Shown: positions 1-64,000 of the stretch, piece by piece
How positions within the stretch are numbered: the first letter of the stretch is position 1
Layout: each line of letters starts with the position of its first letter
Assembly (NCBI RefSeq): GCF_004766045.1
Contig: NZ_SPQQ01000002.1
Span: 744,001-808,000, forward strand
DNA length: 64,000 nucleotides
DNA from: Desulfosporosinus fructosivorans
Lineage (GTDB): Bacteria; Bacillota; Desulfitobacteriia; Desulfitobacteriales; Desulfitobacteriaceae
Reading direction: 5' to 3'
Made by a program: the position numbers and the translations under genes
The notes under the pieces: model-generated
What the model was told of the DNA's origin: nothing
Seen by the model: only the letters and a program-made list of their open reading frames with translations
The model's database searches: none

Positions 1-704
1 GAACCCATCTGGTTCCACGGCCAGTTATCCAAAGCATTGGCTATCGTGAGCCATGAGAGAATAACGGAATAGAACCAACCAACCGCTGTAACTAGCGGTA
101 AAATAACTTTTCCACTCGCGGACCAACTGGCTACGTTCGGATATATTAACACCAGATAACCGATAAACGTCAGGAAAAATCCCACGAAAAACTCAATGAT
201 CCCGACCATCGGTTGCTTGAGGCCCAAATCTACCCAAGGCCAGTGGCCCATGCTTGTGGGTAAGATTCCGAAACAGTAGAAACCTAAGAGAACAATCATG
301 CCTGTAGCAGTCCAACCTGCTCCGCTCGGATTAAAGGCAGGCTCAAATGCCCCGACACCCAACACGAGTATACCCACTGTTAAAAAAGCCAAAACTGTAC
401 TGACTAAAAATGTAACTAGCCCCATCAGAGGTTGTCTAAACCGGTTAAAAGGCCAAAACTCCAACATGAATACTAAGAACACAACCTCCATAATAAACCA
501 GAACAGGACGGCACCAAAGGGTTGTGGGTATAGTTTCCATACCCCTTGCTTTGGATCCGCAAACAAATTCCAAACAATGAAGCTTACTAAAAAAATAATT
601 GCCAAATGTGCGAGTGCAAAGGAGACCGACCTGAGGGATAAGCCAAATGGTTTATTGTTGTTAATAACCTCCTTGCCCCTAGTCTTACTGGTTGAAGCGT
701 CCAA
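1..704 (-). CDS. Polytopic membrane protein, 3' end beyond the window
   Basis: I read this frame by hand from the reverse strand; it uses a TTG start and runs off the window edge, so about 234 codons are visible. It begins LDASTSKTRG and has about six hydrophobic spans, near residues 25-45, 58-78, 84-106, 122-140, 155-178 and 187-208. The spans are separated by short loops rich in Trp, Pro and Phe (EFWPFNRF, GHWPWVDLG, DNWPWNQMG). GGAGG lies 7 bases before the TTG at 704-702; another TTG sits two codons upstream. I do not recognise the family. A sigma-54 promoter with upstream palindromes lies directly upstream, and the adjacent operon encodes an ETF system with a sigma-54 activator. It is therefore probably co-regulated with that system, perhaps as a transporter or membrane partner; that role is inference. 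Confidence 0.7.
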   Translation of the reverse strand, partial: MDASTSKTRGKEVINNNKPFGLSLRSVSFALAHLAIIFLVSFIVWNLFADPKQGVWKLYPQPFGAVLFWFIMEVVFLVFMLEFWPFNRFRQPLMGLVTFLVSTVLAFLTVGILVLGVGAFEPAFNPSGAGWTATGMIVLLGFYCFGILPTSMGHWPWVDLGLKQPMVGIIEFFVGFFLTFIGYLVLIYPNVASWSASGKVILPLVTAVGWFYSVILSWLTIANALDNWPWNQMG

Positions 705-838
705 ATCCAACACCTCCGGTACAAATTACCTGTCTCTCCCAGTTCACATTAATGGTTAGCCAAACATATCTCTACACTCGTCTCCATTCCGGCTGGATTC
801 AACCATTCCGTTAACAGAACAGGCTGTATTTAATGAAT

Positions 839-855
839 TGCAATTTTCGTGCCAA
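839..855 (-). promoter_or_regulatory. Sigma-54 (-24/-12) promoter of the membrane protein gene
   Basis: The reverse strand reads TTGGCACGAAAATTGCA. This matches the RpoN consensus TGGCAC-N5-TTGC at every key position, with ten bases between GG and GC. The predicted transcript would start near 827 and lead into the membrane protein at 704. The sequence match is direct; activity is inferred. Confidence 0.85.
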
Positions 856-929
856 TATCATTATTTGGCTTTTCCCCTTGTTTCCAGTTCCCAACTTTGC
901 TTTCACCACAACTTGTCTCATCCCAACAA

Positions 930-946
930 TGTTCCAAACCGGAACA
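930..946. promoter_or_regulatory. Inverted repeat, candidate upstream activator site
   Basis: TGTTCC-AAACC-GGAACA is a perfect 6-bp inverted repeat with a 5-bp spacer. It lies about 75-90 bp upstream of the -24 element at 839-855, a normal distance for a sigma-54 activator site. A related half-site pair, TGGAAC..GTTCCA, occurs at 1041-1054 inside the terminator stem. The likely ligand is the activator encoded at 5085-7064; this is inferred from proximity. Confidence 0.55.
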
Positions 947-1011
947 GCGCTTTTTCCCCACTACAAATAAACAGGATTTTTTGGCCGTTTAGCTGAATAT
1001 TCTGACCATTC

Positions 1012-1074
1012 AGAAAGAAAAAATCTGGCGTGTTCTAAAGTGGAACACGTTCCATTTAAGAGCACGCCAGGATT
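1012..1074 (-). terminator. Rho-independent terminator after the etf operon
   Basis: There is a long imperfect hairpin (arms about 1022-1045 and 1050-1074, including TGGCGTG/CACGCCA). In the minus direction it is followed by TTTTTTCTTTC. It sits 15 bp after the etfB stop and separates that operon from the sigma-54 promoter of the next gene. Confidence 0.8.
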
Positions 1075-1088
1075 CCTACCGGTATATT

Positions 1089-1958
1089 CTACTTCAAGAG
1101 ATTTTCTCGTTCTAAGAAGTCTAATACACTACGAGAAATCTCTTTTACATTCCCTTTTAGTACATTATTCTTTTTCGAACTCACTCCCCCTGACTTCATA
1201 AATTTCATCTTGTCCTGAAAGGACAAGTTCTGTTCGGGAACTATAGTCTTCTTTGTCCGCGGCCGTTTAGGACCAACATCGACTAATTCAACTAGGCTTT
1301 CCGAGCTGATTGCTTGACAATCTACACCCACTTTCTCAAGCAGCGATTCGTCCAAAAACCGTTTGACTCGCGTGTGAACGGAAATATACCGGGGTGTGTG
1401 GATCTCTCTCTCTACCGCCAGCACTGCCGGCAGGTTACATTCCACCACCTGCCTAGCCCCTCTTTTTAGCTTCCTGCTTGCCTGTACGATATTGTTTGAC
1501 TGAAGCACCTCCAGTTCAATTACGCCTGTGATTTGAGGCACGTCTAGTAAATGAGCAAGGATTGCAGCCATTTGAAAACCGTTCCAATCAACACTAGTAT
1601 TACCGCATAACACTAAATCAAAAGTTTCTCTTTTTATCTTTTTACTGAGTTCGTTCGCAACTGCATATGCATCTAACTGGATATCTTCACTTTCGAGGTG
1701 AAAGGCCTTATCCGCCCCCATTTTTAGACAGATCTCCAAGATCTCCCGAACATAGGAAGGCCCAAAAGATATGACGATTACCTCAACATTGTCTAACTGT
1801 CGTTTTAGCACTAGCGCCTGTTCCAGCGCGCACCGGTCAGGGCGGTTTATGGTCTTTAACTGCCCGCCTCCGCCCTTGACGACTGCAATATTTGTTATTC
1901 CTGGAACCGCCTTCGCTTCCAGTAGTTTAACACATTTAACACAGACAAATATTCTCAC
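1089..1958 (-). CDS. etfB: Electron transfer flavoprotein beta subunit
   Basis: 289 residues. This is the beta subunit of the heterodimeric electron transfer flavoprotein, which carries electrons from acyl-CoA or other flavin dehydrogenases to a quinone-linked acceptor. The N-terminus MRIFVCVKCVKLLEAK and the segment CALEQALVLK fit the family, as do LVLCGNTSVDWNGFQMAAILA and the C-terminal PRYISV signature region. A Lys-rich tail of about 60 residues follows the usual core. The gene lies 14 bp after the membrane FeS oxidoreductase and is last in the operon etfA-FeS protein-etfB, ending in a strong terminator. The order with the FeS gene between the two ETF genes suggests a dedicated complex. 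It differs clearly from the second etfB at 36151-36882, so the window has two separate ETF systems. Confidence 0.92.
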   Translation of the reverse strand: MRIFVCVKCVKLLEAKAVPGITNIAVVKGGGGQLKTINRPDRCALEQALVLKRQLDNVEVIVISFGPSYVREILEICLKMGADKAFHLESEDIQLDAYAVANELSKKIKRETFDLVLCGNTSVDWNGFQMAAILAHLLDVPQITGVIELEVLQSNNIVQASRKLKRGARQVVECNLPAVLAVEREIHTPRYISVHTRVKRFLDESLLEKVGVDCQAISSESLVELVDVGPKRPRTKKTIVPEQNLSFQDKMKFMKSGGVSSKKNNVLKGNVKEISRSVLDFLERENLLK

Positions 1959-1972
1959 TATAAACCCTACTT

Positions 1973-3952
1973 TCAGCTTATTTCCAACAATTCACTGATA
2001 TCCTTAACCTTAATTTTGCTGCCACGAAATGAGCAGGCAGTGTCCAACATAATTTTGCAATAGGGACAAGCGGTTGCGATAACGTCCGGCTGCTTCTCTT
2101 CGGCCTGAGCAAATCGGCGATAGTTAATCCTTTCACCCATTTCAGACTCCAGCCACAATTGGCCACCCCCGCCGCCACAACAAAAAGCCTGGTCACGGTT
2201 TTCCTCAAATTCCATTAGGGTAAGTTTAAGGTTGGGAGCGGACTCAATTAGTTGCCGAGGATTAGAGAATTCCTTGTTGTGCCTTCCCAGATAACACGGA
2301 TCGTGATAGATTACTGATTGTTCCCAGGGTTCTTTCAAACTCAGCCTCTTATCCTCGATTAATTTCATGATGAATTGACTGTGATGAACCACATTGATTT
2401 CCAGACCCAATTGCGCATATTCGTTCTTGAAGACGTGATAGCAATGAGGGCAATGCGTAAGGATAGTCTTGTTCGAGAACTTGGCTAAAGTTTGATGGTT
2501 CTGTATGGCCAAATCTTGAAATAAAGCTTCTTCCCCCATTCGCCGTACGGGATCACCACAGCAGATTTCTGAGTCGGCCAAGGTTTTGTATTTTACTCCA
2601 GCTTTGGTTAGGATTCTCATTGTTGCTTCTGCAATTTCCTGAATTCTATTGTCATAACCTACACCACAGCCCAACCAATAAATTACCTCAGTTTGTTCAT
2701 CGTCAACGTCTGAAAGTTTGAATTTATCCAGCCATTCATAACGTTTCGCGGGTTCATATTCCCAAGGATTCCCCAGAGACTGAATGCCCTCTAATGCCTT
2801 GGCGGCTAGCGCTGGAACAAATCCCCTGCTTGTCAAGGCAATACGCAAGTTTATGATCTGGTTAAGCGGACTGTTGCTGACCGGACAATGCTCAACACAA
2901 CTGCCGCAGGCAGTACAACTCCAAACAGCCTCACTGGCAATCACTCCATTTCCATCCTCAAGCAAATTATTTCCTGATTTAACTGCGGTTTTCAGTCCCT
3001 GCAGTATAGTTCTCGGAGACAGGGCCTTCCCCGTAAGAAATGCTGGGCAATTTTCTTCACATCTGCGGCAGTTGGTACAGGCATTGGCTTCCAACGCGTC
3101 TCTCCAGCCGAGATCTTTTGGGTGATACGCGCCTATATCTTGCCGATTTTCCAAATTTCTCACGGGTGGGAAGGGAGCTAATGTTTGTTCCGTTTCAGGG
3201 CTTAGCAATATATTGGCTGGCGAAGCCAACATATGAAACAGTTTGGTATAGGGGATAATTGCGATCATGCCTAAAGCAAGAATCACATGGATGCCCCAAA
3301 TAACTAAGTGTGCATCTAGCAATTGCCCGGGACCAACATGCGCAGCCCGTATTGCCACGGCAATTAAGTACCCCATAACAGACCAGCTTTCCTGCCACGG
3401 TAATCCCATTGCGGCAATGCGGAGACCTTCCGCTAGAAAACCTGTCAAGCCTACACCAATCAATAAAGACAGTACCCTAACAGATTCAAGTTTAGTCTCA
3501 TCCTCTTCCGAACCGTACCTCACCCGTCTATATAAAGCCATGCAAGTACCTGCCAAAAATATGATACCAACAACATCTGCGTAAAACGCGAATATCAGAT
3601 ACCTCCAATTATCCAACAGCTTATGCGTTATATAGATGTCAGCCGCAGCAATGGTGGTTGCTATCAACAACCCACTAAACCCAAGAAAAATTAAGAAATG
3701 GATAATTCCCTCCGGCTTTTTGCGTCTTATCTTTTGGTGACCCATGATGTAGACCAAGAACTTTGCGAATAATCGAGACCACTGCCAAACTGAGCTCCCC
3801 CTACACCTTTGCCACTTTAGAATTTGGCGAAATATTCCTATAACGAGAGATATAATGGAAACTGCAGCCCCTAGGTAAAAAATCTGGTGTGCCCATAGAG
3901 GTATGTGCCAAAATTCTTCATATGCCACTTGCACTGAGAACACTCCCTTCAC
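1973..3952 (-). CDS. Membrane (Fe-S) oxidoreductase, ETF:quinone oxidoreductase type
   Basis: 659 residues, GTG start, overlapping the 3' end of etfA by 35 bp. The N-terminal part has about five membrane spans (near 22-42, 85-107, 117-140, 160-180, 217-245) with conserved His residues, resembling the NarI-like cytochrome b domain. Next comes a HdrC-type pair of 4Fe-4S motifs (CTNCRRCEENCP and CTACGSCVEHCP, about residues 290-355). Two CCG domains follow (CCGDPVRRMGE and CCGGGGGQLW). Proteins of this build encoded beside etfAB are known as DUF224/EMO-type ETF:menaquinone oxidoreductases in syntrophs and Geobacter, passing ETF electrons into the quinone pool. Its position between etfA and etfB supports that role here; the direction of electron flow cannot be read from sequence. 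Confidence 0.88.
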   Translation of the reverse strand: MKGVFSVQVAYEEFWHIPLWAHQIFYLGAAVSIISLVIGIFRQILKWQRCRGSSVWQWSRLFAKFLVYIMGHQKIRRKKPEGIIHFLIFLGFSGLLIATTIAAADIYITHKLLDNWRYLIFAFYADVVGIIFLAGTCMALYRRVRYGSEEDETKLESVRVLSLLIGVGLTGFLAEGLRIAAMGLPWQESWSVMGYLIAVAIRAAHVGPGQLLDAHLVIWGIHVILALGMIAIIPYTKLFHMLASPANILLSPETEQTLAPFPPVRNLENRQDIGAYHPKDLGWRDALEANACTNCRRCEENCPAFLTGKALSPRTILQGLKTAVKSGNNLLEDGNGVIASEAVWSCTACGSCVEHCPVSNSPLNQIINLRIALTSRGFVPALAAKALEGIQSLGNPWEYEPAKRYEWLDKFKLSDVDDEQTEVIYWLGCGVGYDNRIQEIAEATMRILTKAGVKYKTLADSEICCGDPVRRMGEEALFQDLAIQNHQTLAKFSNKTILTHCPHCYHVFKNEYAQLGLEINVVHHSQFIMKLIEDKRLSLKEPWEQSVIYHDPCYLGRHNKEFSNPRQLIESAPNLKLTLMEFEENRDQAFCCGGGGGQLWLESEMGERINYRRFAQAEEKQPDVIATACPYCKIMLDTACSFRGSKIKVKDISELLEIS

Positions 3953-4952
3953 TGATCTCCTTTTTTCTTTTTCTCAGCTCCAACTCGGCAGCCAAAACAG
4001 GCAATAAATCAGCACTATCAGCCTCTATTTGTAAGTCTGCCAATTTCATCATAGGAGCGAAAGGGTCCTTATTAACAGCAATGATTTTTCCCGATTCTTT
4101 CATCCCGCCGACATGTTGACTGGCTCCGGATATTCCTATGGACATATACAATTTAGGCCGTACAGTCTTTCCCGTTTGCCCCACAAGACGTTCACGGGGT
4201 ATGTTGCCGGCATCCATGGCCATACGGCTCCCCCCCAAGGTTGCGCCTAAAGCATCTGCTAACTTCTGCATCTGCTGCCACTGGTCCGAGCCACTGACTC
4301 CATGACCTCCGGCTAAGATTATTTCTGCTTCTTCCAGGTCTATGGTCCGCGGATCCCCTTTTAGGTATCGAACAACCTTGGTTCGCACCTGGGACAGATT
4401 AATCATCACTTTTGGGTGTTCAACACTTATTTGTTTGATCTGACCGGGTCTGCCCAGTCCAATTGAATTCTCCCTTACTGTAATAATTTGGGGGTTACCC
4501 TTGGTAACAAAAGTTGCCTGAGCACGTCCACCATAAATTTGTTTGATCATCTTCAGCCTACCCTGTGCGTCCAACTTAAAATCTGTACAGTCACAAACCA
4601 GCCCCACTCTTAAAAATGCAGCTACTCTTGCGGCCAAATCGCTTCCATCTGGTGTTGCACCAAGCAAAATAATCGAGGGCTGCCGACTTTGAACCAGTTC
4701 CACCATAGCCTGGCCATAGGCGTCAGTAGTATATTGTTCAAGCTCAGGCAAGTCAAGCAAAAGCGCTCCGTCCGCGCCATACTGACTGATTTTCCCAACA
4801 ACGTTATCGTTGATTTTGTGTCCGAATACTACTGCATACATCTTTGAACCTAAGGTATTGGCAATTTTCACACCTTCCTCTAAAAGTTCCATCGAAACAA
4901 ACTCAATCTCACCCAAATTTGTTGTTTCAACATAAACCCATACTTCAGCCAT
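3918..4952 (-). CDS. etfA: Electron transfer flavoprotein alpha subunit
   Basis: 344 residues. This is the FAD-binding alpha subunit of ETF. The N-terminal domain starts MAEVWVYVETT. The C-terminal FAD domain shows GGSRMAMDAG, LVGQTGKTVRPKLYMSIGIS, GASQHVGGM and the VNKDPFAPM segment, all typical. AAGGAG precedes the ATG, and a -24/-12 promoter is centred about 60 bp upstream, so the operon is probably switched on by the sigma-54 activator next door. It is the first gene of etfA-FeS oxidoreductase-etfB. The acyl-CoA or other dehydrogenase feeding it is not encoded nearby, so the electron donor is unknown. Confidence 0.93.
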   Translation of the reverse strand: MAEVWVYVETTNLGEIEFVSMELLEEGVKIANTLGSKMYAVVFGHKINDNVVGKISQYGADGALLLDLPELEQYTTDAYGQAMVELVQSRQPSIILLGATPDGSDLAARVAAFLRVGLVCDCTDFKLDAQGRLKMIKQIYGGRAQATFVTKGNPQIITVRENSIGLGRPGQIKQISVEHPKVMINLSQVRTKVVRYLKGDPRTIDLEEAEIILAGGHGVSGSDQWQQMQKLADALGATLGGSRMAMDAGNIPRERLVGQTGKTVRPKLYMSIGISGASQHVGGMKESGKIIAVNKDPFAPMMKLADLQIEADSADLLPVLAAELELRKRKKEISEGSVLSASGI

Positions 4953-5007
4953 GGCTTGTTCAACTCCTTATTGTCAATTAGGGATCTTCCCTAAACTTCT
5001 AATTCTA

Positions 5008-5024
5008 TGCAATTACGATGCCAA
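5008..5024 (-). promoter_or_regulatory. Sigma-54 promoter of the etfA operon
   Basis: The reverse strand reads TTGGCATCGTAATTGCA, i.e. TGGCAT-N5-TTGCA with the correct ten-base GG-to-GC spacing. It lies 56 bp upstream of the etfA ATG, between the activator gene terminator and etfA. No clear TGTTCC-N5-GGAACA copy was found close upstream, so the activator site may lie inside the activator gene or be divergent. Confidence 0.8.
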
Positions 5025-5046
5025 ATCTCTCTTAATAGCAGAGCCC

Positions 5047-5076
5047 CAAAAAAAAGGGGGTGAATGTTATCACCCA
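5047..5076 (-). terminator. Terminator of the sigma-54 activator gene
   Basis: In the minus direction the sequence reads GGGTGA-loop-TCACCC followed by CCTTTTTTTTT. It is 9 bp after the stop codon of the activator gene and upstream of the etf promoter, so activator and etf operon are separate transcripts. Confidence 0.8.
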
Positions 5077-5084
5077 GCTTTTAC

Positions 5085-7064
5085 TTAAGAACTCGTTAAA
5101 GAACGAATTTGGTATTTATCCAGTTTTCGATACAGAGTATTCCGTCCAATACCCAAGATTTTTGCTGCTCTTGATATTTCTCCACCTGCCTCCTGCAGCG
5201 CATTACAAATCGTTACAACCTCGTTAGTCTTAAGGCTTAGGTTCTTATTTATAGAGATATTTGCCGGGAACTTTTTGATATCTTCAGGCAGATGCTTGGG
5301 TTGTAATATACCTGCCTTTGCCATATAAATAGCTTGTTCCAGAATGTTTTGCAGTTCACGAATGTTTCCAGGCCAGTGGTAGTCGGAAATTACCCTGAGG
5401 GCTTTTTCGTCTATTCCCATTATTTTTGTTCCTGCCGTACAATTAATCTTATCTATAAAGTGTTTGACTAAGAGATCCAGATCATCTTTTCTTTCACGTA
5501 ATGCTGGAATTTGTATTTGGAAAACTTTTAATCTGTAATAGAGATCTGCCCTGAAATTATTCTTGGTTATTTCTAGTTTTAGATTCTTATTAGTTGCTGC
5601 AATAATCCGAACATCCACCGAAATTACCTTGTTATCACCTAAACGGGTTAACTGTTTGTTTTCCAAAATCCTTAACAAGCTAACTTGCAAATCTATTGGC
5701 ATATCACCAATTTCGTCTAAAAATAAAGTTCCCTCATCCGCCATTTCAAACTTTCCGGGTTTACCATCGCTTCTAGCACCCGTAAAAGCTCCCTTAGAAT
5801 AGCCAAACAATTCACTAGCCATTAGTTCGCGTGGAATAGCCGCGCAGTTTATAGCAACAAATGGACCTTCTTTTCTCATACTGGCATTGTGAATTGATTG
5901 GGCAAAAAGTTCTTTCCCTACCCCGCTCTCCCCCTGTAATACCACACTCGACGAAGTCCTGGCTGCTGTTTTAGCTAACGAAATTGCATTGTTAAATTCT
6001 AAGGAACTTCCTATCAAATCACTAAATATAAAAGATGCCGTGGCTCCAGCCATCCTGTTTACTAACTTTTTCACGCTTTTTATCGCCCTTAATATCCCGA
6101 CAACTCCGATTACCATTGAGTCTGGCCCATAAATCGGTTTGGCTGTTAGCGTGTAATAAAACCTCCCGTGATTAGCTTCGTAATAAACTTCTTCATCTTC
6201 TACCGCCTTGCCAGTTATAATGACCTTTGTCAAGATTTCAAGGCAATTCTGCGGCACTATGTTGTCAGCGGTTCTATCTCCTTTGAAACCTAACAACTCC
6301 TTGGCGATTTCATTGGCCATGGTTACGTTTCCAACGGTATCAATGCATATCAGACCCTCTGACATGGAGTCAAGGATCGTGTTTAAATACTTATTACTGG
6401 AGGCCAGCTTGTTGGAAGTCAATCTTTCAGCTAGATTCTTCTCAATAGCCAAGGTAGCTGCAACTACCATCCCTAATGTATGGCGGTTGGTATAACGGAA
6501 ATTACCGGACATACTCAGGGCACCAATAGGCATCCCTTCTGAATTATGGATAGGGGCAGTGGAACAAGTCCAGTCATGAAGGTCCTTTTTAACATGTTCA
6601 GCAGCTACCACCTGAATGGGCTCTCCTGATTCCAAGCAGATAGTGAGTGCGCTGTTACCATAGGCGCGATTGCTCCAGTCCCCCCCTGGGACGACATTAA
6701 TAAACTTCCCTTGATCCATAATTTCCGCATCACCGATGACATGTAGCATTGTGGCATTCTCATCAGTCAACAACACTACAAATCCCGACCCTTTTACCAC
6801 ATCAAAAAGGATCTGCATAAACGGTCTTGCACAAGCTATCAGTTCCTTCTTTTCCTCTAGCTTGAGTCTAAGCTCATCTCCTTCTAAAACGGAGCCCTCT
6901 GTAATGCTGGAAAAAGGGTCGGCATTTAGCTCCCTTGCCTTTTTCCATGATTCGAGTATCACTGGCCGGATACTCTTGGGTGTAATGCCTTGTTCGAAGT
7001 ACTCCTGCCAAGCTTTAAATAATTCTTGATATTCGTTGGCCGAACTCAGACTAAAATATTGCAT
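5085..7064 (-). CDS. Sigma-54-dependent activator, AcoR-like (GAF-PAS-AAA+-Fis)
   Basis: 659 residues from the ATG at 7064. An in-frame extension to 7142 is possible, but GGAGGTG lies just upstream of the chosen start (MQYFSLSS). The order of parts is an N-terminal sensor region with a GAF-like fold (FVVLLTDENATMLHVIGDAE), a PAS segment (SEGLICIDTVGNVTMANEIA), then the AAA+ domain. That domain has Walker A GESGVGKE, an intact GAFTGA loop and Walker B TLFLDEIGD. A C-terminal Fis-type helix-turn-helix (GIGRNTLYRKLDKY) ends the protein. It should activate the two -24/-12 promoters found beside it, at 5008-5024 and 839-855. The inducer is unknown; AcoR-type proteins respond to small metabolites. 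Confidence 0.92.
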   Translation of the reverse strand: MQYFSLSSANEYQELFKAWQEYFEQGITPKSIRPVILESWKKARELNADPFSSITEGSVLEGDELRLKLEEKKELIACARPFMQILFDVVKGSGFVVLLTDENATMLHVIGDAEIMDQGKFINVVPGGDWSNRAYGNSALTICLESGEPIQVVAAEHVKKDLHDWTCSTAPIHNSEGMPIGALSMSGNFRYTNRHTLGMVVAATLAIEKNLAERLTSNKLASSNKYLNTILDSMSEGLICIDTVGNVTMANEIAKELLGFKGDRTADNIVPQNCLEILTKVIITGKAVEDEEVYYEANHGRFYYTLTAKPIYGPDSMVIGVVGILRAIKSVKKLVNRMAGATASFIFSDLIGSSLEFNNAISLAKTAARTSSSVVLQGESGVGKELFAQSIHNASMRKEGPFVAINCAAIPRELMASELFGYSKGAFTGARSDGKPGKFEMADEGTLFLDEIGDMPIDLQVSLLRILENKQLTRLGDNKVISVDVRIIAATNKNLKLEITKNNFRADLYYRLKVFQIQIPALRERKDDLDLLVKHFIDKINCTAGTKIMGIDEKALRVISDYHWPGNIRELQNILEQAIYMAKAGILQPKHLPEDIKKFPANISINKNLSLKTNEVVTICNALQEAGGEISRAAKILGIGRNTLYRKLDKYQIRSLTSS

Positions 7065-7580
7065 TAAAAATCTAGCACCTCCGTCAGAAAGTATTGCATA
7101 ATTTTTAATTATCATTTTATTCTTAAAATTCACAATAATCAATAGTTTGACAATATATGCTTTTCTTTTGCTATGTACCCTTTTTGTGGCTTAGTAACAT
7201 ATCCTTGCATTAAATTAATTCGCCCCTGTCGAGAGGTCTTGGCTATATGTTTATCCTATGGTTCATGGTTCCTCATTTTGTGTATACATCCAATAAGCTT
7301 TCTCCGGCTTGTGAAACCTGACCACCACATAAGGGGTAGTCCTTATCCACATTTTGACATATTGGTTTGCGCCTAGATCATTTCGGTACCATAGAATAGG
7401 TTGTTATTGCACCTGGGTATTATGGTGGAACCATCCATTTAATGTTCTTTGACAACTTCACATAGCTAAGATAAGCAAAAGGAGAAGCTTCCCTTTCCCC
7501 AAAAAAGCAATAGGAAAAAAGCCGGTATTCCAAGTCATTTTTTAAACCCGGCGTAGGGGGTATTCTTTTTAAGCCTAGTG
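7065..7580. other. Long non-coding stretch
   Basis: About 500 bp upstream of the activator gene. Frames are short and closed. On the minus strand, near 7280-7350, the frame VVRFHKPEKAYWMYTQNEEP can be read without a start, which might be a gene remnant. No promoter could be assigned with confidence. Confidence 0.3.
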
Positions 7581-7730
7581 TTAAGCTTTTGAACTCCTTA
7601 ATTTCCTAAGGCCAAACACCCTGGCCTTAGTTTGTTGTGCCTTTCTGTCGATAAACGTATCCCTGGCCTCGAAGAGGCCGTTTTCAATTTCCTTAACCGA
7701 ACTCGACTCCACGCGGTTAAACAGCGCCAT
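7581..7730 (-). CDS. Small hypothetical protein, 49 aa
   Basis: The reverse strand has AAAAGGAGGAGCACC followed by ATG and an open frame of 49 codons. It begins MALFNRVESSSVKEIENG, ends LRKLRSSKA, and is highly charged. The near-perfect ribosome binding site with good spacing is the main support. It is read here from the sequence directly, because it is shorter than most gene finders accept. No family is recognised and there is no partner gene, since the panB remnant lies on the other strand. It could equally be a relic of a lost longer gene or the leader of a mobile element. Confidence 0.4.
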   Translation of the reverse strand: MALFNRVESSSVKEIENGLFEARDTFIDRKAQQTKARVFGLRKLRSSKA

Positions 7731-7820
7731 GGTGCTCCTCCTTTTTGTCCCGCAAGTCTATTATTCTTTCTGCGGCATTGATGCACAGGACAAACAAGCC
7801 GGTAGTGTTTAAATGCAGGC

Positions 7821-8087
7821 ATGCTTATTCAGGAAACTGGTGCTCATGCTGTAAAAGTGGATGGGGCTGATGAAGTGCTCTTCCACATCGTGGCACTTGT
7901 AAAAGCCGGTATCCCTGTTGTATCCCATCTAGGGCTGACTCCGCAATCAGTGGGAGTCCTTGGCGGATATAAAGTTCAGGGAAAAGATGCTGAAGAGGCT
8001 AAGAAGTTAGTCGAGGATGCCAAACGTTGTCAAGAGGCTGGAGCATTTGCGTTTAGATTAAAAACTCTTTACGGAGGTAGGGAATAA
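7821..8087 (+). pseudogene. panB: Decayed panB copy (5' truncated, internal deletion)
   Basis: 88 codons that match the intact panB at 30735-31571 almost residue for residue from [11 protein letters not shown] to CQEAGAFA. The match then jumps to the last few residues, LYGGRE against LYGSRE, losing roughly 85 codons in between. The first part of the gene, about 95 codons, is also missing. Downstream non-coding bases still resemble the 3' flank of the intact gene, including the AGGCTGATT terminator arm. This is therefore a real second copy that decayed, not chance similarity. Active-site regions are lost, so no ketopantoate hydroxymethyltransferase activity is expected. Confidence 0.85.
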
Positions 8088-8173
8088 CCCACACTTCATA
8101 TAACCAACATGAAAAAAAGCTAGTAGAATATACGAGCAAAATAGGGCCAAAATCCAATATTGTCCAACAAAGG

Positions 8174-8212
8174 TAAAAGGCTGATTCTCTATGATGAAAT
8201 CGGCTTTTTTAT
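8174..8212 (+). terminator. Terminator behind the panB remnant
   Basis: GGCTGATT pairs with AATCGGCT (with two wobble pairs) across an 11-13 nt loop, followed by TTTTTTATTTT. It is the degenerate counterpart of the perfect terminator after intact panB at 31669-31711. Confidence 0.6.
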
Positions 8213-8293
8213 TTTCATTCCATGATATTACCAAGGTGATGAAGTATAAGAAGATTGCGATAAGCTATTAGTCAGTCTCAAATAGAAAAAATT

Positions 8294-9199
8294 TTAAATG
8301 CGGTGTTCATAGCTCATTAAATTAAGAAGAATAAGTTTCTTATAGACTTCAGCCAAAATTTTACCCGCGGTTTTGGGAGCGACAAGACCTGGAAGTCCAG
8401 GAGCAAGCAAAGCTTTAATCCCAAGCATATCCGCATATTCAAAGTCTGTTCCTCCTGGGATCGATGCCAAATCAATAATCACCGCATCTCGTGAAACTCG
8501 ATCAAGAATCGGCCGATCCAGGATTAGCGTCGGAACCGTATTGAAAATAATTTCGGCTCGTCTAATTTCCTCCTCTAAATCCTCAAAATGAACTGCCCTA
8601 AGACCCATTTCCACTGCACGAGCCAAAACATCGGGTCTTCGTGCTACCCCAGTGACAGATGCTCCCATGCCCTTCAGCATTCGGGCAATACTCCAACCCG
8701 TTCGACCTAACCCCAGTACAAAGCTTTCACTTTGATGGATTGTAATAGGAGTTTCCTTTATTGCCATATGAATGGCACCTTCCGCTGAAGGGATTGAGTT
8801 TAGAATGGCTATCTCATCCAGTTTCGCTGTTTCGATAAGGCGGATACCCATTTTTTTCGCCGCAGACTTCAAGGCCGGTCGTGCCCAACCGATAAATATG
8901 GGTACATGCTGAGGAATGACCTGAAGTACCTCCTTATTTAAGGTGATGGACGAATCTGAATACTTGGCCTTCACCCCCCCTCTATCGTCGGTGCCAAACA
9001 TCGGAAAAAGCAAGGCATCCACTTCAGCGACAATATCCTGAATGTTTGATTTACGTACCATTCCGGGGATTGGAGGTGCTTTTTCGAAGCCAACTCCGAC
9101 TATGGATGCTCCTTGTTTTTGTAGCTCAGAAATAAGATAAAGTTCCCGGTCATCCCCACCTACTACACCGAGCCGAATGCCATTTAGAACTGTAGTCAT
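8294..9199 (-). CDS. dpaA: Dipicolinate synthase subunit A
   Basis: 301 residues. In spore formers DpaA (SpoVFA) works with DpaB to turn a dihydrodipicolinate-pathway intermediate into dipicolinic acid, the calcium chelator of the spore core. The sequence has the N-terminal GVVGGDDRELYLI segment, a central FVLGLGRTGWSIARMLKG Rossmann motif near residue 160-180, and the late segment VIIDLASIPGGTDFEY, all typical of the family. The start is supported by AGGAGGGG nine bases upstream. Unusually, dpaB and lysine-pathway genes are absent; the neighbours are a CoA ligase-like gene and a decayed panB. Whether this is the sporulation copy or a second, repurposed copy cannot be told from the window. 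Confidence 0.88.
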   Translation of the reverse strand: MTTVLNGIRLGVVGGDDRELYLISELQKQGASIVGVGFEKAPPIPGMVRKSNIQDIVAEVDALLFPMFGTDDRGGVKAKYSDSSITLNKEVLQVIPQHVPIFIGWARPALKSAAKKMGIRLIETAKLDEIAILNSIPSAEGAIHMAIKETPITIHQSESFVLGLGRTGWSIARMLKGMGASVTGVARRPDVLARAVEMGLRAVHFEDLEEEIRRAEIIFNTVPTLILDRPILDRVSRDAVIIDLASIPGGTDFEYADMLGIKALLAPGLPGLVAPKTAGKILAEVYKKLILLNLMSYEHRI

Positions 9200-9225
9200 G
9201 TATCTTTTTCCCCTCCTTGCAAATT

Positions 9226-10557
9226 TTATATGTGAACCTTAACCTTTCGGTTATCGATGATCTGTCGTTTGGCTGTTCCATTGGAACCCTCGAATTGTTG
9301 ATTGTCTATATTTACAACGACTTTCAATCTATCTTTTACTACTTCATTCCTCACGGCCAGTATTTTTTGCAATGCGTGGTGAACAACATCCTCATCTATA
9401 TTATTGAAGTCTGCTTTCATTATGTTTACGTATAGATAATCTTTTCCGTTTCTTTCATCGATTTCACATTGATAATTCAAGACATTCTCTATAGAAAATA
9501 GGACTTCATCTAATTCAGCAACTGAAATATCGAATTTTCCTAATCTCTTCTTTCCCGATACTCTTCCTTTTACAACCTCCATACTCCGTAATACTGACCC
9601 ACATGGGCAAGTTCCGGAAATAAAACGACTTACATCTCCGGTACGGTATCGTATTAGCGGCATTCCGCTCCGGGTAAGTGTCGTAAATACAACCTCTCCC
9701 AGCTCACCCTCCGGAAGTACCTCCCCTGTTTCTGGATTAATAATTTCGAAGTACAAATCCACTTCCCTTAAATGATAGCCTAAGCGAGCACTGCATTGCA
9801 CACCGCCGCCAAGCCCCATTTCCGTCATACCATAATGATTAAAGACCTTACAGTCCCATTTTTCTTCTATCGCTCGGGAAATTGAATTTGGTACGTGATC
9901 TGTTGATAGTAACACGCTTTTTATTTTCCCTTGTAGTAAGTCACCATTTTTATGACGAGCCATACTTAATACCTGGGTCGGAATACCAACGATAGAATTG
10001 GCTTGATACGTGACTGCAGCTTGTATCGCTTCATTTGTATTGGAAACAGGGCCATACGGAATCGGATAAGCATTCATTCTTTCCAGAGCAATTCGAAGCA
10101 AATCCCCTACACTTCCTGGTGATTCCCAAGGTAAAAGAATTAACACTCGGTCCGTCGGGCCCACCAGATTGCGCATACCATAGTCAAAAAAATCGATGGT
10201 TAATTCTTGATCCTCTTTTGTAAAAAAAATCCGTTTAGGCACACCCGTTGTTCCTGAGGATTGCAGGCTGACAATTCGTTCAATGTGATTTGGCGATATA
10301 CAAACAAAATTAAGAGGATTTTCTTTAATGTCTTGCGGAAATGTATAAGGCAATTTGGAAAACTCATCAAAACTAACAATTTTATTAGGATCAACCGCTG
10401 CTAAGCTTTTTAGGTAATAATTACTTTTTTCTTTAGCCAAAGTTATGGTATTTCGTAGTTGAATTAACTGATAATGCTCAATGGCATCTCTTCTTAAGGT
10501 TCCCGATTGCACGCCGGTTTTTCTGCTTATCCAGTCATCTAAAGGTGTCTTGATCAC
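9226..10557 (-). CDS. Phenylacetate-CoA-ligase-like AMP-binding protein (DVU_1553-type)
   Basis: 443 residues, GTG start with GGAGGGA. It belongs to the PaaK/CapK branch of adenylate-forming enzymes: the P-loop SLQSSGTTGVPKRIFF (about 92-107), the motif HYGMTEMGLGGG (about 240) and PLIRYRTGDV (about 303) are all present. Members of this subfamily occur in the conserved gene neighbourhood of molybdopterin aldehyde oxidoreductases and TrsS, which is also present here. I therefore call it the DVU_1553-type ligase of that system rather than a phenylacetate degradation enzyme; its substrate is unknown. A 50-codon remnant of a second copy lies at 13862-14010, right beside the MoeA-like gene. That suggests the ligase once sat there and that this copy was displaced or duplicated. 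Confidence 0.85.
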   Translation of the reverse strand: MIKTPLDDWISRKTGVQSGTLRRDAIEHYQLIQLRNTITLAKEKSNYYLKSLAAVDPNKIVSFDEFSKLPYTFPQDIKENPLNFVCISPNHIERIVSLQSSGTTGVPKRIFFTKEDQELTIDFFDYGMRNLVGPTDRVLILLPWESPGSVGDLLRIALERMNAYPIPYGPVSNTNEAIQAAVTYQANSIVGIPTQVLSMARHKNGDLLQGKIKSVLLSTDHVPNSISRAIEEKWDCKVFNHYGMTEMGLGGGVQCSARLGYHLREVDLYFEIINPETGEVLPEGELGEVVFTTLTRSGMPLIRYRTGDVSRFISGTCPCGSVLRSMEVVKGRVSGKKRLGKFDISVAELDEVLFSIENVLNYQCEIDERNGKDYLYVNIMKADFNNIDEDVVHHALQKILAVRNEVVKDRLKVVVNIDNQQFEGSNGTAKRQIIDNRKVKVHI

Positions 10558-10578
10558 GAAATTCCCTCCGTAATACGG

Positions 10579-10977
10579 TTACTCCTCATGATCATCACAG
10601 TTGCAAGTGAGATGATCATGTTGGTGTGCCAGCCCTTCTCCTCCTTTGTATTCGCGAATTATATCCAGCTGATAATTTTCCATGAGGTTGAGAGCATCCT
10701 TTACACTATAATGAGCTCCATAATATCGTGTAACCTGTGCTTGAGTTATTGGTTCAAAATCAGCTTGCTCAATGCTGCCGCAGATAAGTGCCTCACAACC
10801 CCTTTCGATGATTTTCCGGGTTATCTTAAGCTCCGAACCTTCTCTACAACCCGCATTCTTGTAAACCTCAAAACTCAAGTCATCCGTTTCTACAACCAAT
10901 AAAAATGAGCTGTTCTCATATTCTTCAGCGACCAGACTTTTTAAAGAATCCCCATTTGTAGCAATAGCTATTTTCAT
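10579..10977 (-). CDS. NifX/NifB-like cofactor-binding protein with His/Cys tail
   Basis: 132 residues. The fold of the dinitrogenase iron-molybdenum cofactor biosynthesis family is indicated by MKIAIATNGDSLKSLVAEE at the start, the central region CEALICGSIEQADFEPI, and the segment VTRYYGAHYSVKDALNLM. Small proteins of this family bind metal clusters or cofactors during assembly. The last 15 residues (HQHDHLTCNCDDHEE) are rich in His, Cys and acids, and look like a metal-binding tail. It lies 21 bp upstream of the CoA ligase-like gene in the same direction. Its location in a molybdoenzyme maturation cluster, with no nitrogenase genes nearby, suggests it carries a metal or Mo species for the aldehyde oxidoreductase; that is inference. 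Confidence 0.8.
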   Translation of the reverse strand: MKIAIATNGDSLKSLVAEEYENSSFLLVVETDDLSFEVYKNAGCREGSELKITRKIIERGCEALICGSIEQADFEPITQAQVTRYYGAHYSVKDALNLMENYQLDIIREYKGGEGLAHQHDHLTCNCDDHEE

Positions 10978-11065
10978 GATACTGCACCCTCCCTAACATC
11001 TATTTTATGTAGATTATTTAAATCCTTTGGACTTGAATTATCTCTCCCAAATATCAAAAAACTTT

Positions 11066-13117
11066 TTACACTGTAAATTTCAAGACGATATTTTTCAGCC
11101 TTTCTGATATTTCATTTGTTCCAATTCCAATGTTTACCACTTCAGTAGACTTTTGCGTAACAGAAGACACTTTCATGGCAATATTATCAGTCCCTTGCGC
11201 CGATTCGCTGGTTGCCATTGTTATTTCATTTATTGCTTGCACCAATTCTTGTATTGATAAATCCAACTGATTCGCTGTGGTGCTAAAATCGGTTACCAAA
11301 CCCTCCACATAATCAGCATCCTTATGATACTGCTCACCCGTTTCAACCATAAAATTGTAATCCTTTATCACCGTTGTATCAAGAAACTCCAGAACTTTTT
11401 CCGAGTTCTCTGTTAGGTTCTCTACGGATGCCACAACAAGTTTAGTCACATTTTGAATTTCATTGACAGCATTTTTTGAGTCCTCGGCAAGTTTCCTTAT
11501 CTCATCCGCTACTACAGCAAAGCCTCTTCCTGCTTCTCCGGCTCTCGCTGCCTCAATTGCCGCATTTAGTGCCAGAAGATTAGTTTGCGATGTAATCTGT
11601 AAAATGGAGTCTGTCAACATGTTGATTTGTTCTACTGCTTTTGCTTGCTCAATCGCCGCTTTCATGTTGATATTCACATTATGACTGACATCACTTGCCA
11701 CCTTTTGCGAATATACAGCACTTTCCTTCAGGTTCTGCGCCCGTTTATTGATTTCATTTGAAGCTAAAGCGCCCTTTTGTGCCTGCTTAGCAATGGCATC
11801 TACTGACTTTTCCAATTCAGAAGCTTGTGCACTCATTTCTTGTGCGGAAGCTGCTGATTCTTCCATAGCGGCTGAAATTTCTTGAGTGGTTGCCGAGACA
11901 TCTTCTATTTCTATATTCAGATCTTTCATGCTTGCATTTACAGTATAAACGGAATCCTCCAGATTATTTGCTTCATTTGTGATTGTTTGGACTATGCCTC
12001 GGAAGGATTTTTGCAGTTCACTTACAGACCTCATCAAATCGCCGGTCTCGTCTTTAAGATTCAAAAATTTGTGGGAAATATCCTTTGAAAGATCTCCTCC
12101 GGCAATTATGTTCAACTGCTCTGCTGCGATTTTTACCGGCTTTGAAATCCTTTTGGCCAAGAATAGAAGAACAAAAGCAGCTATTATTAAACCGATTACA
12201 GTAACGAATATGATACCAGTTCTAAGATTATTGATTTTTGATAGGTATTCATTTTCAGGCATAGTGGTTATGACGTACATATCCTGATTTTTACATTTGG
12301 CATAGGATGCAATATTTTTGATTCCTGAAATAGTGAAATATCCCGTACCTGCATCTTTGCTCTTCATTTGATTGTAAAAATCACTCACATCGCCTGTTTC
12401 AGCAGATAGATTAAGTTTTAAAACTAAATCTTTGTCTTTTGCAGCAATAACAAGACCTTTTGAATCAATCACTATTGTTGACAAATTTTGTTGCCCATTT
12501 CCGTAAACGACAAGTTCAGTCAATTTATCCAGTAATATCGGGGAACAAAAGGCTGCAAGGACTTTTCCGTCCCGGTTTACTACAGGCACTGAAAGCATTA
12601 CAATAGGTTTTTTGTTTACAGGTGATATTTCAGGATTTCCCACAACAATTTTATTCTTCATCACCTCATCGTACCAGCGCCTATTATGCTCGTCTAATAC
12701 ATAGCCTATAGACGCTTTACTTGACCCATCAATAACGACTGTCCCATTATAAACGAAGAAATAATTCTCATAGAGACCGTTTGATTCCTTGAACTTGTCA
12801 TCTGTAAACTTGGTTAATAGTTCGTAAGTGGCGTTGTTTTGATTACCCATTGCCAGTTCGTTAAAATAATCGATAACCCATGGTTGATCCGCTTCTGCTT
12901 TTGCTGTCCGCGTCAGTTGGTCAAAGGAAGATTCAACCTGGTTAATTTTTTCCTGAGTTATGGAGTTCATCGAATTCCTTACTTCATTTTCCAGAGTGAT
13001 TGTTGAATAGTAGCTTGAGTAAGCCACAACCGCAATCATTGGTACTGCCATACATAACAAGGATACCAGCAAAATTTTCCCAAATAGGCTGTTAGTAATA
13101 CCTTTAAATTTAGACAT
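11066..13117 (-). CDS. Methyl-accepting chemotaxis protein (dCache-HAMP-MCP)
   Basis: 683 residues. A membrane span at about 12-33 is followed by a large extracellular dCache-type ligand-binding region (about 40-300), a second span (about 303-323, [20 protein letters not shown]), HAMP (about 323-380) and the cytoplasmic signalling helices. The highly conserved tip [20 protein letters not shown] is intact, so it should couple to CheA/CheW. It lies within the aldehyde oxidoreductase cluster but is not a maturation protein. It may sense a substrate of the pathway, or it may have arrived with the rearrangement that left the DUF4338 fragment next to it. The start follows AGGAGG. Confidence 0.95.
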
Positions 13118-13316
13118 TATAATTCCATGCCTCCTCTTAGTTTTCCGTGGTGAAAAACTTTGTCTCCTTTACAATTTTTGCAATTGCATGCCTTAAAACC
13201 AACCATAATTTTTAAATATGAGGCACTATTTTAAATAATTAGTAACTATGCAGGTCGCCTAAGAGCTCAGTAATTTAAAACTGTAATCTGGGCGGCTTTT
13301 CATTTAGAATGGAATT

Positions 13317-13850
13317 ATGATGGAAGTAATGATTCAGGGGCGACTACTCACTGAAAAACATATCGAATGAATCCGAGAACTGATGGATAGTAACCCAGAT
13401 TGGCATCGGACCCGATTATCTCAGGAAATTTGTATCGTCTGGAACTGGGTAGTTGCTAATGGCCAATTCAAGGATATGGCTTGTCGCACGATGATGCTCA
13501 AGCTAGAACGTCGTGGTTACCTGCAACTTCCAGAACGCAGAACTGCCGGACGAAACAATGCATTTATTGGCCACATACCCATCGGGCATTCCACCACTAT
13601 CATTGAATGTGTACTGCAGGATCTAACTCCACTTACCATTGAGGTCGTTCAGAGTTCAGAAACGTTGAGGTTATTCAATCATTTACTGGCAAAGTACCAT
13701 TACCTCGGATTCTGTAGTACGGTCGGTGAAAATATAAAATATATTGTCTACGATTGCGACCGTCGCCCACTGGCCTGTTTACTCTTTGGTTCAGCCGCTT
13801 GGAAGGTGGCTGGTCGTGATCATGAGATTGGTTGGGACTCTAAAATGCGT
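13317..13850 (+). pseudogene. Broken DUF4338 (DruA-like/transposon-associated) gene
   Basis: Reading from the ATG at 13317, the frame MMEVMIQGRLLTEKHIE is stopped by TGA at 13368-13370. It resumes in the same frame as IRELMDSNPDWHRTRLSQEI and continues to about FGSAAWKVAGRDHEIGWD. Those are the N-terminal and early core parts of the DUF4338 family, found in DruA and in transposase-like mobile proteins. After about 13850 the match ends abruptly and sequence from a CoA ligase gene follows on the other strand. The gene thus has a nonsense mutation and lacks its 3' half. I cannot tell whether it was a transposon protein or a defence gene; no other Druantia gene is present. Confidence 0.75.
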
Positions 13851-13861
13851 CAGGATCACCT

Positions 13862-14010
13862 GCATCCTTTCCAGACTCATGCGAAGCAGATCCCCGACAC
13901 TTCCCGGAATCTCCCAGGGTAAAAGGATTAAAACTCTGTCCATGGACCCAACAAGATTGCGCATCCCATAGTCAAAATAATCAATGGTTAATTCCTGATC
14001 CTCTTTGGTA
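13862..14010 (-). pseudogene. Remnant of a second CoA ligase-like gene
   Basis: Read on the minus strand, about 50 codons are collinear with residues near 112-161 of the ligase at 9226-10557: TKEDQELTID, DYGMRNLVG, DRVLILLPWE, PGSVGDLLRM, SLERM. DNA identity is also high against 10075-10222. Both ends are cut off, by the DUF4338 fragment on one side and the MoeA-like gene on the other. It is a scar of a duplicated or rearranged ligase gene and cannot encode a working enzyme. Confidence 0.85.
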
Positions 14011-14020
14011 ATAAATCAAA

Positions 14021-15043
14021 TTACTTCCCGAAAGAACAGTTTGGATAGACACACGTTTTACATTCCAGGCATAGTCCGCCATGCCCATATTTCACAATAT
14101 CCTTCCGCATTAAACGTTCCCCGGCAAGTATTCGTGTTACAACAAGGTCAAATACCGTTGTTCGCGCATACATAACACATCCTGGCAAACCCATGATCGG
14201 TATGTCCCCCAGGTACGCGAGCAAGAACATTGCCCCCGGCAATACCGGCGCTCCATACGTAACGATTTCCGCCCCACTTTCTTTAATGGCTGTAGGAGTA
14301 ACATCGTCGGGGTCAACAGACATCCCACCGGTAACGAGAATCATCTCCGCACCGTTAGCAATATGTTCGTTGATCTGGGCTTTGATCATTTCTATATTAT
14401 CATTAGCATAACTCTGACCGATGACGACGGAACCCCATTCCGTAACCTTCGAATGCAGAACCGGTCCAAATTTATCTTGGATTCGACCGTTATAGACCTC
14501 ACTTCCGGTAATCACGATTCCAACCTTTTTGGGTTGCAGGGGACGAACTTGTAAAATAGGTTCCGTAAAATCACTCGCTACGTCCTCCGCACTTAAAATA
14601 ATCAGTTCATTTATCATAAGCGGAACGACGCGTGCGCCTGCAATTTTTTGTCCCTTTTTTACAGGGGTATGGTTGTGCAGGGTTGCAAGGACAATATGTT
14701 CTAGTGAATTCAAAGCGAGGATTCCGTCTTCTGAAGCATAAAGCAGGCCGTCTTCTACAGTGATAAGATTGACTTTGCCTTCTTTAGGTTCGCTTAGGCT
14801 AATCCCTGGGCCGGCTACAGACTTGCCCAATCGTATAGCTGCCTCATCTTCATGAATCAGCCCCGAAACCTGATCCCAAACAAAAAGATGTTCTTTCCCC
14901 ATACTGAGTAGAACCGGTATATCTTCTTTCTTGATAATATGCCCTTTACGAAAACGAGCATCTTTTACTTTACCCGGAATAATTTGGGTCATATCATGTA
15001 TCAATACTGAATCCAGAGCGTCTTCAACACGAATTTTCTGCAT
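14021..15043 (-). CDS. MoeA/MoaB-type molybdopterin-binding protein with Cys-rich tail
   Basis: 340 residues from the ATG at 15043, which follows GGAGGAG; an upstream in-frame ATG would overlap the phosphatase gene heavily. The C-terminal half holds a MoCF (MogA-like) fold: VGIVITGSEVYNGRIQDKFG, MILVTGGMSVDPDDVTPTAI and MGLPGCVMYARTTVFDLV. These are the residues that hold molybdopterin in MoeA and CinA-like proteins. The N-terminal 160 residues are a SAF/biotin-like extension rather than the MoeA linker domain. The protein ends GLCLECKTCVYPNCSFGK, with four Cys in 15 residues, suggesting metal binding. It is probably involved in inserting or modifying the Mo cofactor of the aldehyde oxidoreductase at 23135-25960. 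Confidence 0.82.
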   Translation of the reverse strand: MQKIRVEDALDSVLIHDMTQIIPGKVKDARFRKGHIIKKEDIPVLLSMGKEHLFVWDQVSGLIHEDEAAIRLGKSVAGPGISLSEPKEGKVNLITVEDGLLYASEDGILALNSLEHIVLATLHNHTPVKKGQKIAGARVVPLMINELIILSAEDVASDFTEPILQVRPLQPKKVGIVITGSEVYNGRIQDKFGPVLHSKVTEWGSVVIGQSYANDNIEMIKAQINEHIANGAEMILVTGGMSVDPDDVTPTAIKESGAEIVTYGAPVLPGAMFLLAYLGDIPIMGLPGCVMYARTTVFDLVVTRILAGERLMRKDIVKYGHGGLCLECKTCVYPNCSFGK

Positions 15044-15044
15044 C

Positions 15045-15671
15045 CTATAACTCCTCCACTTTCTTGTCCTGATCATGTACCGGATTCTCAAAGTAGGTTT
15101 TTAACTGGAATCTCTTCTTGTCATATAGCAATATGTTAAGACAACCGTAACTTTGCTTTAACTTGAAAAGATGGTTCAATGGTAAGCCGAGAGCATAACA
15201 CAAGATGACTCGGTTAATCCCCGCATGACCAACCACGAGAATATTCTTTGTGTTGGACAGAATCATACTCTCAAATGGCGGAATGACTCGCTGATAGCAA
15301 TCGGAAAAGCTTTCTCCACAAGGCGGACGATAATTCGCGATATCTTCACCACGCTGTTTGTATTCTAGGGGATACTCATTTCGGATATCGGTGAACAGCT
15401 TTCCCTCCCAGTCTCCCATGTTGACTTCCTTTAAATAAGACTGAACGATCGGACTAATAGGCTGGACTGTAGTAATAATATCAGCCGTTTCACGCGATCT
15501 CATTAGAGGACTACAATAGCTACGCTCGAAAGAGATCGAGCTCAAATATTCCTTGAGAAAATGAGCTTGCTCCCGGCCCGCTTCACTTAGTGCAAGATCC
15601 GTTACTCCAATATATCGCTTTTCGTGTCCCAGCCCAATATCGCCATGCCTAACAAGATAGATCTGTTTCAT
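15045..15671 (-). CDS. Histidine phosphatase family protein
   Basis: 208 residues from the ATG at 15671, which overlaps the stop of xdhC as ATGA; an ATG seven codons upstream is also in frame. The phosphoglycerate-mutase/CobC-like fold is shown by the LVRHGDIGL catalytic motif at the start, by CSPLMRSRETA (second active-site Arg) at about 60, and by VVGHAGINR (second catalytic His) at about 155. The substrate is unknown; relatives dephosphorylate cofactor intermediates such as alpha-ribazole phosphate. It ends 1 bp before the MoeA-like start, so it is translated as part of the maturation operon. Confidence 0.88.
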   Translation of the reverse strand: MKQIYLVRHGDIGLGHEKRYIGVTDLALSEAGREQAHFLKEYLSSISFERSYCSPLMRSRETADIITTVQPISPIVQSYLKEVNMGDWEGKLFTDIRNEYPLEYKQRGEDIANYRPPCGESFSDCYQRVIPPFESMILSNTKNILVVGHAGINRVILCYALGLPLNHLFKLKQSYGCLNILLYDKKRFQLKTYFENPVHDQDKKVEEL

Positions 15672-16798
15672 TTCATTTTCATTGAGGAACATCTATTTTT
15701 AGGTAATTTATTTAAATCTTTTTGAACTTGAATAATCTCTCCCAAAATGCAAAGAGCAATTTCTTCTGGTGTTTCAGCTCCGATTTTTAGGCCGATGGGT
15801 GAATAGATGCTTTGCAATCGCTCAGAGGGAAATCCTTCCTCAAGCAATTCAGCCAAGAGTGCTTTCACTCGGCGACGACTGCCAATCATCCCGATATACC
15901 CTGCAGGGCGATAGATTACTTTTTTCAGGCATTCTTTATCATAACGATGCCCTCTTGTAACGATTACAACGTAGGTCTGCGGTCCTATTTCAATCTCATC
16001 GAGAGCTTGTTCAAAATTATTACAAATAACTCTGTCAGCAGTTCCGAACCGTCCGTGATTGGCAAAAGATGGCCGGTCATCCACAACGATTACATCATAA
16101 CCAAGAATTTTAGCTATACTGACTAAAGGCAGCGCAATATGTCCTCCACCCAAAATCAATAGTTGAATTTCAGAAATTTGAGGTTCCACTAACAGTTGAA
16201 AAGCGATCTTTTCTTCGGCTTTTTCGCAAGGAATAAACGAAGCGTCCAGATTAATCATCGCAAAACGACCGTTGTTACCATTCGCTTGAATATAATTATG
16301 GGCAGCCCGGTTTAAATCCGAAGAACCCAGATCACCAAAGAATTTTCCGTCTTTTTGAATGATCATCTTTCTGCCAATGTGATTCTGGAGTGACTCCGTC
16401 ACCGTAACCATTATAGGACAATCGCCGCGATCCAATGAATCCAGGTAATTCTCCAATTGAACTAACTGTTCCGGGGTACTTTCAAGACCTATATATTCTA
16501 TAAATAATTCCATGATGCCCCCGCAAACCATACCTTCATCTTCGGCAATATCCGCTGTCATGTTTAAATGATATTTATCCACTGTATGAGTGTTCATTAC
16601 CATAAGAGCTTTCCGCTTGGCTTCCGCCTCACCGCATCCACCACCGATAGACCCGACTGTCCTTCCATCGGCAAAAATTAACATTTGTGCTCCCGGTTTA
16701 CGAGGAACTGAGCCTAATACTTTCGTGATGGTGACTAATGCTGCCTCACATTTTTCTTCCAAGACAATTCGCAGACCTTCTTTGATGTCCTTATCCAT
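15668..16798 (-). CDS. xdhC: XdhC/CoxI family molybdoenzyme maturation protein
   Basis: 376 residues from the ATG at 16798 (AGGAGAG upstream; overlap of 8 bp with the preceding gene). The N-terminal XdhC/CoxI domain has ALVTITKVLGSVPRKPGAQM and GSIGGGCGEAEAK. The C-terminal Rossmann domain has LLILGGGHIALPLVSIAKIL followed by VVDDRPSFANHGRFG, and then VIVTRGHRYDKECL and YIGMIGSRRR. Proteins of this family bind molybdenum cofactor and load its sulfurated form into xanthine dehydrogenase-type enzymes. The presence of a matching enzyme in the same operon (23135-25960) supports that role. Confidence 0.93.
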   Translation of the reverse strand: MDKDIKEGLRIVLEEKCEAALVTITKVLGSVPRKPGAQMLIFADGRTVGSIGGGCGEAEAKRKALMVMNTHTVDKYHLNMTADIAEDEGMVCGGIMELFIEYIGLESTPEQLVQLENYLDSLDRGDCPIMVTVTESLQNHIGRKMIIQKDGKFFGDLGSSDLNRAAHNYIQANGNNGRFAMINLDASFIPCEKAEEKIAFQLLVEPQISEIQLLILGGGHIALPLVSIAKILGYDVIVVDDRPSFANHGRFGTADRVICNNFEQALDEIEIGPQTYVVIVTRGHRYDKECLKKVIYRPAGYIGMIGSRRRVKALLAELLEEGFPSERLQSIYSPIGLKIGAETPEEIALCILGEIIQVQKDLNKLPKNRCSSMKMK

Positions 16799-17948
16799 TG
16801 GCATCTCTCCTAAGTTCGAGGTTACTAAGATTTTGTAGTGATTTTTGTAACATATATTCAATTTGAGTCTGAATCATTTGTGCGTTCTTAAAGCGTTGCC
16901 GAATATTCTCCTGAGCTTGTGATTCACCCTCAAATCGCTTCAGAACCGCCTTAAACCGGTCTTGAAGCAAGATAATCCGATTGTTTTTTACCAGTTTATC
17001 TGCCAAATACACAATTTCTTTCTCAGTGATGGCTTGGGTAGCGTCTAAAAATATATCCATATGAGAGGCAATGATCTCTGCTATCTCCGGATAATTGGCC
17101 ATAATTTCAGCGCCTGCACGAGCATGATCTTCTTTTCCTTTTGCGATATCATGCAATATGGCCGAGGTGTTTAACAATTCCAGGTTCAGAACGTAACCGG
17201 CTTCGCATAATTGCTTGCCCAACCAGCAACTTAACCCTGCAACCTGTTTACAGTGCTCGATAACCTTGACAGGGGTATTATTCATTTTTAACAATTTATA
17301 ACATTCTTCTTCTGTCGGAAGCGGAACGCTAGCCATATATGTCAGCATCTTTCGGTAATCCTCCGGGGTATCCATATCCATCAAAACACCCCGGTCCTCT
17401 AACTCGACATTTACAGCGTCAACCTCGTAATATTCCAGTAGATTTTTAAGCCCGCCCTTTCCGTTCCAATCTAAAATTTCATTTGCATAACGGCAAGAAA
17501 TAAGTGGGGGATGCCCTCTTTTCCCGTGAAAAGCTGGATAGACAATCCCGAATTTGCCAGTGCTAAAGGTCTGATAGAGTTCAGATAGCGTATTTTGCTG
17601 AATAATCGGATTATCGACTGGCAAAAGAAAGAACCCATCGATATCTTGGCTTAAACTCTTGACACCTGCCTTCACCGAAGAAAACATTCCTTCCGCGTAA
17701 TTGTCATTAATTACACTCTGAACCTTTAGTCCCTCCAGTACCGGAAGCAGTTCGTTTGCCCTATGCCCAAGCACAACTCGTATATCTTGGATAGCGGCTT
17801 CTTGGAAGGCGTGAACCGCTTTTTCTACAACGCGAACTGAACCAAGCGGCAATAGGGGTTTGAAACTTTTCATCCGAAACGAATAGCCTGCGGCCAAAAT
17901 GACAGCTGCTACATAAGGTCTCTCCAAATCCTTCTCTCTATCTGCCAT
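16791..17948 (-). CDS. MocA-like nucleotidyltransferase fused to an HD domain (DVU_1551-type)
   Basis: 385 residues. The first 200 form a MobA/MocA-type NTP transferase: VILAAGYSFRMKSFKPLLPL is the nucleotide-binding loop, FFLLPVDNPII the metal site, and GKRGHPPLIS a substrate loop. MocA adds CMP to molybdopterin to make the dinucleotide form used by xanthine dehydrogenase-family enzymes. From about residue 210 there is an HD phosphohydrolase-like domain with ILHDIAKGKEDHA (the HD pair) and SHMDI. Fusion of a cytidylyltransferase to an HD domain points to both making and trimming a nucleotide or cofactor; the HD substrate is unknown. The gene is typical of the TrsS-aldehyde oxidoreductase cluster. 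Confidence 0.88.
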   Translation of the reverse strand: MADREKDLERPYVAAVILAAGYSFRMKSFKPLLPLGSVRVVEKAVHAFQEAAIQDIRVVLGHRANELLPVLEGLKVQSVINDNYAEGMFSSVKAGVKSLSQDIDGFFLLPVDNPIIQQNTLSELYQTFSTGKFGIVYPAFHGKRGHPPLISCRYANEILDWNGKGGLKNLLEYYEVDAVNVELEDRGVLMDMDTPEDYRKMLTYMASVPLPTEEECYKLLKMNNTPVKVIEHCKQVAGLSCWLGKQLCEAGYVLNLELLNTSAILHDIAKGKEDHARAGAEIMANYPEIAEIIASHMDIFLDATQAITEKEIVYLADKLVKNNRIILLQDRFKAVLKRFEGESQAQENIRQRFKNAQMIQTQIEYMLQKSLQNLSNLELRRDANG

Positions 17949-17996
17949 TGTTATATAACACCTCCAGAAGTCGGATCGGTATCAACAGAACTTGCA

Positions 17997-19319
17997 CTAC
18001 CTCCCCTTCCTGTAGATTGAGTTCCCGTTGCGGTCCGTAAGATTATACGCACAGAACGGAATCAGTTTACCTTCTGGACTCACGACATGAATGCAACAGT
18101 TTTGTAAACGTTCTAAGTCCAAATTCCAAGCATCTTGAAATGCCATCCCGGTAATTGAAAAACCGTCTCTTTTGATCTGTCTGAGCACGTCCTCCCAGGG
18201 ATCACCACAACAACACGAGTCGCCCGTTTGACCGATACCATCCCATTGCCTGGCGACATACGTTCGGGTTTTTTGGACCAAGTCCTCGGCAAGTTCTGGT
18301 CCACAGCAACTCTTACTCTCTAATACCTTCAATGAACCGTTAGGTTGTCGCATGAAATTGCTGCTGAAAGAGCAGCGTCCATTGTTTGGCTGTATTTCTG
18401 AGGCCTTAATTAATCCGTGGGTTTGATCTTCAATCGCCTGAACAACTTCAGGCAGGGTTATCCTGTCCTGTTCCCGGGGTTCCTGAGGAATTCTTCCGAA
18501 ATAACTGACCGGCTGAAAATGGACGCCTCTTACACCAGGATGGTACTCCAGTGCAAACTGAATAATGGCTCCGATTTGTTGAGTATTGATTCCAGGCACT
18601 AAGGTGGGAACCAGAACAACTCCAATCCCATGCTTTGAGCAATTTTCGATGGCCTTAATTTTTTCTTTAAGCAATTTGCGACCTCTTAACACTTCATATA
18701 CATGCTCTTCCGTACCGTCGAACTGTAAAAACACGGAGTTAAGTCCTGCCTCCTGTAACTGCTGCAAAAATGACATATCGGTTGCCAACCTCAAACCATT
18801 GGTATTGATCTGAATGAAATTGAAACCGATCGATTTTCCTAAAGCCACTATTTTGGGCAAATCATCCCTTATCGTTGGTTCACCGCCAGATAACTGAATA
18901 GTGGCCGGACCACTGGCTTGCATCACTTTATCGTACCATTCAGCGATAACGTCCAGGGAGGGGTCAGGAATGCTAACTCCCGCATCGGCAAAGCAAAAAC
19001 GGCAATTCAGATTGCAACGTTGGGTTACTTCCAAGAGAGCAGTGCAAGTCGGCTTCCAATGGTCGGCACACAAACCACAATCATAGGGGCATCCCCTTTC
19101 AACCTCTGTGAAAACAACTCTAGGCTTACTGGGGGTGGTCGGTCTAATCCAGGATTCCCAAGTAGGGCTCCCGCGCCACAATACGGTGCGGAATTCTCCG
19201 TGTTCGGGACATTGCTTTATCATATATACCTTATTTCCAAGAGCAACTCTTTGCGCAGGAATCCGCTGAAGGCACTCAGGACATACACTACGGGTTTCCG
19301 AAATAAACCTTTCGTTCAA
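17997..19319 (-). CDS. trsS: Radical SAM protein TrsS (Cys form)
   Basis: 440 residues, TTG start with AAAGGAG seven bases upstream. The radical SAM core is marked by CNLNCRFCFADAG (CxxxCxxC, about 103-115) and QLSGGEPTIRDDL. N-terminal Cys pairs come first: CPECLQR, then GCPYDCGLC. The C-terminal region carries further Cys groups (KSCCGPE, GDSCCCGDPWE, QNCCIHV, IPFCAYN), suggesting extra FeS clusters. TrsS proteins occur as selenoproteins in some organisms; here every candidate position is Cys and no in-frame TGA is seen. The reaction is not known to me. The conserved pairing with the methyltransferase gene just downstream, and with molybdopterin aldehyde oxidoreductases, suggests a role in building or modifying a cofactor. 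Confidence 0.85.
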   Translation of the reverse strand: MNERFISETRSVCPECLQRIPAQRVALGNKVYMIKQCPEHGEFRTVLWRGSPTWESWIRPTTPSKPRVVFTEVERGCPYDCGLCADHWKPTCTALLEVTQRCNLNCRFCFADAGVSIPDPSLDVIAEWYDKVMQASGPATIQLSGGEPTIRDDLPKIVALGKSIGFNFIQINTNGLRLATDMSFLQQLQEAGLNSVFLQFDGTEEHVYEVLRGRKLLKEKIKAIENCSKHGIGVVLVPTLVPGINTQQIGAIIQFALEYHPGVRGVHFQPVSYFGRIPQEPREQDRITLPEVVQAIEDQTHGLIKASEIQPNNGRCSFSSNFMRQPNGSLKVLESKSCCGPELAEDLVQKTRTYVARQWDGIGQTGDSCCCGDPWEDVLRQIKRDGFSITGMAFQDAWNLDLERLQNCCIHVVSPEGKLIPFCAYNLTDRNGNSIYRKGR

Positions 19320-19397
19320 GGCCTTGCTCCTTTCTCTCTAACTAACCTAATACAAAACTCCGTAAACCTAAGCATTTATCTTTTTTCTATTGACTTG

Positions 19398-20123
19398 TTA
19401 ACGCGAGATTTTTTCCGCAATCAATTGAAAGTAACCGACCTTTGCCTTCTTTAGTACTACCTGAACGGCTGAAGGATCGGATGTACACCCTCCTGATTTT
19501 ATCCAAAATTCGTTTACCGAACCATGAGTCATGATTAGATCCACCATGAGTTGAACCAAAAGCTGTGAATGATCCTGCCAATGTACAATTTGTAAACCGT
19601 TACTGCTAAGTCCCTTACGGATCTGTTCCTCAGTTATTGTGTTTCTCAGGCAGGAATTAAGATTAAGCTCATGAAGCTCATTCAAGCCGACTGAATTGCG
19701 GGCATAAACATCATGGACAATCAATCGACCGGTAGGTTTGAGTACTCGATTAATTTCTTGAAAGGCTTGGTTCACATCTGTCATTAATGACAAACTGCAT
19801 TCGCATGAAATTCCGTCCATCGAGTTATTTGAAAAAGGCAGATCCTCTCCTTTTCCCTTACTCAGAGACAAATCCGGATATTTATTTAGGCCAATATTCA
19901 GTAAAGTTTCTGAAGGATCGATACCAAAAGCCTTTAATTGGTATAGTGATACCAATCTATCTACTGTAGCCCCATAACCGCAACCGACATCAAGAACGTG
20001 GTCCCCAGGAAGAAAAACACATTTCTCAATGGCTAGATCGGTTAAAAAGAAGCCTCCGGGTCTTAATGTATCGCCGGTCGTCTGCCGCAGCACTCCATTT
20101 TCATAGCTGTTACCTGTTTCCAT
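19398..20123 (-). CDS. SAM-dependent methyltransferase (DVU_1556/TrsM type)
   Basis: 241 residues. This is a class I methyltransferase: VLDVGCGYGATVDRLV is SAM motif I (about 40-55), followed by AFGIDPSETLLNIG and by PFSNNSMDGISCECSLSLM, the motif IV region. Two Cys near the end of the catalytic part (CECS) and a late GGCTSDP segment are characteristic of the form found in TrsS neighbourhoods. It sits between TrsS and the C-GCAxxG-C-C gene with 78 and 6 bp gaps. The substrate is unknown; a pterin, thiol or protein target would all fit the cluster. The family call rests mainly on the neighbourhood plus these motifs. Confidence 0.85.
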   Translation of the reverse strand: METGNSYENGVLRQTTGDTLRPGGFFLTDLAIEKCVFLPGDHVLDVGCGYGATVDRLVSLYQLKAFGIDPSETLLNIGLNKYPDLSLSKGKGEDLPFSNNSMDGISCECSLSLMTDVNQAFQEINRVLKPTGRLIVHDVYARNSVGLNELHELNLNSCLRNTITEEQIRKGLSSNGLQIVHWQDHSQLLVQLMVDLIMTHGSVNEFWIKSGGCTSDPSAVQVVLKKAKVGYFQLIAEKISR

Positions 20124-20129
20124 ACTGGC

Positions 20130-20576
20130 TTAATCTTCCTCTTCCTGCAATGTAGGCTCCGTATGAGCAGCAAGGATCTCCTGAACTTTGTCATAGGTAT
20201 CAGATATGATATTTCCACATTGAATGGGGTACGCTGAACCTTCCTCAAGCTTATAATGAAGAATTCCTTCACATTCAATAGAATTATAGGTCTCCTCAAA
20301 CCATTCCAGCAATTCCTGCACCATCCTGTGAATGTGTGGATGAGATTGTTCATCCGTGGCTCCTTTTCCAGCAGTTAGCCCAATTAAACACGCTCCTCCG
20401 GTCAATACCCCACAGGTACTCCCTGACCTACCCATGCCACCGCATAGGCCATGCATCGCCCTTATTAATTCCGGATTTTCTTTCCCTTGTGTCTCTAAGG
20501 CCAGAGTTAAAAGTATTTGACTGCAACAAAATCCCTGAGAGGCCATCTGAAACATACGAAAAGAATCAACCGTCAT
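20130..20576 (-). CDS. C-GCAxxG-C-C family protein (DVU_1555-type)
   Basis: 148 residues. The signature is present: GFCCSQILL (about 18-26), LCGGMGRSGSTCGVLTGGAC (about 47-66) and a further Cys at IECEGILHYK. Members of this family have a conserved set of Cys thought to hold a metal cluster or a disulfide, and often appear in redox operons; biochemistry is limited. The start has an AAAGGGGGGAGC ribosome binding site. It is translated together with the methyltransferase, and the small CxxC redox protein gene lies 36 bp upstream. It probably serves electron or metal transfer during maturation of the aldehyde oxidoreductase; that is inference. Confidence 0.87.
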   Translation of the reverse strand: MTVDSFRMFQMASQGFCCSQILLTLALETQGKENPELIRAMHGLCGGMGRSGSTCGVLTGGACLIGLTAGKGATDEQSHPHIHRMVQELLEWFEETYNSIECEGILHYKLEEGSAYPIQCGNIISDTYDKVQEILAAHTEPTLQEEED

Positions 20577-20612
20577 ATTGCTCCCCCCTTTCCTATCCCA
20601 GTAATCCTCTAT

Positions 20613-20804
20613 TTATTTGTCTTCTAAGGACATTTCAACTTCAGTCATTTTGCCTTTGGCAAGTTCTTCGGATACATACACCTGACCGCAGCTCGGGCAT
20701 CTGGGCAAATCAACATAAAATTCATGTTTCAAATAGGTGAATGTAGTTTTTAAAGCTACTAATCGCACATTGCATTTCACACAATAGACTTCGTCTTCGT
20801 TCAT
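20613..20804 (-). CDS. Small CxxC/CxxC redox or zinc-ribbon protein (DVU_1557-type)
   Basis: 63 residues with two CxxC pairs, VYCVKCNVRL (about 7-16) and RCPSCGQVYV (about 35-44). This is the layout of a zinc ribbon or a rubredoxin-like site. GAGGAGA precedes the ATG, and the gene starts 2 bp after the stop of the large flavin/FeS oxidoreductase. Proteins of this size and pattern sit at the same place in other TrsS-aldehyde oxidoreductase clusters. It may shuttle electrons between the oxidoreductase and its partners, but a structural zinc role is equally possible. Confidence 0.83.
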   Translation of the reverse strand: MNEDEVYCVKCNVRLVALKTTFTYLKHEFYVDLPRCPSCGQVYVSEELAKGKMTEVEMSLEDK

Positions 20805-20806
20805 CG

Positions 20807-23053
20807 TTAGTTCTCCTCAATTTTCATACGATGGGAGTATACTTTTTTTAGTTTATAGCCCGAGTCTGTTTTTTCATAGGTGACCCAATACGTGATGACT
20901 CCCTGGGATAAATGTCCCGTAAATTCCCCTGTGGATTTGTTTTGGAGTACATTTCCTGTTGCTTCACAATGCTCAATGACTGCAAGGACATCCTCTTCTA
21001 AAATTAGATAATCATTCATCGTTTTCATCAGCTCAGAGGGTATTTCTAAGTTAGCACGCTCCAATTTATGATCCGTTCCTCCCTCTACTATTCCATTACC
21101 TTTCAGTTTATTAGCAAAAGCAACTCTGTTCCGTCTTCGTTGAGACAAATTCGGAGCTAAACGCTCCGGGGAACCTATATCAAAAAGAATATCTAAGATG
21201 TGACTGCATGCTTTTCCCTCTGAAGCAAAGGTGTCTCGGCAGTTTGAGCAGTAGGTGACATAGGGGTTATTATTTTCCCCAATTCGGTCTGTCGTGATCT
21301 TCTTGACCAGTTCAGGATTTGCAGCGTGAATATGCCCCCCAAAACTGCAGCATCGTGCCTCTGTCCCGTTATGGCTCAATTCTTCAATCTGAAAACCGGC
21401 TTCAGTGATCAGTTTACGGATATCCGCCTGCATGGCACGATCATAGCGGCTGGCGCAAGGATCAAATACCGATATGGTTTTTCCCTTTCCCTTTGCTTTC
21501 CATTCAAATCGTGGGTGTTCAACCATGATCTTATAGAAAGATACAATTTTAATTTGGGGTAAATAACGGGTAAATGTTTTCATGCAGGTCGGACAGGCTA
21601 GAATGACCGTTGGTTCACCCATTTTGCTCCATTCCTGAAGGATATTGTTTTGAACTGTATCCCGTATCCCTTCATCCCCTGCCCAATCGGCTGGCACACC
21701 GCAACACCCCACCAAAAGCGATGTATCATTATAAAGTTCTTTAAGGAATCCGTAAGCTCTCAAAACATAATTTTCCTCTGAGGCCCCGAGTTGACAGCCA
21801 GGGAAAAACATATACCGGCTTTTCTCACCGCTTTCCGGAGAAATAAGGACATAAGCTTGATCGGAATGGGCGAACTCCATATCCCGCAACCAGAAATCAT
21901 GGTATGCCGAGGGGATCGCTCCATCCTTAAACAAGAAATGTCTTGCCTGCAGCAAATAATCCTCCATATCAATCTTTTCAGGGCATACTGTTTCACAAAG
22001 ACCGCACATATTACAGGAGTTAATAAGTCTACTTGCTATTCTTTTGGAGAACTTTTCAATAGGGCGAAGAGTGGTCGTGACATCCGATCCAATTCGCTTA
22101 GGACCTTTATTGAACTTCTGCATTAAATCGCATGAATCTACACATAAGCTGCAATCGCACTTCGAGCACCGTTTTGCTTCAGTAATGGCTTGTTCGGCGA
22201 TTATTTCCTGTAAATTTTGGGTATAAACTCCGGCGGCAACTGGGAGTTTATAGTAATTTTGAATAATTGACCGTTTTGCGTAGGTCTCAGGAACTCCATC
22301 CATAAGTCCAACTTTTAGATACTTTTCGATCGATTGTGATGTACGGATCCCATGTTCAATCGCTTCGATTGAATTTGAGCCGATCACTCTTCCGCCAAGA
22401 AAGAAACCCGGCTTTTTTGTTCCAAGAGAATTATAATCCATTTCTTCCTGCAAACCGAAGGTCCGTCCACCTGTACCGGTGGCTACATAAACAGCATCTG
22501 CCTCAATTTCTTCGAGTTTGGTAATTTCTTTCGATGTCACTAAATTATAAGAAACATTTTGAAATTCATTTTGAAATTCAGACAGATAGAGATCCCTCGG
22601 CAATATTTCAGCGAGTTTTCCTCCAGGAATATCGTTCTTTTCATAAACAGTTACAGAATAATTTCTGCTGGCAAGTTTCAGAGCACACGCCATACCGCTA
22701 AGCCCTGCTCCAATAATGGCAATATGAAATTTTTTCGGAGGAACGTTATAACCAATTGGTTCTCTAGTCTTGGTTAATCCTACACAAGCTTGTTCAATGT
22801 ATCGTAGGTTAATCGCTGTATCAACTGTTTCTTGAAGACACACATCGTTACAGGGTTGCTCGCATATTGTACTTACAATCCGTGGAAATAGGACTTGATT
22901 TCGATATAATCGATAGGCTGCAGTGAAATTACCCTTTTGAACTTTTTCGATAACAGCCCGCACGTCAACCTTGAGGGGACAGGCCGACATACAAGGTGCC
23001 TCAGTACCATTAAAACAATGATCGGTATAGTTTTGAAAATCTTCAATTCCCAT
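20807..23053 (-). CDS. Pyridine nucleotide-disulfide oxidoreductase / dicluster-binding protein
   Basis: 748 residues from the ATG at 23053, preceded by GAGGTG; the longer in-frame start at 23098 lacks one. The N-terminal part resembles the glutamate synthase small-subunit FeS domain (ACPLKVDVRAV, TICEQPCNDVC). A FAD domain with HIAIIGAGLSGMACALKLAS (about 130-150) follows. CSKCDCSLCVDSC and CNMCGLCETVCPEKIDMEDY give further FeS sites. Two CCG-type motifs come last (VGCCGVPADWAGD, ARCCSFGGHIHAAN). It is thus a modular electron hub joining NAD(P)H or FAD chemistry to HdrD-like clusters. Placed 81 bp after the aldehyde oxidoreductase gene, it is the likely electron acceptor complex for aldehyde oxidation. 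Confidence 0.87.
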   Translation of the reverse strand: MGIEDFQNYTDHCFNGTEAPCMSACPLKVDVRAVIEKVQKGNFTAAYRLYRNQVLFPRIVSTICEQPCNDVCLQETVDTAINLRYIEQACVGLTKTREPIGYNVPPKKFHIAIIGAGLSGMACALKLASRNYSVTVYEKNDIPGGKLAEILPRDLYLSEFQNEFQNVSYNLVTSKEITKLEEIEADAVYVATGTGGRTFGLQEEMDYNSLGTKKPGFFLGGRVIGSNSIEAIEHGIRTSQSIEKYLKVGLMDGVPETYAKRSIIQNYYKLPVAAGVYTQNLQEIIAEQAITEAKRCSKCDCSLCVDSCDLMQKFNKGPKRIGSDVTTTLRPIEKFSKRIASRLINSCNMCGLCETVCPEKIDMEDYLLQARHFLFKDGAIPSAYHDFWLRDMEFAHSDQAYVLISPESGEKSRYMFFPGCQLGASEENYVLRAYGFLKELYNDTSLLVGCCGVPADWAGDEGIRDTVQNNILQEWSKMGEPTVILACPTCMKTFTRYLPQIKIVSFYKIMVEHPRFEWKAKGKGKTISVFDPCASRYDRAMQADIRKLITEAGFQIEELSHNGTEARCCSFGGHIHAANPELVKKITTDRIGENNNPYVTYCSNCRDTFASEGKACSHILDILFDIGSPERLAPNLSQRRRNRVAFANKLKGNGIVEGGTDHKLERANLEIPSELMKTMNDYLILEEDVLAVIEHCEATGNVLQNKSTGEFTGHLSQGVITYWVTYEKTDSGYKLKKVYSHRMKIEEN

Positions 23054-23134
23054 TAAATGCACCTCGATTATTTCCCACAATAGTTGATACAGACGCATTT
23101 TTCAATGCGTCTATAATTCGTATTATTAAGCTTC

Positions 23135-25960
23135 TTAGACAGGATTGGTATTAATCTCTTCGATTTCATCATAAAGATCAGAACCTAAGAAATATTTTTT
23201 AGGTTTCAGATCTTCTCCTCTTGCCTTAGCTTCCAGGCCAGCCTTGATCTTCTCAGGAGTTGCGGGCAACTCATAAATTCTTACCCCAACTGCATTATAG
23301 ATCGCATTGATTACGGCCACATGTCCGCTGGACTGATAGAGTTCTGAACATCCGGAGGATCCAAAAGGCCCAACTTTTCTGGGATTTTCTAAGAATATAT
23401 TATCAAATTTATCCGGAATCTCCTGACAATAAGGAATACCTGCACCTGCCATTGTGGAACCTTTTTTCAAATCGTCGTAATTGGTCTTTAGTGCAAAGGA
23501 AATACTGTGGGAAAGTCCACCGTAAGCCTGCCCTTCAACCGCTAAAATATTTCCGATCTTTCCTACATCACCGACTGAGGTCATTCCTACACACATTGCT
23601 TTGCCAGTCTCTACATTCACTTCTACTTCAGCTAAAAAAGCACCATACATATAGGCCTGGGTAGGATCACCCACACCGGTATTTGGATCTAAAGGAGTAC
23701 CTGTCCCGGTTGTGTCATACACCCCCAAGTATTTAGTGGGAATATCTTCAGCCGCCATTTCAGAATAGGTCCTAAAGGTTCCTTCCGGTTTACGCATAGC
23801 ATTCATCAGTTTATTAGCCGCATCAATGGTTGCATATCCAGCCATAAAGTGGGAACGGCTACCCGCTGCAATCCCTGTGTCAGGACAACGATGGCTGTCA
23901 TTCATACACAGTCGAATTTGGTCAGCAGTGAGACCCAATGGTTTGAGAGCTTCATGAGTAACGGACAATGTCCCGATATCTCCGCCTTGTCCTTGATCTT
24001 CCCAGGTATTATAGTGAGTTATCGTGCCGTCAGGATTAAGTTCCAAGGCAACTTCTGCATGGTCGCCAGGCCCCAGGGTTACGTTAAAACCACCCATGGC
24101 AATTCCCACACCACGCTTAACTGTGTCAGTGCTTTCGGCTTTTGCTTTGGCAAGTGCACCTTGATAGATGGGACGCAGGGTATCCATGATTTCTTCCATA
24201 GGGTATTCTTTAAAAGGATATCCGTTAATATTGGTCTGACCATCACGGGCGATATTTTGATATCTGAATTCAAAAGGATCCATTCCCATTTTTTCTGCCA
24301 GCATATCCATTATTGCCTCAGAGGTTGTATACGCTTGCAGACATCCAAAACCCCTATAAGCAGTTGCAAAGCAATGATTTGTGAATGCAATTCTTCCCAA
24401 TCCCGTTACATTTGGAATATTGTAGGGCCAACCCATGAATCGCATAACCTTCTCCATAATGTGACCGGAATACTCCGTATATGGACCGCGATCCATAGCT
24501 ACATCAAATTCCAACGCAGTTAGTTTTCCCTTTTCATCGCAGGCCAATCTTGCATTACTATAGGCAGGTGCCCGTTTTCCGCTGAAGTGCATGTGTTCTT
24601 CATAGGACATCGTCAGGGTGAGAGGCCTGTCTTTAATTTCCATCAAGCAGGCACCCATCAGGGCAAAGCTTCCCGGAGATGCTGCCCATCCGAAACTGGC
24701 GCCGGTTGGATTTTCAATAATTCTTAATTTTTCGGGATCTATACCGATTCCATAAGCAATTCCTAACCTGTTAAAGCCAATTGCCTGGGATTTGCATTGG
24801 ATGACTAAATTGCCATCTTCATCCCAATAGCCCTGCATCGTATCGCCTTCTACGGATAGATGAGCTTCTCTGGAGGAGTAAAAGCTCCCCTCCACAGCAC
24901 AGAAGGATTCATCAATAACATCGCTTGCCAATGCTCCCTTGAGAACCGGCTGCTTGAGGTAAGTATTTGGGGTCTCCTCGTGAATGCGGATGGCATCCGG
25001 GGCAACCGCATCCAATACGTTCATGTATTCTGGAAGCGGCTCAATCTCAACCTTGACCATTTTAGCGGCTTCTCGAGCTTGTTCCTCAGTCTCGGCAACA
25101 ACTACTGCTACGACATCACCATATCTGAAGATTTTTTTATCAGCAAGAAGTGGCCGTTCCAGCCCTTTCATGATTGAACGGGGGTGATCCAGCGGTACGA
25201 TGACTCTATTAAGTCCTTTAATATCTTTGGCAGTTACCACCTTGACAACGCCCGTCATCGCCTCAGCCTGAGCGGTATCGATATTAAGAATCTTAGCATG
25301 TGACGATACTCTAGGCTGAACTATGGCTAAATGCAGGGTATCTTCCGGCATTTTGTATTTGAGATCATCTCCATAATCACAAAGTCCAGTAACTTTAGCA
25401 AGGGCGGTGGGTCTGGGAAGCGCTGTTCCATAGACTTGGTTGCCTTCCATTTTAAAGGCAATGTCCTCCATTATGGCTTCGCCGCGAAGAACTTTTGCCG
25501 CTGCCATAACAGCATCAACAATAGGCTTATAGCCCGTACAGCGACATACATTGCGGTGTTTTTGGAACCATGCGCGAACTTCTTCTCTCGTGGGATTTAC
25601 GTTTTGATCCAACAAGGCTTTTGCCGACATGATAAACCCGGGAGAACAGAATCCGCATTGAACACTACCATATGTCATAAAAGCTTGTTGAAGCGGATGT
25701 AGATTACTAGCTGTACCAATTCCTTCGATCGTTTCGATTTGGCTGTTCTCGGCAATATTTTTCATTCTGCGGGTGCACGACCGTACAATCTCTCCATTGA
25801 GGATAATCGAGCAAGAACCACACTGTCCTACCCCACATCCTACTTTTGTTCCCGTAAGTCCCATTCTCCTGATCGCAGTTGCCAGAGTATCTTTTTCGGG
25901 ATCACAGATAATATTTCGCTTTACACCGTTCAGGAAAACCGTGGTTTTTCGTAAGCTCAT
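23135..25960 (-). CDS. Molybdopterin-dependent aldehyde oxidoreductase (xanthine dehydrogenase family)
   Basis: 941 residues, a single-chain enzyme like Desulfovibrio gigas Mop. The N-terminal 160 residues hold two 2Fe-2S domains: CGVGQCGSCSIILNG (plant-type) and QCGFCSPGF with NVCRCTGYKP (the helical domain). The rest is the molybdopterin domain. It includes NPTGASFGWAASPG, the AYRGFGCLQA loop, the QGQGGDIGT segment, and GPFGSSGCSELYQSSGH near the C-terminus, which carries the Glu expected to be catalytic. It should oxidise aldehydes to acids without FAD on the same chain, giving electrons to the protein encoded just downstream. It is the first gene of the maturation cluster. The alcohol dehydrogenase at 26062-27153 could supply its aldehyde. 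Confidence 0.92.
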   Translation of the reverse strand: MSLRKTTVFLNGVKRNIICDPEKDTLATAIRRMGLTGTKVGCGVGQCGSCSIILNGEIVRSCTRRMKNIAENSQIETIEGIGTASNLHPLQQAFMTYGSVQCGFCSPGFIMSAKALLDQNVNPTREEVRAWFQKHRNVCRCTGYKPIVDAVMAAAKVLRGEAIMEDIAFKMEGNQVYGTALPRPTALAKVTGLCDYGDDLKYKMPEDTLHLAIVQPRVSSHAKILNIDTAQAEAMTGVVKVVTAKDIKGLNRVIVPLDHPRSIMKGLERPLLADKKIFRYGDVVAVVVAETEEQAREAAKMVKVEIEPLPEYMNVLDAVAPDAIRIHEETPNTYLKQPVLKGALASDVIDESFCAVEGSFYSSREAHLSVEGDTMQGYWDEDGNLVIQCKSQAIGFNRLGIAYGIGIDPEKLRIIENPTGASFGWAASPGSFALMGACLMEIKDRPLTLTMSYEEHMHFSGKRAPAYSNARLACDEKGKLTALEFDVAMDRGPYTEYSGHIMEKVMRFMGWPYNIPNVTGLGRIAFTNHCFATAYRGFGCLQAYTTSEAIMDMLAEKMGMDPFEFRYQNIARDGQTNINGYPFKEYPMEEIMDTLRPIYQGALAKAKAESTDTVKRGVGIAMGGFNVTLGPGDHAEVALELNPDGTITHYNTWEDQGQGGDIGTLSVTHEALKPLGLTADQIRLCMNDSHRCPDTGIAAGSRSHFMAGYATIDAANKLMNAMRKPEGTFRTYSEMAAEDIPTKYLGVYDTTGTGTPLDPNTGVGDPTQAYMYGAFLAEVEVNVETGKAMCVGMTSVGDVGKIGNILAVEGQAYGGLSHSISFALKTNYDDLKKGSTMAGAGIPYCQEIPDKFDNIFLENPRKVGPFGSSGCSELYQSSGHVAVINAIYNAVGVRIYELPATPEKIKAGLEAKARGEDLKPKKYFLGSDLYDEIEEINTNPV

Positions 25961-26061
25961 CTACAATATTCCTCTCTCTCTGCCCTATAAAAAATGTTAT
26001 TTCTAAATCAATGATTTAAAAATGAATGGTTTTGTCTTCATTAGACAGATGAACCTCGGCC

Positions 26062-27153
26062 CTACATTTTAACAACAGCTTTTAATGCCTTCCCTTTATG
26101 AACATCATCATAAGCTTCATTAATCTGCTCTAAATCATAAACTTTGATCAACTTATCTAAGGGGAACAGCCCTGCTTTGAAGTATTCTACCAATTTAGGA
26201 ATGAAGAGTTGCGGTATTGCATTTCCTTGGATAAACCCTTGCATGGTTCTTCCTTCCAACATAATCGCACCAAATACGTTGATTGTAACATCGCCAGATA
26301 CTCCAACAACCGCACAATGTCCCCCAGTTCTTAAAGAATACAGAGATTGATTGACTAAAGCCGGTACACCCGTTGTCTCAACCGAATAATGAGCGCCGCC
26401 CTTAGTAATTTCCTGAATTTCCTTAACAACATCCTCTACTTCTTTACCGTTTATAACATGAGTGGCACCAAGTTCTTTAGCTAATTGCAGTTTTTCAGGA
26501 ACTATATCAATAGCAATAATATTTTGGCAATTAGCTATTTTGGCCGCCATAATAGCAGCGCAGCCAACTGCTCCAGCTCCAAAAACAACTATGGATGTGC
26601 CGAACTTACATCTCAAGCCGTTTAAAACAGTACCGGCTCCAGTTTGTATGCCACAACCTAAAGGTCCCAAAATGGTCAAATCAACATCCTTATCCACGAC
26701 TACGACGTTCCTTTGATTAGCAACAGCATAATTACCAAACGAAGAATGTCCAAAGAAGTTAGAGACATCTTTGCCGTTTAAGCTCAGTCTGCTAGTGCCG
26801 TCGCTCATTGCTCCGCCAAAATTTAATCTCATATTGTTGACACAGATATTTGCATTTCCAGTCAGACACATTTCACAATGGCCACAGGAACTGTAGGACA
26901 GTACAACATGATCTCCCACGTTGATCCCTTCTACGCCCGGACCGATTTCAACGACTACTCCTGCTCCTTCATGTCCGAGAACTACTGGCATTGTAATTGG
27001 AATTATTCCAGTCTGGGCAAGCTCATCCGTGTGGCACAACCCGCATCCTACAATTTTCACCATAACCTCATTAGCTTTAGGAGACGCAACTTCAATGTTT
27101 TCGATTACATACTTTTCTCCCGGATTATAGATCACCGCAGCTTTACTCAACAT
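26062..27153 (-). CDS. Zinc-dependent alcohol dehydrogenase, aryl-alcohol type
   Basis: 363 residues from the ATG at 27153; an upstream GTG at 27162 overlaps the AGGAG ribosome binding site, so the ATG is preferred. Catalytic zinc ligands are seen in VGCGLCHTDELAQ and LGHEGAGVVVEIG, and structural zinc ligands in SCGHCEMCLTGNANIC. The cofactor fold is VVFGAGAVGCAAIMAAK followed by an acid (IAIDIVPEKL), which favours NAD+. The overall pattern is that of benzyl/aryl-alcohol dehydrogenases such as XylB. It lies 101 bp upstream of the aldehyde oxidoreductase, and a divergent XylR_N-type regulator lies beyond. It probably oxidises an aromatic or similar primary alcohol. A remnant of its 5' end occurs at 28059-28137. 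Confidence 0.9.
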   Translation of the reverse strand: MLSKAAVIYNPGEKYVIENIEVASPKANEVMVKIVGCGLCHTDELAQTGIIPITMPVVLGHEGAGVVVEIGPGVEGINVGDHVVLSYSSCGHCEMCLTGNANICVNNMRLNFGGAMSDGTSRLSLNGKDVSNFFGHSSFGNYAVANQRNVVVVDKDVDLTILGPLGCGIQTGAGTVLNGLRCKFGTSIVVFGAGAVGCAAIMAAKIANCQNIIAIDIVPEKLQLAKELGATHVINGKEVEDVVKEIQEITKGGAHYSVETTGVPALVNQSLYSLRTGGHCAVVGVSGDVTINVFGAIMLEGRTMQGFIQGNAIPQLFIPKLVEYFKAGLFPLDKLIKVYDLEQINEAYDDVHKGKALKAVVKM

Positions 27154-27181
27154 TTTTACCACTCCTTAATTATTGTTTACT

Positions 27182-27217
27182 AAAAAACAAAATACTATTT
27201 AAAATATTTTGTTTTTT
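27182..27217. promoter_or_regulatory. AT-rich perfect inverted repeat before adh
   Basis: AAAAAACAAAATA and its exact complement TATTTTGTTTTTT flank a 10-nt centre, 29 bp upstream of the adh start codon. It is either the tail terminator of the transporter gene upstream or an operator for adh. Because it sits at the expected leader of adh, an operator is at least as likely. Confidence 0.45.
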
Positions 27218-27310
27218 GACAAAGGTAAGGGCTTTACATCATGAACCTGATTCTTTTACAATCGATTTTATTAAGGAATTAGAAAGGCATGTTAACAATT
27301 AAAAAACAAA

Positions 27311-27913
27311 CTAACTATTAGTAGACCCCTTTATTGTCGGCTTGCTTCTAATCAAGGCTGGTCCATGACCAAATACCGTACGTCCATTTATAGCATTTAA
27401 GGGAACCGATATTCCTTGCCATAAACATGAAAAGACACACAAAGGAAGACCCCAAGCTGCAATATAGGCAACCGTTGGCGAACCTACGAAACTTGCATAA
27501 GAAGTGAGCGCGAAAAATATATCTGCACCGATTATAAACATCCCTGCTGCTAAATTTGCTTTGAGTAAAAATGGTGTAACCCCAAGTACTACTAATGCCA
27601 TAGCAAGAGTAAGCCAAGCAAGTGCTCCTGAAGAATCTGCTGGCATTAATTTTAGAACCTTCAACAAAGTTTCAACGCAAGCTACCCATGTAAAAACACT
27701 AAATGCTATATTCAGATTACCACCGAGCGGATCGCCGTTTTTTAACTGTATAATGCCCGAAATCGTAAGACCGATAGAAGAAGCAAACCCTAAAGGAATT
27801 AAGAACGTTCCCATCGCCGGAGGAACAAGACCTGTAAGAACAGCAAAAAAGACTATTAAAAAAAACGCAAGTACCATATTCCCACACGGAGAAGCATCTG
27901 CATACTTATTCAT
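27311..27913 (-). CDS. GPR1/FUN34/YaaH-like membrane transporter
   Basis: 200 residues with six predicted spans (about 12-32, 38-58, 71-88, 97-117, 123-143, 150-172). The second helix followed by IIQLKNGDPLGGNLNIAFSVF resembles the helix-loop GGxxQxxxGxxExxxGNTFG of acetate/succinate permeases of the YaaH family. The usual N-terminal NPAPLGL motif is replaced by DASPCGNMVLAF, so it is a divergent member. It lies upstream of the alcohol dehydrogenase in the same direction and may export or import the carboxylate end product of the pathway; that is inference. GGGCGG precedes the ATG at 27913. Confidence 0.65.
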   Translation of the reverse strand: MNKYADASPCGNMVLAFFLIVFFAVLTGLVPPAMGTFLIPLGFASSIGLTISGIIQLKNGDPLGGNLNIAFSVFTWVACVETLLKVLKLMPADSSGALAWLTLAMALVVLGVTPFLLKANLAAGMFIIGADIFFALTSYASFVGSPTVAYIAAWGLPLCVFSCLWQGISVPLNAINGRTVFGHGPALIRSKPTIKGSTNS

Positions 27914-28439
27914 CAAAAAACCGCCCTTTCATCAATATTAATAGTCATAGCGACTCTTAATCCTTCGAGAACCATCTTAAATTATCTTTCTTTACTTCTT
28001 CTTATAACATCGTGGATTATGCGTATTTGAATAATAACGTTAACATGCCAGAAACAACCTTTTCGATTACATACGTTTCTCATAGATTTTAGATCACCGT
28101 AGCTTTACGTTTTACCCCACTCCTTTTTTATTGATTACTGTAACTTTTGCTTAACCAATAACCCCCCTTATCATGAATTACCGTAGCTTACCTCCTTTCA
28201 TAAACCGCCTCATTTAAATACTCACATTTCCTCTATATATTTTTTGAAAATTTGCTATAATGAATTATAACAATATTTAAACAAACCTTAAATGATTGAA
28301 AGAGTTCATAATAGTATCACTAATGTGATCTTTTTGAACAGTCAAATATAGCTTGTTTTAGCATACTCAATCTAACCATTTGGGATAGTCAAAATTTATT
28401 CACGCTAAAATATTAGTAAACTGAGGGGGTTAAAACTTC
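27914..28439. other. Divergent intergenic region of the transporter and the XylR_N/PucR regulator
   Basis: About 520 bp, strongly AT-rich. It holds the adh 5' remnant (28059-28137), an extended -10-like TGCTATAAT on the plus strand at 28253-28261, and a GAGGGGG ribosome binding site for the regulator. A second shorter echo of the adh start region (ATTACCGTAGCTTACCTCC) is seen near 28180. No further gene was found. Confidence 0.5.
28059..28137 (-). pseudogene. Remnant of the adh 5' end
   Basis: About 78 bp aligns with 27097-27170, which covers the ribosome binding site, start codon and first ~20 codons of the alcohol dehydrogenase: TTCGATTACATAC, then GATCACCG.AGCTTTAC, then CCACTCCTT. The start codon itself is lost. 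It is a relic of a duplicated adh, not a gene. Confidence 0.7.
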
Positions 28440-30341
28440 ATGAAAGCAATAGATCTTAAGATCGATGAGTTGCTGGAATTTAGACCACAGGAAGGAAAAT
28501 TCTTTCTTAAAGGAGCTCGCTCTCTGATTTTCAATGCGGATGCTATAGGAACCTTGCGTAAAGATCTTATACACAACCTGGGCTACGAACGAGCCAAAGG
28601 GTTTTTATTACGTTATGGATGGCAGTTGGGTTATAATGATGGAGAAAGCCTCAAAGATAATTTCAACTGGGACAGTGAAGAAGAATCCCTTATTGCAGGG
28701 TCTGTTTTATTTACTTATAAGGGGTTTGCTAAGGCTGAAAATGATGTTGTGACTGTAGACCGAGATAAGAAAATCTTCCTTAAAAAAGGAAGATTTGTTA
28801 ACTCTTTTGAGGCTGAGCAACACCTCCGAATTTTTGGAGTGAGCGATCATCCCGTGTGTTGGATGCTCAGCGGTTATGCCAGTGGTTATGGGTCAGCGTT
28901 TTTAGGGGAAAAAGTTTATTTTCTTGAAACGAAATGCGAAGGCAAAGGTGATTCTGTCTGTGAATTTGAAGGAAGAACCTTGTCCGATTGGGGAGAGAGG
29001 ATTGTTCCAGAACTTCCTTTTTACGAAGATTCGAGCATCAAAGAGGAGTTAGATGATGCCTACAAACGAATCCAGGAACAAAACAAAAGGTTGGAGAGGT
29101 CACTTACCATTCACGAGGAGCTTTATCAATTGGTTTTGCGTGGAGAATGTTTATCCGGTATTACCGAAACCATTTCTCGAATCTCAAATGGAGATATCTT
29201 ACTTTTTGATACCAATCTTAAGTTATTAGCACATACCTCTGGTCTTAATATCACAGCTACAGAAGAAGTAAAATATGTTCTTAAACAACATTTTGCTCAT
29301 ATTTTATCCCCACATATTAAGCCAGATATTAAATCCGTCAATCACCTTCTGCCCCTTGAAATTCCTGTTTATGTCAATGAGTTAAAGTTCAACTGTTTTG
29401 TCTTGCCGATTATAGCCGGCGATCATATTCTAGGGTTTGTTTCCGCTCTCTATAAAGGAAGCTCTGAAATCCTGCAAGAATCACGTATTTTACTTCAACG
29501 GGCTGCTGATATCTATGCAGTGGAGATGATGCGACAAAACCAAAGGTTTGATATCGAGCATCGATTTAGAGCTGATTTTATAGATTCACTTTTCAGTCAG
29601 AAATATTCTAATATCGAATCCGTGGTCGCTTGGGGAGAACGTTTAGGACATAATATATTGGCTCCCCATTATGTTATAGCAATGGAAATCGATTTCGATC
29701 AGACTAATATAGTCAGTTCCGAAAGAAAACTACTAAAAAGAAAAGAAATTATTGAAGTCACAAATAAATGGTTATCTGAACAGTATTCATCAGTCATATG
29801 TGTTGAGGTTAAAGAGAAAATTGTAATATTAATTCCTGCCTTAACTTCAAAGGATTATATCAGAAATATTGCTCAGAAAATGAGCGAGAGGCTTTCTTAT
29901 TTGAGATGCAACATTTCCTTTGGTATTGGTAGTATGGTCACCAAAGTAGAAGATTACTATCAATCTTATGTCCAAGCGTGTAAAGCCTTAAAAGTCATAA
30001 AATCGTTTAACAAGAAAGATCGAATCTTGTTTTATGATGATTTAGGATCGATGTCATTATTGCTCGATGTAGAAGTTACAACAAGCCTTGTCGAATTTAT
30101 GAACCAAAAACTAAAACCCATTTTAGATTATGATACTAAAAATAACTCCGATTTATTAACAACTTTTGAACAGTATTTATCGACGGAAAACATTCATAAA
30201 GCTGCATCCGTGACAAACTTATCCTTAAGTGGCTTAAAATATAGATTAAACAAACTAAAAGATTTTGGTTATAATTTAAATTCTCCGGATGAACTTTTTG
30301 AGTTACAATTGGCTGTTAGGATCTATAACATCGTCAAGTAA
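28440..30341 (+). CDS. XylR_N-V4R sensor fused to PucR-type helix-turn-helix output
   Basis: 633 residues. The first 200 match the aromatic effector-binding region of XylR/DmpR: EGKFFLKGARSLIFNADAIG, LGYERAKGFLLRYGWQLGY, and a V4R zinc-type end (WMLSGYASGYGSAF, ETKCEGKGDSVCEFEG). A short coiled coil (about 208-228) leads into a GAF-like/PucR middle domain, and the C-terminus is a PucR HTH_30 (NIHKAASVTNLSLSGLKYRL). There is no AAA+ domain, so unlike XylR it does not use sigma-54. It is divergent from the adh/aldehyde oxidoreductase side and is the best candidate for its regulator, responding to an aromatic alcohol, aldehyde or acid. Confidence 0.88.
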   Translation: MKAIDLKIDELLEFRPQEGKFFLKGARSLIFNADAIGTLRKDLIHNLGYERAKGFLLRYGWQLGYNDGESLKDNFNWDSEEESLIAGSVLFTYKGFAKAENDVVTVDRDKKIFLKKGRFVNSFEAEQHLRIFGVSDHPVCWMLSGYASGYGSAFLGEKVYFLETKCEGKGDSVCEFEGRTLSDWGERIVPELPFYEDSSIKEELDDAYKRIQEQNKRLERSLTIHEELYQLVLRGECLSGITETISRISNGDILLFDTNLKLLAHTSGLNITATEEVKYVLKQHFAHILSPHIKPDIKSVNHLLPLEIPVYVNELKFNCFVLPIIAGDHILGFVSALYKGSSEILQESRILLQRAADIYAVEMMRQNQRFDIEHRFRADFIDSLFSQKYSNIESVVAWGERLGHNILAPHYVIAMEIDFDQTNIVSSERKLLKRKEIIEVTNKWLSEQYSSVICVEVKEKIVILIPALTSKDYIRNIAQKMSERLSYLRCNISFGIGSMVTKVEDYYQSYVQACKALKVIKSFNKKDRILFYDDLGSMSLLLDVEVTTSLVEFMNQKLKPILDYDTKNNSDLLTTFEQYLSTENIHKAASVTNLSLSGLKYRLNKLKDFGYNLNSPDELFELQLAVRIYNIVK

Positions 30342-30734
30342 ATTGAGAACCAAATCCATTTTTGTAACGTAAAAAGAACTTGGCTGGCGCCAAGCCGTCA
30401 GGCGCCGGCGGCCGCCTTAGTTGCACTTATGCCACCCGAAACTTATACTTTCTGACTGGTATAAAAAAGGTTGCTGATAGAATTATTCGTCTTCAATTAA
30501 AAGGCTGAAAAGTCCTAAATTCCAATTTTGTAGCCGAGTAAGATTTTATCTGATATACTCAACTTGGGCAGTATCATTAGAACTGCACCTTATTGTGGAA
30601 TCCAGTTATTTATACTGCCTGTATCCATTATGGACCGGGACAGAGGGATAAGACAGTTGTTAAAAACCTTCCTTCTGGCAGATGGAACTTTTTTATATTG
30701 TTTTATCACCTCTCCTGAAAAAGGAGGAAAAATT
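30342..30734. other. Intergenic, with a short GC-rich patch
   Basis: About 390 bp before panB. A GC-rich segment at 30382-30420 with repeated GGCGCC and GGCGGCC stands out from AT-rich surroundings. A similar GGCGCC-containing patch lies after panB near 31779-31815. A frame that is open from 30564 into panB has no ribosome binding site, and I treat it as non-coding. No riboswitch could be recognised. Confidence 0.35.
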
Positions 30735-31571
30735 ATGAAATCAACAAAAGACTTCTTGGAAATGAAAAATCAACGAAAAAAGATTGTTATGCTTACGGCC
30801 TACGATTATCCATCAGCTAAACAAGCAGAGCAAGCTGATGTAGACATGATTCTTGTTGGTGATTCTCTTGGTAATGTTGTACTTGGCTATGATTCAACCA
30901 TCTATGTAACGATGGAAGATATGATTCATCACGCTAAGGCTGTTAAACGTGGGGCTTGCAACACGTTTATAGTAGTGGATATGCCATTTATGAGTTGTCA
31001 TCTTTCGATCAGGGATACACTTTTAAACGGAGCAAGGATTATTCAGGAAACAGGTGCTCATGCTGTAAAAGTGGAAGGGGCTGATGGAGTGCTCTCACAT
31101 ATCGAAGCACTTGTAAAAGCAGGTATCCCGGTTGTATCTCATCTAGGGCTTACTCCACAATCAGTGGGAGTCCTTGGCGGATATAAAGTTCAGGGTAAGG
31201 ATGCCCAAGCTGCCAGGAAAATAGTCGAGGATGCAAAACGGTGTCAGGAAGTGGGGGCCTTTGCAATTACCCTTGAATGTGTTCCAAAACAGCTTGCCGA
31301 AGAAATTACATCGTTAGTTTCGATTCCTACAATAGGGATTGGAGCTGGTGTTCATACAGATGGACAAGTGCTTGTATACCATGATATTCTCACTTACGGA
31401 GTAGAACGTGTCTCGAAATTTGTTAAACCCTATGCAAATGTAAATAAACAAATTACTGAGGGCTTATTGGCATATGTAGACGAAGTAAGAAGCGGGCTTT
31501 TTCCTGATGACCAGCACAGTTTCACAATGAAAGAAGAGGAATTAATGACTCTTTACGGAAGTAGGGAATGA
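30735..31571 (+). CDS. panB: 3-methyl-2-oxobutanoate hydroxymethyltransferase
   Basis: 278 residues from the ATG at 30735, preceded by AAAGGAGG. PanB adds a hydroxymethyl group from methylene-tetrahydrofolate to ketoisovalerate, making ketopantoate for pantothenate and CoA. Family motifs are intact: [37 protein letters not shown] (metal-binding Asp), [28 protein letters not shown], and the catalytic region [10 protein letters not shown] with PTIGIGAG. No panC or panD is beside it; it stands alone with its own terminator. Because a decayed copy lies 23 kb away, this locus has been duplicated at some time. Confidence 0.95.
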
Positions 31572-31668
31572 CCATATCATTCTAATACCAAGGACAAAAT
31601 AGAGCTAATATAATAATACAAGTATGTAGCTAAAAACAATTACTTAGATATTGTTTGACAAAGAGGTA

Positions 31669-31711
31669 AACGGCTGATTCCCCTTAACAAGAATGGGGAA
31701 TCAGCCGTTCT
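31669..31711 (+). terminator. Terminator of panB
   Basis: A perfect 15-bp stem (AACGGCTGATTCCCC with GGGGAATCAGCCGTT) and 11-nt loop, followed by CTGATTTG. The U-tract is weak but the stem is very stable, and the position about 100 bp after panB fits. Confidence 0.8.
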
Positions 31712-31914
31712 GATTTGCTACGTATTTTCTACCAATGCGTCACATCATATGGATAACTTCAGGTTAACGTAATGTTAATTGGGCGCCTGAAAAATGCGAG
31801 GCGCTCCGGGTGCTTCCCAGCTGAGCTGTACCCTCCTCGCCAAGGAAAGCAAAATTTAGGGTTAGCGAAGAGTTTGGTTATTAATAGAGCCAAAATGACC
31901 TCGGAGTCGTACTG
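31712..31914. other. Boundary stretch before the GC-rich operon
   Basis: About 200 bp with no convincing gene. It has a small hairpin GCGCCT/AGGCGC at about 31780-31802 and a string on the minus strand (CAGCTCAGCTGGGAAGC, about 31810-31826) that resembles a tRNA D-arm without the rest of a tRNA. GC content rises sharply at its right end. Confidence 0.35.
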
Positions 31915-32217
31915 TTACCCTTCGCGGAAGATCACTCCCCTGCCGCCACGCGGATAGTGCCAGGAGAGCACTCCGGGGGGCGCGACCGCCAAACAGCTGC
32001 CACATTCAAGGCAGGCCGCATACAAGACGCCAATAGTCCCATCCGACTGTTGCGAGTAAACATGCGCGGGACAAACCCGCACTAGCAGAAGTCCCGCACC
32101 TGTGGCCGCTGCGGCCTGCTGATCAATCTGAATATGGGACTGTTCCACATCCGTTTCATAACGATTCCTGTCGAGACGCTCGGGAACCGTTCCAAATTGA
32201 ATCTTTTTCATACTCAT
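31915..32217 (-). CDS. fixX: FixX-type ferredoxin
   Basis: 100 residues, starting with a 4-bp ATGA overlap with fixC. FixX is the 4Fe-4S partner of FixC in ETF-linked electron transfer. The Cys set is CPAHVY (about 49) and ACLECGSC (about 69-75), followed by LSWHYPRGGRGVIF, the FixX end signature. Where many FixX have a further Cys before Pro (CxxCxxCxxxCP) this protein has Ala (LAVAPP). The remaining four Cys match the arrangement of the single cluster of ETF:quinone oxidoreductase, so a full 4Fe-4S cluster is still possible. It is the last gene of the GC-rich operon. Confidence 0.88.
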   Translation of the reverse strand: MSMKKIQFGTVPERLDRNRYETDVEQSHIQIDQQAAAATGAGLLLVRVCPAHVYSQQSDGTIGVLYAACLECGSCLAVAPPGVLSWHYPRGGRGVIFREG

Positions 32218-33521
32218 AACGCCCTCACCCCTGCATACATGTCCTTGACCAATTGAATAAGATTCATGGGGCTTTTTTTGAACGCCGCCATGGCGCCAGG
32301 AAGCAGGTGCTGTCGCGGAGTAGTGTCAAGGTTGTACACGCTATACATAACGTCGCTCAATAACTGTCCGTAAGCTCCATACATGCGTGGATTTTCAAGA
32401 AACTGTGGCGCTCTCGCATAAGTGCGCATATCCTTGCCCACAAAAATATTGTCTAGCTCCACACTGTACGCATCCAGAGAGGACTTCGAAAAATCGCCCT
32501 TCAACAGCGCGGCGTCTATAGCCCTAGCGGCGGCCAGGCCGGAACCTGCAGCCAAATCCATGCCACGCACGGTGAATCCGGTGTTCAGCGCAAAACCGGC
32601 GGCTTCGCCGACCACAACCAGGCCGGGCCTTGTCAGATCATGGACCATGGCCTGACCGCCTTCGGCAACCATATGGCACCCGTACTCCAACAATTCTCCT
32701 CCCCTGAGAAATGGTTCAATGGCGGGATGGGACAAAAATCTGTCGTGCAGTTCCGACGACGTGTCGCCTCTACTGACCAGGTCATCAAGCCTGAGCACCA
32801 CGCCGACGGACAGAGATTCAAGATTCGTATATAGAAATCCGCCTCCACCGATGCCGTTGGTACAGTCGCCAACGACGGCATAGGCAGCGCCTTCGTCGCC
32901 CGTCAAGTTGAAGCGCTCCTCAATGACCTTGCGGGGCAGGCCAATGACTGACTTTACGCCCACAGCCAAATGCTTCGTCGGTTCCTTTGCTCGGATCCCC
33001 GCATCACGGCAGATAAACGAATTCACCCCGTCAGCGGCAACCACCACATGAGCCCGCAATTCGTCGTCTCCGGCGCGAATGCCCACGATGCGTTCATTTT
33101 CCATAACCAGCGTTTCCACCTTGACGCCCGACATGAGCATAACGCCTGCCTCTTCGCATTTGGTGGCCAGCCATTCGTCCAGTTTGGCTCGCAGCACAGA
33201 CACAGCAGTTACGGATTGTCCCAACCGCGCGTCGCCGTAATCCACGTTCACAAAGGATGTTTCCGAAAGAAAACTCAGGCAATTGCGGGTAATACGCCGT
33301 TCTACAGGAGCTTCGTCAAGAAACCCGGGCATAATTTCTTCCATAATTCGGCAATAAAACACTCCACCCGACAGGTTTTTACTGCCAGCGTTCTGCCCGC
33401 GTTCCACCAACAGCACAGAATGCCCCTTGGTCGCCAGTTGGTGCGCTGTGACGCAACCTGCTACGCCAGCTCCGACAACGATGACGTCAAAGTCAACATC
33501 CGTAGTTACAACATCATCCAC
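32214..33521 (-). CDS. fixC: FixC-type FAD oxidoreductase (ETF:quinone oxidoreductase-like)
   Basis: 435 residues, GTG start (VDDVVTTDVDF) with GGAGG 12 bases upstream. The N-terminal FAD fold is FDVIVVGAGVAGCVTAHQLA, with AGSKNLSGGVFY as the second loop. Later motifs are VVAADGVNSFICRDAG and GLVVVGEAAGFALNTGFTVRGMDLA, which is where ETF-QO and FixC bind FAD and quinone. With FixX it should pass electrons between the ETF (35166-36882) and the quinone pool. It uses high-GC codons (GCG, GGC, CTG) unlike the flanking chromosome. Confidence 0.92.
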   Translation of the reverse strand: MDDVVTTDVDFDVIVVGAGVAGCVTAHQLATKGHSVLLVERGQNAGSKNLSGGVFYCRIMEEIMPGFLDEAPVERRITRNCLSFLSETSFVNVDYGDARLGQSVTAVSVLRAKLDEWLATKCEEAGVMLMSGVKVETLVMENERIVGIRAGDDELRAHVVVAADGVNSFICRDAGIRAKEPTKHLAVGVKSVIGLPRKVIEERFNLTGDEGAAYAVVGDCTNGIGGGGFLYTNLESLSVGVVLRLDDLVSRGDTSSELHDRFLSHPAIEPFLRGGELLEYGCHMVAEGGQAMVHDLTRPGLVVVGEAAGFALNTGFTVRGMDLAAGSGLAAARAIDAALLKGDFSKSSLDAYSVELDNIFVGKDMRTYARAPQFLENPRMYGAYGQLLSDVMYSVYNLDTTPRQHLLPGAMAAFKKSPMNLIQLVKDMYAGVRAL

Positions 33522-33639
33522 CTTTTTCCGTAACCTCCTTTTCTGCCGTCCCCTACCGTTAGGGAAGCGACAATGTTGAGGGGCATATCCTCATAAGCGG
33601 GCGGCATGAGAGAACTTCATGCCGCCCGACATTCATTTA

Positions 33640-35118
33640 TTAGCCCTTGAGAGTCTTGATCACATGGCGCGCGGCCACACGTCCCGAGGCATGGGCAAAC
33701 CCGTTGGCCGTGCCGGGAACATCCAGGTTGTAGGTATCACCGTAAAGTCCACTGGCTTCGTTGCCCACGGCATAAAGACCAGGAATGGGCTGGTAGTCCT
33801 TGTTTGTGACTTGCAGATCGCCGTTCACGCGGATGCCACCGTCAGACACAAGCACGCTTGGCGCCATGTTGATGGCATAGAACGGTCCCTTGCGCACAGA
33901 ACGGAGAAACTTGGCGGGCTTGTAGAATAGCGGATCATGGCCCTTATCGCAGGCATCGTTGTACTCAGCCACCATCGTAGCAAACATGGTGGGATCAAAT
34001 CCGAGGTCCTTGCCCAGAGCCTCAATGGTGTCGCCCTTCCAGGCAATGCCTTCGGCCACGTCCTGATCCAGTTCCGCCTGAAGAAGGGTAAGCTTCTGAT
34101 GAAACTCAATGAAGTCGCCAAGGCCGATGTCCGAACCATTCTCCATGAGATGGTTCACGGTGTCGGTGTCAATGATGGCGTATACCACTCCCTCGGGCTG
34201 CTTGGCAATAGTGCTGCCCGCATCGGCGAAGCTCATAGCCACTTCCTCGCTGGCGAAACGGCGACCGGTCTTGTTGACCCACAGCACGGGTTGGGAACCG
34301 GCTCCACTTGCATGAGAGGTAAGCGTTTTGGAGCGCGCGCAGGGAATGATCATTATCGCGCCCAAACTTTCCGTGTCGGCGCCGACTTCAAGCGCCATGT
34401 TAAGTCCGTCGCCCGTATTCGCAGTGGGCACACTTTGATAAGTGTAGTGAGCGGACCGATGAAGCCACGAATACTTCTCAACCATGTCGGGGTTGTTACC
34501 AAAGCCACCGGAGGCCAGAATAACCGCCTTACAGCCGATGTTCATGGTGTTTCCATCCGAATCCAGCGCTTGAACACCCACAATGGCCCCATCACTCATC
34601 AATATCTTCTTAGCCGGTGTTGACGTGAAAATATCTACCCCTGCATTGATGCAGTTACGCAGCAACACTTCCTGGACGTGCGCGCCTAAACCATCTGGCC
34701 GGTGGAAGGTGTAAAGTTCAAGGGGCTGGTCGTAAGCGTAAATGGTCACATCGGTATAAACGATGCCCATCGACTTCATAATATCAATGGTCTCCGCGGT
34801 ATTTTCCACCTGCATCCGGACAACATCCGGATTGGCGCGGTGATGGCTGTAATCCGTATAGCGGCGGAAGCCTTCCTCTTTTGTAGGAAAATGTTTTCCC
34901 TCATGCTCAGGCACTTTGCGCGCTTTTTGTTCACTGGATTCAAAGGCCGCCGTGCCTTCGGCATAAATTGACGTTCCGCCTGTCTCTGCCATCTTTTCCA
35001 GCAACCCAACATGCAATCCTCCCTGAGCGGCGGTAAGGGCCGCCGACTTGCCGGAACCGCCTCCGCCGATGACGACAAGATCATATTCCACGTCAAATGA
35101 GATGTTTTGATCAGCCAT
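33640..35118 (-). CDS. FAD-dependent reductase/dehydrogenase (FrdA/KstD-like, FAD_binding_2)
   Basis: 492 residues. It is a soluble flavoprotein of the fumarate reductase / 3-ketosteroid dehydrogenase superfamily: DLVVIGGGGSGKSAALTAAQ (FAD), GTSIYAEGTAAF, VILASGGFGNNPDM, VNKTGRRFASEE and the closing GLYAVGNEASG followed by DVPGTANGFAHASGR. The last Gly-Asn-rich element is the usual FAD cap. There is no signal peptide and no heme motif, so it is cytoplasmic. Flanked by ETF genes and an SDR, it probably introduces or reduces a C=C bond next to a carbonyl, with ETF as redox partner. The substrate is unknown. Confidence 0.85.
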   Translation of the reverse strand: MADQNISFDVEYDLVVIGGGGSGKSAALTAAQGGLHVGLLEKMAETGGTSIYAEGTAAFESSEQKARKVPEHEGKHFPTKEEGFRRYTDYSHHRANPDVVRMQVENTAETIDIMKSMGIVYTDVTIYAYDQPLELYTFHRPDGLGAHVQEVLLRNCINAGVDIFTSTPAKKILMSDGAIVGVQALDSDGNTMNIGCKAVILASGGFGNNPDMVEKYSWLHRSAHYTYQSVPTANTGDGLNMALEVGADTESLGAIMIIPCARSKTLTSHASGAGSQPVLWVNKTGRRFASEEVAMSFADAGSTIAKQPEGVVYAIIDTDTVNHLMENGSDIGLGDFIEFHQKLTLLQAELDQDVAEGIAWKGDTIEALGKDLGFDPTMFATMVAEYNDACDKGHDPLFYKPAKFLRSVRKGPFYAINMAPSVLVSDGGIRVNGDLQVTNKDYQPIPGLYAVGNEASGLYGDTYNLDVPGTANGFAHASGRVAARHVIKTLKG

Positions 35119-35165
35119 GTTAATTTTCCTCCCTTTAATTTTTGTTGTTGCTTCTAGGCCTCGGG

Positions 35166-36098
35166 TCAGCCAATAGTTTTGAATGCCCTGGCCAACGCGG
35201 GGACGATTTTGTTCAGATCGCCAAGGATACCATAGTCGCAGTTTTTGAATATTCTTGCTTCCGGGTCATTGTTGACGGCAACTACGACCTTGGCATCGCG
35301 AATGCCGGACATATGCTGCGGTTGCCCGGAAATGCCCAAGGCAATATAGAGATCAGGTGCGATCTGGTTGTGCGACGAACCTACGACGCTGTGCGAGGTG
35401 AACCAGCGCATATCGTCGCAAACAGGTAACGTACAAGCTGTTTCGGCGTGCATAGCTTCTGCCAGTTCTTCAATAAGCTTCAGATTGTCTTTTGACCCAA
35501 TTCCCAAACCCACACCCACAACTCTGGCGGCAGTCAGCAATCCAGCGCTGTCTTCTCCGGCCTCGATGGTTTCTATCAACCTCAGCGTTAAGCCGGGATC
35601 CACAACAGGTATTAGTTCCACTGGGGTAGGTTGTGTGGAGGATACTTCCATGTCCTCCCCATCATAAATCACGGCCAGAGCGCTCTGAACCTCAACATCT
35701 TCCAAGACCTTGCCTTCTGCCGTGGACCGGCTTACGACAATGCGCTCGCCGTCAGCGGCAAGAGCACGAACGGCGCCGATTAGGGCGGCATTCAGTTTCG
35801 CGGCGACAGCGCCGATTAGCATGCGGCCGACCGGTGCGTCAGACGCCAGCACCAATCTGGGCGCCGCGGCTTCTGCCGCTTCGGCTACTTGAGCAGCATA
35901 CGCTTCCGCAGGAACGCCTTCCGCCGTCTCAAAGCAGAGTACCCGATCAAAGCCCAATCCAGCTATGGTATCCGCCAGAGCGCGCGGACCCACCACAGCC
36001 GCCACAACTTCGCCGCCAAGCTTTTGGGCGGCGTCAAGCATGCCGCCCGCACGACGTTCGTCTATAATAATGATCCAGCTATTCATATTCATATTCAT
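35166..36098 (-). CDS. etfA: Electron transfer flavoprotein alpha subunit (FixB type)
   Basis: 310 residues; GGAG lies seven bases before the ATG. The N-terminal domain is Ala-rich (DAAQKLGGEVVAAVVGPRAL). The FAD domain has VVGVGLGIGSKDNLKLIEEL, then SHSVVGSSHNQIAPDLYIAL and GISGQPQHMSGI, AVNNDPEARIF and YGILGDLNKIVPAL. Compared with the etfA at 3918-4952, the usual VGQTG stretch reads VGSSH, and the early domain is shorter. It is part of the SDR-etfB-etfA-reductase-fixC-fixX operon and is presumably specific for that reductase. Confidence 0.9.
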   Translation of the reverse strand: MNMNMNSWIIIIDERRAGGMLDAAQKLGGEVVAAVVGPRALADTIAGLGFDRVLCFETAEGVPAEAYAAQVAEAAEAAAPRLVLASDAPVGRMLIGAVAAKLNAALIGAVRALAADGERIVVSRSTAEGKVLEDVEVQSALAVIYDGEDMEVSSTQPTPVELIPVVDPGLTLRLIETIEAGEDSAGLLTAARVVGVGLGIGSKDNLKLIEELAEAMHAETACTLPVCDDMRWFTSHSVVGSSHNQIAPDLYIALGISGQPQHMSGIRDAKVVVAVNNDPEARIFKNCDYGILGDLNKIVPALARAFKTIG

Positions 36099-36150
36099 AT
36101 CAATTCTCCTGATTCTCCTTTAATTTACAGGACTACGAGACTGAACATAT

Positions 36151-36882
36151 TCACAGCACGCCATCCGCACGCAGAGCAGCCACTAGCTGTTCGCACGCGG
36201 TCATGGGGTCGCTCCCGTCTATGATTCGCGCAGGAGGCGTATCGGGGAACCTGGTTCCCTTGGAATTGACAGTGGTCTCGGGCGTAAGACCCAGGTCAGC
36301 CAATATAAGCTTTTCCACAGGTTTTTTTCGCGCCGCGAGAACTTCCTTCATGCCTGGCACGTTTTGCTCGGCCCGACTTGCCGACACCGCAAGCACCACA
36401 GGTCCCTTAACTTCAAGCACCTGTGATGCGCTGCCCATCTTGCGCGTCACGCGCAGACAGTCCTGCCCCTTCATTGCCGAAACAACACCGGCCACGGCCG
36501 GCCAACCAAGCTGCCCCGCTAATGCGGAAACCACGCCGTAGTCCCAAGCTGAATCACCTATGAGCACCGCATCAACGCCCTCAACTCGCCGAATTGCAGC
36601 GGCAAGAACCGAGCCCGTTACTGAGCTGTTCACATCCGTCTGGGCGTCAGAGATCATCACGGTGCGCGCTGCACCTCTGGCCGCAGCCCACGCAGCGTCA
36701 CCGTCGTTCACGGTCAGACCGATAACCTCTCCCCCATCAGCTATAGAACAAGCAATTTCCATAGCTGTAGGGTCATCATCGTTTGCCGCCATTTTCACGC
36801 CCTGCCAGTTAACGGTTCCGTCCACTCCCACTCGAGCGTCCTGTGGGTTTCTTGACCATTTAAATACAACGATGATTTTCAT
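36151..36882 (-). CDS. etfB: Electron transfer flavoprotein beta subunit (FixA type)
   Basis: 243 residues. MKIIVVFKWSRNPQDARV at the start, NDDDPTAMEIACSIADGGEV, VLIGDSAWDYGVVSALAGQL and VLAVSASRAEQNVPGMKEVLAARKKP fit the beta subunit. The usual CVKQVPD start is replaced by FKWSRNPQD, and ANDDDPTAMEIA replaces the common NPFDEYAVEEA; both are seen in divergent FixA-type ETFs. AAAAGGAGGAGCCCC precedes the ATG. It pairs with the alpha gene 52 bp downstream. It is part of the GC-rich operon and is not closely related to the etfB at 1089-1958. Confidence 0.9.
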   Translation of the reverse strand: MKIIVVFKWSRNPQDARVGVDGTVNWQGVKMAANDDDPTAMEIACSIADGGEVIGLTVNDGDAAWAAARGAARTVMISDAQTDVNSSVTGSVLAAAIRRVEGVDAVLIGDSAWDYGVVSALAGQLGWPAVAGVVSAMKGQDCLRVTRKMGSASQVLEVKGPVVLAVSASRAEQNVPGMKEVLAARKKPVEKLILADLGLTPETTVNSKGTRFPDTPPARIIDGSDPMTACEQLVAALRADGVL

Positions 36883-36907
36883 GGGGCTCCTCCTTTTACC
36901 TTAATGA

Positions 36908-37666
36908 TCAATGAGCAGTTTGTCCCGCATCCACTGAATAGACAGCGCCCGTCATGAAGGAGGCCATTGGAGAGGCCAGGAAGAGGACGATGCCCACAAT
37001 CTCTTCCGGAGTAGCGATGCGGTTGGCCGCGTTGAACGACTTGATCACTTCTTCCACGGCAGGATCAACCATCCAAGGGGCAGTCATTTCGGTTGCCGTA
37101 AAACCAGGGGCGATTACATTAATGCGAACGTTATCCTTGGCATATTCAAGGGCCGCAGCCTTGGAAAGTCCTGCCGCGCCATGCTTGGCCGCCACATAGG
37201 GGGCCATTCCAGGGTCTGCCACAAGGCTAACCACCGAACCATTGTTGATGATCGAGCCACCGCCCTGCTTCAGCATTTCGGGAATTTCATATTTCATGCA
37301 CAGGAATACTCCCTTGAGGTCGACATCTATGATTTTGTCAAAATCTTCTTCGGTCTGATCCACAATATTGGCCGTCACCGGCAAAAGTCCGGAGTTGTTA
37401 AAGGCCACGTCGAGGCGTCCGTAGGTTTTCACGGTTGTATTGACGATGTTCTGTACATCGGCGGCAACGCTGACATCTCCTTGTATGAAGATGCCTTCGC
37501 CGCCGGCATCCTTAATGCGGGCCAGAGTTTCATCACAGTTGCTGCGTCCGGCTAAGACCACCTTAGCGCCCTGCTCCGCAAAAGCCACGGCCGCCGCTTG
37601 TCCGATACCCGATCGAGCACCGGTGATGAGAACCACTTTCCCAGTAAAGTCGAATAATTGTTTCAT
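36908..37666 (-). CDS. Short-chain dehydrogenase/reductase
   Basis: 252 residues, a classical SDR. The cofactor loop is LITGARSGIGQAAAVAFAEQ, FNNSGLLPV stands in the NNAG position, the catalytic Ser is in INNGSVVSLVADPGM, and the catalytic Tyr and Lys are in YVAAKHGAAGLS. PGFTATEM and the C-terminal SVDAGQTAH complete the fold. The third nucleotide-specific region (LAGRSNCDE) has Arg after Gly, which hints at NADP(H), but this is not decisive. It is the first gene of the GC-rich operon, with AGGAGGG before the ATG. It likely interconverts an alcohol and a ketone in the same path as the FAD-dependent reductase. Confidence 0.93.
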   Translation of the reverse strand: MKQLFDFTGKVVLITGARSGIGQAAAVAFAEQGAKVVLAGRSNCDETLARIKDAGGEGIFIQGDVSVAADVQNIVNTTVKTYGRLDVAFNNSGLLPVTANIVDQTEEDFDKIIDVDLKGVFLCMKYEIPEMLKQGGGSIINNGSVVSLVADPGMAPYVAAKHGAAGLSKAAALEYAKDNVRINVIAPGFTATEMTAPWMVDPAVEEVIKSFNAANRIATPEEIVGIVLFLASPMASFMTGAVYSVDAGQTAH

Positions 37667-37713
37667 GTATTTCCCTCCTAAGTTAAGTTATTTTATTCAC
37701 ATGGACAAGTTAA

Positions 37714-37757
37714 ATTATATTGAGTGAGAATTGGTTTGTCATTGGAGAAACCTCCAA
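37714..37757 (-). promoter_or_regulatory. SigA-type promoter with adjoining palindromic operator for the SDR operon
   Basis: On the minus strand ATGACA (37742-37737), a 17-bp spacer and TATAAT (37719-37714) form a near-consensus vegetative promoter about 47 bp before the SDR start. Touching the -35 box is a perfect palindrome TTGGAG-GTTT-CTCCAA (37742-37757), well placed for an activator or repressor. No -24/-12 element was found here, although the next gene upstream encodes a sigma-54 activator. Confidence 0.75.
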
Positions 37758-37780
37758 ACTTTTTTAGATGCTGTATACAA

Positions 37781-37837
37781 TAAGAAAACACCCTCCAGCG
37801 GAAGAGACCAAAAATGGTCTGCCTCTTTAGAGGGTGC
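37781..37837 (-). terminator. Terminator of the sigma-54 activator gene
   Basis: In the minus direction a two-part stem (CACCCTC with GAGGGTG, and inside it AGACC with GGTCT around an ATTTTT loop) is followed by TTTTCTTATT. It is 34 bp after the stop of the gene at 37871 and before the SDR promoter, so the two are transcribed separately. Confidence 0.8.
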
Positions 37838-37870
37838 TATATCCATATTACTGAATTGATTGAGGTAATA

Positions 37871-39844
37871 TTAAAGGCCATAGTGTCTGATTTTGCGATA
37901 AAGGGTCGCCCGGCTTAAGCCTAGAGACCGAGCGGCATCGGAAACATTATGGCCGGACTTCTGCAAAGCTTGCCGGATACTTTCCATCTCCGGATGAGGA
38001 GCTGGTTCTTTTTCGCTCGGTGCTGGGGTGAGCCGGATTTCTTCGGGCAGGTTTTCTAGCCGGATGACGCCGTCGCAGGCGAGGCTGGCGGCATAAGTCA
38101 GACAATTTAGTAATTGCCGTACATTTCCGGGCCAGGAATACTGCAGCAGGATGGTTTTGGCTGCTCGGTTCAAGGTTGGGGAAGGGATTTCGCGCTTTTG
38201 AGCGAGAGCGGACAGGAAATGGTCGCTCAGAAGTAGAATATCTTGCCCGCGTTCCCGTAAGGGTGGAATGACGATTTTGAAAATGGCCAGCCGATAATAC
38301 AAATCTTCCCGAAACAGGCCCTTTTTCATGAGGTCAAACAAATTTCTGTTGGATGCGGCGATAAGCTGAAAGTCCGCCTGGATGGAGCGTGTGCCGCCGA
38401 CCCGTACAATTTGTTTCTCTTCCAAGACGCGCAACAGGATCGGCTGGAGTTCCAAGGGTAGGTCGCCAATTTCATCCAGAAACAAGGTGCCGTTACCTGC
38501 GTACTCGATTTTACCTTGGCGTCCTTGACGTTCCGCCCCGGTGAACGAACCGCCCTCATAACCGAACAATTCGCTTTCGGCTAAGGTTTTAGGGATGGCT
38601 CCGCAGTTTACGGCGACGAACGGGCAGTTAGGGCGGCTAATACTATGGATAGCCCGCGCGAAAAGCTCTTTGCCGGTTCCACTTTCCCCTTGAAGCAAGA
38701 TATTGGATTCGCACCCAGCAAAACGTCTGGTCAAGGAGACGGTTTCTCGGATCGGTGCGGAAGAGCCAATGATAGCCGCGAAGGCATCGCCGTTTGTGGT
38801 GGCATGGGTCGTCTTGGCGCGTTTCATGACGATGAGGCAGCCGAATCGGCTGCCTTGTTGATCTTTGATAGGACGGACCGAGCATTGGCGTGTACCAAGC
38901 TTGGGTATGACTATCTCAGTATTGGACAAGGGCTGGCCGGATTTCAGCGCTTTCTTTATCTTGGACTGGTCGCCAAAGAGGCTGTCGAGTGGCCGGCCAA
39001 TCAAGCTGCTGCCCATATGCCGGAACAAAGAGACCGCAGCTTGGTTCACATAGATTATGAATCCCTGGCCGTCGATTGTGATCAGCGCTTCATCCGAAAC
39101 CTCATTAGTGGCTTTATCCATTTCCTTATACATGGTAAGCTGAAATTCTTTCTGAATAAGCGCGGCGATCGAAGCGGCGAGGCTTAAATTCAAAGAATTC
39201 ACACATTGATAATTGACAGTAGCGATGCTCAGAATTCCGGCTAAGTTGTCTTTGATATCGAAAATAGGGGCGGAAGAACTGGCGACGGTGTGAAAATCGT
39301 CAAGGTAAATTTCCGGTCCGCAGACTTGAATAGGCCGTTTCAGTACTGGGACTAGGGACATGGCGGAAGTGCCAATCGTTTGCTCGTTCCAAACCGTGCC
39401 CGGCACTAAATTGAAACTCTCGTAGGCAATTTTGTTGTTCTCCCCAAGCATAGTGAGCAGAAAGACGCCGTTGGGGTCGGAAAGAAGAACGTCGTAGTTG
39501 ACATGCAACAAAGGCTCAAATTGGCGCAAACTGGAAAGAGTGGCGTTAATAAGACTACGGTTTTCGACGAGCAGATTTTCCATATCCGCTTTGGGAATGA
39601 CCGGGCTCGTTCGCGGGGATTGATTGACCTCGAGTCCATAATTGCGGGAACGAATCCAGGAGTCTATAATTTCCGGCTGGACAAGGTCGACTTCTGACGG
39701 GTTGGCAACCCCTTTGAGTATCTCCAGTTTTAATTGTTTGACCCGTTCGATGTAGATCTTATCTTCGGTTCGAATGGTCTGGTCGAAGACAGATTTTTCG
39801 CTGTTGCGGATGATCGAACTGAGCATTAAATCCGTGTTATTCAT
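37871..39844 (-). CDS. Sigma-54-dependent activator, AcoR-like, with GSFTGA loop
   Basis: 657 residues. N-terminal GAF-like sensor (about 70-215), PAS (about 245-345, VSDEALITIDGQGFIIYVNQ), AAA+ (about 365-590) with Walker A GESGTGKE and Walker B TLFLDEIGDLP, and a Fis-type C-terminus SLGLSRATLYRKIRHYGL. The sigma-54 contact loop reads GSFTGA instead of GAFTGA; the Ala-to-Ser change is uncommon and may alter its strength. The ribosome binding site is AGGAGGAG. The only -24/-12 promoter nearby is at 40099-40115, in front of the divergent PucR-type gene, so that gene is the expected target. GC content is intermediate between the operon and the chromosome. Confidence 0.92.
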   Translation of the reverse strand: MNNTDLMLSSIIRNSEKSVFDQTIRTEDKIYIERVKQLKLEILKGVANPSEVDLVQPEIIDSWIRSRNYGLEVNQSPRTSPVIPKADMENLLVENRSLINATLSSLRQFEPLLHVNYDVLLSDPNGVFLLTMLGENNKIAYESFNLVPGTVWNEQTIGTSAMSLVPVLKRPIQVCGPEIYLDDFHTVASSSAPIFDIKDNLAGILSIATVNYQCVNSLNLSLAASIAALIQKEFQLTMYKEMDKATNEVSDEALITIDGQGFIIYVNQAAVSLFRHMGSSLIGRPLDSLFGDQSKIKKALKSGQPLSNTEIVIPKLGTRQCSVRPIKDQQGSRFGCLIVMKRAKTTHATTNGDAFAAIIGSSAPIRETVSLTRRFAGCESNILLQGESGTGKELFARAIHSISRPNCPFVAVNCGAIPKTLAESELFGYEGGSFTGAERQGRQGKIEYAGNGTLFLDEIGDLPLELQPILLRVLEEKQIVRVGGTRSIQADFQLIAASNRNLFDLMKKGLFREDLYYRLAIFKIVIPPLRERGQDILLLSDHFLSALAQKREIPSPTLNRAAKTILLQYSWPGNVRQLLNCLTYAASLACDGVIRLENLPEEIRLTPAPSEKEPAPHPEMESIRQALQKSGHNVSDAARSLGLSRATLYRKIRHYGL

Positions 39845-39875
39845 ACAACTCCTCCTGGTGAGCCTTGTTATACGT

Positions 39876-39954
39876 GAAACGTTTCCTCGTGGAATGAGAC
39901 AGTGTTAAAGTTATTATATAGCATGAAAAGGGGATCCTTCAATACAAATTGTAT
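39876..39954. promoter_or_regulatory. Two palindromes, candidate activator sites
   Basis: GAAACGTTTC (39876-39885) and ATACAAATTGTAT (39942-39954) are perfect palindromes in the 340-bp gap between the divergent sigma-54 activator and PucR-type genes. They lie about 215 and 150 bp upstream of the -24 element at 40099, a normal range for enhancer-like sites. Which, if either, is bound is unknown. Confidence 0.45.
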
Positions 39955-40098
39955 CAAACAAAATAAGAAATACTACTTAATATGAGAATGGTATTTGTTT
40001 TCCGGCAGAATTTGAGATTGCTTTGAGAAGATCGAGACTAGAATAAAAAATATTCTAAAGCTAGCCTGTTTTAATGCCATTTAGAGCCTTTTTATAAA

Positions 40099-40115
40099 TT
40101 GGCATGACTTTTGCA
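40099..40115 (+). promoter_or_regulatory. Sigma-54 promoter of the PucR-type gene
   Basis: TTGGCATGACTTTTGCA matches TGGCAY-N5-TTGCA with GG and GC ten bases apart. It is 70 bp upstream of the start at 40185, giving a leader of about 55 nt. Confidence 0.85.
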
Positions 40116-40184
40116 ACTAAATAAAAGAATCAAGTATTAAGTGAAATAAAGATTGATGTGTGTTGGCAGAAAGGGGATGGCGCC

Positions 40185-41381
40185 ATGTCGGTTGCTTATG
40201 AGGATATCTATCAATTAGTCGACGGTACGCTCGATAGAGGATTACCTTATGTGGGCTCTCACCTGGAAAAGATAATTGGCCGGCAGATCATAGTCACTGA
40301 TTGTAGTGGGTTCATTCACTATCCGTACATTTCGCTCAGTATCAAAAAACATATCGACGATTCCTTTGTCACGCTCCCCAGCCTTACTAAGAACGACTAT
40401 CTTTATTCTGAAACGGAGAAATGCTTGTATTATCGTATCCTATGTAGCGATTCCAGCGCGTATATCCTTGTCAGGGACCTTCCCGCCTCCCAGGTCCCAC
40501 TGACCCTCACAACTCTGAAACAAGCTAAACTAGCTGTTAAATGTTATTTTTCCCAAATGGATCAAACGAAGAAAGATACGGTCATCTTCGAACGGGAAAT
40601 GTACGAATATCTCTTTGGCCAAAGCATAGCCAACGTAGCCGATATCCTAACGCTTGGCAACTACCGTTTAGCTTCGGATCGCGTTTATTACGTCGATGTC
40701 ATGGCGGTACGTGATGTGAAAAGCAGTGAGCAGTGGACCGCGATCGTGTCCTATTCCCGTGAATTTCTAAAGCGGGTTGCTCCAGAAGCTTTCATGGTCA
40801 GCGGGCCGCGGCTCGCGGTGTATATCTTGCCGGCCGGGCCGAAAGCGGTGGGAATTGAGCCTTACAAAAACGCTTTAGAAAAAAATTACCAAGTCGCCGC
40901 ATCCTTCGGCCGAGGCCAGCCTCATCCGCTTTACAACCTGCGAAGAAGCTGCGATGAAGCACGCATCGCCCTCAACTATCCCCATGTTATGGGAACCAAG
41001 GCCGAAAGCCAATATTTCTCAGATCTCGGGATTTTTACCCCTCTTTTCTCTCAGGAACTGGAGATCGTAAAAATGTTCTGCCGGAATACGCTGGAACCAC
41101 TCCTCAGCTATGATACGAAGAATGAAAGCAGCTTGCTACCGACGCTCACAGAACTGGTAAATTCAAATTTCAACCTGAAAGAAACGGCTAAGAATTTGTT
41201 CATACACGTCAATACGCTCTATTATCGCATCAATAGGATTGAGCAGCTTCTCAGGGTGGATCTGTCTCTAATGAGTACGCGCGTCAATCTTTTTACAGTA
41301 TTCAAGTCCTGGGCTTTGCTTCACATGAGCGGGCTTTGGGATTGGTCTCCAGGATTGCGACAGAATTCACTTAAGAAGTAG
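40185..41381 (+). CDS. PucR/CdaR-type transcriptional regulator
   Basis: 398 residues from the ATG at 40185, preceded by AAGGGGATG at good distance; an upstream ATG at 40158 lacks a ribosome binding site. The middle has the GGDEF-like CdaR region (about 150-260). The C-terminal part has the PucR helix-turn-helix: LLPTLTELVNSNFNLKETA then LFIHVNTLYYRINRIEQLL. The first 120 residues are a diverged sensor domain. It is transcribed from a sigma-54 promoter away from the SDR-ETF operon, and is probably a second-level regulator of it. The effector is unknown. Confidence 0.87.
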   Translation: MSVAYEDIYQLVDGTLDRGLPYVGSHLEKIIGRQIIVTDCSGFIHYPYISLSIKKHIDDSFVTLPSLTKNDYLYSETEKCLYYRILCSDSSAYILVRDLPASQVPLTLTTLKQAKLAVKCYFSQMDQTKKDTVIFEREMYEYLFGQSIANVADILTLGNYRLASDRVYYVDVMAVRDVKSSEQWTAIVSYSREFLKRVAPEAFMVSGPRLAVYILPAGPKAVGIEPYKNALEKNYQVAASFGRGQPHPLYNLRRSCDEARIALNYPHVMGTKAESQYFSDLGIFTPLFSQELEIVKMFCRNTLEPLLSYDTKNESSLLPTLTELVNSNFNLKETAKNLFIHVNTLYYRINRIEQLLRVDLSLMSTRVNLFTVFKSWALLHMSGLWDWSPGLRQNSLKK

Positions 41382-41783
41382 GAAGGCGCAAATGGTGTTT
41401 CTGACCACGCAGCTCGAATGACTCTATTTGAAGAAAAGGAGTTTATTCAGGCCATCACGAGTCGAATGCAGGTTAAGTAAATTAGGCGAGACCAATTTTC
41501 GGAATTCTAAGTGAACTTGATACAACAAAAACGGAAGGCATCTCCATTTGTTCCTCTAAAGATTGTACTATTTTAATGTTTATTCAAGTATCTCTGGCAC
41601 TTCAAAGACCCTTCTTTAATACAAAAATTCAGATTCCACCTCGCGATGGACACCCTTACCCTTGGCTATGTGCTTGGCACTATCCCCGCACTTGGGAGTT
41701 GCACCCGTTAGAATGCGCCCATGCCGGGCGCACTACATAAAGGCACCAGCTTGTTAAACCGATGCCTTGGAAAACAATGATGA
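41382..41783. other. Intergenic scar zone
   Basis: 400 bp with the HxlR tail fragment at 41439-41494 and otherwise no open frame of interest. Near 41640-41760 there is a GC-mixed segment without recognisable coding sequence. Confidence 0.4.
41439..41494 (+). pseudogene. 3' tail of an HxlR-family gene
   Basis: This segment matches 50087-50141, the end of the HxlR gene, at about nine in ten bases. It covers the last codons (EFIQ..TSRMQVK, stop TAA) and the first downstream bases. Only the tail survives; it is a displaced fragment of a relative of the HxlR gene. Confidence 0.75.
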
Positions 41784-42098
41784 CTACGCTAACTCTCTAG
41801 TGAAAAATACTATTCCCGCTCTATCTATATGACTTTTCAATTCTTCATGGTTCAAATGTGAATAATCCACAATATCAAAGAAATATGGCATAGGGCTTTC
41901 TTCCTCTAAAATGGCATGAAGCCTTGATAAAGTTGAAAAGGAAATATCATCTCCCCAAATTGCTATATCCAAATCGGAGCCGGGCTTATAGTTCCCCTTA
42001 GCACGAGATCCAAAAATTGCCGCCTTTTCGATCTCAGAAAATTGCTGCATAGTTGTGATAATATTGTCCAAATCCCCGTCTCGAAGTCCGAAATTCAT
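41784..42098 (-). CDS. MNT-type nucleotidyltransferase (antitoxin-like)
   Basis: 104 residues. The minimal nucleotidyltransferase motif GSRAKGNYKPGSDLDIAI (GSx10DxD, about 30-47) is intact, with a later Asp in FFDIVDYSH. Proteins of this size are the MNT halves of HEPN/MNT toxin-antitoxin pairs, or partners of substrate-binding HEPN proteins, and some transfer AMP to the HEPN toxin. The start overlaps the stop of the HEPN-like gene upstream as ATGA, as in working pairs. That HEPN gene has lost its 5' part (42095-42280), so this antitoxin is probably orphaned. Confidence 0.85.
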   Translation of the reverse strand: MNFGLRDGDLDNIITTMQQFSEIEKAAIFGSRAKGNYKPGSDLDIAIWGDDISFSTLSRLHAILEEESPMPYFFDIVDYSHLNHEELKSHIDRAGIVFFTRELA

Positions 42099-42280
42099 GC
42101 CATGCCCTCCAAAGCAGAAAATAGTTCTTGCAACATTCCATAATAAGTTGTACGAATAAGCTTTTCAGCTTCATTTGTTAAATTTTCATCATAAGTATGG
42201 GCCATAAGATTTCTTTTTTCAAGTGCATCAATCCATACATGCCCATCTGAGGTCCCTCTGGAGAGATAAAACCAGCTGCG
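42095..42280 (-). pseudogene. 5'-truncated HEPN partner of the MNT protein
   Basis: Read on the minus strand from a stop at 42281-42283, the frame gives SDGHVWIDALEKRNLMAH followed by TYDENLTNEAEKLIRTTYYG and the end LQELFSALEGMA, with TGA overlapping the MNT start. This is the C-terminal 60% of a HEPN nucleotidyltransferase-binding protein; the RxxxxH catalytic pair (RNLMAH) is still present. The N-terminal helices are missing, there is no start with a ribosome binding site, and a hairpin lies at the break. It is probably not made. Confidence 0.8.
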
Positions 42281-42306
42281 TTAGATTATTCTACCACAGC
42301 TGGTTT
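42269..42306. repeat. Inverted repeat at the HEPN break point
   Basis: AAACCAGCTG and CAGCTGGTTT form a perfect 10-bp stem with an 18-nt loop. In both directions it is followed by T-rich bases, so it could be a two-way terminator that was brought to the 5' end of the HEPN fragment, or a footprint of the deletion. Confidence 0.6.
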
Positions 42307-42381
42307 CCTTGTGTACCTTATGCAAATTTGAGGCAGCGTTTTGATCATCTTAGTGCTTAATCAATTGGAATCGCTAGCATT

Positions 42382-42567
42382 TCATGGTTGCTTTTTGAAT
42401 ATCGACAAATCTCCTACTTCAATCTCAGAATTCCGCACCAACGATACGAGTTCTTTTACGGTAACCGGCTCGGACAATGTACCAAGCACAACAATATATT
42501 CAGCACTCACGGGCGGTGAGCCTTTAACTCCACAAACCTGAAACCGTCGATTTTTTCCGCCATGCAC
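42382..42567 (-). other. Unrecognised gene fragment
   Basis: A 61-codon frame without a ribosome binding site. Its second half, EYIVVLGTLSEPVTVKELVS followed by VRNSEIEVGDLSIFKKQP, has normal protein composition, while the start looks out of frame with the rest. It is likely the C-terminal piece of a lost gene. I do not recognise the family. Confidence 0.3.
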
Positions 42568-43013
42568 GGGCTAAATTTCCACACGTTTATACTCGCTTGT
42601 ACATTTCCCCCTACCAGGTTCTCTATGACTACTGGTATGCCGGAGGGCTTCCCGTCTCACATAGCGAACTTGACTGTCTTCAACTGCTTGAATTTATTAT
42701 CGATCATAAGCTCAAGCTAGGCGTCCAATATTGTTCCTTAGAAAACAAGCATACTGCTCAAATCTACCAACAAAATTACGGTAAACAAGTGGCTAAGACA
42801 CAGTACTTTTCACCGAAAGACTATTTCTATAAATCAGCTAAAGTGTTCGGCGCGGACATTCCTAAAGCGCTGGGTGTCTTTAAAAAGCAGCGTTACACAA
42901 ACTATTTAGTCAATGACGACTACCAATTTCTCGAATTCCACGTTAAAAAGGTTAAAGCACTCATCAAGTTGGATATTGAAGTAGGGATCTCGTATAATGT
43001 GATGGAAAAATGA
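42564..43013 (+). pseudogene. C-terminal gene fragment, possibly radical SAM family
   Basis: An open frame of about 150 codons without a credible start; the open frame reaches upstream of the TTG at 42597. It reads RLYISPYQVLYDYWYAGGLP, then FIIDHKLKLGVQYCSLENKH, and ends with a Lys-rich segment. The CSLENKH stretch recalls the C-terminal half of some anaerobic radical SAM proteins, but the CxxxCxxC core is absent and my family call is tentative. It is best treated as a 5'-truncated remnant in the scar zone. Confidence 0.4.
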
Positions 43014-43102
43014 GATGACGGGAGTTACCTGCGAGAATTAAGGCTTGATGTGACCACGCCGAAGGAGTTCGACTTGGAGTCAGATATATAAACCTTCAAC
43101 AC

Positions 43103-43139
43103 AAAAAGTCCTTTCCCCAGCAAGAGGAAAGGACTTTTT
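43103..43139. terminator. Bidirectional terminator
   Basis: AAAAAGTCCTTTCC and GGAAAGGACTTTTT form a perfect 14-bp stem with a short loop. It has T-runs in both directions and lies between the plus-strand fragment and the dms operon (minus), serving both. Confidence 0.85.
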
Positions 43140-43185
43140 GTCGTTATACGTTGCATGCACAGTTATTCTGTATGGGTTTCTTAGA

Positions 43186-44064
43186 CTAAGACTGCCCAAT
43201 CATTACCGAAACTGCAGAAGCATAGAAGACATACCGACCTATGAACTCACCTACGACAACCATGATGAGAGCGAGGTAAACCACATTAACAGGTATGGAC
43301 TTTGTATTAGTCGCTTTCCCTAATCCATAGTAGAGAAGACCTACACCGACAAGAGAGAGAACCCCGTATACTACCAGGGGAAACAAGTAGCTTCCAGATA
43401 GTAGTTGCGCTGACGCTATAGATGCGGCCACTCCGCTTCCGAGTCCTGAGATGAAGACTGGAAGATAGATAAGTTGAATGATTACTGCGACTATACCAAT
43501 TAGACTGACTTTTTTAAGAATCGTGAGGATTTCCGGTGAGAGTGCACTTCCCTTTGCTCCATAAGCGATGAAGCTTGCCGCCCCCAGACTACCTAGAGCA
43601 AATGTCGTCCCAAAGAAAGCGATGTACGTATTTGCGTTATCCCAAGCTGGACGGACAGAGGTACCATAGATATTCACCATGCTAAAAATGACGAGTAGTC
43701 CGACCAGAGAGGTTAGCCATCCTAAGCCGTTACCTACAGTCTCTTTCTGATAAGCCTTATAGCTTACAAACCACAGCACGAAGAATCCCCCAGCTGTCAG
43801 AATTTCACGACTTAGCCATGATGAACCAAGGTTCAGGATGGATCGATAGGCACCCGTCGGGGTTCCCAGGTGAAAGAGCGAGAATATAAGGGCTAGCGCC
43901 ATGAGTGGCCCTACGGCTAGAAAACCGAAGCTTGTCAGACGTTTAGCTGATGGAGCATCCTTTTGGGCTAATATGGAGCGAACGAGCACGAGAAGAATAT
44001 AACTTCCGACTGCTAGCTGACAAATTAAAGTAAACATCATTAATGGCCATTCTTCAGCAAACAT
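43186..44064 (-). CDS. dmsC: DMSO reductase membrane anchor subunit
   Basis: 292 residues with eight hydrophobic spans. MFAEEWPLMMFTLICQLAVG and the segment FHLGTPTGAYRSILNLGSSW with LSREIL are diagnostic of DmsC. The subunit takes electrons from menaquinol and passes them to DmsB. GGAGG lies before the ATG. It is the last gene of torD-dmsA-dmsB-dmsC and is followed by the terminator at 43103-43139. Confidence 0.92.
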   Translation of the reverse strand: MFAEEWPLMMFTLICQLAVGSYILLVLVRSILAQKDAPSAKRLTSFGFLAVGPLMALALIFSLFHLGTPTGAYRSILNLGSSWLSREILTAGGFFVLWFVSYKAYQKETVGNGLGWLTSLVGLLVIFSMVNIYGTSVRPAWDNANTYIAFFGTTFALGSLGAASFIAYGAKGSALSPEILTILKKVSLIGIVAVIIQLIYLPVFISGLGSGVAASIASAQLLSGSYLFPLVVYGVLSLVGVGLLYYGLGKATNTKSIPVNVVYLALIMVVVGEFIGRYVFYASAVSVMIGQS

Positions 44065-44098
44065 CCATCAGGCCTCCTTTTTATCACTTGAGTAGAAT

Positions 44099-44650
44099 CT
44101 ACTTCAGGGCTTCCTTGTTGGGTTTCATTGTCAGAGATGGGTGGGTCATTCCCGAATCAGGTAAGCCCTTGATATCGGCAATATTGCCATGTTTTTTACG
44201 CAGTTCTTCTATCTCTCCGAATTCAAGAGCTCTCATTTGGCAAGCTTCTACACAAGCAGGTTGTCCCCCTGCATCAATAATATCCACGCAGAAATTACAC
44301 TTTCCGGACTTTCCTTTAGATTCAATATATTTGGGTGCTCCATAAGGGCAAGACCAAGTACACAACTTACAGCCGATGCACTTCTCCTCGTCAAACATGA
44401 CGATCCCGTCTTTCTCCCTTTTATACAGTGCACCTGTCGGACAGTTCTTCGTACATTTAGGTTCTGCACAATGATTACAGGCTATGGAGAGATTGTACGC
44501 CCAAGGTTTCGGAAACGTTCCTCCTTCGAAATTATAGACCTTTCGAAAAAGAGTCCCCACCTCCAAATTATTCTTATCATTACAGGCAATTTGACAGACT
44601 TTGCAGCTCGTACAAACTGTCATGTCATAATAAAATCCTAGTTGTGCCAT
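44099..44650 (-). CDS. dmsB: DMSO reductase iron-sulfur subunit
   Basis: 183 residues with four 4Fe-4S Cys groups: CTSCKVCQIACNDKN, CNHCAEPKCTKNCPTGAL, CIGCKLCTWSCPYGAP and CNFCVDIIDAGGQPACVEAC. This is the DmsB pattern that carries electrons from DmsC to the Mo centre in DmsA. It is shorter than the E. coli protein but has all sixteen Cys. It has GAGGTGA before the ATG and lies 15 bp after dmsA. Confidence 0.94.
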   Translation of the reverse strand: MAQLGFYYDMTVCTSCKVCQIACNDKNNLEVGTLFRKVYNFEGGTFPKPWAYNLSIACNHCAEPKCTKNCPTGALYKREKDGIVMFDEEKCIGCKLCTWSCPYGAPKYIESKGKSGKCNFCVDIIDAGGQPACVEACQMRALEFGEIEELRKKHGNIADIKGLPDSGMTHPSLTMKPNKEALK

Positions 44651-44665
44651 TTTTCTTCACCTCTC

Positions 44666-47209
44666 TTAGAAAATGATTCGTTGCGGCCATTTAACATCTG
44701 GATCAAGGGGCTTATCATACTTCTCTACCTTGACATTGCATGAATTATAACCACTATGCCCTTGCCCAGTTGCGATAGGTCCATTAAGAATCCCGGTGTT
44801 TCCAGCCTTATCTACCCCCGCTTGCTCGTCCATTTCAACCCAGGCCCCTTCTCCCAACGCCACAACGCCTGGCATAATGCGCTCCGTGACATAGGTGGGA
44901 CGGATCACGGATCCATGTCGGCTGGTTACTTTGACGATATCATTGGTTTTAATTCCTAATTTCGCAGCATCGCTGGCATTCATCCAAAATTCTTGTGGGA
45001 AAGCTTCCCTTAGCCAAGGCACATTGTCTAATGTCGAATGGGAACGTCTATTATAATGGATGGTAATAATTTGGTAATTAAAGCCATCCTTTAATCCATC
45101 CTCATACCCTTCCAACGGGGGGTCGTACTTAGGGATCGGGGATTTTGTAGTGAAGCCAATTTTTTCGATCTTCTTCGCAAGCGTATCGCAGTAAATTTCG
45201 AATTTACCGCTGGGAGTTGCTAATTTCTTTCCAACTGGATCTGCCAAGAAATCCTCAAAACTCGTAAATTCCAATTTATCACCACGAGATCTCGGGACTT
45301 GATAAATTCCCTTTTCCTTAAATTCTTGATAGGAGATGCGACCGGTCTGTGGTGTTCCCTTGGCCCCAAGCCCTTGAATATCTTCACCAGTCAAGGTTAC
45401 CAATTTTTCATAACCAGATCCGTCGGCTTTCATGACCGATGCACCTGCAAGCAGATTATACAATTGTTGTTCCTCTGAAACCGGGTTAACTATTTTGGTA
45501 TCAACGCCTAAGCGTTTAGCAATTTCCGTGACAATCCACATATCACTTTTCGCCTCAAAAAGTGGCTTAATCACTTGCGTATGATAAATGAGAATTTCAC
45601 GATTTCCCGTGAGTAGCCCTCCAAGCCTCTCCCACTGGGATGTAACTGGCAAGACTAGATCCGAATACCTGGCATCTGTGGTTAGAAACAGATTCTGAGC
45701 CACTGCAAACTCGACTTTTCTATGGGCTTTTATCCCTTGGGTTGTGCCAGCTCTTTGATTCAGAGTATGACCAAACCAGTTCCATATCATCTGAATATCG
45801 ACATTTACCTTCTTCCCTTTGCTTTCTGTATATTGTCCCTTAAGAACCGCATCCCACATCTCACCGCTATTAATGCGACTTTTCGCAATAGGGTTGATCA
45901 CTTTAGGGATGCCGTCACCTCCTGGCTGTACCAATGCTGGCCCTGCATTGGTGGCCGAGTTATGCATATTGGGACTCACTCCAGCGCCTGGTATTCCGAT
46001 ATTTCCTGTCATATAAGCAAGCGTCATCATGGCATGAGGCAAGTGTTCCCCATTATTGATGCGTGCCGGCGCCCCCCCTGAAATGATGGCGGCTGGTTTA
46101 GTCGTCGCATATTCTTGTGCAAACTTACGAATAATTTCGGCGCTAACACCACAGATTTTTGAAGCCCATTCTGGAGTTTTCGGTGTCCCGTCATACGTTC
46201 CAAGAACATAATCCTTAAAGTTCTCTTTAGGATCTGCACCCTCTGGCATATGGTCAGCGTCAAATCCGATTGTGCAATTATTTAAGAATTTCTGATCGAG
46301 TAAATTGTTTGTGAGGATATGATGAGCCATTCCTAAGATCAAAGTTGTGTCGGTTGCCGGACGAATCGGAATCCATTCGTCTCCCAAGGTTCTGGCGGAC
46401 TCAGTATATAGTGGGTCTATAACAATAAACTTCACTCCAGCCTTTTTCGCTTGTAAATAGTTATAGGTTGGAAGGCCTTGGCTAGACTGAGCAGGGTTTG
46501 CCCCCCAGAGGATAATGAGCTTTGAATCACGTAGTCTAAACCTGTCATTTCCCGAGGATGCTCCGCTATTTGGAAGTCCTGTGACGGTACTATAAACATC
46601 AGGCCATGATCCCCAGGAGACATTCCCCCAACGCTCTGTACATCCACCATAGGCATTTAGGACGCGTTGAGGCTCCATTCCGCCGCCAGAACCACCAGCA
46701 GGTGCAAAGAAACTCGCATTTCCATACTTTTCCTTGATTCGCTTAAGCTCACTCGCCATGATATCCAGCGCTTCATCCCACGAAATACGAACCCACTCGT
46801 CCTTACCTCGGAGTTCCTTTTTGCCGCCCCCAGGCTCCCAGTTTTTCCGCTTCATCGGGTATTTGAGTCGATCGGCTCCTAGAACCATTTTCCGGTGGGA
46901 ACGTCCCCGAGCACATCCTCTTTGCTGTGGAAAGTCTGGGCTATCCGGGTGGGTATCGTCCGTTTTCTGGCGAATGACAACCCCTTCTACCACATAGGCC
47001 TTATTTAGGCAACGACCCCCGCAATTGTGCCAACACGCGGCAGTGATCCATTCCCCTTCCTTATTCGCTAACTCACTTGCCTTTTTAGCATCCACTGAAA
47101 CAAGTCCACAACCGGGCAAAGTTGCCGCGGCGGCTAGCGTAGCCGTCATGCCCAGAAAGGAGCGACGACTGACAGCGTAGTTTTTGGCTTTCTCGATGAG
47201 ATTGGCCAT
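44666..47209 (-). CDS. dmsA: DMSO reductase-family molybdopterin catalytic subunit (Tat-exported)
   Basis: 847 residues from the ATG at 47209, after GGGAGGTG; a TTG six codons upstream is inside the ribosome binding site. The twin-arginine signal is SRRSFLGMTATLAAAA, followed by GCG. A CWHNCGGRCLNK Cys set with RGCARG forms the FS0 4Fe-4S cluster. The Mo-binding region has GNVSWGSWPDV, with a Ser at the usual metal-ligand position of DmsA, and later WGANPAQSSQG and HPD-type bis-MGD contacts. Export to the outside of the membrane is expected. The oxide substrate (DMSO, TMAO, or another S- or N-oxide) cannot be named from sequence. Confidence 0.9.
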   Translation of the reverse strand: MANLIEKAKNYAVSRRSFLGMTATLAAAATLPGCGLVSVDAKKASELANKEGEWITAACWHNCGGRCLNKAYVVEGVVIRQKTDDTHPDSPDFPQQRGCARGRSHRKMVLGADRLKYPMKRKNWEPGGGKKELRGKDEWVRISWDEALDIMASELKRIKEKYGNASFFAPAGGSGGGMEPQRVLNAYGGCTERWGNVSWGSWPDVYSTVTGLPNSGASSGNDRFRLRDSKLIILWGANPAQSSQGLPTYNYLQAKKAGVKFIVIDPLYTESARTLGDEWIPIRPATDTTLILGMAHHILTNNLLDQKFLNNCTIGFDADHMPEGADPKENFKDYVLGTYDGTPKTPEWASKICGVSAEIIRKFAQEYATTKPAAIISGGAPARINNGEHLPHAMMTLAYMTGNIGIPGAGVSPNMHNSATNAGPALVQPGGDGIPKVINPIAKSRINSGEMWDAVLKGQYTESKGKKVNVDIQMIWNWFGHTLNQRAGTTQGIKAHRKVEFAVAQNLFLTTDARYSDLVLPVTSQWERLGGLLTGNREILIYHTQVIKPLFEAKSDMWIVTEIAKRLGVDTKIVNPVSEEQQLYNLLAGASVMKADGSGYEKLVTLTGEDIQGLGAKGTPQTGRISYQEFKEKGIYQVPRSRGDKLEFTSFEDFLADPVGKKLATPSGKFEIYCDTLAKKIEKIGFTTKSPIPKYDPPLEGYEDGLKDGFNYQIITIHYNRRSHSTLDNVPWLREAFPQEFWMNASDAAKLGIKTNDIVKVTSRHGSVIRPTYVTERIMPGVVALGEGAWVEMDEQAGVDKAGNTGILNGPIATGQGHSGYNSCNVKVEKYDKPLDPDVKWPQRIIF

Positions 47210-47233
47210 TAACGGTACACCTCCCAATAATTT

Positions 47234-47992
47234 TTAATTTGTCTTTAATCCTATGCCTTCTATATCTAAAAGCTCAGCAAGGGCTTCGAGATCTAACCTT
47301 AAGAATCCATGCAGGATCCTTGACATTCCGCGATAGAATTCAGTGTCTGAATGCTGGCAGACATTTTGCTGAAACTCGGGTACCCAACGCAGTAGATGTT
47401 CCTGCAGAAACCTTTTCTGATTTTCCAAGATGTCTAGTAGCTCGTGTTCATTCTTCTCGTATTTCTCTAAAACCATCACGGACAGTTTATACATAAAGTC
47501 CAGTTCAAGACCTAAGTGATCATCGGCTTCATGTTGAAAATGCTTAGGCAAGAATGCATACTTCAGATAAGCAAGTCTGACTTTCAGGGTCTCCTCCTGA
47601 AAAAGCAAGCGTTCCTTATTGAGATAGGCTGACTCCCAAGCAGGAGCCTGTAATTCGTAGGGTCCAATAAACAGTCGAGTATAGTCCCAGTGCAAGCGAT
47701 TATAGATTGTTTCTCCGACTGATTCATATTGCATTAAATCGCTATGAACCTGACGAATCCCCTCCTGAATCTCCCCTTCTTCCTCAGAAAAAGGAAAGGA
47801 ACCGATAAGATTGTCCTTAGACAAAAGCTTAAGGAACTCGTGGCTAGGTTCTTCCAGAAACGACCGTCTGAGTATATCGTACGCAAAAATCCTCGCTTCG
47901 AGCAGAGGCCTAATCTTTGCCAAGCCTCTTAATTGAGTCTCATGACTTAGATTGGGATGCTCAACGGTCTCTATTCGATCATTTGTTAACAT
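47234..47992 (-). CDS. TorD/DmsD-family molybdoenzyme chaperone
   Basis: 252 residues, all-helical. LLEARIFAYDILRRSFLEEP at the start, YTRLFIGPYELQAPAWESAY in the middle and EADDHLGLELDFMYKLS (the family signature E-x2-DH-x2-x-EL-x-FM) mark a TorD-type chaperone. Its job is to bind the Tat signal of apo-DmsA and hold it for cofactor loading. It is the first gene of the dms operon, with AGGAGGAG before the ATG and 24 bp before dmsA. Confidence 0.93.
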   Translation of the reverse strand: MLTNDRIETVEHPNLSHETQLRGLAKIRPLLEARIFAYDILRRSFLEEPSHEFLKLLSKDNLIGSFPFSEEEGEIQEGIRQVHSDLMQYESVGETIYNRLHWDYTRLFIGPYELQAPAWESAYLNKERLLFQEETLKVRLAYLKYAFLPKHFQHEADDHLGLELDFMYKLSVMVLEKYEKNEHELLDILENQKRFLQEHLLRWVPEFQQNVCQHSDTEFYRGMSRILHGFLRLDLEALAELLDIEGIGLKTN

Positions 47993-48027
47993 GACACTCC
48001 TCCTGATTAAGTTGATAACCCTTTATT

Positions 48028-48043
48028 CGTGATTATGTTCACA
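48028..48043 (-). promoter_or_regulatory. CRP/FNR-type palindrome upstream of torD
   Basis: The minus strand reads TGTGAACATAATCACG, matching TGTGA-N6-TCAC(A) with one end mismatch, 35 bp before the torD start. It overlaps a possible -10 (CATAAT). CRP/FNR-family proteins often control respiratory reductases in this group; the regulator is not in the window. Confidence 0.5.
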
Positions 48044-48142
48044 TTTACCTTTGTACAAGGGTACAACAATTGGTCGCTTTTTTTGTATGAGGAACATAGT
48101 CTCTCTTAAATTGCTTTTTAAGCACTTCTATTTACATTTGTG

Positions 48143-48190
48143 AAAAATTCAGTGTAGATAGTCACTTTCAGAAAGCCACTATCTACACTA
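48143..48190 (-). terminator. Hairpin behind the molybdoenzyme pseudogene
   Basis: AGTGTAGATAGT and ACTATCTACACT form a perfect 12-bp stem, extended by CTTTC/GAAAG. In the minus direction GAATTTTT follows. It ends transcription from the 48273-49708 remnants before torD. Confidence 0.75.
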
Positions 48191-48272
48191 ATAACTGATA
48201 TCCTAGTCGGCAGTATATTAATGCTAATTTCCAACTTTCATAGTTTCCTAATTCTTTAACCAGTAACGCTTT

Positions 48273-48750
48273 TTAAACCTTTTCTGGATAAAAGCGAATG
48301 GATGGACGGGCTTGAATGATGGCTAAGGCAAGTAGACCGTCGGTGCTAGGGCGAATTTGTAAGTTGCGATCCGAGATCCTAGCAGTTGGGGTAAATAGCG
48401 GATCAATCACAACTAGCTTTGCACCGTGTCCACGGGACAGGTTCGAGCTATAGCGCTGATTGAGTTCCAGTAGTTTCCCCGTGATTAATTCATACGCCTT
48501 GTCCAACTTATTCTCTGCCAGTGTCCCGAACCCCTCGGATTTTGCCATAATGGATATCGAAGCCTCTGAGGATGATACACATAGTCGGGATAGGCAATAT
48601 CCCTTGGCACAGAGTTTGCCTTTCGTATAGCCGTGCCGAAAGTCGCCACTTACTTTTATAGTCTTCCATCGTACACCGTAGAAAGCATACCGCAAGTACC
48701 ATAACAATTTCGGGGCAAATACTGCGAAAGATCTGAGCCTCTGAACTCAC
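48273..48750 (-). pseudogene. Broken molybdopterin oxidoreductase gene
   Basis: Two overlapping minus frames carry pieces of a DmsA-like enzyme. The first has EAQIFRSICPEIVMVLAVCF, the N-terminal Cys motif region. The second has TIKVSGDFRHGYTKGKLCAK, then ELITGKLLELNQRYSSNLSR and GAKLVVIDPLFTPTARISDR with LQIRPSTDGLLALAI. The change of frame and missing stretches between motifs show frameshifts and internal deletions, and most of the enzyme is absent. It is not the twin of the intact dmsA, whose matching segments differ. Confidence 0.82.
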
Positions 48751-48772
48751 TTAATCCCCCCCTTTTTTGGTG

Positions 48773-49708
48773 TTAGACCCTCTTAAGATACTTTATTTTA
48801 AAAGCCGTCATCAAATTAAGTTTGGTATCAAAGTCGTCTAAATGAGTCTGAAGAATTTCCTCAATTTTTTTTAGCCGATAACGGAGGGTGTTAGGGTGAA
48901 GATAGAGACTAATTGCGGTTGCTTTTAAGTTACACTGATTAAGTAAATACTGTTCTAGACTACCCATCAATTTATTGCCTTGCTCTTCATCGTAGCTTTC
49001 AAGTACCCCTAGCGTTTCCTTGTAAAATTCTTTTAATTCCTGTAGGTCATGGTGATAGAGAATTCGATCTAGCCCTAAATCACTGAAGAACGGAATCGTC
49101 GAGTCGATACCCATCAGTTTACCTAACTCGAGAGCTACTTTAGCTTCTTGATAGCTTTTAAATATATCATCTGGGCTAGCATAAACTCGCCCTACCCCGA
49201 CGTTTAATCGTCGTCTTGCCAAGCGAAGTTTTGCCCTAGAAAGTACCTGTTCACCCAAGCGCATGATACAAACCTTACTATTGTTCGGTTGTATGTCGAT
49301 TGGTAAAATGGCGATGATTTGGCCTTTTTTCTGCATTATAATTGGATGATCGGCGTCTTGCTGCATAACTGATTCTACCAAATCAAGTAACGTATCTAAC
49401 AAATGTTGATCTGTTGTATAGACTTCGTACTCTTCAAGCTCAAATACCAGCACACAATGTGGGCGATTAAGATTCCAACCCCATATTTCCCCCCTGTTGA
49501 CAATATCTTTTACCTCATCGATATTACTATAAAGCAGGTCGTAAATGAAGGCGTCTTTATATTCGCGTTGTGCATTGAGAACTTGGTTGTTCTTCGTAAA
49601 TTCCAAGGCGCAAAGACACGCAGCATGCTTCATTATTGTTTGAATTCTTATATCAACCTCGGCTTCCAAGTATGAACAAACAGCCCAGGAGCCTTTTTTG
49701 GGGCCCAT
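48773..49708 (-). pseudogene. 5'-truncated PucR/CdaR-type regulator
   Basis: 311 codons. The CdaR middle region (about 70-190) and a complete HTH_30 end (NLKATAISLYLHPNTLRYRL) are intact. The N-terminus starts abruptly at the end of what would be a GAF-type sensor: SYLEAEVDIRIQTIMKHAAC corresponds to the linker helix seen deep inside related proteins. No good ribosome binding site precedes the ATG, and the upstream side runs into an HxlR fragment on the other strand. It may be silent, or make a sensorless DNA-binding protein. It probably once controlled the broken molybdoenzyme gene next to it. Confidence 0.6.
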
Positions 49709-49783
49709 ACACCTTATTAGACCACGCTGGCCAACTATCGTCCATTTTATTGTCTAACCATATCATTCGATCAATAGTCATAA

Positions 49784-50131
49784 TATTATTCTGCGGTTGT
49801 TCTTATTGGCAATAAGTGTAAGTTATTGATATTAAGGAACCTTCTGACAGGCCCACAGAGATTTACTGATTTATTAAATGATGTAGACGGGATCAGTAAA
49901 AAAGTACTAACCGAAAATCTTCGATCTCTAGAGGAGGACGACATTGTAAGTAGAAAAACTTATGCTGAAGAAATCCCTGTCAAAGTCGAATACAGCTTGA
50001 GCAAGCTTGGTGAAACTTTGAAACCTATCTTTGACGTTTTAACTGACTGGGGAAATAATTACAAAGAATTTGTTCAAAATACTTTTGATGAGTTTATTCA
50101 GTCCACCACGAGTCGAATGCAGGTTAAGTAA
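49784..50131 (+). pseudogene. 5'-truncated HxlR-family regulator
   Basis: From the stop at 49781-49783 the frame reads YYSAVVLIGNKCKLLILRNL and continues as a normal winged helix: LTGPQRFTDLLNDVDGISKK, VLTENLRSLEEDDIVSRKTY and so on to TTSRMQVK. HxlR proteins should have about 20 residues more at the start, with a Cys, and GGKWKxxIL where this has GNKCKLLIL. There is no ATG or ribosome binding site; translation from the TTG at 49826 would lack the first helix. Two more HxlR remnants (41439-41494 and 54283-54429) show that this family has broken up repeatedly here. Confidence 0.65.
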
Positions 50132-50500
50132 ATTGGACGAGACCATGTGCCCTATCATTACTGCTATGAAACATTGGGTTAGGGTATCTGGAGTTAGTTA
50201 AAAAAACTCCCGAATTACATAACAATTATCGAAAATGCTTTTCAAATAAAACAATACAGACAAGGGATACCTACATGTTGAGATAAAAATGGCGGTAGGT
50301 TTACATCACCTAGCGCCATTTTTTAGACACGATCACGTATTTTTTATCTCGTGCAAAGAGATCAAGACCGCCATTAAAATATAATACTAGATACGGCTCT
50401 TCACCCACTGGATGTCCCATAAACTCTTTCCATAAATTTTATAATTACGCTTTTTATTGTTTAACATTTTACCATTCTGTAGGATACTGATTTAGCTTGT
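50132..50500. other. Intergenic, carries a terminator
   Basis: About 370 bp between convergent genes. Apart from the hairpin at 50285-50324 no gene or repeat was seen. Confidence 0.5.
50285..50324. terminator. Bidirectional terminator
   Basis: AAAATGGCG and CGCCATTTT form the stem, extended inside by TAGGT/ACCTA, with T-runs on both sides. It lies between the plus-strand HxlR remnant and the minus-strand MFS gene. Confidence 0.8.
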
Positions 50501-51802
50501 TCATCCATGTATATGATCAATCGCCATCTTCTTAAAATCCAAAGTAAGAACCAGAACCACTGAAACTAGGGCAACAGCCGCAAGGAATACAAACACCCCT
50601 GTATTTCCAAAATTAGTTGCAATAATACCACTGAACTTATTTCCTATAAATCCACCTGCTGCCGACCACGAATTGATAAATGCAAGGGAAACAGCAATTA
50701 TCTCGGGGGATAGGAAAGCCGGAGGCATAGTCCAATATGGGCCGTACCAGCTTACAACTGTCGCTCCATAAATTGAAAGCATAGCGATTTTAAATAGCAA
50801 GCCGCCGACAGGAAGAAGTATTAGCAGAAATGAAGCTGACAGAATCAACATTGGAGTAATTGCATGCCATTTTCTTTCTCCAGTCTTATCTGAATGATTG
50901 CCTACAAGTACCATAGCAATAGCACCAGCGATTGCAGGAATCATCATGATGTAGCCAATAGCGGATGCTGAAAGGCCTACCGTCATGCCCTTAATAAGCA
51001 CAGGCATCCACATTGCGCCCACCTGCTGTGCAATTTGGATAAACATGTAGATCATCGCCAATTTCCACAGTGTGCCATTTGTAATGATTTTTGCAAAACC
51101 TATTTTCTTCGTATGAACCGTGGTGACTGCCTTTTCTGCATCCAGATCTGAACGTATAAGAGCCTTTTCTTTTTCATTCAACCATTTAGCTTTTTCTGGC
51201 CCATCTTTCATAATATAAAAGCCAAATAATGCGATGATAGCCGGGAGAATACCTTCAATTAAAAATAGCCATCTCCATCCGGAAAAACCAAACCAATTTG
51301 CGTACTGTACCATGTAACCAGCCAATGGGGCTCCAATTATATTTGCACAAGTACCTGATAACATAAATATTGCCGTAACACTTGCGCGTTCCCTACTGGG
51401 GAACCATAGAGTGAACCAATACATTACTCCTGGGAAGAATCCTGCTTCAAAAATACCAAGCACGAATCTAAAAGCTGTAACTTGCGCTGCATCTTGTGCA
51501 AAGAACGTACCAGCCGTTGCAAGTCCCCACAAGCATGCAATGCTCGGAATGAGTTTACTTGCACCAAATTTTTTCAGAAGCATGCTGCTTGGTATCTGAA
51601 AGATAAGATACGAGATAAAAAAGGTAGATGTAATAGTCCCGAAAGCAAGGGCTGAAATACTCAATTCCTTGTTCATGGTAAGTGCTGCAAAACTAATATT
51701 TGTTCGATCCATACCATTAAAAAAGTAAAGTGCAAAGACATAGGGAATGATGGCCCACTTAACTTTGGCATATAAACGATTTCGATCAATACTAGATTCC
51801 AT
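50501..51802 (-). CDS. MFS transporter, anion:cation symporter family
   Basis: 433 residues, twelve spans. The pattern VFALYFFNGMDRTNISFAAL (first helix and loop), FFPGVMYWFTLWFPSRERAS (between helices 4 and 5) and a cytoplasmic loop between helices 6 and 7 fits the ACS family, which imports organic acids such as hexuronates, galactonate or tartrate. It is encoded 78 bp downstream of an enolase-superfamily enzyme gene in the same direction, so it likely brings in that enzyme's acid-sugar substrate. AGGAGGG lies before the ATG. Confidence 0.9.
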   Translation of the reverse strand: MESSIDRNRLYAKVKWAIIPYVFALYFFNGMDRTNISFAALTMNKELSISALAFGTITSTFFISYLIFQIPSSMLLKKFGASKLIPSIACLWGLATAGTFFAQDAAQVTAFRFVLGIFEAGFFPGVMYWFTLWFPSRERASVTAIFMLSGTCANIIGAPLAGYMVQYANWFGFSGWRWLFLIEGILPAIIALFGFYIMKDGPEKAKWLNEKEKALIRSDLDAEKAVTTVHTKKIGFAKIITNGTLWKLAMIYMFIQIAQQVGAMWMPVLIKGMTVGLSASAIGYIMMIPAIAGAIAMVLVGNHSDKTGERKWHAITPMLILSASFLLILLPVGGLLFKIAMLSIYGATVVSWYGPYWTMPPAFLSPEIIAVSLAFINSWSAAGGFIGNKFSGIIATNFGNTGVFVFLAAVALVSVVLVLTLDFKKMAIDHIHG

Positions 51803-51880
51803 ATCTCGGACCCTCCTTATATTTGAAAAAACAACCTATTGATTGTAAATCTATGCTCTAAATTTACTCTGCAACTAATA

Positions 51881-53083
51881 TCATTTAACAGTAACAATAT
51901 CTGCATTATCAAGAGCTTTTTGCGATAATTCCTGACCAATTCCTGGCACCTCAGGAACTGTGTAATAACCATTAACTGGCTGATAATCATAAACTCCTAA
52001 TTCAGTAATATAAGGAGCCATATTGATAACATGATGCTCGTGAATTAAGAAATTTGGCAAAGTTGTCTCTAGCTGTAATGCGGCTGCCTTTGCAATTGGG
52101 CTTCCACAAACATGTGTTTGCACACTTACATCGTATGCATGAGCCATATCACATATTTTCTTTGCTTCAGTGATACCGCCACAGTTTCCAATGTCAGGCT
52201 GAATTACTTGGACCGAATGATCTTTTAGGAATGGAATATAAGCCCAACGTCCATAAATACGTTCACCCTGTGCAATCGGAATTTTTACTCTTTCTGCAAC
52301 ATATTTTGTCATTTCAGGATTCAATGGAGTTACTGGCTCTTCATAGTAGAAAATATTAAATTTTTCTGCTAATCTGCCAAACTGAACTGCTGAAACTGCA
52401 TCAGTACCACAATGATTCTCAATGATAATATCTACTTCGTTACCCACTGCCTCTCTAACAGCAGTCAATCTTTCCTCTGCAAGATGCATAACTTCATAGG
52501 TCAAAGGCTTAGTTAATTGTTTATGTGTATGAGCAAAACCTTGTCTGTTGTAATTCAAGAAGTCGATTTTTATACAATCATAGCCTTGGCTAATTGCAAT
52601 TTTAGCTGTTTCAGCATATCTTTCCGGAGCACTTCCCGGCTCACAAGCTTGCCCCCAACCAATTTTTAAATTCTTATCCCAACCAAGCTGCAGTTGACTA
52701 GCATATGTTCTTAACTTGGAATTTGTTTTACCACCAAGTAATTTGTAAATTGGAACACCAAATACTTTGCCTTTAATATCCCAAAGTGCCATATCAATTG
52801 CACTAATCCCTGCAAAAATGATAGTTCCTCCACCTTGCCCCCAAAATGTTGTCTTCATCAAAGTATCCCAAATTGCCTCAATATTCATTGGATCTTTGCC
52901 TATAATTAAAGTAGCAAAATCTTTAATCATTCCAAAAGCAGCAGGTGCACCTGTGCCATAGGCAACTGCCGCTTCGCCATATCCATAAATACCCTCATCA
53001 GTATTAATTCTACAGATAATTGGTCTGAAAGCTGGATTCTCAAGGCAGTTACATTGAATTACATCAACACTTGAAATCTTCAT
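51881..53083 (-). CDS. Mandelate racemase/muconate lactonizing family enzyme, acid-sugar dehydratase type
   Basis: 400 residues from the ATG at 53083, which has GGAGGGT; a longer frame to 53176 overlaps the promoter. This is an enolase-superfamily barrel: a capping domain with TFWGQGGGTIIFAGISAIDM, then the barrel with KIDFLN (catalytic Lys strand), IIIENHCG (first metal ligand, Glu where Asp is common), FYYEEPVTP (Glu), QGERIYGRW (Glu), QPDIGNCGG and VQTHVCGSP (catalytic His). The set Lys / Glu / Glu / Glu / His fits dehydratases of aldonic acids, but no specific sugar acid can be named. It sits between the MFS gene and a divergent FadR-type regulator. Confidence 0.87.
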   Translation of the reverse strand: MKISSVDVIQCNCLENPAFRPIICRINTDEGIYGYGEAAVAYGTGAPAAFGMIKDFATLIIGKDPMNIEAIWDTLMKTTFWGQGGGTIIFAGISAIDMALWDIKGKVFGVPIYKLLGGKTNSKLRTYASQLQLGWDKNLKIGWGQACEPGSAPERYAETAKIAISQGYDCIKIDFLNYNRQGFAHTHKQLTKPLTYEVMHLAEERLTAVREAVGNEVDIIIENHCGTDAVSAVQFGRLAEKFNIFYYEEPVTPLNPEMTKYVAERVKIPIAQGERIYGRWAYIPFLKDHSVQVIQPDIGNCGGITEAKKICDMAHAYDVSVQTHVCGSPIAKAAALQLETTLPNFLIHEHHVINMAPYITELGVYDYQPVNGYYTVPEVPGIGQELSQKALDNADIVTVK

Positions 53084-53109
53084 TTTTAGTACCCTCCAAA
53101 TTTTTATTT

Positions 53110-53136
53110 GACATATGACGTTATACATCATATGTC
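53110..53136. promoter_or_regulatory. Palindromic operator upstream of the enolase-superfamily gene
   Basis: GACATATGA and TCATATGTC form a perfect 9-bp inverted repeat with a 9-bp centre. The inner part includes, on the minus strand, TATGATGTATAA, and the same 12 bases occur on the plus strand at 53385-53396 at the regulator's own promoter. It lies just after the -10 of the minus-strand promoter (53148-53176), so binding would block transcription. Confidence 0.7.
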
Positions 53137-53147
53137 CATAGTGGAGT

Positions 53148-53176
53148 ATTCTATATACTTTTTGAAATTCCTGCAA
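53148..53176 (-). promoter_or_regulatory. SigA-type promoter of the enolase-superfamily/MFS operon
   Basis: On the minus strand TTGCAG, a 17-bp spacer and TAGAAT, about 65 bp before the ATG at 53083. Its -35 equals the -35 of the divergent gntR promoter (TTGCAG). Confidence 0.65.
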
Positions 53177-53367
53177 TTCAAAAAAATATTTTTTTATTAA
53201 TTGACAACTTGGATAATCTCTTATCTAAGACTTGTCTCAATATTACCTCTGAGCTTGAAGATTAGCTCTTTATAGATTTGCTATTCTTCTAAATAGATTT
53301 TAATCAGCGCACTAATCCTAATCTCAAAGCATTATTGGAGCCACTGTATAATCAACCATAACAACTG

Positions 53368-53397
53368 TTGCAGCCAATCATTAATATGATGTATAAT
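53368..53397 (+). promoter_or_regulatory. SigA-type promoter of the FadR-type gene, with operator motif
   Basis: TTGCAG, 18-bp spacer and TATAAT (53392-53397). The motif TATGATGTATAA (53385-53396) shared with the operator at 53110-53136 covers the -10 box, which points to autoregulation. This placement also argues against a start codon at 53397. Confidence 0.65.
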
Positions 53398-53435
53398 TGA
53401 TACTGGACAATCAAAATCAGAAAATAGGTGCTATA

Positions 53436-54152
53436 GTGAGAAATAATAAATTACTATCAGTCCAAATTGCTAATAATTTAAGGGGTTTAATTATATCAAG
53501 GCAGCTTAATGAAGGCGACAAACTTCCAACAGAGACCGAACTGTCTGAAACTTTAGAAGTTAGCCGGATTACCATCCGTGAAGCTGTAAAGCATCTTTGC
53601 TCAGAGGGTGCACTGGAAATTCGACGAGGAATAGGGACATTCGTTTGCAATAATCCTGGTCTCTCTAATGATCCTCTTGGTTTAGACTATTTACGAAATG
53701 AGGACTTACCAGAAAAGATTTATCAAGTTAGATTTATAATGGAGCCTCAGATTGCAAAGCTAGCTGCTAAATGTGCGAACGATGAAGATATTGCTGAAAT
53801 TGAGAAATCTTTTAATAAATTTAAATTTATTGCAAATGATTATATGGAAGGGAAACTTACTAGAAAGGAAGCTTCTATAAGATATGTAGACAATGAGATT
53901 GCATTTCATATGTCAATTTGCGCTTCGGCCAAAAATGATGTTTTAGACAGAATAATGTTCATTATTCTAGAGGCTTATATGGAGAAGTATTATTCTTCCA
54001 TAGATTTTATTGGAGATACTCCGGATTGGTACAAAAGCCATAACGAAATTATCGAAGCAATTAAATCAAGAGACCCAGACTGTGCGGAAACTGCTGTAAA
54101 AAACCATTTAGAATTCGGCCAAGATTACAAAAAGGTAAACTTAAACTATTAA
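53436..54152 (+). CDS. GntR-family regulator, FadR/FCD type
   Basis: 238 residues from the GTG at 53436 (ATAGGTG upstream). A TTG at 53397 is also in frame, but it overlaps the -10 box. The winged helix is GDKLPTETELSETLEVSRIT then IREAVKHLCSEGALEIRRGI. The C-terminal FCD domain has EIAFHMSICASAKNDVL and YKSHNEIIEAIKSRDPDCAE with the expected Asp and His metal-site residues. It should repress the divergent enolase-superfamily/MFS operon and itself through the shared motif, and be released by the sugar acid or a product. Confidence 0.9.
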   Translation: MRNNKLLSVQIANNLRGLIISRQLNEGDKLPTETELSETLEVSRITIREAVKHLCSEGALEIRRGIGTFVCNNPGLSNDPLGLDYLRNEDLPEKIYQVRFIMEPQIAKLAAKCANDEDIAEIEKSFNKFKFIANDYMEGKLTRKEASIRYVDNEIAFHMSICASAKNDVLDRIMFIILEAYMEKYYSSIDFIGDTPDWYKSHNEIIEAIKSRDPDCAETAVKNHLEFGQDYKKVNLNY

Positions 54153-54282
54153 GGAGACTATTCGAACGGTTTAGATATTCAATCATGCGTTACTTAACAG
54201 ATTGGAGTAGCTATTAAATTTTTAGAGTTGCGCATAAACCTAAGTGAAGAGATAAATTACTGGCTTGCCCCGTTACGACAAC

Positions 54283-54429
54283 GGTTGGCTTGATCGGAGC
54301 AAATGGAAATTGCTTATTTTAAGAAACCTTCTGGCCGGACCCAACCTTCTTGGAGAGCTTCGCAAGACCATTCACTATATCAGTCAGAACGTTTTGACTG
54401 ACAATCTTCGATCAATGGAAGCTGACTAG
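54283..54429 (+). pseudogene. HxlR-family remnant with frameshift and early stop
   Basis: In one frame KWKLLILRNLLAGP, then LLGELRKTIHYISQNVLTDN and LRSMEAD, ending at TAG (54427-54429). The preceding VGLIG fits only in the next frame, so a base has been lost or gained near 54295-54301. The rest of the winged helix is absent. Confidence 0.8.
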
Positions 54430-54540
54430 TTGAAATCATCAAACCATTTTCGAGAAGTCACTGCCTACTGTTTCAGATGTGAAACCTGGAACGAGTTTTA
54501 TATTTGAAGAGACTAAATTGGTAAACAATTTGATCTAAAA

Positions 54541-54598
54541 AATAAGCATAAAATAATCCCAACCTTGTGCTCAAAGTTGGGATTATTTTATGCTTATT
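54541..54598. terminator. Long perfect hairpin, terminator-like
   Basis: A 23-bp perfect stem (54541-54563 with 54576-54598, core ATAATCCCAAC/GTTGGGATTAT) with a 12-nt loop and T-rich arm ends. It is longer than needed for a terminator and could mark a small mobile repeat, but no other copy was found in the window. Confidence 0.6.
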
Positions 54599-54880
54599 TC
54601 ATTATTCACCTATCCTCAGAATTCCTCAAAAGATAGTCAAAAATGCAAGAGCTTTTAAAATACACCCTAGCAATACAAATATAGTTCCCCGAACACACTG
54701 TCACTTCAAAAAGGTACGGTGCATCCTCCATACTCCAGCTTTCCGGTTCGGTGGAGGGTAGTCACCCTTTTAATCCGATAGGTAAGTAACCCCTCAGCAT
54801 TACCTGTTTGGGCTCCTTTTTCCCCGTGTCAAAAGGGTGCTTTAGCCCTTGATTTGCTCCACCCTCATCTCGCTCTTCAA

Positions 54881-54931
54881 TTCAAAAACAAAATGCGTTG
54901 GTGTGAGAAATTTCTTATCAACCAACGCATT
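54881..54931 (-). terminator. Terminator of the TetR gene
   Basis: On the minus strand AATGCGTTGGT pairs with ACCAACGCATT (18-nt loop), followed by TTGTTTTTG. It is about 60 bp after the tetR stop. Confidence 0.75.
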
Positions 54932-54989
54932 AAATAGTACTTTTTTTCGTATGTTTCTACAAGAAAGCCACAATGGTTATCATTATTCT

Positions 54990-55577
54990 TCAAAACATTG
55001 ATATGACTTTTTTGAGATCCTGTGTTTTTTTGGAGGATCTACGAGCATCTAGCGTTTCTAAAACATTGCCAAGCAAATAATGCCAATAAATATCACCGTA
55101 CAGTTTTGGATCACCTTGTTTAAACTCACCAGCCTCTATCCCCTTTTCAAACAATGGTCCGAAATAGTTTTGTCCAAAATCTTGATACAACGGATTCCTA
55201 TCCATATAATCAGGATCGTCCATTTCACCCTTAACAAACACAATAACATAAACTTGAAGTGGCGGTATATAACCGGTTTCGTCTACTTCCCTCAATAGGA
55301 AGCGTCTTCCAAACTCATAAATCGCTTCTTTTGCACTTCCGAATTCATTGATTTCATTAAGACATTCATCTAATTTATCTTGATAAGAGAATAACAATTC
55401 AGCTTTATTCTTAAAGTAATGATAGATTAGTCCCTTACTGATATTCGCAGCTTTTGCTATATCGACCATAGAAGTGTTCTTGTAACCGTTCTTATAAAAT
55501 AGACCAAGTGCAACAGATGAAATTTGCTGACGACGCTGTTTTTCAAGTTCTATTTTTTTCTTTTCACTTATAGACAT
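54990..55577 (-). CDS. TetR/AcrR-family regulator
   Basis: 195 residues. The N-terminal helix-turn-helix reads SVALGLFYKNGYKNTSMVDI then AKAANISKGLIYHYFKNKAE, a standard TetR DNA-binding domain. The ligand domain is all-helical and not assignable to a subfamily. AAGGTG precedes the ATG. A 22-bp palindrome lies 12-33 bp upstream of its start, as expected for self-repression. It is divergent from the old-yellow-enzyme gene and likely controls it, responding to an electrophile or substrate of that enzyme. Confidence 0.9.
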   Translation of the reverse strand: MSISEKKKIELEKQRRQQISSVALGLFYKNGYKNTSMVDIAKAANISKGLIYHYFKNKAELLFSYQDKLDECLNEINEFGSAKEAIYEFGRRFLLREVDETGYIPPLQVYVIVFVKGEMDDPDYMDRNPLYQDFGQNYFGPLFEKGIEAGEFKQGDPKLYGDIYWHYLLGNVLETLDARRSSKKTQDLKKVISMF

Positions 55578-55588
55578 TGATTCACCTT

Positions 55589-55610
55589 ATATAATGCAAT
55601 TGCATTATAT
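55589..55610. promoter_or_regulatory. 22-bp perfect palindrome at tetR
   Basis: The core is TATAATGCAATTGCATTATA, perfectly self-complementary, extended by one more A/T pair on each side. It begins 12 bp upstream of the tetR start codon. Its symmetry and place fit a TetR-dimer operator; TATAAT within it may also be the -10 box. Confidence 0.7.
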
Positions 55611-55836
55611 TTTACCTTTCTTAACACTTCTATGATAATACACACAGACGCTGAGGATTAGTTTTTTCACCTATAGCTTAAACTATTTCGTTGTGAAGCT
55701 CTCACAGCAGTTTGTTAATTAGTTAGATTACGCATGACGTTTTATATGGAACAAGGATACATTTATAGTTAGTCCCATTTATAGTCCCGTTACATTTTGG
55801 AGCATTCTAGCATGCATCTCTGTCATTTGTCAAGCT

Positions 55837-55885
55837 TACCACACATTAACCTTACGGTCATTGACCATACGGTTAATGTGTGGTA
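55837..55885. promoter_or_regulatory. 49-bp near-perfect inverted repeat over the OYE promoter
   Basis: Outer arms TACCACACATTAACC and GGTTAATGTGTGGTA are perfect; the centre TTACGGTCATTGACCATACG is nearly symmetrical too. A -35-like TTGACC (55861-55866) lies in the middle, and a weak -10 (TATTGT, 55884-55889) or a TATAAT shortly after follows. It looks like a two-dimer operator. It does not resemble the palindrome at tetR, so a second regulator could be involved. Confidence 0.7.
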
Positions 55886-55932
55886 TTGTCAATTTATAAT
55901 CAAATTATTAAGGGTCAAGGAGGAAATGCATA

Positions 55933-57858
55933 ATGTTTGATCAACTTTTTAGTCCATTTAGCATTCGAGGCAAAACCATCAAGAACCGCTGTACAGTCCC
56001 GGCGATGGTAACAGATTTCTGCAACGAAGACGGTACTGCAACTGAGCGTTACATCGCATATCATGAAGAAAAAGCAAAAGGTGGCTGGGGGCTAATTATA
56101 ACCGAAGACTATAACGTGGACCCTCTCGGTCACGGCTTTAAAGCAACTGCTGGTCTTTGGAATGATGACCAGATCGAAAGTCACAGCGAATTACCAAAAC
56201 GTGTTCATAAATATGGTGCGACGATACTGGCACAGATTTATCACTGTGGTCGCCAAACAAATTCAGGCGCCATTGATGGTCTTCCACGATCTTCATCTGC
56301 GATTATGTGTCCATTCGGCGATGAAATACCAGTCCCCTTAACAACTGAAGAAGTTAAAGAAATGGTTTGCAAGTATGGCGATACCGCACTTAGGGCTAAA
56401 AAATGTGGTTTTGATGGTGTTGAAATCCACGGTGCTCATGGTTACTTGATTACGCAATTCCTTTCGCTATATTCTAACAAACGAATTGATGAATACGGCG
56501 GCAACTTCTGGAACCGTACAAGATTTGCACGAGAAATCATCAAAGATATTCGCGAAAAGTGCGGTGAAGATTTCATCATTGGAATGCGTATTTCGGCTGA
56601 TGAATTTGTTGAAGGTGGGCTTACGATTGAAGATAATAAGGCAATCGCGCGAATGATGGAAGCAGAAGGTCTTGATATCATTCACGTTTCTGTTGGAAAC
56701 TACCTTTCTGTTGATCTAAATGTAGCAAGTTCACACTCAAGCCATGGTTGGTTTACTGACTGGGCAAAAGCAATAAAAGACGTTGTCAGTATTCCAGTGA
56801 TTACTGTGTCGAGAATTAATGATCCCTTTTTAGCGGATAGTATCTTAGCATCCAATAAAGCAGACTTCATTGCCATGGGTAGAGCTTCGCTCGCAGACCC
56901 TGAAATGCCCATTAAAGCTCAAGAAGGCCGTTTTGAAGATATTCGTCGTTGTATTGGCTGTAACGATGGCTGTATTGGCACATTATTTAACGATGAACCA
57001 ATTCGATGTGTTTTGAATCCGGAGCTTGGCCTTGAGTACGAAGGTGGTATTCAACTCGCTGAAGTAAAGAAAAATATTACCGTAGTCGGTTCCGGACCTG
57101 CAGGTCTATACGCTGCAATAACCGCTGCTAAGGCCGGTCATCAAGTTACAGTTTATGAGAAGGGCGAACACGCTGGCGGTCAATTCTATATTGCCGCAAT
57201 CCCACCAACAAAAGGCGAAATCACCGACTTTATTGTATGGCAACTGGCACAGTGTAAAAAACTAGGCGTCGACATAAAATATAATACCGAAGCTACATTG
57301 GAATTAATTAAGAAAACAAATCCGGATTCTATTATTCTTGCCTCTGGTTCGGAGCCAATACTTCCGCCTATCTCTGGTCTTAAAGAAAATTCCAAGACCA
57401 CCTTTGCTAAGGATATTCTTGACGGAAAGGTAAAACCGGGATCACACTGCGTAATCATCGGTGGTGGGCAAGTCGGTGCAGAAACAGCTCATTTCCTATC
57501 ACAGATGTTAAAAGGCGTTACAGTGGTTGAGATGAAAGATACGATTGCTAGTGATGCACCGCTTGCAATTCAGTGGCATTTGACGAGAGCTCTTAAAGAA
57601 CGTAATGTTATAATGTTAACAGGCACAAGCGTTGTACGCGTTAATGAAAATGCTGTTATTGTCAAAGATAGTCATGGTATTGAAACAGAACTCCCTGCCG
57701 ATACCATCATCGTAGCCGCAGGTTACCGTGCTTTTAATCCATTAGCAGAAGAACTTGCTGCGGCTAACGTTAATGTTCAAGTTATCGGTGATGCCAAGCA
57801 AGTACGTAATGTTCTTGCCGCAACAACAGAAGGATATCTTGCTGGAAAAACTGTTTAG
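55933..57858 (+). CDS. Old-yellow-enzyme/2,4-dienoyl-CoA reductase family oxidoreductase (FMN, 4Fe-4S, FAD)
   Basis: 641 residues in three parts. An FMN barrel (about 1-330) has FSIRGKTIKNRCTVPAM, QIYHCGRQTN and the active-site FDGVEIHGAHGYLITQFLS. A 4Fe-4S site is CIGCNDGCIGTLFNDEPIRC (about 340-360). The FAD/NAD(P)H part begins ITVVGSGPAGLYAAITAAKA and has a second fold at HCVIIGGGQVGAETAHFLS. This is the build of FadH, trimethylamine dehydrogenase and many anaerobic enoate/NAD(P)H-dependent C=C reductases. The natural substrate is unknown. It is co-transcribed with a small ABM protein, controlled by the divergent TetR or a further regulator, and its start has AAGGAGG. Confidence 0.92.
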   Translation: MFDQLFSPFSIRGKTIKNRCTVPAMVTDFCNEDGTATERYIAYHEEKAKGGWGLIITEDYNVDPLGHGFKATAGLWNDDQIESHSELPKRVHKYGATILAQIYHCGRQTNSGAIDGLPRSSSAIMCPFGDEIPVPLTTEEVKEMVCKYGDTALRAKKCGFDGVEIHGAHGYLITQFLSLYSNKRIDEYGGNFWNRTRFAREIIKDIREKCGEDFIIGMRISADEFVEGGLTIEDNKAIARMMEAEGLDIIHVSVGNYLSVDLNVASSHSSHGWFTDWAKAIKDVVSIPVITVSRINDPFLADSILASNKADFIAMGRASLADPEMPIKAQEGRFEDIRRCIGCNDGCIGTLFNDEPIRCVLNPELGLEYEGGIQLAEVKKNITVVGSGPAGLYAAITAAKAGHQVTVYEKGEHAGGQFYIAAIPPTKGEITDFIVWQLAQCKKLGVDIKYNTEATLELIKKTNPDSIILASGSEPILPPISGLKENSKTTFAKDILDGKVKPGSHCVIIGGGQVGAETAHFLSQMLKGVTVVEMKDTIASDAPLAIQWHLTRALKERNVIMLTGTSVVRVNENAVIVKDSHGIETELPADTIIVAAGYRAFNPLAEELAAANVNVQVIGDAKQVRNVLAATTEGYLAGKTV

Positions 57859-57913
57859 CTTTGCTTTCAAATTTTACAAAAATCACAAAAAATGTATTAA
57901 AGGAGTTTAAAAA

Positions 57914-58273
57914 ATGAACAAAAATGTATCTTGGATCTTCGAATTAACTTTAACTAAAGGCAATCCTAATGATCTGAAAAAATTGATGGTTGAACTAGTC
58001 GAATCAACAAAAAATAATGAACCCGGTACTTTGGCATATGAATGGGCCCTAAATGAAGATAATAATATCTGTCACATTCATGAAAGATATTCAGATTCTA
58101 ATTCTGCGTTAATGCACTTGACTCCATTTAATGAAAATTTTGCAGAAAGATTGATGGCTATCGGCGACGCGACAGGATTTGTCGTATATGGCAATCCATC
58201 CAATGAACTTAAGGCCGCACTGGAAGCTTTTGGCGGTACGTATATGTCACCGATTGGAGGGTTTACGCGCTAA
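57914..58273 (+). CDS. ABM-domain (quinol monooxygenase-like) protein
   Basis: 119 residues. The dimeric alpha-beta fold of antibiotic biosynthesis monooxygenase-like proteins is indicated by FELTLTKGNPNDLKKLMVEL, then EPGTLAYEWALNEDNNICHI and HERYSDSNSALMHL. It lies 55 bp after the OYE gene with AAAGGAG before the ATG. Oxygen-using activity is unlikely in an anaerobe; a role in binding or isomerising the OYE substrate or a quinone-like compound is more plausible. The fold call is good; the function is open. Confidence 0.82.
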   Translation: MNKNVSWIFELTLTKGNPNDLKKLMVELVESTKNNEPGTLAYEWALNEDNNICHIHERYSDSNSALMHLTPFNENFAERLMAIGDATGFVVYGNPSNELKAALEAFGGTYMSPIGGFTR

Positions 58274-58290
58274 ACCTGAACGATCATCGA

Positions 58291-58326
58291 TTAGAAGGTA
58301 GTTTGATTACTTCAACTACCTTCTAA
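58291..58326 (+). terminator. Hairpin after the ABM gene
   Basis: TTAGAAGGTAGTT and AACTACCTTCTAA form a perfect 13-bp stem with a 10-nt loop, 18 bp after the stop. The U-tract is poor, so termination is likely but not certain. Confidence 0.65.
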
Positions 58327-58596
58327 ATCATATGGTTCTTATCAATCACTTTATTAACTTTACCTTGCCGAGGGGGACTCTGGCTTCTTTAATTTAGATG
58401 GGTATCCTGAGACGGCACAAAGTAAAGGTATCCTAGTGGAATGATTATGTAAAGTATACAATCATTGCCATCCCACTAGCTGTGTTATTTACTTTGATCA
58501 TTTTACCTTATTGGTTCGATTAACGGACAGATTATCAATCCCGCCGTCAAGAATGGCATGAAGCAGGCGCTCGCGAGACTGATTGATACTCCTGAT

Positions 58597-58716
58597 TTAT
58601 AAATAACTACTGACTAAATTGAATAAACCAGCGACTCCTCCTGGAATTCCACACGCAATAACGTATACGATTATTGTTGGTTTGATTAGGTCACTCCACA
58701 TACCGTAGCCATTCAT
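58597..58716 (-). CDS. Small membrane peptide, 39 aa
   Basis: After GGTGAGGGAG the minus strand has ATG and 39 codons: MNGYGMWSDLIKPTIIVYVI then ACGIPGGVAGLFNLVSSYL. Most of it could form one membrane helix. The strong ribosome binding site and clean composition support a real small gene, but there is no neighbour to explain it. It could be a holin-like or small regulatory membrane peptide, or a relic. Confidence 0.4.
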   Translation of the reverse strand: MNGYGMWSDLIKPTIIVYVIACGIPGGVAGLFNLVSSYL

Positions 58717-58944
58717 ATCTCCCTCACCTCAACATATAGATTAACTCTCTGTATCTTAACCAGATACCACTTGAGCACGTATAGAGGCCCCCACCGAGCT
58801 GTCGGCGAGGTACGGTAAGGAGGTAAATCGATGACTTAAGACATACTATGGAAAAATTTGCAATGGACCAAATGTTAGAACGTGGCCGGCAGGAATGGGA
58901 AAAAACAATACAGTGATCCAGACACAGCTAGACGCGCATACAAA

Positions 58945-58983
58945 AAGATAGGCTCAGCAGAAAAAACCTGCTGAGCCTATCTT
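58945..58983. terminator. Bidirectional hairpin
   Basis: AAGATAGGCTCAGCAG and CTGCTGAGCCTATCTT form a perfect 16-bp stem with a 7-nt loop. Weak T-runs lie on either side. It is downstream of the thioredoxin reductase gene (minus), about 200 bp after its stop. Confidence 0.7.
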
Positions 58984-59183
58984 CGTATCCTCACCTCACC
59001 TAAGACACCCTACTATGGCACTGCGTTTGTAGACCAGTGCAAACGCCAGCAATAAACCCGTCTCCAAACAGCCGGCGGCTTTGAATCGATGTTGATGGAT
59101 AGGAATGGCCCGTCTCCTAAATTAAAGGGATGGCTTCTAACATCATAGATTTTTAATTGTCTACAGTTAAGTATTAAAGAATT

Positions 59184-60407
59184 TTATAATAATTGTATGA
59201 TTTGTGCCTTGAGTTTAGCTTTATCCATAGTACATCCTAGTTCTTTAACCTTCTTCCCTTTATCTAAAACAATGACGGCAGGGACAGCTTTTATCTCATA
59301 CTTTTCCGCAAGGTTTTTCTTGGTAGCTAAGTCCACTTTAACAATTTTATAGTCTTCATTATGCTCTCGCTGAAGCTCCTCCATTAGGGATGAAAACTCC
59401 AGACTTTCTGTGTTCGAGGCATTGAAGAACACCAGTAAAACCTTTTTATAGCTATTAGCGATATCGGTCTTGAAGGCATTGAGTTCTTCAATGTAGCGCT
59501 CAGCAGCTACAGCTGCCGTAGCCCCATCTCCCGCCGCCGAAACAACTTGTCTTAAATATTTAACTCGATTATCCCCAACCGCATAAACGCCATTCAGATT
59601 CGTTTCCATCAGGTCATTGACAGGGATATATCCCCTCTTGTCCATCTCGACGCCACTCTCTTTAAGATATTGCGTAGAGGGAACCATTCCAACAAAGAAA
59701 AATACACCCTGGCATTCTAATTCTGAAGAACCGCCTGTTTTTAAGTTCTTTATTTTAACCCCTTTAACACTTTCTTCGCCCAATACTTCTTCCACCGTGG
59801 AGTTCCAGATAAACTCCATCTTTTCTTTACTAAACGCGCGTTCAGCACTGACTTTATTGCAATCCAGGATTCCTTTATCGTGGAGTACAATAACTGTAAC
59901 TTTTTTCGCAAACTTGGTAATATACATACCTTCCTCGATGGCTTGGTCGCCGCTTCCAATGACAACGACGTCTTCTCCTTTGAAGAATTCAGCATCACAG
60001 GTGGCGCAATACGCTACTCCACTACCTTGGAGCCGTTTCTCACCAGGGATATTCAGGAGCCTTGGCTCACTGCCGCAGGCAATGATCACAGCCTTAGCTG
60101 TAAATTCCTTCACCTTTTTGGTTTTGATCACTTTATCTTCTTGGGAAAAATCGGTACTCACGACTACATCTCTTAAAAACTCCACGCCAAAGCTCTCAGC
60201 ATGTTTCTTAAAGTCAAGCATGAGATCAGAGCCACTAATTTGTCCGTAACCAGGGTAATTAACAATTTCACGTGTCGTATTCACTAATCCGCCGACGGTT
60301 CCTTTGTTGATGATCAGAGTTTTAAGCTTAGCCCTACCCCCATAGATAGCAGCGGATAATCCAGCGGGTCCCCCGCCAATAATTATTAAATCATACGTAT
60401 TAGCCAT
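59184..60407 (-). CDS. Thioredoxin reductase-like protein with extra C-terminal thioredoxin fold
   Basis: 407 residues; normal TrxB is about 310. The reductase part has the FAD loop LIIIGGGPAGLSAAIYGGRA, the redox pair CATC (about 136-139), the second cofactor fold VVVIGSGDQAIEEGMYITKF and the closing VYAVGDNRVKYLRQVVSAAGDGATAAV. From about residue 318 a thioredoxin fold follows: VLLVFFNASNTESLEF, KIVKVDLATKKNLAEKYEIK then AVPAVIVLDKGKK, with the cis-Pro intact. The WCxxC site is replaced by NASNTE, so this domain cannot do thiol exchange and may be a docking part. It is downstream of a thioredoxin gene (21-bp gap) and an arylsulfate sulfotransferase gene. Confidence 0.9.
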   Translation of the reverse strand: MANTYDLIIIGGGPAGLSAAIYGGRAKLKTLIINKGTVGGLVNTTREIVNYPGYGQISGSDLMLDFKKHAESFGVEFLRDVVVSTDFSQEDKVIKTKKVKEFTAKAVIIACGSEPRLLNIPGEKRLQGSGVAYCATCDAEFFKGEDVVVIGSGDQAIEEGMYITKFAKKVTVIVLHDKGILDCNKVSAERAFSKEKMEFIWNSTVEEVLGEESVKGVKIKNLKTGGSSELECQGVFFFVGMVPSTQYLKESGVEMDKRGYIPVNDLMETNLNGVYAVGDNRVKYLRQVVSAAGDGATAAVAAERYIEELNAFKTDIANSYKKVLLVFFNASNTESLEFSSLMEELQREHNEDYKIVKVDLATKKNLAEKYEIKAVPAVIVLDKGKKVKELGCTMDKAKLKAQIIQLL

Positions 60408-60427
60408 TTTCTCATTTCACCTCATGA

Positions 60428-60754
60428 TTATGAATTCAGCACGTCTGTAATTTTTTCCTTGACGTCTTCTTCCTCAACCTTACTTGCTAATTTTCCTTGG
60501 TATTCGCCATCTTTAAAAAAAAGAATTTGAGGAACGCCTTTTAAGGAGAATCTTTGGTATAAGGCCTTGTCTTCCTCAACATCGACATAATAAAAGCTAA
60601 ACTTACCTTCGAATTGCGGCTGTAAATCTTCTAAAACGGGCACAACACCCTGGCAGACATGACAGCTTTTTCTTGAAAAGATAACTAAACAGGGTTCTCC
60701 TTTATCGTAAATCACTTCTTCAAAGCGGCCCGAATTCAATTTTTCTAACGACAT
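60428..60754 (-). CDS. Thioredoxin-like protein (SCHVC)
   Basis: 108 residues of thioredoxin fold. The redox motif is KSCHVCQGVVPVLEDL, so CHVC replaces CGPC; VDVEEDKALYQRFSLKGVPQ with the cis-Pro and ILFFKDGEYQGKL follow. The atypical pair suggests a different redox potential or a dedicated partner, most simply the reductase 21 bp downstream. AAAGGAG lies before the ATG. The arylsulfate sulfotransferase gene is 205 bp upstream in the same direction. Confidence 0.9.
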   Translation of the reverse strand: MSLEKLNSGRFEEVIYDKGEPCLVIFSRKSCHVCQGVVPVLEDLQPQFEGKFSFYYVDVEEDKALYQRFSLKGVPQILFFKDGEYQGKLASKVEEEDVKEKITDVLNS

Positions 60755-60959
60755 TTTTTCTTCACTCCTTTAAAATCGTGATTTTTCTAACCGATTGGAT
60801 TTTAACATCTTTGGACAGGAGAAATACTCCCCTACAGTAACAGATTTGTTATTATCTATTATCTGTCTACTTTTAAGGGAGCATACAAATATCTGAGAGA
60901 CTAATCACCACGTCGAATTGCATATATAGTGTTCGAAGGAACTAAGTATGCATACGCTC

Positions 60960-62843
60960 TTAAAGTTTTGCTGAGAATTGAGTATCGTATCGTTTATTAT
61001 CTATATTTAAATAAATATTATAGTCACCCGCTAATCGTTCCCTACTAACATAGAATTGGAAATCATTATCGTTTTGCTCCTCAAAAGAAACACACGCTGC
61101 GGTAACATCATGAACTACTGTCGGCACTAAGTAGAACTTCGAACCGTTTTCACCTTTTAATTCAAGAAAGACTTCGGATCCTTCCTTAAATGTTGCTCGA
61201 AGAGCCAATCTATCTTCTTCTAGTATTAACGAAAAGTTGTGTTTTGCCGGAACTTCTCCCTCAACGTCTTTAAATTTAACTTTGAATCCAATCTCTGGAG
61301 TTACTCTAAATCCACCTAAGAATTTACCTTTACCAAGCGCAAAGTTAGTCGTTTCGTCATATAACGGAAGTCTTCTTGCTCGATAATAATTACCGCCTTG
61401 AACTTTCAATTCGTATTTGACTTCATCATTTTGTACTTCAACAGTGATGGATTTTAACGTTAAATGGATATGCTCGTCTTTATATTTATTCAGGAGCATT
61501 GCGCCTAAACCATCGGTATGTTTCCCTCTATAGGTGGCAATACCACCAGAGTGAATCAAATAGTGTCCTTCACTATAGTAATCGACGTTACAAATATAAG
61601 GGGAATAAAATTCTGCTCCTCTTTCTTTACCATACTGCCAAACTTGTTCGATTTCCATTTTGGCGGTGTCAATTCTATAGATAACCCCTCTGGAGAAGTT
61701 GTCGTCGGGTGAAACTCTTGTAGCTTCGTTTTTAGACCGATAGGTTCCGTTGTCAAAGACGAATACATCTCCATTGGGTAGAATTCTTGCGGCATGTTGC
61801 TCGTACTGCCAGTCAAAATCACCTTTAGTTACGTTTTTAAAGAAATATTTTTGCCAATCTTCTCCCCAACCTTCTGGGTCTCCAATAATCCAGTTTAATT
61901 TTGCAGTATCATAATCGATGTTAATAATCGCATCTTTGTGTCTGCCGGACATTGTAATAGAATTAGTCGGTTTGTCATACCAAACCGAGTTGTTGTGGAA
62001 CCAATCATGGTGGTTCCAATCTCCCGCGTCCCCGCTTTCTCTTAGTAACATATTAAGAAGATCCCATGATTTAACGACTTCCCCGGTTTTTCTATCAATT
62101 TCAACAACATAGTCCTCAACAGATTCATTGAAGTCATTATCCGAAGCTGCTAAAATGTTGCCATTTTCTAGCTCTATTGCATCATGGTGAAACCCACCCG
62201 GCAACCGATATTCTGTATAGATTTTGCCGCTTAAGTCCATTTCCATTAGTCCAACCGTGTAGTAGGGTTTTTGGATTGTCCGGTAAGACGTTACCAAAAG
62301 CCTTCCGTTTTCTAATCGTTTAATATCCCAGCTTTGCTTATTTGTGATAACCCATCGCAAATCACCAGCATAATCAAATCCGACCGTTTTGCTAGATTCA
62401 ATTAAAGGAGTAGTCGTTGAGATCATCATTAGGTCTTTCCCAAAATACTCTGATGTGGTATGGCAATATAGAGCTTTATTGACATCTAATTCTTCAATTT
62501 TAATTATAACTTGTGACGTTTTACCATTGCCAAGGGTTATAAGCACAATGTTTTCATAATTATCATATAATCCATAAATCGGTAATACATGCTCTTTTGC
62601 ACTAGCAAAGGTATGTGTTAGATCACCTTCTACTGCTTTACCTTTTACAGTTATTTGTGCTGTAGTTTCTTCGTCTGTGATAAAACAAATGACTGCAGCA
62701 AGTGGATTAATCAAATATGGATTTTCGACAACAAGTAGGTTTTCTAGAGTATAATTTCCTGACCTAAGCTCAGCCAAAAACTTTTCTTCGGACTCGGATT
62801 GTAGTGTAATCAAATGTTGTTCTGTTTCTAAATAATTGCTCAA
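60960..62843 (-). CDS. assT: PAPS-independent arylsulfate sulfotransferase, apparently cytoplasmic
   Basis: 627 residues, TTG start with AAGGAG. This beta-propeller enzyme moves a sulfate from one phenol ester to another through a sulfo-histidine. Key regions are GGFHHDAIELENGNIL, WNHHDWFHNNSVWYD with SITMSGRHKDAIINID (His and Arg of the site) and QYEQHAARILPNGDVFVFDN (the likely active His), about residues 218-372. An extra N-terminal beta domain (1-110) and C-terminal beta domain (460-627) are present. No signal peptide is seen (MSNYLETEQHLITL), unlike the exported enterobacterial enzyme. The divergent LysR gene beside it is broken. Confidence 0.9.
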   Translation of the reverse strand: MSNYLETEQHLITLQSESEEKFLAELRSGNYTLENLLVVENPYLINPLAAVICFITDEETTAQITVKGKAVEGDLTHTFASAKEHVLPIYGLYDNYENIVLITLGNGKTSQVIIKIEELDVNKALYCHTTSEYFGKDLMMISTTTPLIESSKTVGFDYAGDLRWVITNKQSWDIKRLENGRLLVTSYRTIQKPYYTVGLMEMDLSGKIYTEYRLPGGFHHDAIELENGNILAASDNDFNESVEDYVVEIDRKTGEVVKSWDLLNMLLRESGDAGDWNHHDWFHNNSVWYDKPTNSITMSGRHKDAIINIDYDTAKLNWIIGDPEGWGEDWQKYFFKNVTKGDFDWQYEQHAARILPNGDVFVFDNGTYRSKNEATRVSPDDNFSRGVIYRIDTAKMEIEQVWQYGKERGAEFYSPYICNVDYYSEGHYLIHSGGIATYRGKHTDGLGAMLLNKYKDEHIHLTLKSITVEVQNDEVKYELKVQGGNYYRARRLPLYDETTNFALGKGKFLGGFRVTPEIGFKVKFKDVEGEVPAKHNFSLILEEDRLALRATFKEGSEVFLELKGENGSKFYLVPTVVHDVTAACVSFEEQNDNDFQFYVSRERLAGDYNIYLNIDNKRYDTQFSAKL

Positions 62844-62940
62844 AAAGGTTCACTCCTTATCATATATTAAGCCGTTTGTCCTTGTTCATTTAAGTACATT
62901 ATACATTTCACAAAATACGACATAAAACACAACTTCATTG

Positions 62941-62973
62941 TTCTAGTTCACAACGCTTTGTTGTGAACTAGAA
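62941..62973. repeat. Perfect inverted repeat between assT and the LysR pseudogene
   Basis: TTCTAGTTCACAAC and GTTGTGAACTAGAA form a 14-bp perfect stem with a 5-nt loop. It lies about 100 bp upstream of assT in the divergent control region, so it is either a LysR-type operator or a transcript structure. Confidence 0.65.
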
Positions 62974-63141
62974 CGCATAGTCGAAAAGAATCTGTTGTAT
63001 ACAGACCCTCTAGAGGTATACTAACAAAAACAGTAATCTTTAGGCAGCGACAGGTTTAAGTGCTGTCTTTTTAATTGCAAAGACTAGTAAAAAGTTGGAT
63101 CTTACTACATAAGTCAGAATTTAATAGGGAGTGAAATAAAT

Positions 63142-64000
63142 ATGCGTGTCAGCGACTTAAAATTTTTAATAGAATTGTCTCATTCAAAGTCGATTACACT
63201 AACGGCTGAGAAAATGCATATTTCCCAACAAGGTCTGAGCCAAATGATTACGGATTGGAGCAAGAGCTTGATGTTATTTTATTTCATCGGAGTCGACAGG
63301 GAACGACCCTAACTGAGGCTGGCCAAAAGACCGTTCTCACAGCAAAGGGGATTAGTGAAAAGTATAATGATTTAAAGACTGAGTTAGAGCTGCTTGGCCA
63401 GCAGCAAAAGTCCCCGATCGTGGGAGATCTGACCCTTTTCATTCCCATAATTCAGGTACAGTAGTTTTGCCCAAGGCTCTAAAATTGTTTAAGTCTAGAG
63501 ATTCGAATGTTAACTTAACGCTTAAAGAAAGTTCGCCTGTAGAAACCGTTGCTCGTATTAAGGATGATCCTGCAGTGGTAGGGCTTATAAATTTTCCAGA
63601 AGCTTATTACCAGGATCCTGATAAGCAAATTTTGTTTCCTGTCCCGAGTTAGTGTATAAGAAACTTTTACGCGATGATTTAATCGTCTGTATTCCGAAAT
63701 CCTGGTCATTAAGCAAAGATCAACTTGCTTTGATCAATGAATTAGTAAAACGGCCAATGGTCTATTTCGATACAAAACAATTCGATGAAATTATATCATT
63801 AATTTTTCAGGCGGGCGATCAGTCACCCAAGGTATTTTTAAAAACACTTAATAATGAATTATTTCGTCAAACGATCATTGATGGGTTAGCTATGGGTGCT
63901 CTTTCTTCGCTTGAGGTGAGTGATTATCGGCTTTTGAAAGAGTGCACTATTCAGTCAGATCTGCGCTTAAAGCTCGTTTTTACCTGGGTGAGTTCAGCGA
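63142..64000 (+). pseudogene. LysR-family regulator with three frameshifts, runs past the window end
   Basis: From the ATG at 63142 the frame is MRVSDLKFLIELSHSKSITL then TAEKMHISQQGLSQMIT, a LysR winged helix. At about 63250 it moves to the frame LEQELDVILFHRSRQGTTLT. At about 63448-63455 it moves again, to NSGTVVLPKALKLFKSRDSN. At about 63645-63652 it moves a third time, to LVYKKLLRDDLIVCIPKSWS, which stays open to the end of the window. Each step is explained by a single missing base. The protein cannot be made as one chain, unless the assembly has errors. It is divergent from assT and was presumably its regulator. Confidence 0.85.

Follow-up and report, generated by a model that had tools for sequence, protein, structure and literature searches.

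A cytoplasmic-type arylsulfate sulfotransferase linked to a dedicated thioredoxin and thioredoxin reductase in Desulfosporosinus fructosivorans: a candidate organosulfate reductase system

The arylsulfate sulfotransferase (AssT) of Escherichia coli CFT073 shares its fold, its catalytic residues and a genetic link to thiol-redox proteins with the enzyme described here, but it belongs to a periplasmic system whose oxidising partners, DsbL and DsbI, form a disulfide, whereas the partners at the present locus are reducing. Fusions of a thioredoxin reductase (TrxR) with a thioredoxin (Trx) are also known, for example in Mycobacterium leprae, where the TrxR is followed by the Trx domain in one chain. 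In the respiration of sulfonates such as taurine and isethionate, lyases cleave the C-S bond and the sulfite feeds Dsr or Asr, and reductases of the CysH type work through an S-sulfocysteine step. The dependence of assimilatory APS/PAPS reductase on Trx is stated in the available part of a published account (PMC10322725). According to the accessible sections of a 2026 review (PMC13426309), arylsulfate sulfotransferases (ASTs) follow a ping-pong mechanism via a sulfohistidine, the donor is not hydrolysed by the Eubacterium A-44 enzyme, and the natural acceptors and physiological role of most bacterial ASTs are unknown. Purified ASTs of Desulfosporosinus sp. HMP52 and Hungatella effluvii are treated, in the sections available of two publications (PMC13426309, PMC11576661), as tools for the in vitro sulfation of phenols, alcohols and amines.

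The window, i.e. the whole stretch of 64,000 nucleotides of D. fructosivorans DNA that was analysed, contains the following features:

60960..62843, minus strand: AssT of the cytoplasmic type, 627 aa, TTG start, PF05935
60428..60754, minus strand: dedicated thioredoxin (Trx), 108 aa
60653..60664, minus strand: CHVC motif of the Trx (residues 31-34), with SRKS ahead of it instead of the usual Trp
59184..60407, minus strand: TrxR with an extra C-terminal thioredoxin-like domain, 407 aa
59997..60008, minus strand: redox motif CATC of the TrxR (Cys134, Cys137)
59187..59453, minus strand: C-terminal thioredoxin-like domain of the TrxR without CxxC (residues 319-407)
59406..59423, minus strand: NASNTE at the CxxC position of that domain (residues 329-334)
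63142..63999, plus strand: divergent LysR-family regulator, with a reading frame that appears interrupted by eye

As the initial annotation had described, AssT lies upstream of the CHVC Trx and the TrxR; all are encoded on the minus strand in the order AssT, Trx, TrxR, with intergenic gaps of 205 and 20 nt. Since a simple scan found neither a terminator-like nor a sigma-70-like minus-strand site in the 205-nt gap between AssT and Trx, co-transcription of the three genes is plausible judging from the sequence. The LysR-family regulator is represented by a 116-aa fragment alone in the list of open reading frames of the window, and intact relatives of it sit beside AssT, or beside a second enzyme (c2, see below), at other loci. 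We propose that the operon is probably an organosulfate reductase system, in which ATP-free desulfation to sulfite would proceed via Trx and TrxR and be followed by Dsr or Asr.

The window AssT matches PF05935 with 358.4 bits and, additionally, has an N-terminal Ig-like domain (PF17425, 65.9 bits). Its predicted structure has a pLDDT of 89, and the closest solved structure to the model is that of E. coli ASST (TM-score 0.57-0.65). H350 aligns with the sulfuryl-carrying His436 of E. coli, H220, H283, N285 and R301 align with His252, His356, Asn358 and Arg374, and these catalytic residues are identical in 38/38 aligned sequences. The E. coli active-site residue Thr501 is not kept, as I417 is aligned there and Ile is found in 38/38; Thr501 is taken from a residue list for one enzyme in the accessible part of the review (PMC13426309), and hence is not taken to define the family. 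The signal peptide and the structural disulfide of the periplasmic AssT-DsbL/DsbI system were not found: no signal peptide was seen in the window AssT, the cysteine-bearing insertion of the E. coli enzyme is missing from the alignment, and, by a crude test, none of 97 AssT segments taken from the named loci shows a hydrophobic N-terminus (maximum 11-residue mean hydropathy 1.26). Oxidative folding by analogy with DsbL/DsbI was rejected because both the insertion and the signal peptide are missing, and the initial description of the partners as cytoplasmic-type and reducing, unlike the DsbL/DsbI partners of AssT in the E. coli periplasm (available part of PMC13426309), was upheld.

The cysteines of AssT have to be considered separately, because the Trx pair might merely keep a cysteine of AssT or c2 (C418 or C584 in AssT) reduced, while the sulfuryl group moves between phenols and no sulfite is formed. 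C584 is invariant in 38/38 sequences, and C418, which directly follows I417 and thus adjoins the position aligned with E. coli Thr501, is Cys in 35/38; in the other 3/38, however, it is Ser. Moreover, purified ASTs from relatives of this clade work in vitro with no mention of Trx in the accessible parts of the publications, and mere maintenance of a cysteine would leave the clustering of AsrABC with siroheme genes and the co-occurrence of dsrA, both described below, unexplained. We therefore consider this explanation unlikely and retain the organosulfate reductase as the preferred reading.

The window Trx matches PF00085 with 57.8 bits and falls short of the cut-off for canonical thioredoxin (TIGR01068, 51.6 against 96.8); its CHVC lacks the Trp of the canonical WCxxC, and a Trp before CxxC was found in 0/115 readable linked Trx. 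The TrxR is above the cut-off for thioredoxin-disulfide reductase (TIGR01292, 348.8 bits against 343.45), and its CATC is invariant in 28/28 aligned copies, the window included. The C-terminal thioredoxin fold (PF00085 at residues 310-403, E 6.8e-11), for which NASNTE in place of CxxC had been noted initially and was found again here, carries CxxC in 0/28 aligned copies including that of the window; in contrast to the M. leprae type of fusion, the fused domain lacks CxxC, which is present in a separate Trx encoded by the adjacent gene. In the predicted structure of the TrxR the core is poorly modelled (mean pLDDT 63), for which reason the model is not used to argue for docking, and the C-terminal domain reaches a pLDDT of 73-88 in blocks of ten residues. 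We infer that this dead domain probably serves in docking or dimer formation and so holds TrxR and its Trx together.

The recurrence of this linkage was analyzed in 80 named AssT loci, the best 80 of 152, which were found with a search alignment built mostly from Trx-linked AssT; under this selection, Trx and TrxR occur near AssT on the same strand in 48/80, Trx only in 5/80, TrxR only in 2/80 and neither in 25/80. When the analysis was restricted to the 51 of these best 80 of 152 that are flanked on either side by 3.5 kb or more, the corresponding numbers were 34, 5, 0 and 12. A profile-free clustering of all neighbours gave TrxR (45/80) and Trx (42/80) as the commonest in the same best 80 of 152. 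In the TrxR tree, 39 of 114 distinct TrxR form one clade, all of them AssT-linked (support 1.0). The arrangement goes beyond chance, because the dead domain lacks CxxC in every aligned copy and the linkage recurs widely. The strain and species of the purified ASTs mentioned above also have loci in this set: Trx adjoins AssT at both HMP52 loci (L100 and L125), with TrxR found in L125, and TrxR, Trx and AsrABC are present at that of H. effluvii (L133). A 1664-aa AssT frame of genome G348, considered as a natural fusion, is a tandem AssT with what, by eye, are a leader and SLH-like repeats; neither Trx nor TrxR was found in the 19 kb analysed there, dsrA is missing too, and the case serves as a contrast.

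The neighbour clusters present in at least 5 of the 80 AssT loci (best 80 of 152), which were assigned by visual inspection and partly with profiles, comprise TrxR, Trx, transporters, regulators, AsrA/B/C and genes for siroheme precursors, and no phenol- or ring-reducing family was noticed among them. An OYE-like flavoenzyme lies near AssT in this window and at loci L280 and L282, and in 1/80 of the named loci (best 80 of 152). Transporters for which the best NCBIfam match, below the cut-off, is TIGR00895, the aromatic acid/H+ symporter subfamily, were found beside AssT and c2.

The CHVC Trx was also found downstream of the second enzyme, c2 (PF01663). Among 78 CHVC Trx genes, from loci mostly selected by TrxR or Trx and not by the partner enzyme, 42 lie beside c2 and 17 beside AssT, and AssT, the AssT-like c21 or c2 is located no more than 4 kb upstream of 61. 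It is important to mention that 15/78 have none of these within that distance upstream, which counts against the proposed system; 11 of the 15 come from a 398-genome draw, and their genomes hold c2 elsewhere, and at loci L080 and L083 c2 sits further downstream of the CHVC Trx. Within this draw, the genomes with c2 and those with CHVC Trx are the same 17/398 (Fisher 3e-30), and among the 25 c2 matches listed, a CHVC Trx lies within about 2.2 kb in 14 and none is close in 11. Choline or quaternary-amine genes were found no more than 7 kb from c2 in 31/56 loci, and at locus L047 c2 lies within the CutC operon. Judging from gene context, c2 probably cleaves sulfate rather than phosphate esters, and it seems to do chemistry parallel to that of AssT. 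The initial annotation had held that the presence of such a pair apart from assT in the majority of relatives would speak against a dedicated function; this applies by half, given the c2-linked Trx genes, and weighs less because of that seemingly parallel chemistry.

The lone or differently placed CHVC Trx genes, like the AssT loci without the pair, would suit a purely historical linkage, in which the Trx-TrxR unit is carried along by mobile or duplicated operons and is mechanistically unrelated to AssT or c2. We regard this as very unlikely, since the neighbours of AssT include TrxR of two lineages and Trx of two main types, in several gene orders and in records that bear the names of Bacillota and Desulfobacterota genera, and since c2 and CHVC Trx co-occur in 17/17 genomes even in cases where the two genes lie apart. 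That the pair reduces the released phenol, as suggested initially, or another unrelated target is highly improbable: the TIGR00895-like transporters and the OYE-like flavoenzyme would be in keeping with it, but the latter lies in 1/80 of the named AssT loci, no other phenol reductase was noticed among the neighbours found in at least 5 of these 80, and the c2 loci with choline genes, judging from these genes, involve no phenol. The pair would also serve c2, and it is more likely that reduction acts on the sulfuryl group than on the released phenol.

Among Lachnospiraceae such as Hungatella, the genes are arranged as transporter-TrxR-Trx-AssT-AssT-AsrABC (sulfite reductase)-siroheme genes. AsrA was found no more than 8 kb from AssT in 15/80 named loci (best 80 of 152), of which 14 have Trx and TrxR, and at locus L155 AsrA, AsrB and AsrC are above the NCBIfam cut-offs, with siroheme genes after them. 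The dsrA gene is present in 17/17 genomes with c2 and CHVC Trx and in 7/56 others (2e-11), a difference that partly reflects shared ancestry, because dsrA follows lineage. Both sat and above-cut-off aprA are missing from 10 of these 17 genomes, among which 5 have below-cut-off aprA-family matches and 2 sub-cut-off CysD-like matches; sat or cysD was found in 0/14 clostridial genomes with Asr-linked AssT, absences that carry little weight because several are MAGs of unstated completeness. With these genes missing, sulfate would be of little respiratory use to such organisms, whereas sulfite would be useful. Genome G000 has a dsrA match and no AsrC match, so that the co-occurrence of AsrC across the 398 genomes is uninformative by itself.

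The constant presence of dsrA in the c2/CHVC-Trx genomes could also mean that the Trx pair serves sulfite reduction (for example a DsrC trisulfide or electrons for Asr), with AssT supplying sulfate or sulfite otherwise. This seems distinctly unlikely, given that each sulfuryl enzyme comes with a copy of the pair, giving several copies in one genome, that the dsrA match of G000 lies on a contig (C35) carrying none of the long TrxR copies, and that dsrA is present in 7 of the 56 comparison genomes, which have neither c2 nor CHVC Trx. Asr clusters also carry the Trx pair and, to our knowledge, use no DsrC.

For the organosulfate reductase we propose a scheme that rests on genes, motifs, linkage and co-occurrence, from which we infer every chemical step. 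An aryl sulfate would transfer its sulfuryl group to H350 of AssT with release of the phenol, and the group would then move to a thiolate of the CHVC Trx (Cys31) or of AssT itself (Cys418), giving S-sulfocysteine. The second thiol of the Trx would attack the sulfur of S-sulfocysteine, expelling sulfite and leaving a disulfide, which TrxR and NADPH would recharge; the sulfite would be reduced by Dsr (here) or Asr (Lachnospiraceae). The net reaction would be R-OSO3- + NADPH -> R-OH + SO3(2-) + NADP+, with no ATP-sulfurylase step. A point against a thiol acceptor is that thiols are not named in the available parts of published accounts of AST acceptors, and a targeted search of the open-access literature found no description of Trx-linked reductive desulfation. 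As a proposed mechanism only, the scheme resembles the Trx-dependent CysH-type APS/PAPS reductase, in that the sulfuryl donor ends as sulfite and Trx is the reductant. However, CysH uses an ATP-activated sulfonucleotide, whereas the donor here would be aryl or choline sulfate, and the enzyme is a beta-propeller sulfotransferase (AssT) or a protein of the alkaline-phosphatase superfamily (c2); PF01507, the PAPS-reductase family, has no match among the three window proteins AssT, Trx and TrxR. With sulfonate respiration it would have in common the conversion of an organic sulfur oxyanion to sulfite, here by S-O cleavage with thiol reduction.

These results suggest that sulfite-reducing and related anaerobes strip organic sulfate groups directly as sulfite, for respiration and without ATP. 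We lean slightly towards a general ATP-free respiration of sulfate esters, in which the sulfuryl transferases would be interchangeable, AssT acting on aryl sulfates and c2 probably on choline-O-sulfate, each with a private Trx as sulfuryl acceptor and with the sulfite passing to Dsr or Asr. If true, the thiol would be the missing physiological acceptor of AssT, sulfur respiration would bypass ATP sulfurylase, and organisms with no known sulfate activation would gain a supply of sulfite. In gut genomes AsrABC is commoner than dsrAB, according to the available part of one study (PMC9016944), and the proposed system would give the AsrABC of gut bacteria a source of substrate. Sulfide production would then be tied to the clearance of aryl sulfates and choline sulfate, and Hungatella, Enterocloster and other Lachnospiraceae could turn aryl sulfates of host or drug origin into gut sulfide.

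The initial annotation had paired an arylsulfate sulfotransferase (AssT) with a CHVC thioredoxin (Trx) and a thioredoxin reductase (TrxR) bearing a dead Trx domain. All three genes were confirmed in the window, and the pairing is both real and unusual. On the minus strand the gene order is AssT, Trx, TrxR:

60960-62843, minus strand: AssT, 627 aa, TTG start, PF05935 358 bits (Pfam)
60428-60754, minus strand: CHVC thioredoxin, 108 aa, PF00085 (Pfam)
59184-60407, minus strand: thioredoxin reductase, 407 aa, Pyr_redox_2 and C-terminal PF00085 (Pfam)

The intergenic gaps are 205 nt (AssT-Trx) and 20 nt (Trx-TrxR), and a simple scan of the former found no terminator- or promoter-like site on the minus strand. 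The TrxR scores slightly above the TIGR01292 cut-off (NCBIfam). The divergent LysR-family regulator (63142-63999, plus strand), read by eye, loses its frame near 63255 and, it seems, once more further on; it is either a pseudogene or an assembly error. Also identified by eye were an OYE-like flavoenzyme about 1.3 kb past the module (55933-57858, plus strand), with similar proteins in loci L280, L282 and L148, and a DMSO-reductase-family-like molybdoenzyme operon with FeS and membrane subunits and a chaperone (43186-47992, minus strand).

In the C-terminal domain of the window TrxR, NASNTE occupies the CxxC site. In an alignment of 28 reductases from the window, the genus and its relatives, none has a CxxC there, a single Cys being present in one, and the CATC catalytic motif is invariant. 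The predicted model is poor in the TrxR core; residues 319-407 have a pLDDT of 73-88 (blocks of ten) and the order beta-alpha-beta-alpha-beta-beta-alpha. All 50 PDB matches listed in a structure search with this model were ordinary TrxR. The C-terminal domain is a conserved, redox-dead thioredoxin fold, whose simplest role would be in docking or dimer formation.

When named genomes were scanned with an alignment of AssT and the best 80 of 152 loci were retained, the record titles included Desulfosporosinus, Desulfotruncus, Desulfovibrio, Desulfobulbus, Desulfofustis, Desulforhopalus, Hungatella, Enterocloster and other Lachnospiraceae. When Trx is counted up to 2.5 kb and TrxR up to 3 kb from AssT on the same strand, 48 of the 80 loci have both, 5 Trx only, 2 TrxR only and 25 neither; where 3.5 kb or more is available on both sides (51 loci), the figures are 34, 5, 0 and 12. 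The query alignment consisted mainly of Trx-linked AssT, so that these fractions may exceed those of the whole family. The gene orders include AssT-Trx-TrxR, AssT-TrxR-Trx and TrxR-Trx-AssT. Profile-free clustering of the neighbours also placed TrxR (45) and Trx (42) first, followed by a transporter (38), regulators (24 and 17), AsrB (15), AsrA (14), AsrC (14) and hemC (12), counts slightly below those from profiles because of simple ORF picking. Transporters of the modelled kinds occur in 62 of the 80 loci (DASS-like in 42). In a tree of 114 distinct TrxR sequences, 39 AssT-linked reductases form one clade (support 1.0), and the other contains the long dead-domain TrxR along with unlinked paralogues.

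The AssT itself is an intact enzyme of cytoplasmic type, as judged from its sequence. Residues H283, N285, R301 and H350 align with E. coli His356, Asn358, Arg374 and His436, and H220 with His252, whose roles are treated in the excerpted text of the 2026 review PMC13426309; all five are identical in 38/38 aligned AssT (window and named loci). The position of E. coli Thr501 is Ile417 in all 38, and the adjoining next residue is Cys in 35. C584 (window numbering) is likewise an invariant Cys (38/38). The AssT model (pLDDT 89) best matches E. coli ASST (E ~1e-27, TM-score 0.57-0.65), and a crude test saw no hydrophobic leader in 97 AssT segments from named loci.

The Trx-TrxR pair has further partners: c2, a PF01663 protein of ~685 aa, and c21, an AssT-like protein (e.g. 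L039:11022-12509, 495 aa, PF05935 83 bits) that adjoins AssT, c2 or the Trx pair. In relatives' loci with the long TrxR, Trx mostly lies directly before TrxR, and AssT, c21 or c2 before both; in genome G000 alone there are 23 TrxR-like matches, of which several are long. In fetched stretches chosen mostly by TrxR or Trx, independently of the partner, 78 CHVC-type Trx genes were counted: on the same strand and no more than 4 kb upstream, 42 have c2, 14 AssT, 3 AssT and c21, and 2 c21; 2 lie at contig ends and 15 have no partner (this set partly overlaps the named loci in strains or species, and the two are not additive). TrxR is within 4 kb of 63 of the 78. Some lone copies adjoin microcompartment (BMC) genes, others unrelated genes. 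Trp precedes the CxxC in none of 115 readable Trx linked to AssT or c2, one further Trx being without the first Cys. The two main linked types are SRKxCHVC and S[KT]TCGPC. A further type (AERCNIC, AKRCEIC or AERCTVC) was observed in L235, L248, L249 and L285, close to TrxR in L235, L249 and L285 and to c2 in L235 and L285. The AssT-linked Trx of Desulfosporosinus sp. SRJS8 (L148:5582-5890) reads RKNGHVC, its first cysteine gone, and at L061 (G000:C11, 10976-11315) another AssT of G000 is followed by a frame-broken Trx and c21, with no TrxR within the fetched stretch.

Among 56 c2 loci, Trx is found in 46 and TrxR in 40 within 7 kb, figures that are no test of linkage since many of the loci were picked via Trx or TrxR. 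Choline or quaternary-amine genes (CutC, BMC, MttB, corrinoid protein or BCCT) lie within 7 kb in 31 of the 56; in L047, c2-Trx-TrxR is flanked by a BCCT transporter and a CutC/CutD microcompartment operon. c2 retains Thr67, and D20, D424, H428, D481, H482 and H616, invariant in 12 aligned c2, would be the Asp/His ligands of the metal site typical of this superfamily. The economical guess for the substrate is choline-O-sulfate; a phosphate ester would have no need of thioredoxin. Upstream of c2-Trx-TrxR in L064 (13227-14714) and the similar loci L065-L073, an MttB-like gene is split (332 + 144 aa), as a TAG-containing methyltransferase gene (pyrrolysine) would be.

The fate of the sulfo group is suggested by sulfite reductase genes. 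Of the 80 named loci, 15 have AsrA no more than 8 kb from AssT, and 14 of these have Trx and TrxR. The Hungatella hathewayi cluster (L155) starts with a DASS-like transporter (40.8 bits, under the TIGR00785 cut-off) and continues with TrxR, Trx, AssT, AssT, AsrA, AsrB, AsrC, siroheme synthase and hemC, with AsrA at 440 bits (cut-off 323), AsrB at 334 (289) and AsrC at 372 (324); no sulfate-activating enzyme is among the genes identified in this cluster. Such a gene set, with a sulfite reductase next to a sulfotransferase, indicates sulfite as the likely product. Neither ATP sulfurylase (TIGR00339) nor CysD (at E 1e-20) was found in any of 14 clostridial genomes whose AssT is Asr-linked, several of these being MAGs of unstated completeness; TIGR00339 was present in 3/3 Desulfobacterota checked. 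AsrC did not separate genome groups across the phylum.

Across the phylum (398 genomes), CHVC Trx (E <=1e-20) and c2 (E <=1e-60) occur in the identical 17 (Fisher 3e-30, ignoring relatedness); a CHVC Trx lies within ~2.2 kb of 14 of the 25 c2 matches listed, and the remaining 11 have none so close. dsrA over cut-off is present in all 17 genomes, compared with 7 of 56 genomes drawn by handle number (2e-11), and one of two further AssT genomes has it. Of the 17, an identical 7 have both TIGR00339 and aprA over cut-off; the remaining 10 carry Dsr without either, but among these 10, aprA-family matches under cut-off in 5 and CysD-like ones under cut-off in 2 count against absence. Full-length AssT (best PF05935 <=1e-80) occurs in 14 of the 398, 12 of them among the 17, and 13 have dsrA; the sole exception, G348, has a tandem AssT and no dsrA match. 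This protein (L288:7571-12562) is 1664 aa long; besides its two AssT domains it has what look by eye like a leader and, at the C-terminus, SLH-like repeats.

According to the excerpted text of PMC13426309, AssT works by a ping-pong mechanism via sulfohistidine, and no hydrolysis of the donor occurs with the Eubacterium A-44 enzyme. AssT thus needs an acceptor. The same text states that for most ASTs natural acceptors are unidentified and physiological roles poorly understood, and it names no thiol acceptor, nor do the sections of PMC11576661 at hand. A thiolate acceptor would yield S-sulfocysteine, from which attack by a neighbouring thiol would expel sulfite; Cys418 of AssT, adjoining the Thr501 position, would be a second candidate acceptor. 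Trx-dependent reduction of APS and PAPS passes through an S-sulfocysteine intermediate. This reduction, whose Trx dependence is described in the extract of PMC10322725, likewise releases sulfite, with Trx as the reductant. No description of Trx-coupled AssT or organosulfate respiration was found in open-access titles and abstracts (preprints excluded), and an earlier one elsewhere is possible; the word "sulfotransferase" is absent from the main text of the D. hafniense DCB-2 genome paper (PMC3306737) and from a 2026 gut sulfide review (PMC13232883). On balance, the AssT pairing probably belongs to a family of sulfite-releasing modules for reductive desulfation, and we lean slightly towards the wider version in which c2 is part of that family as well.
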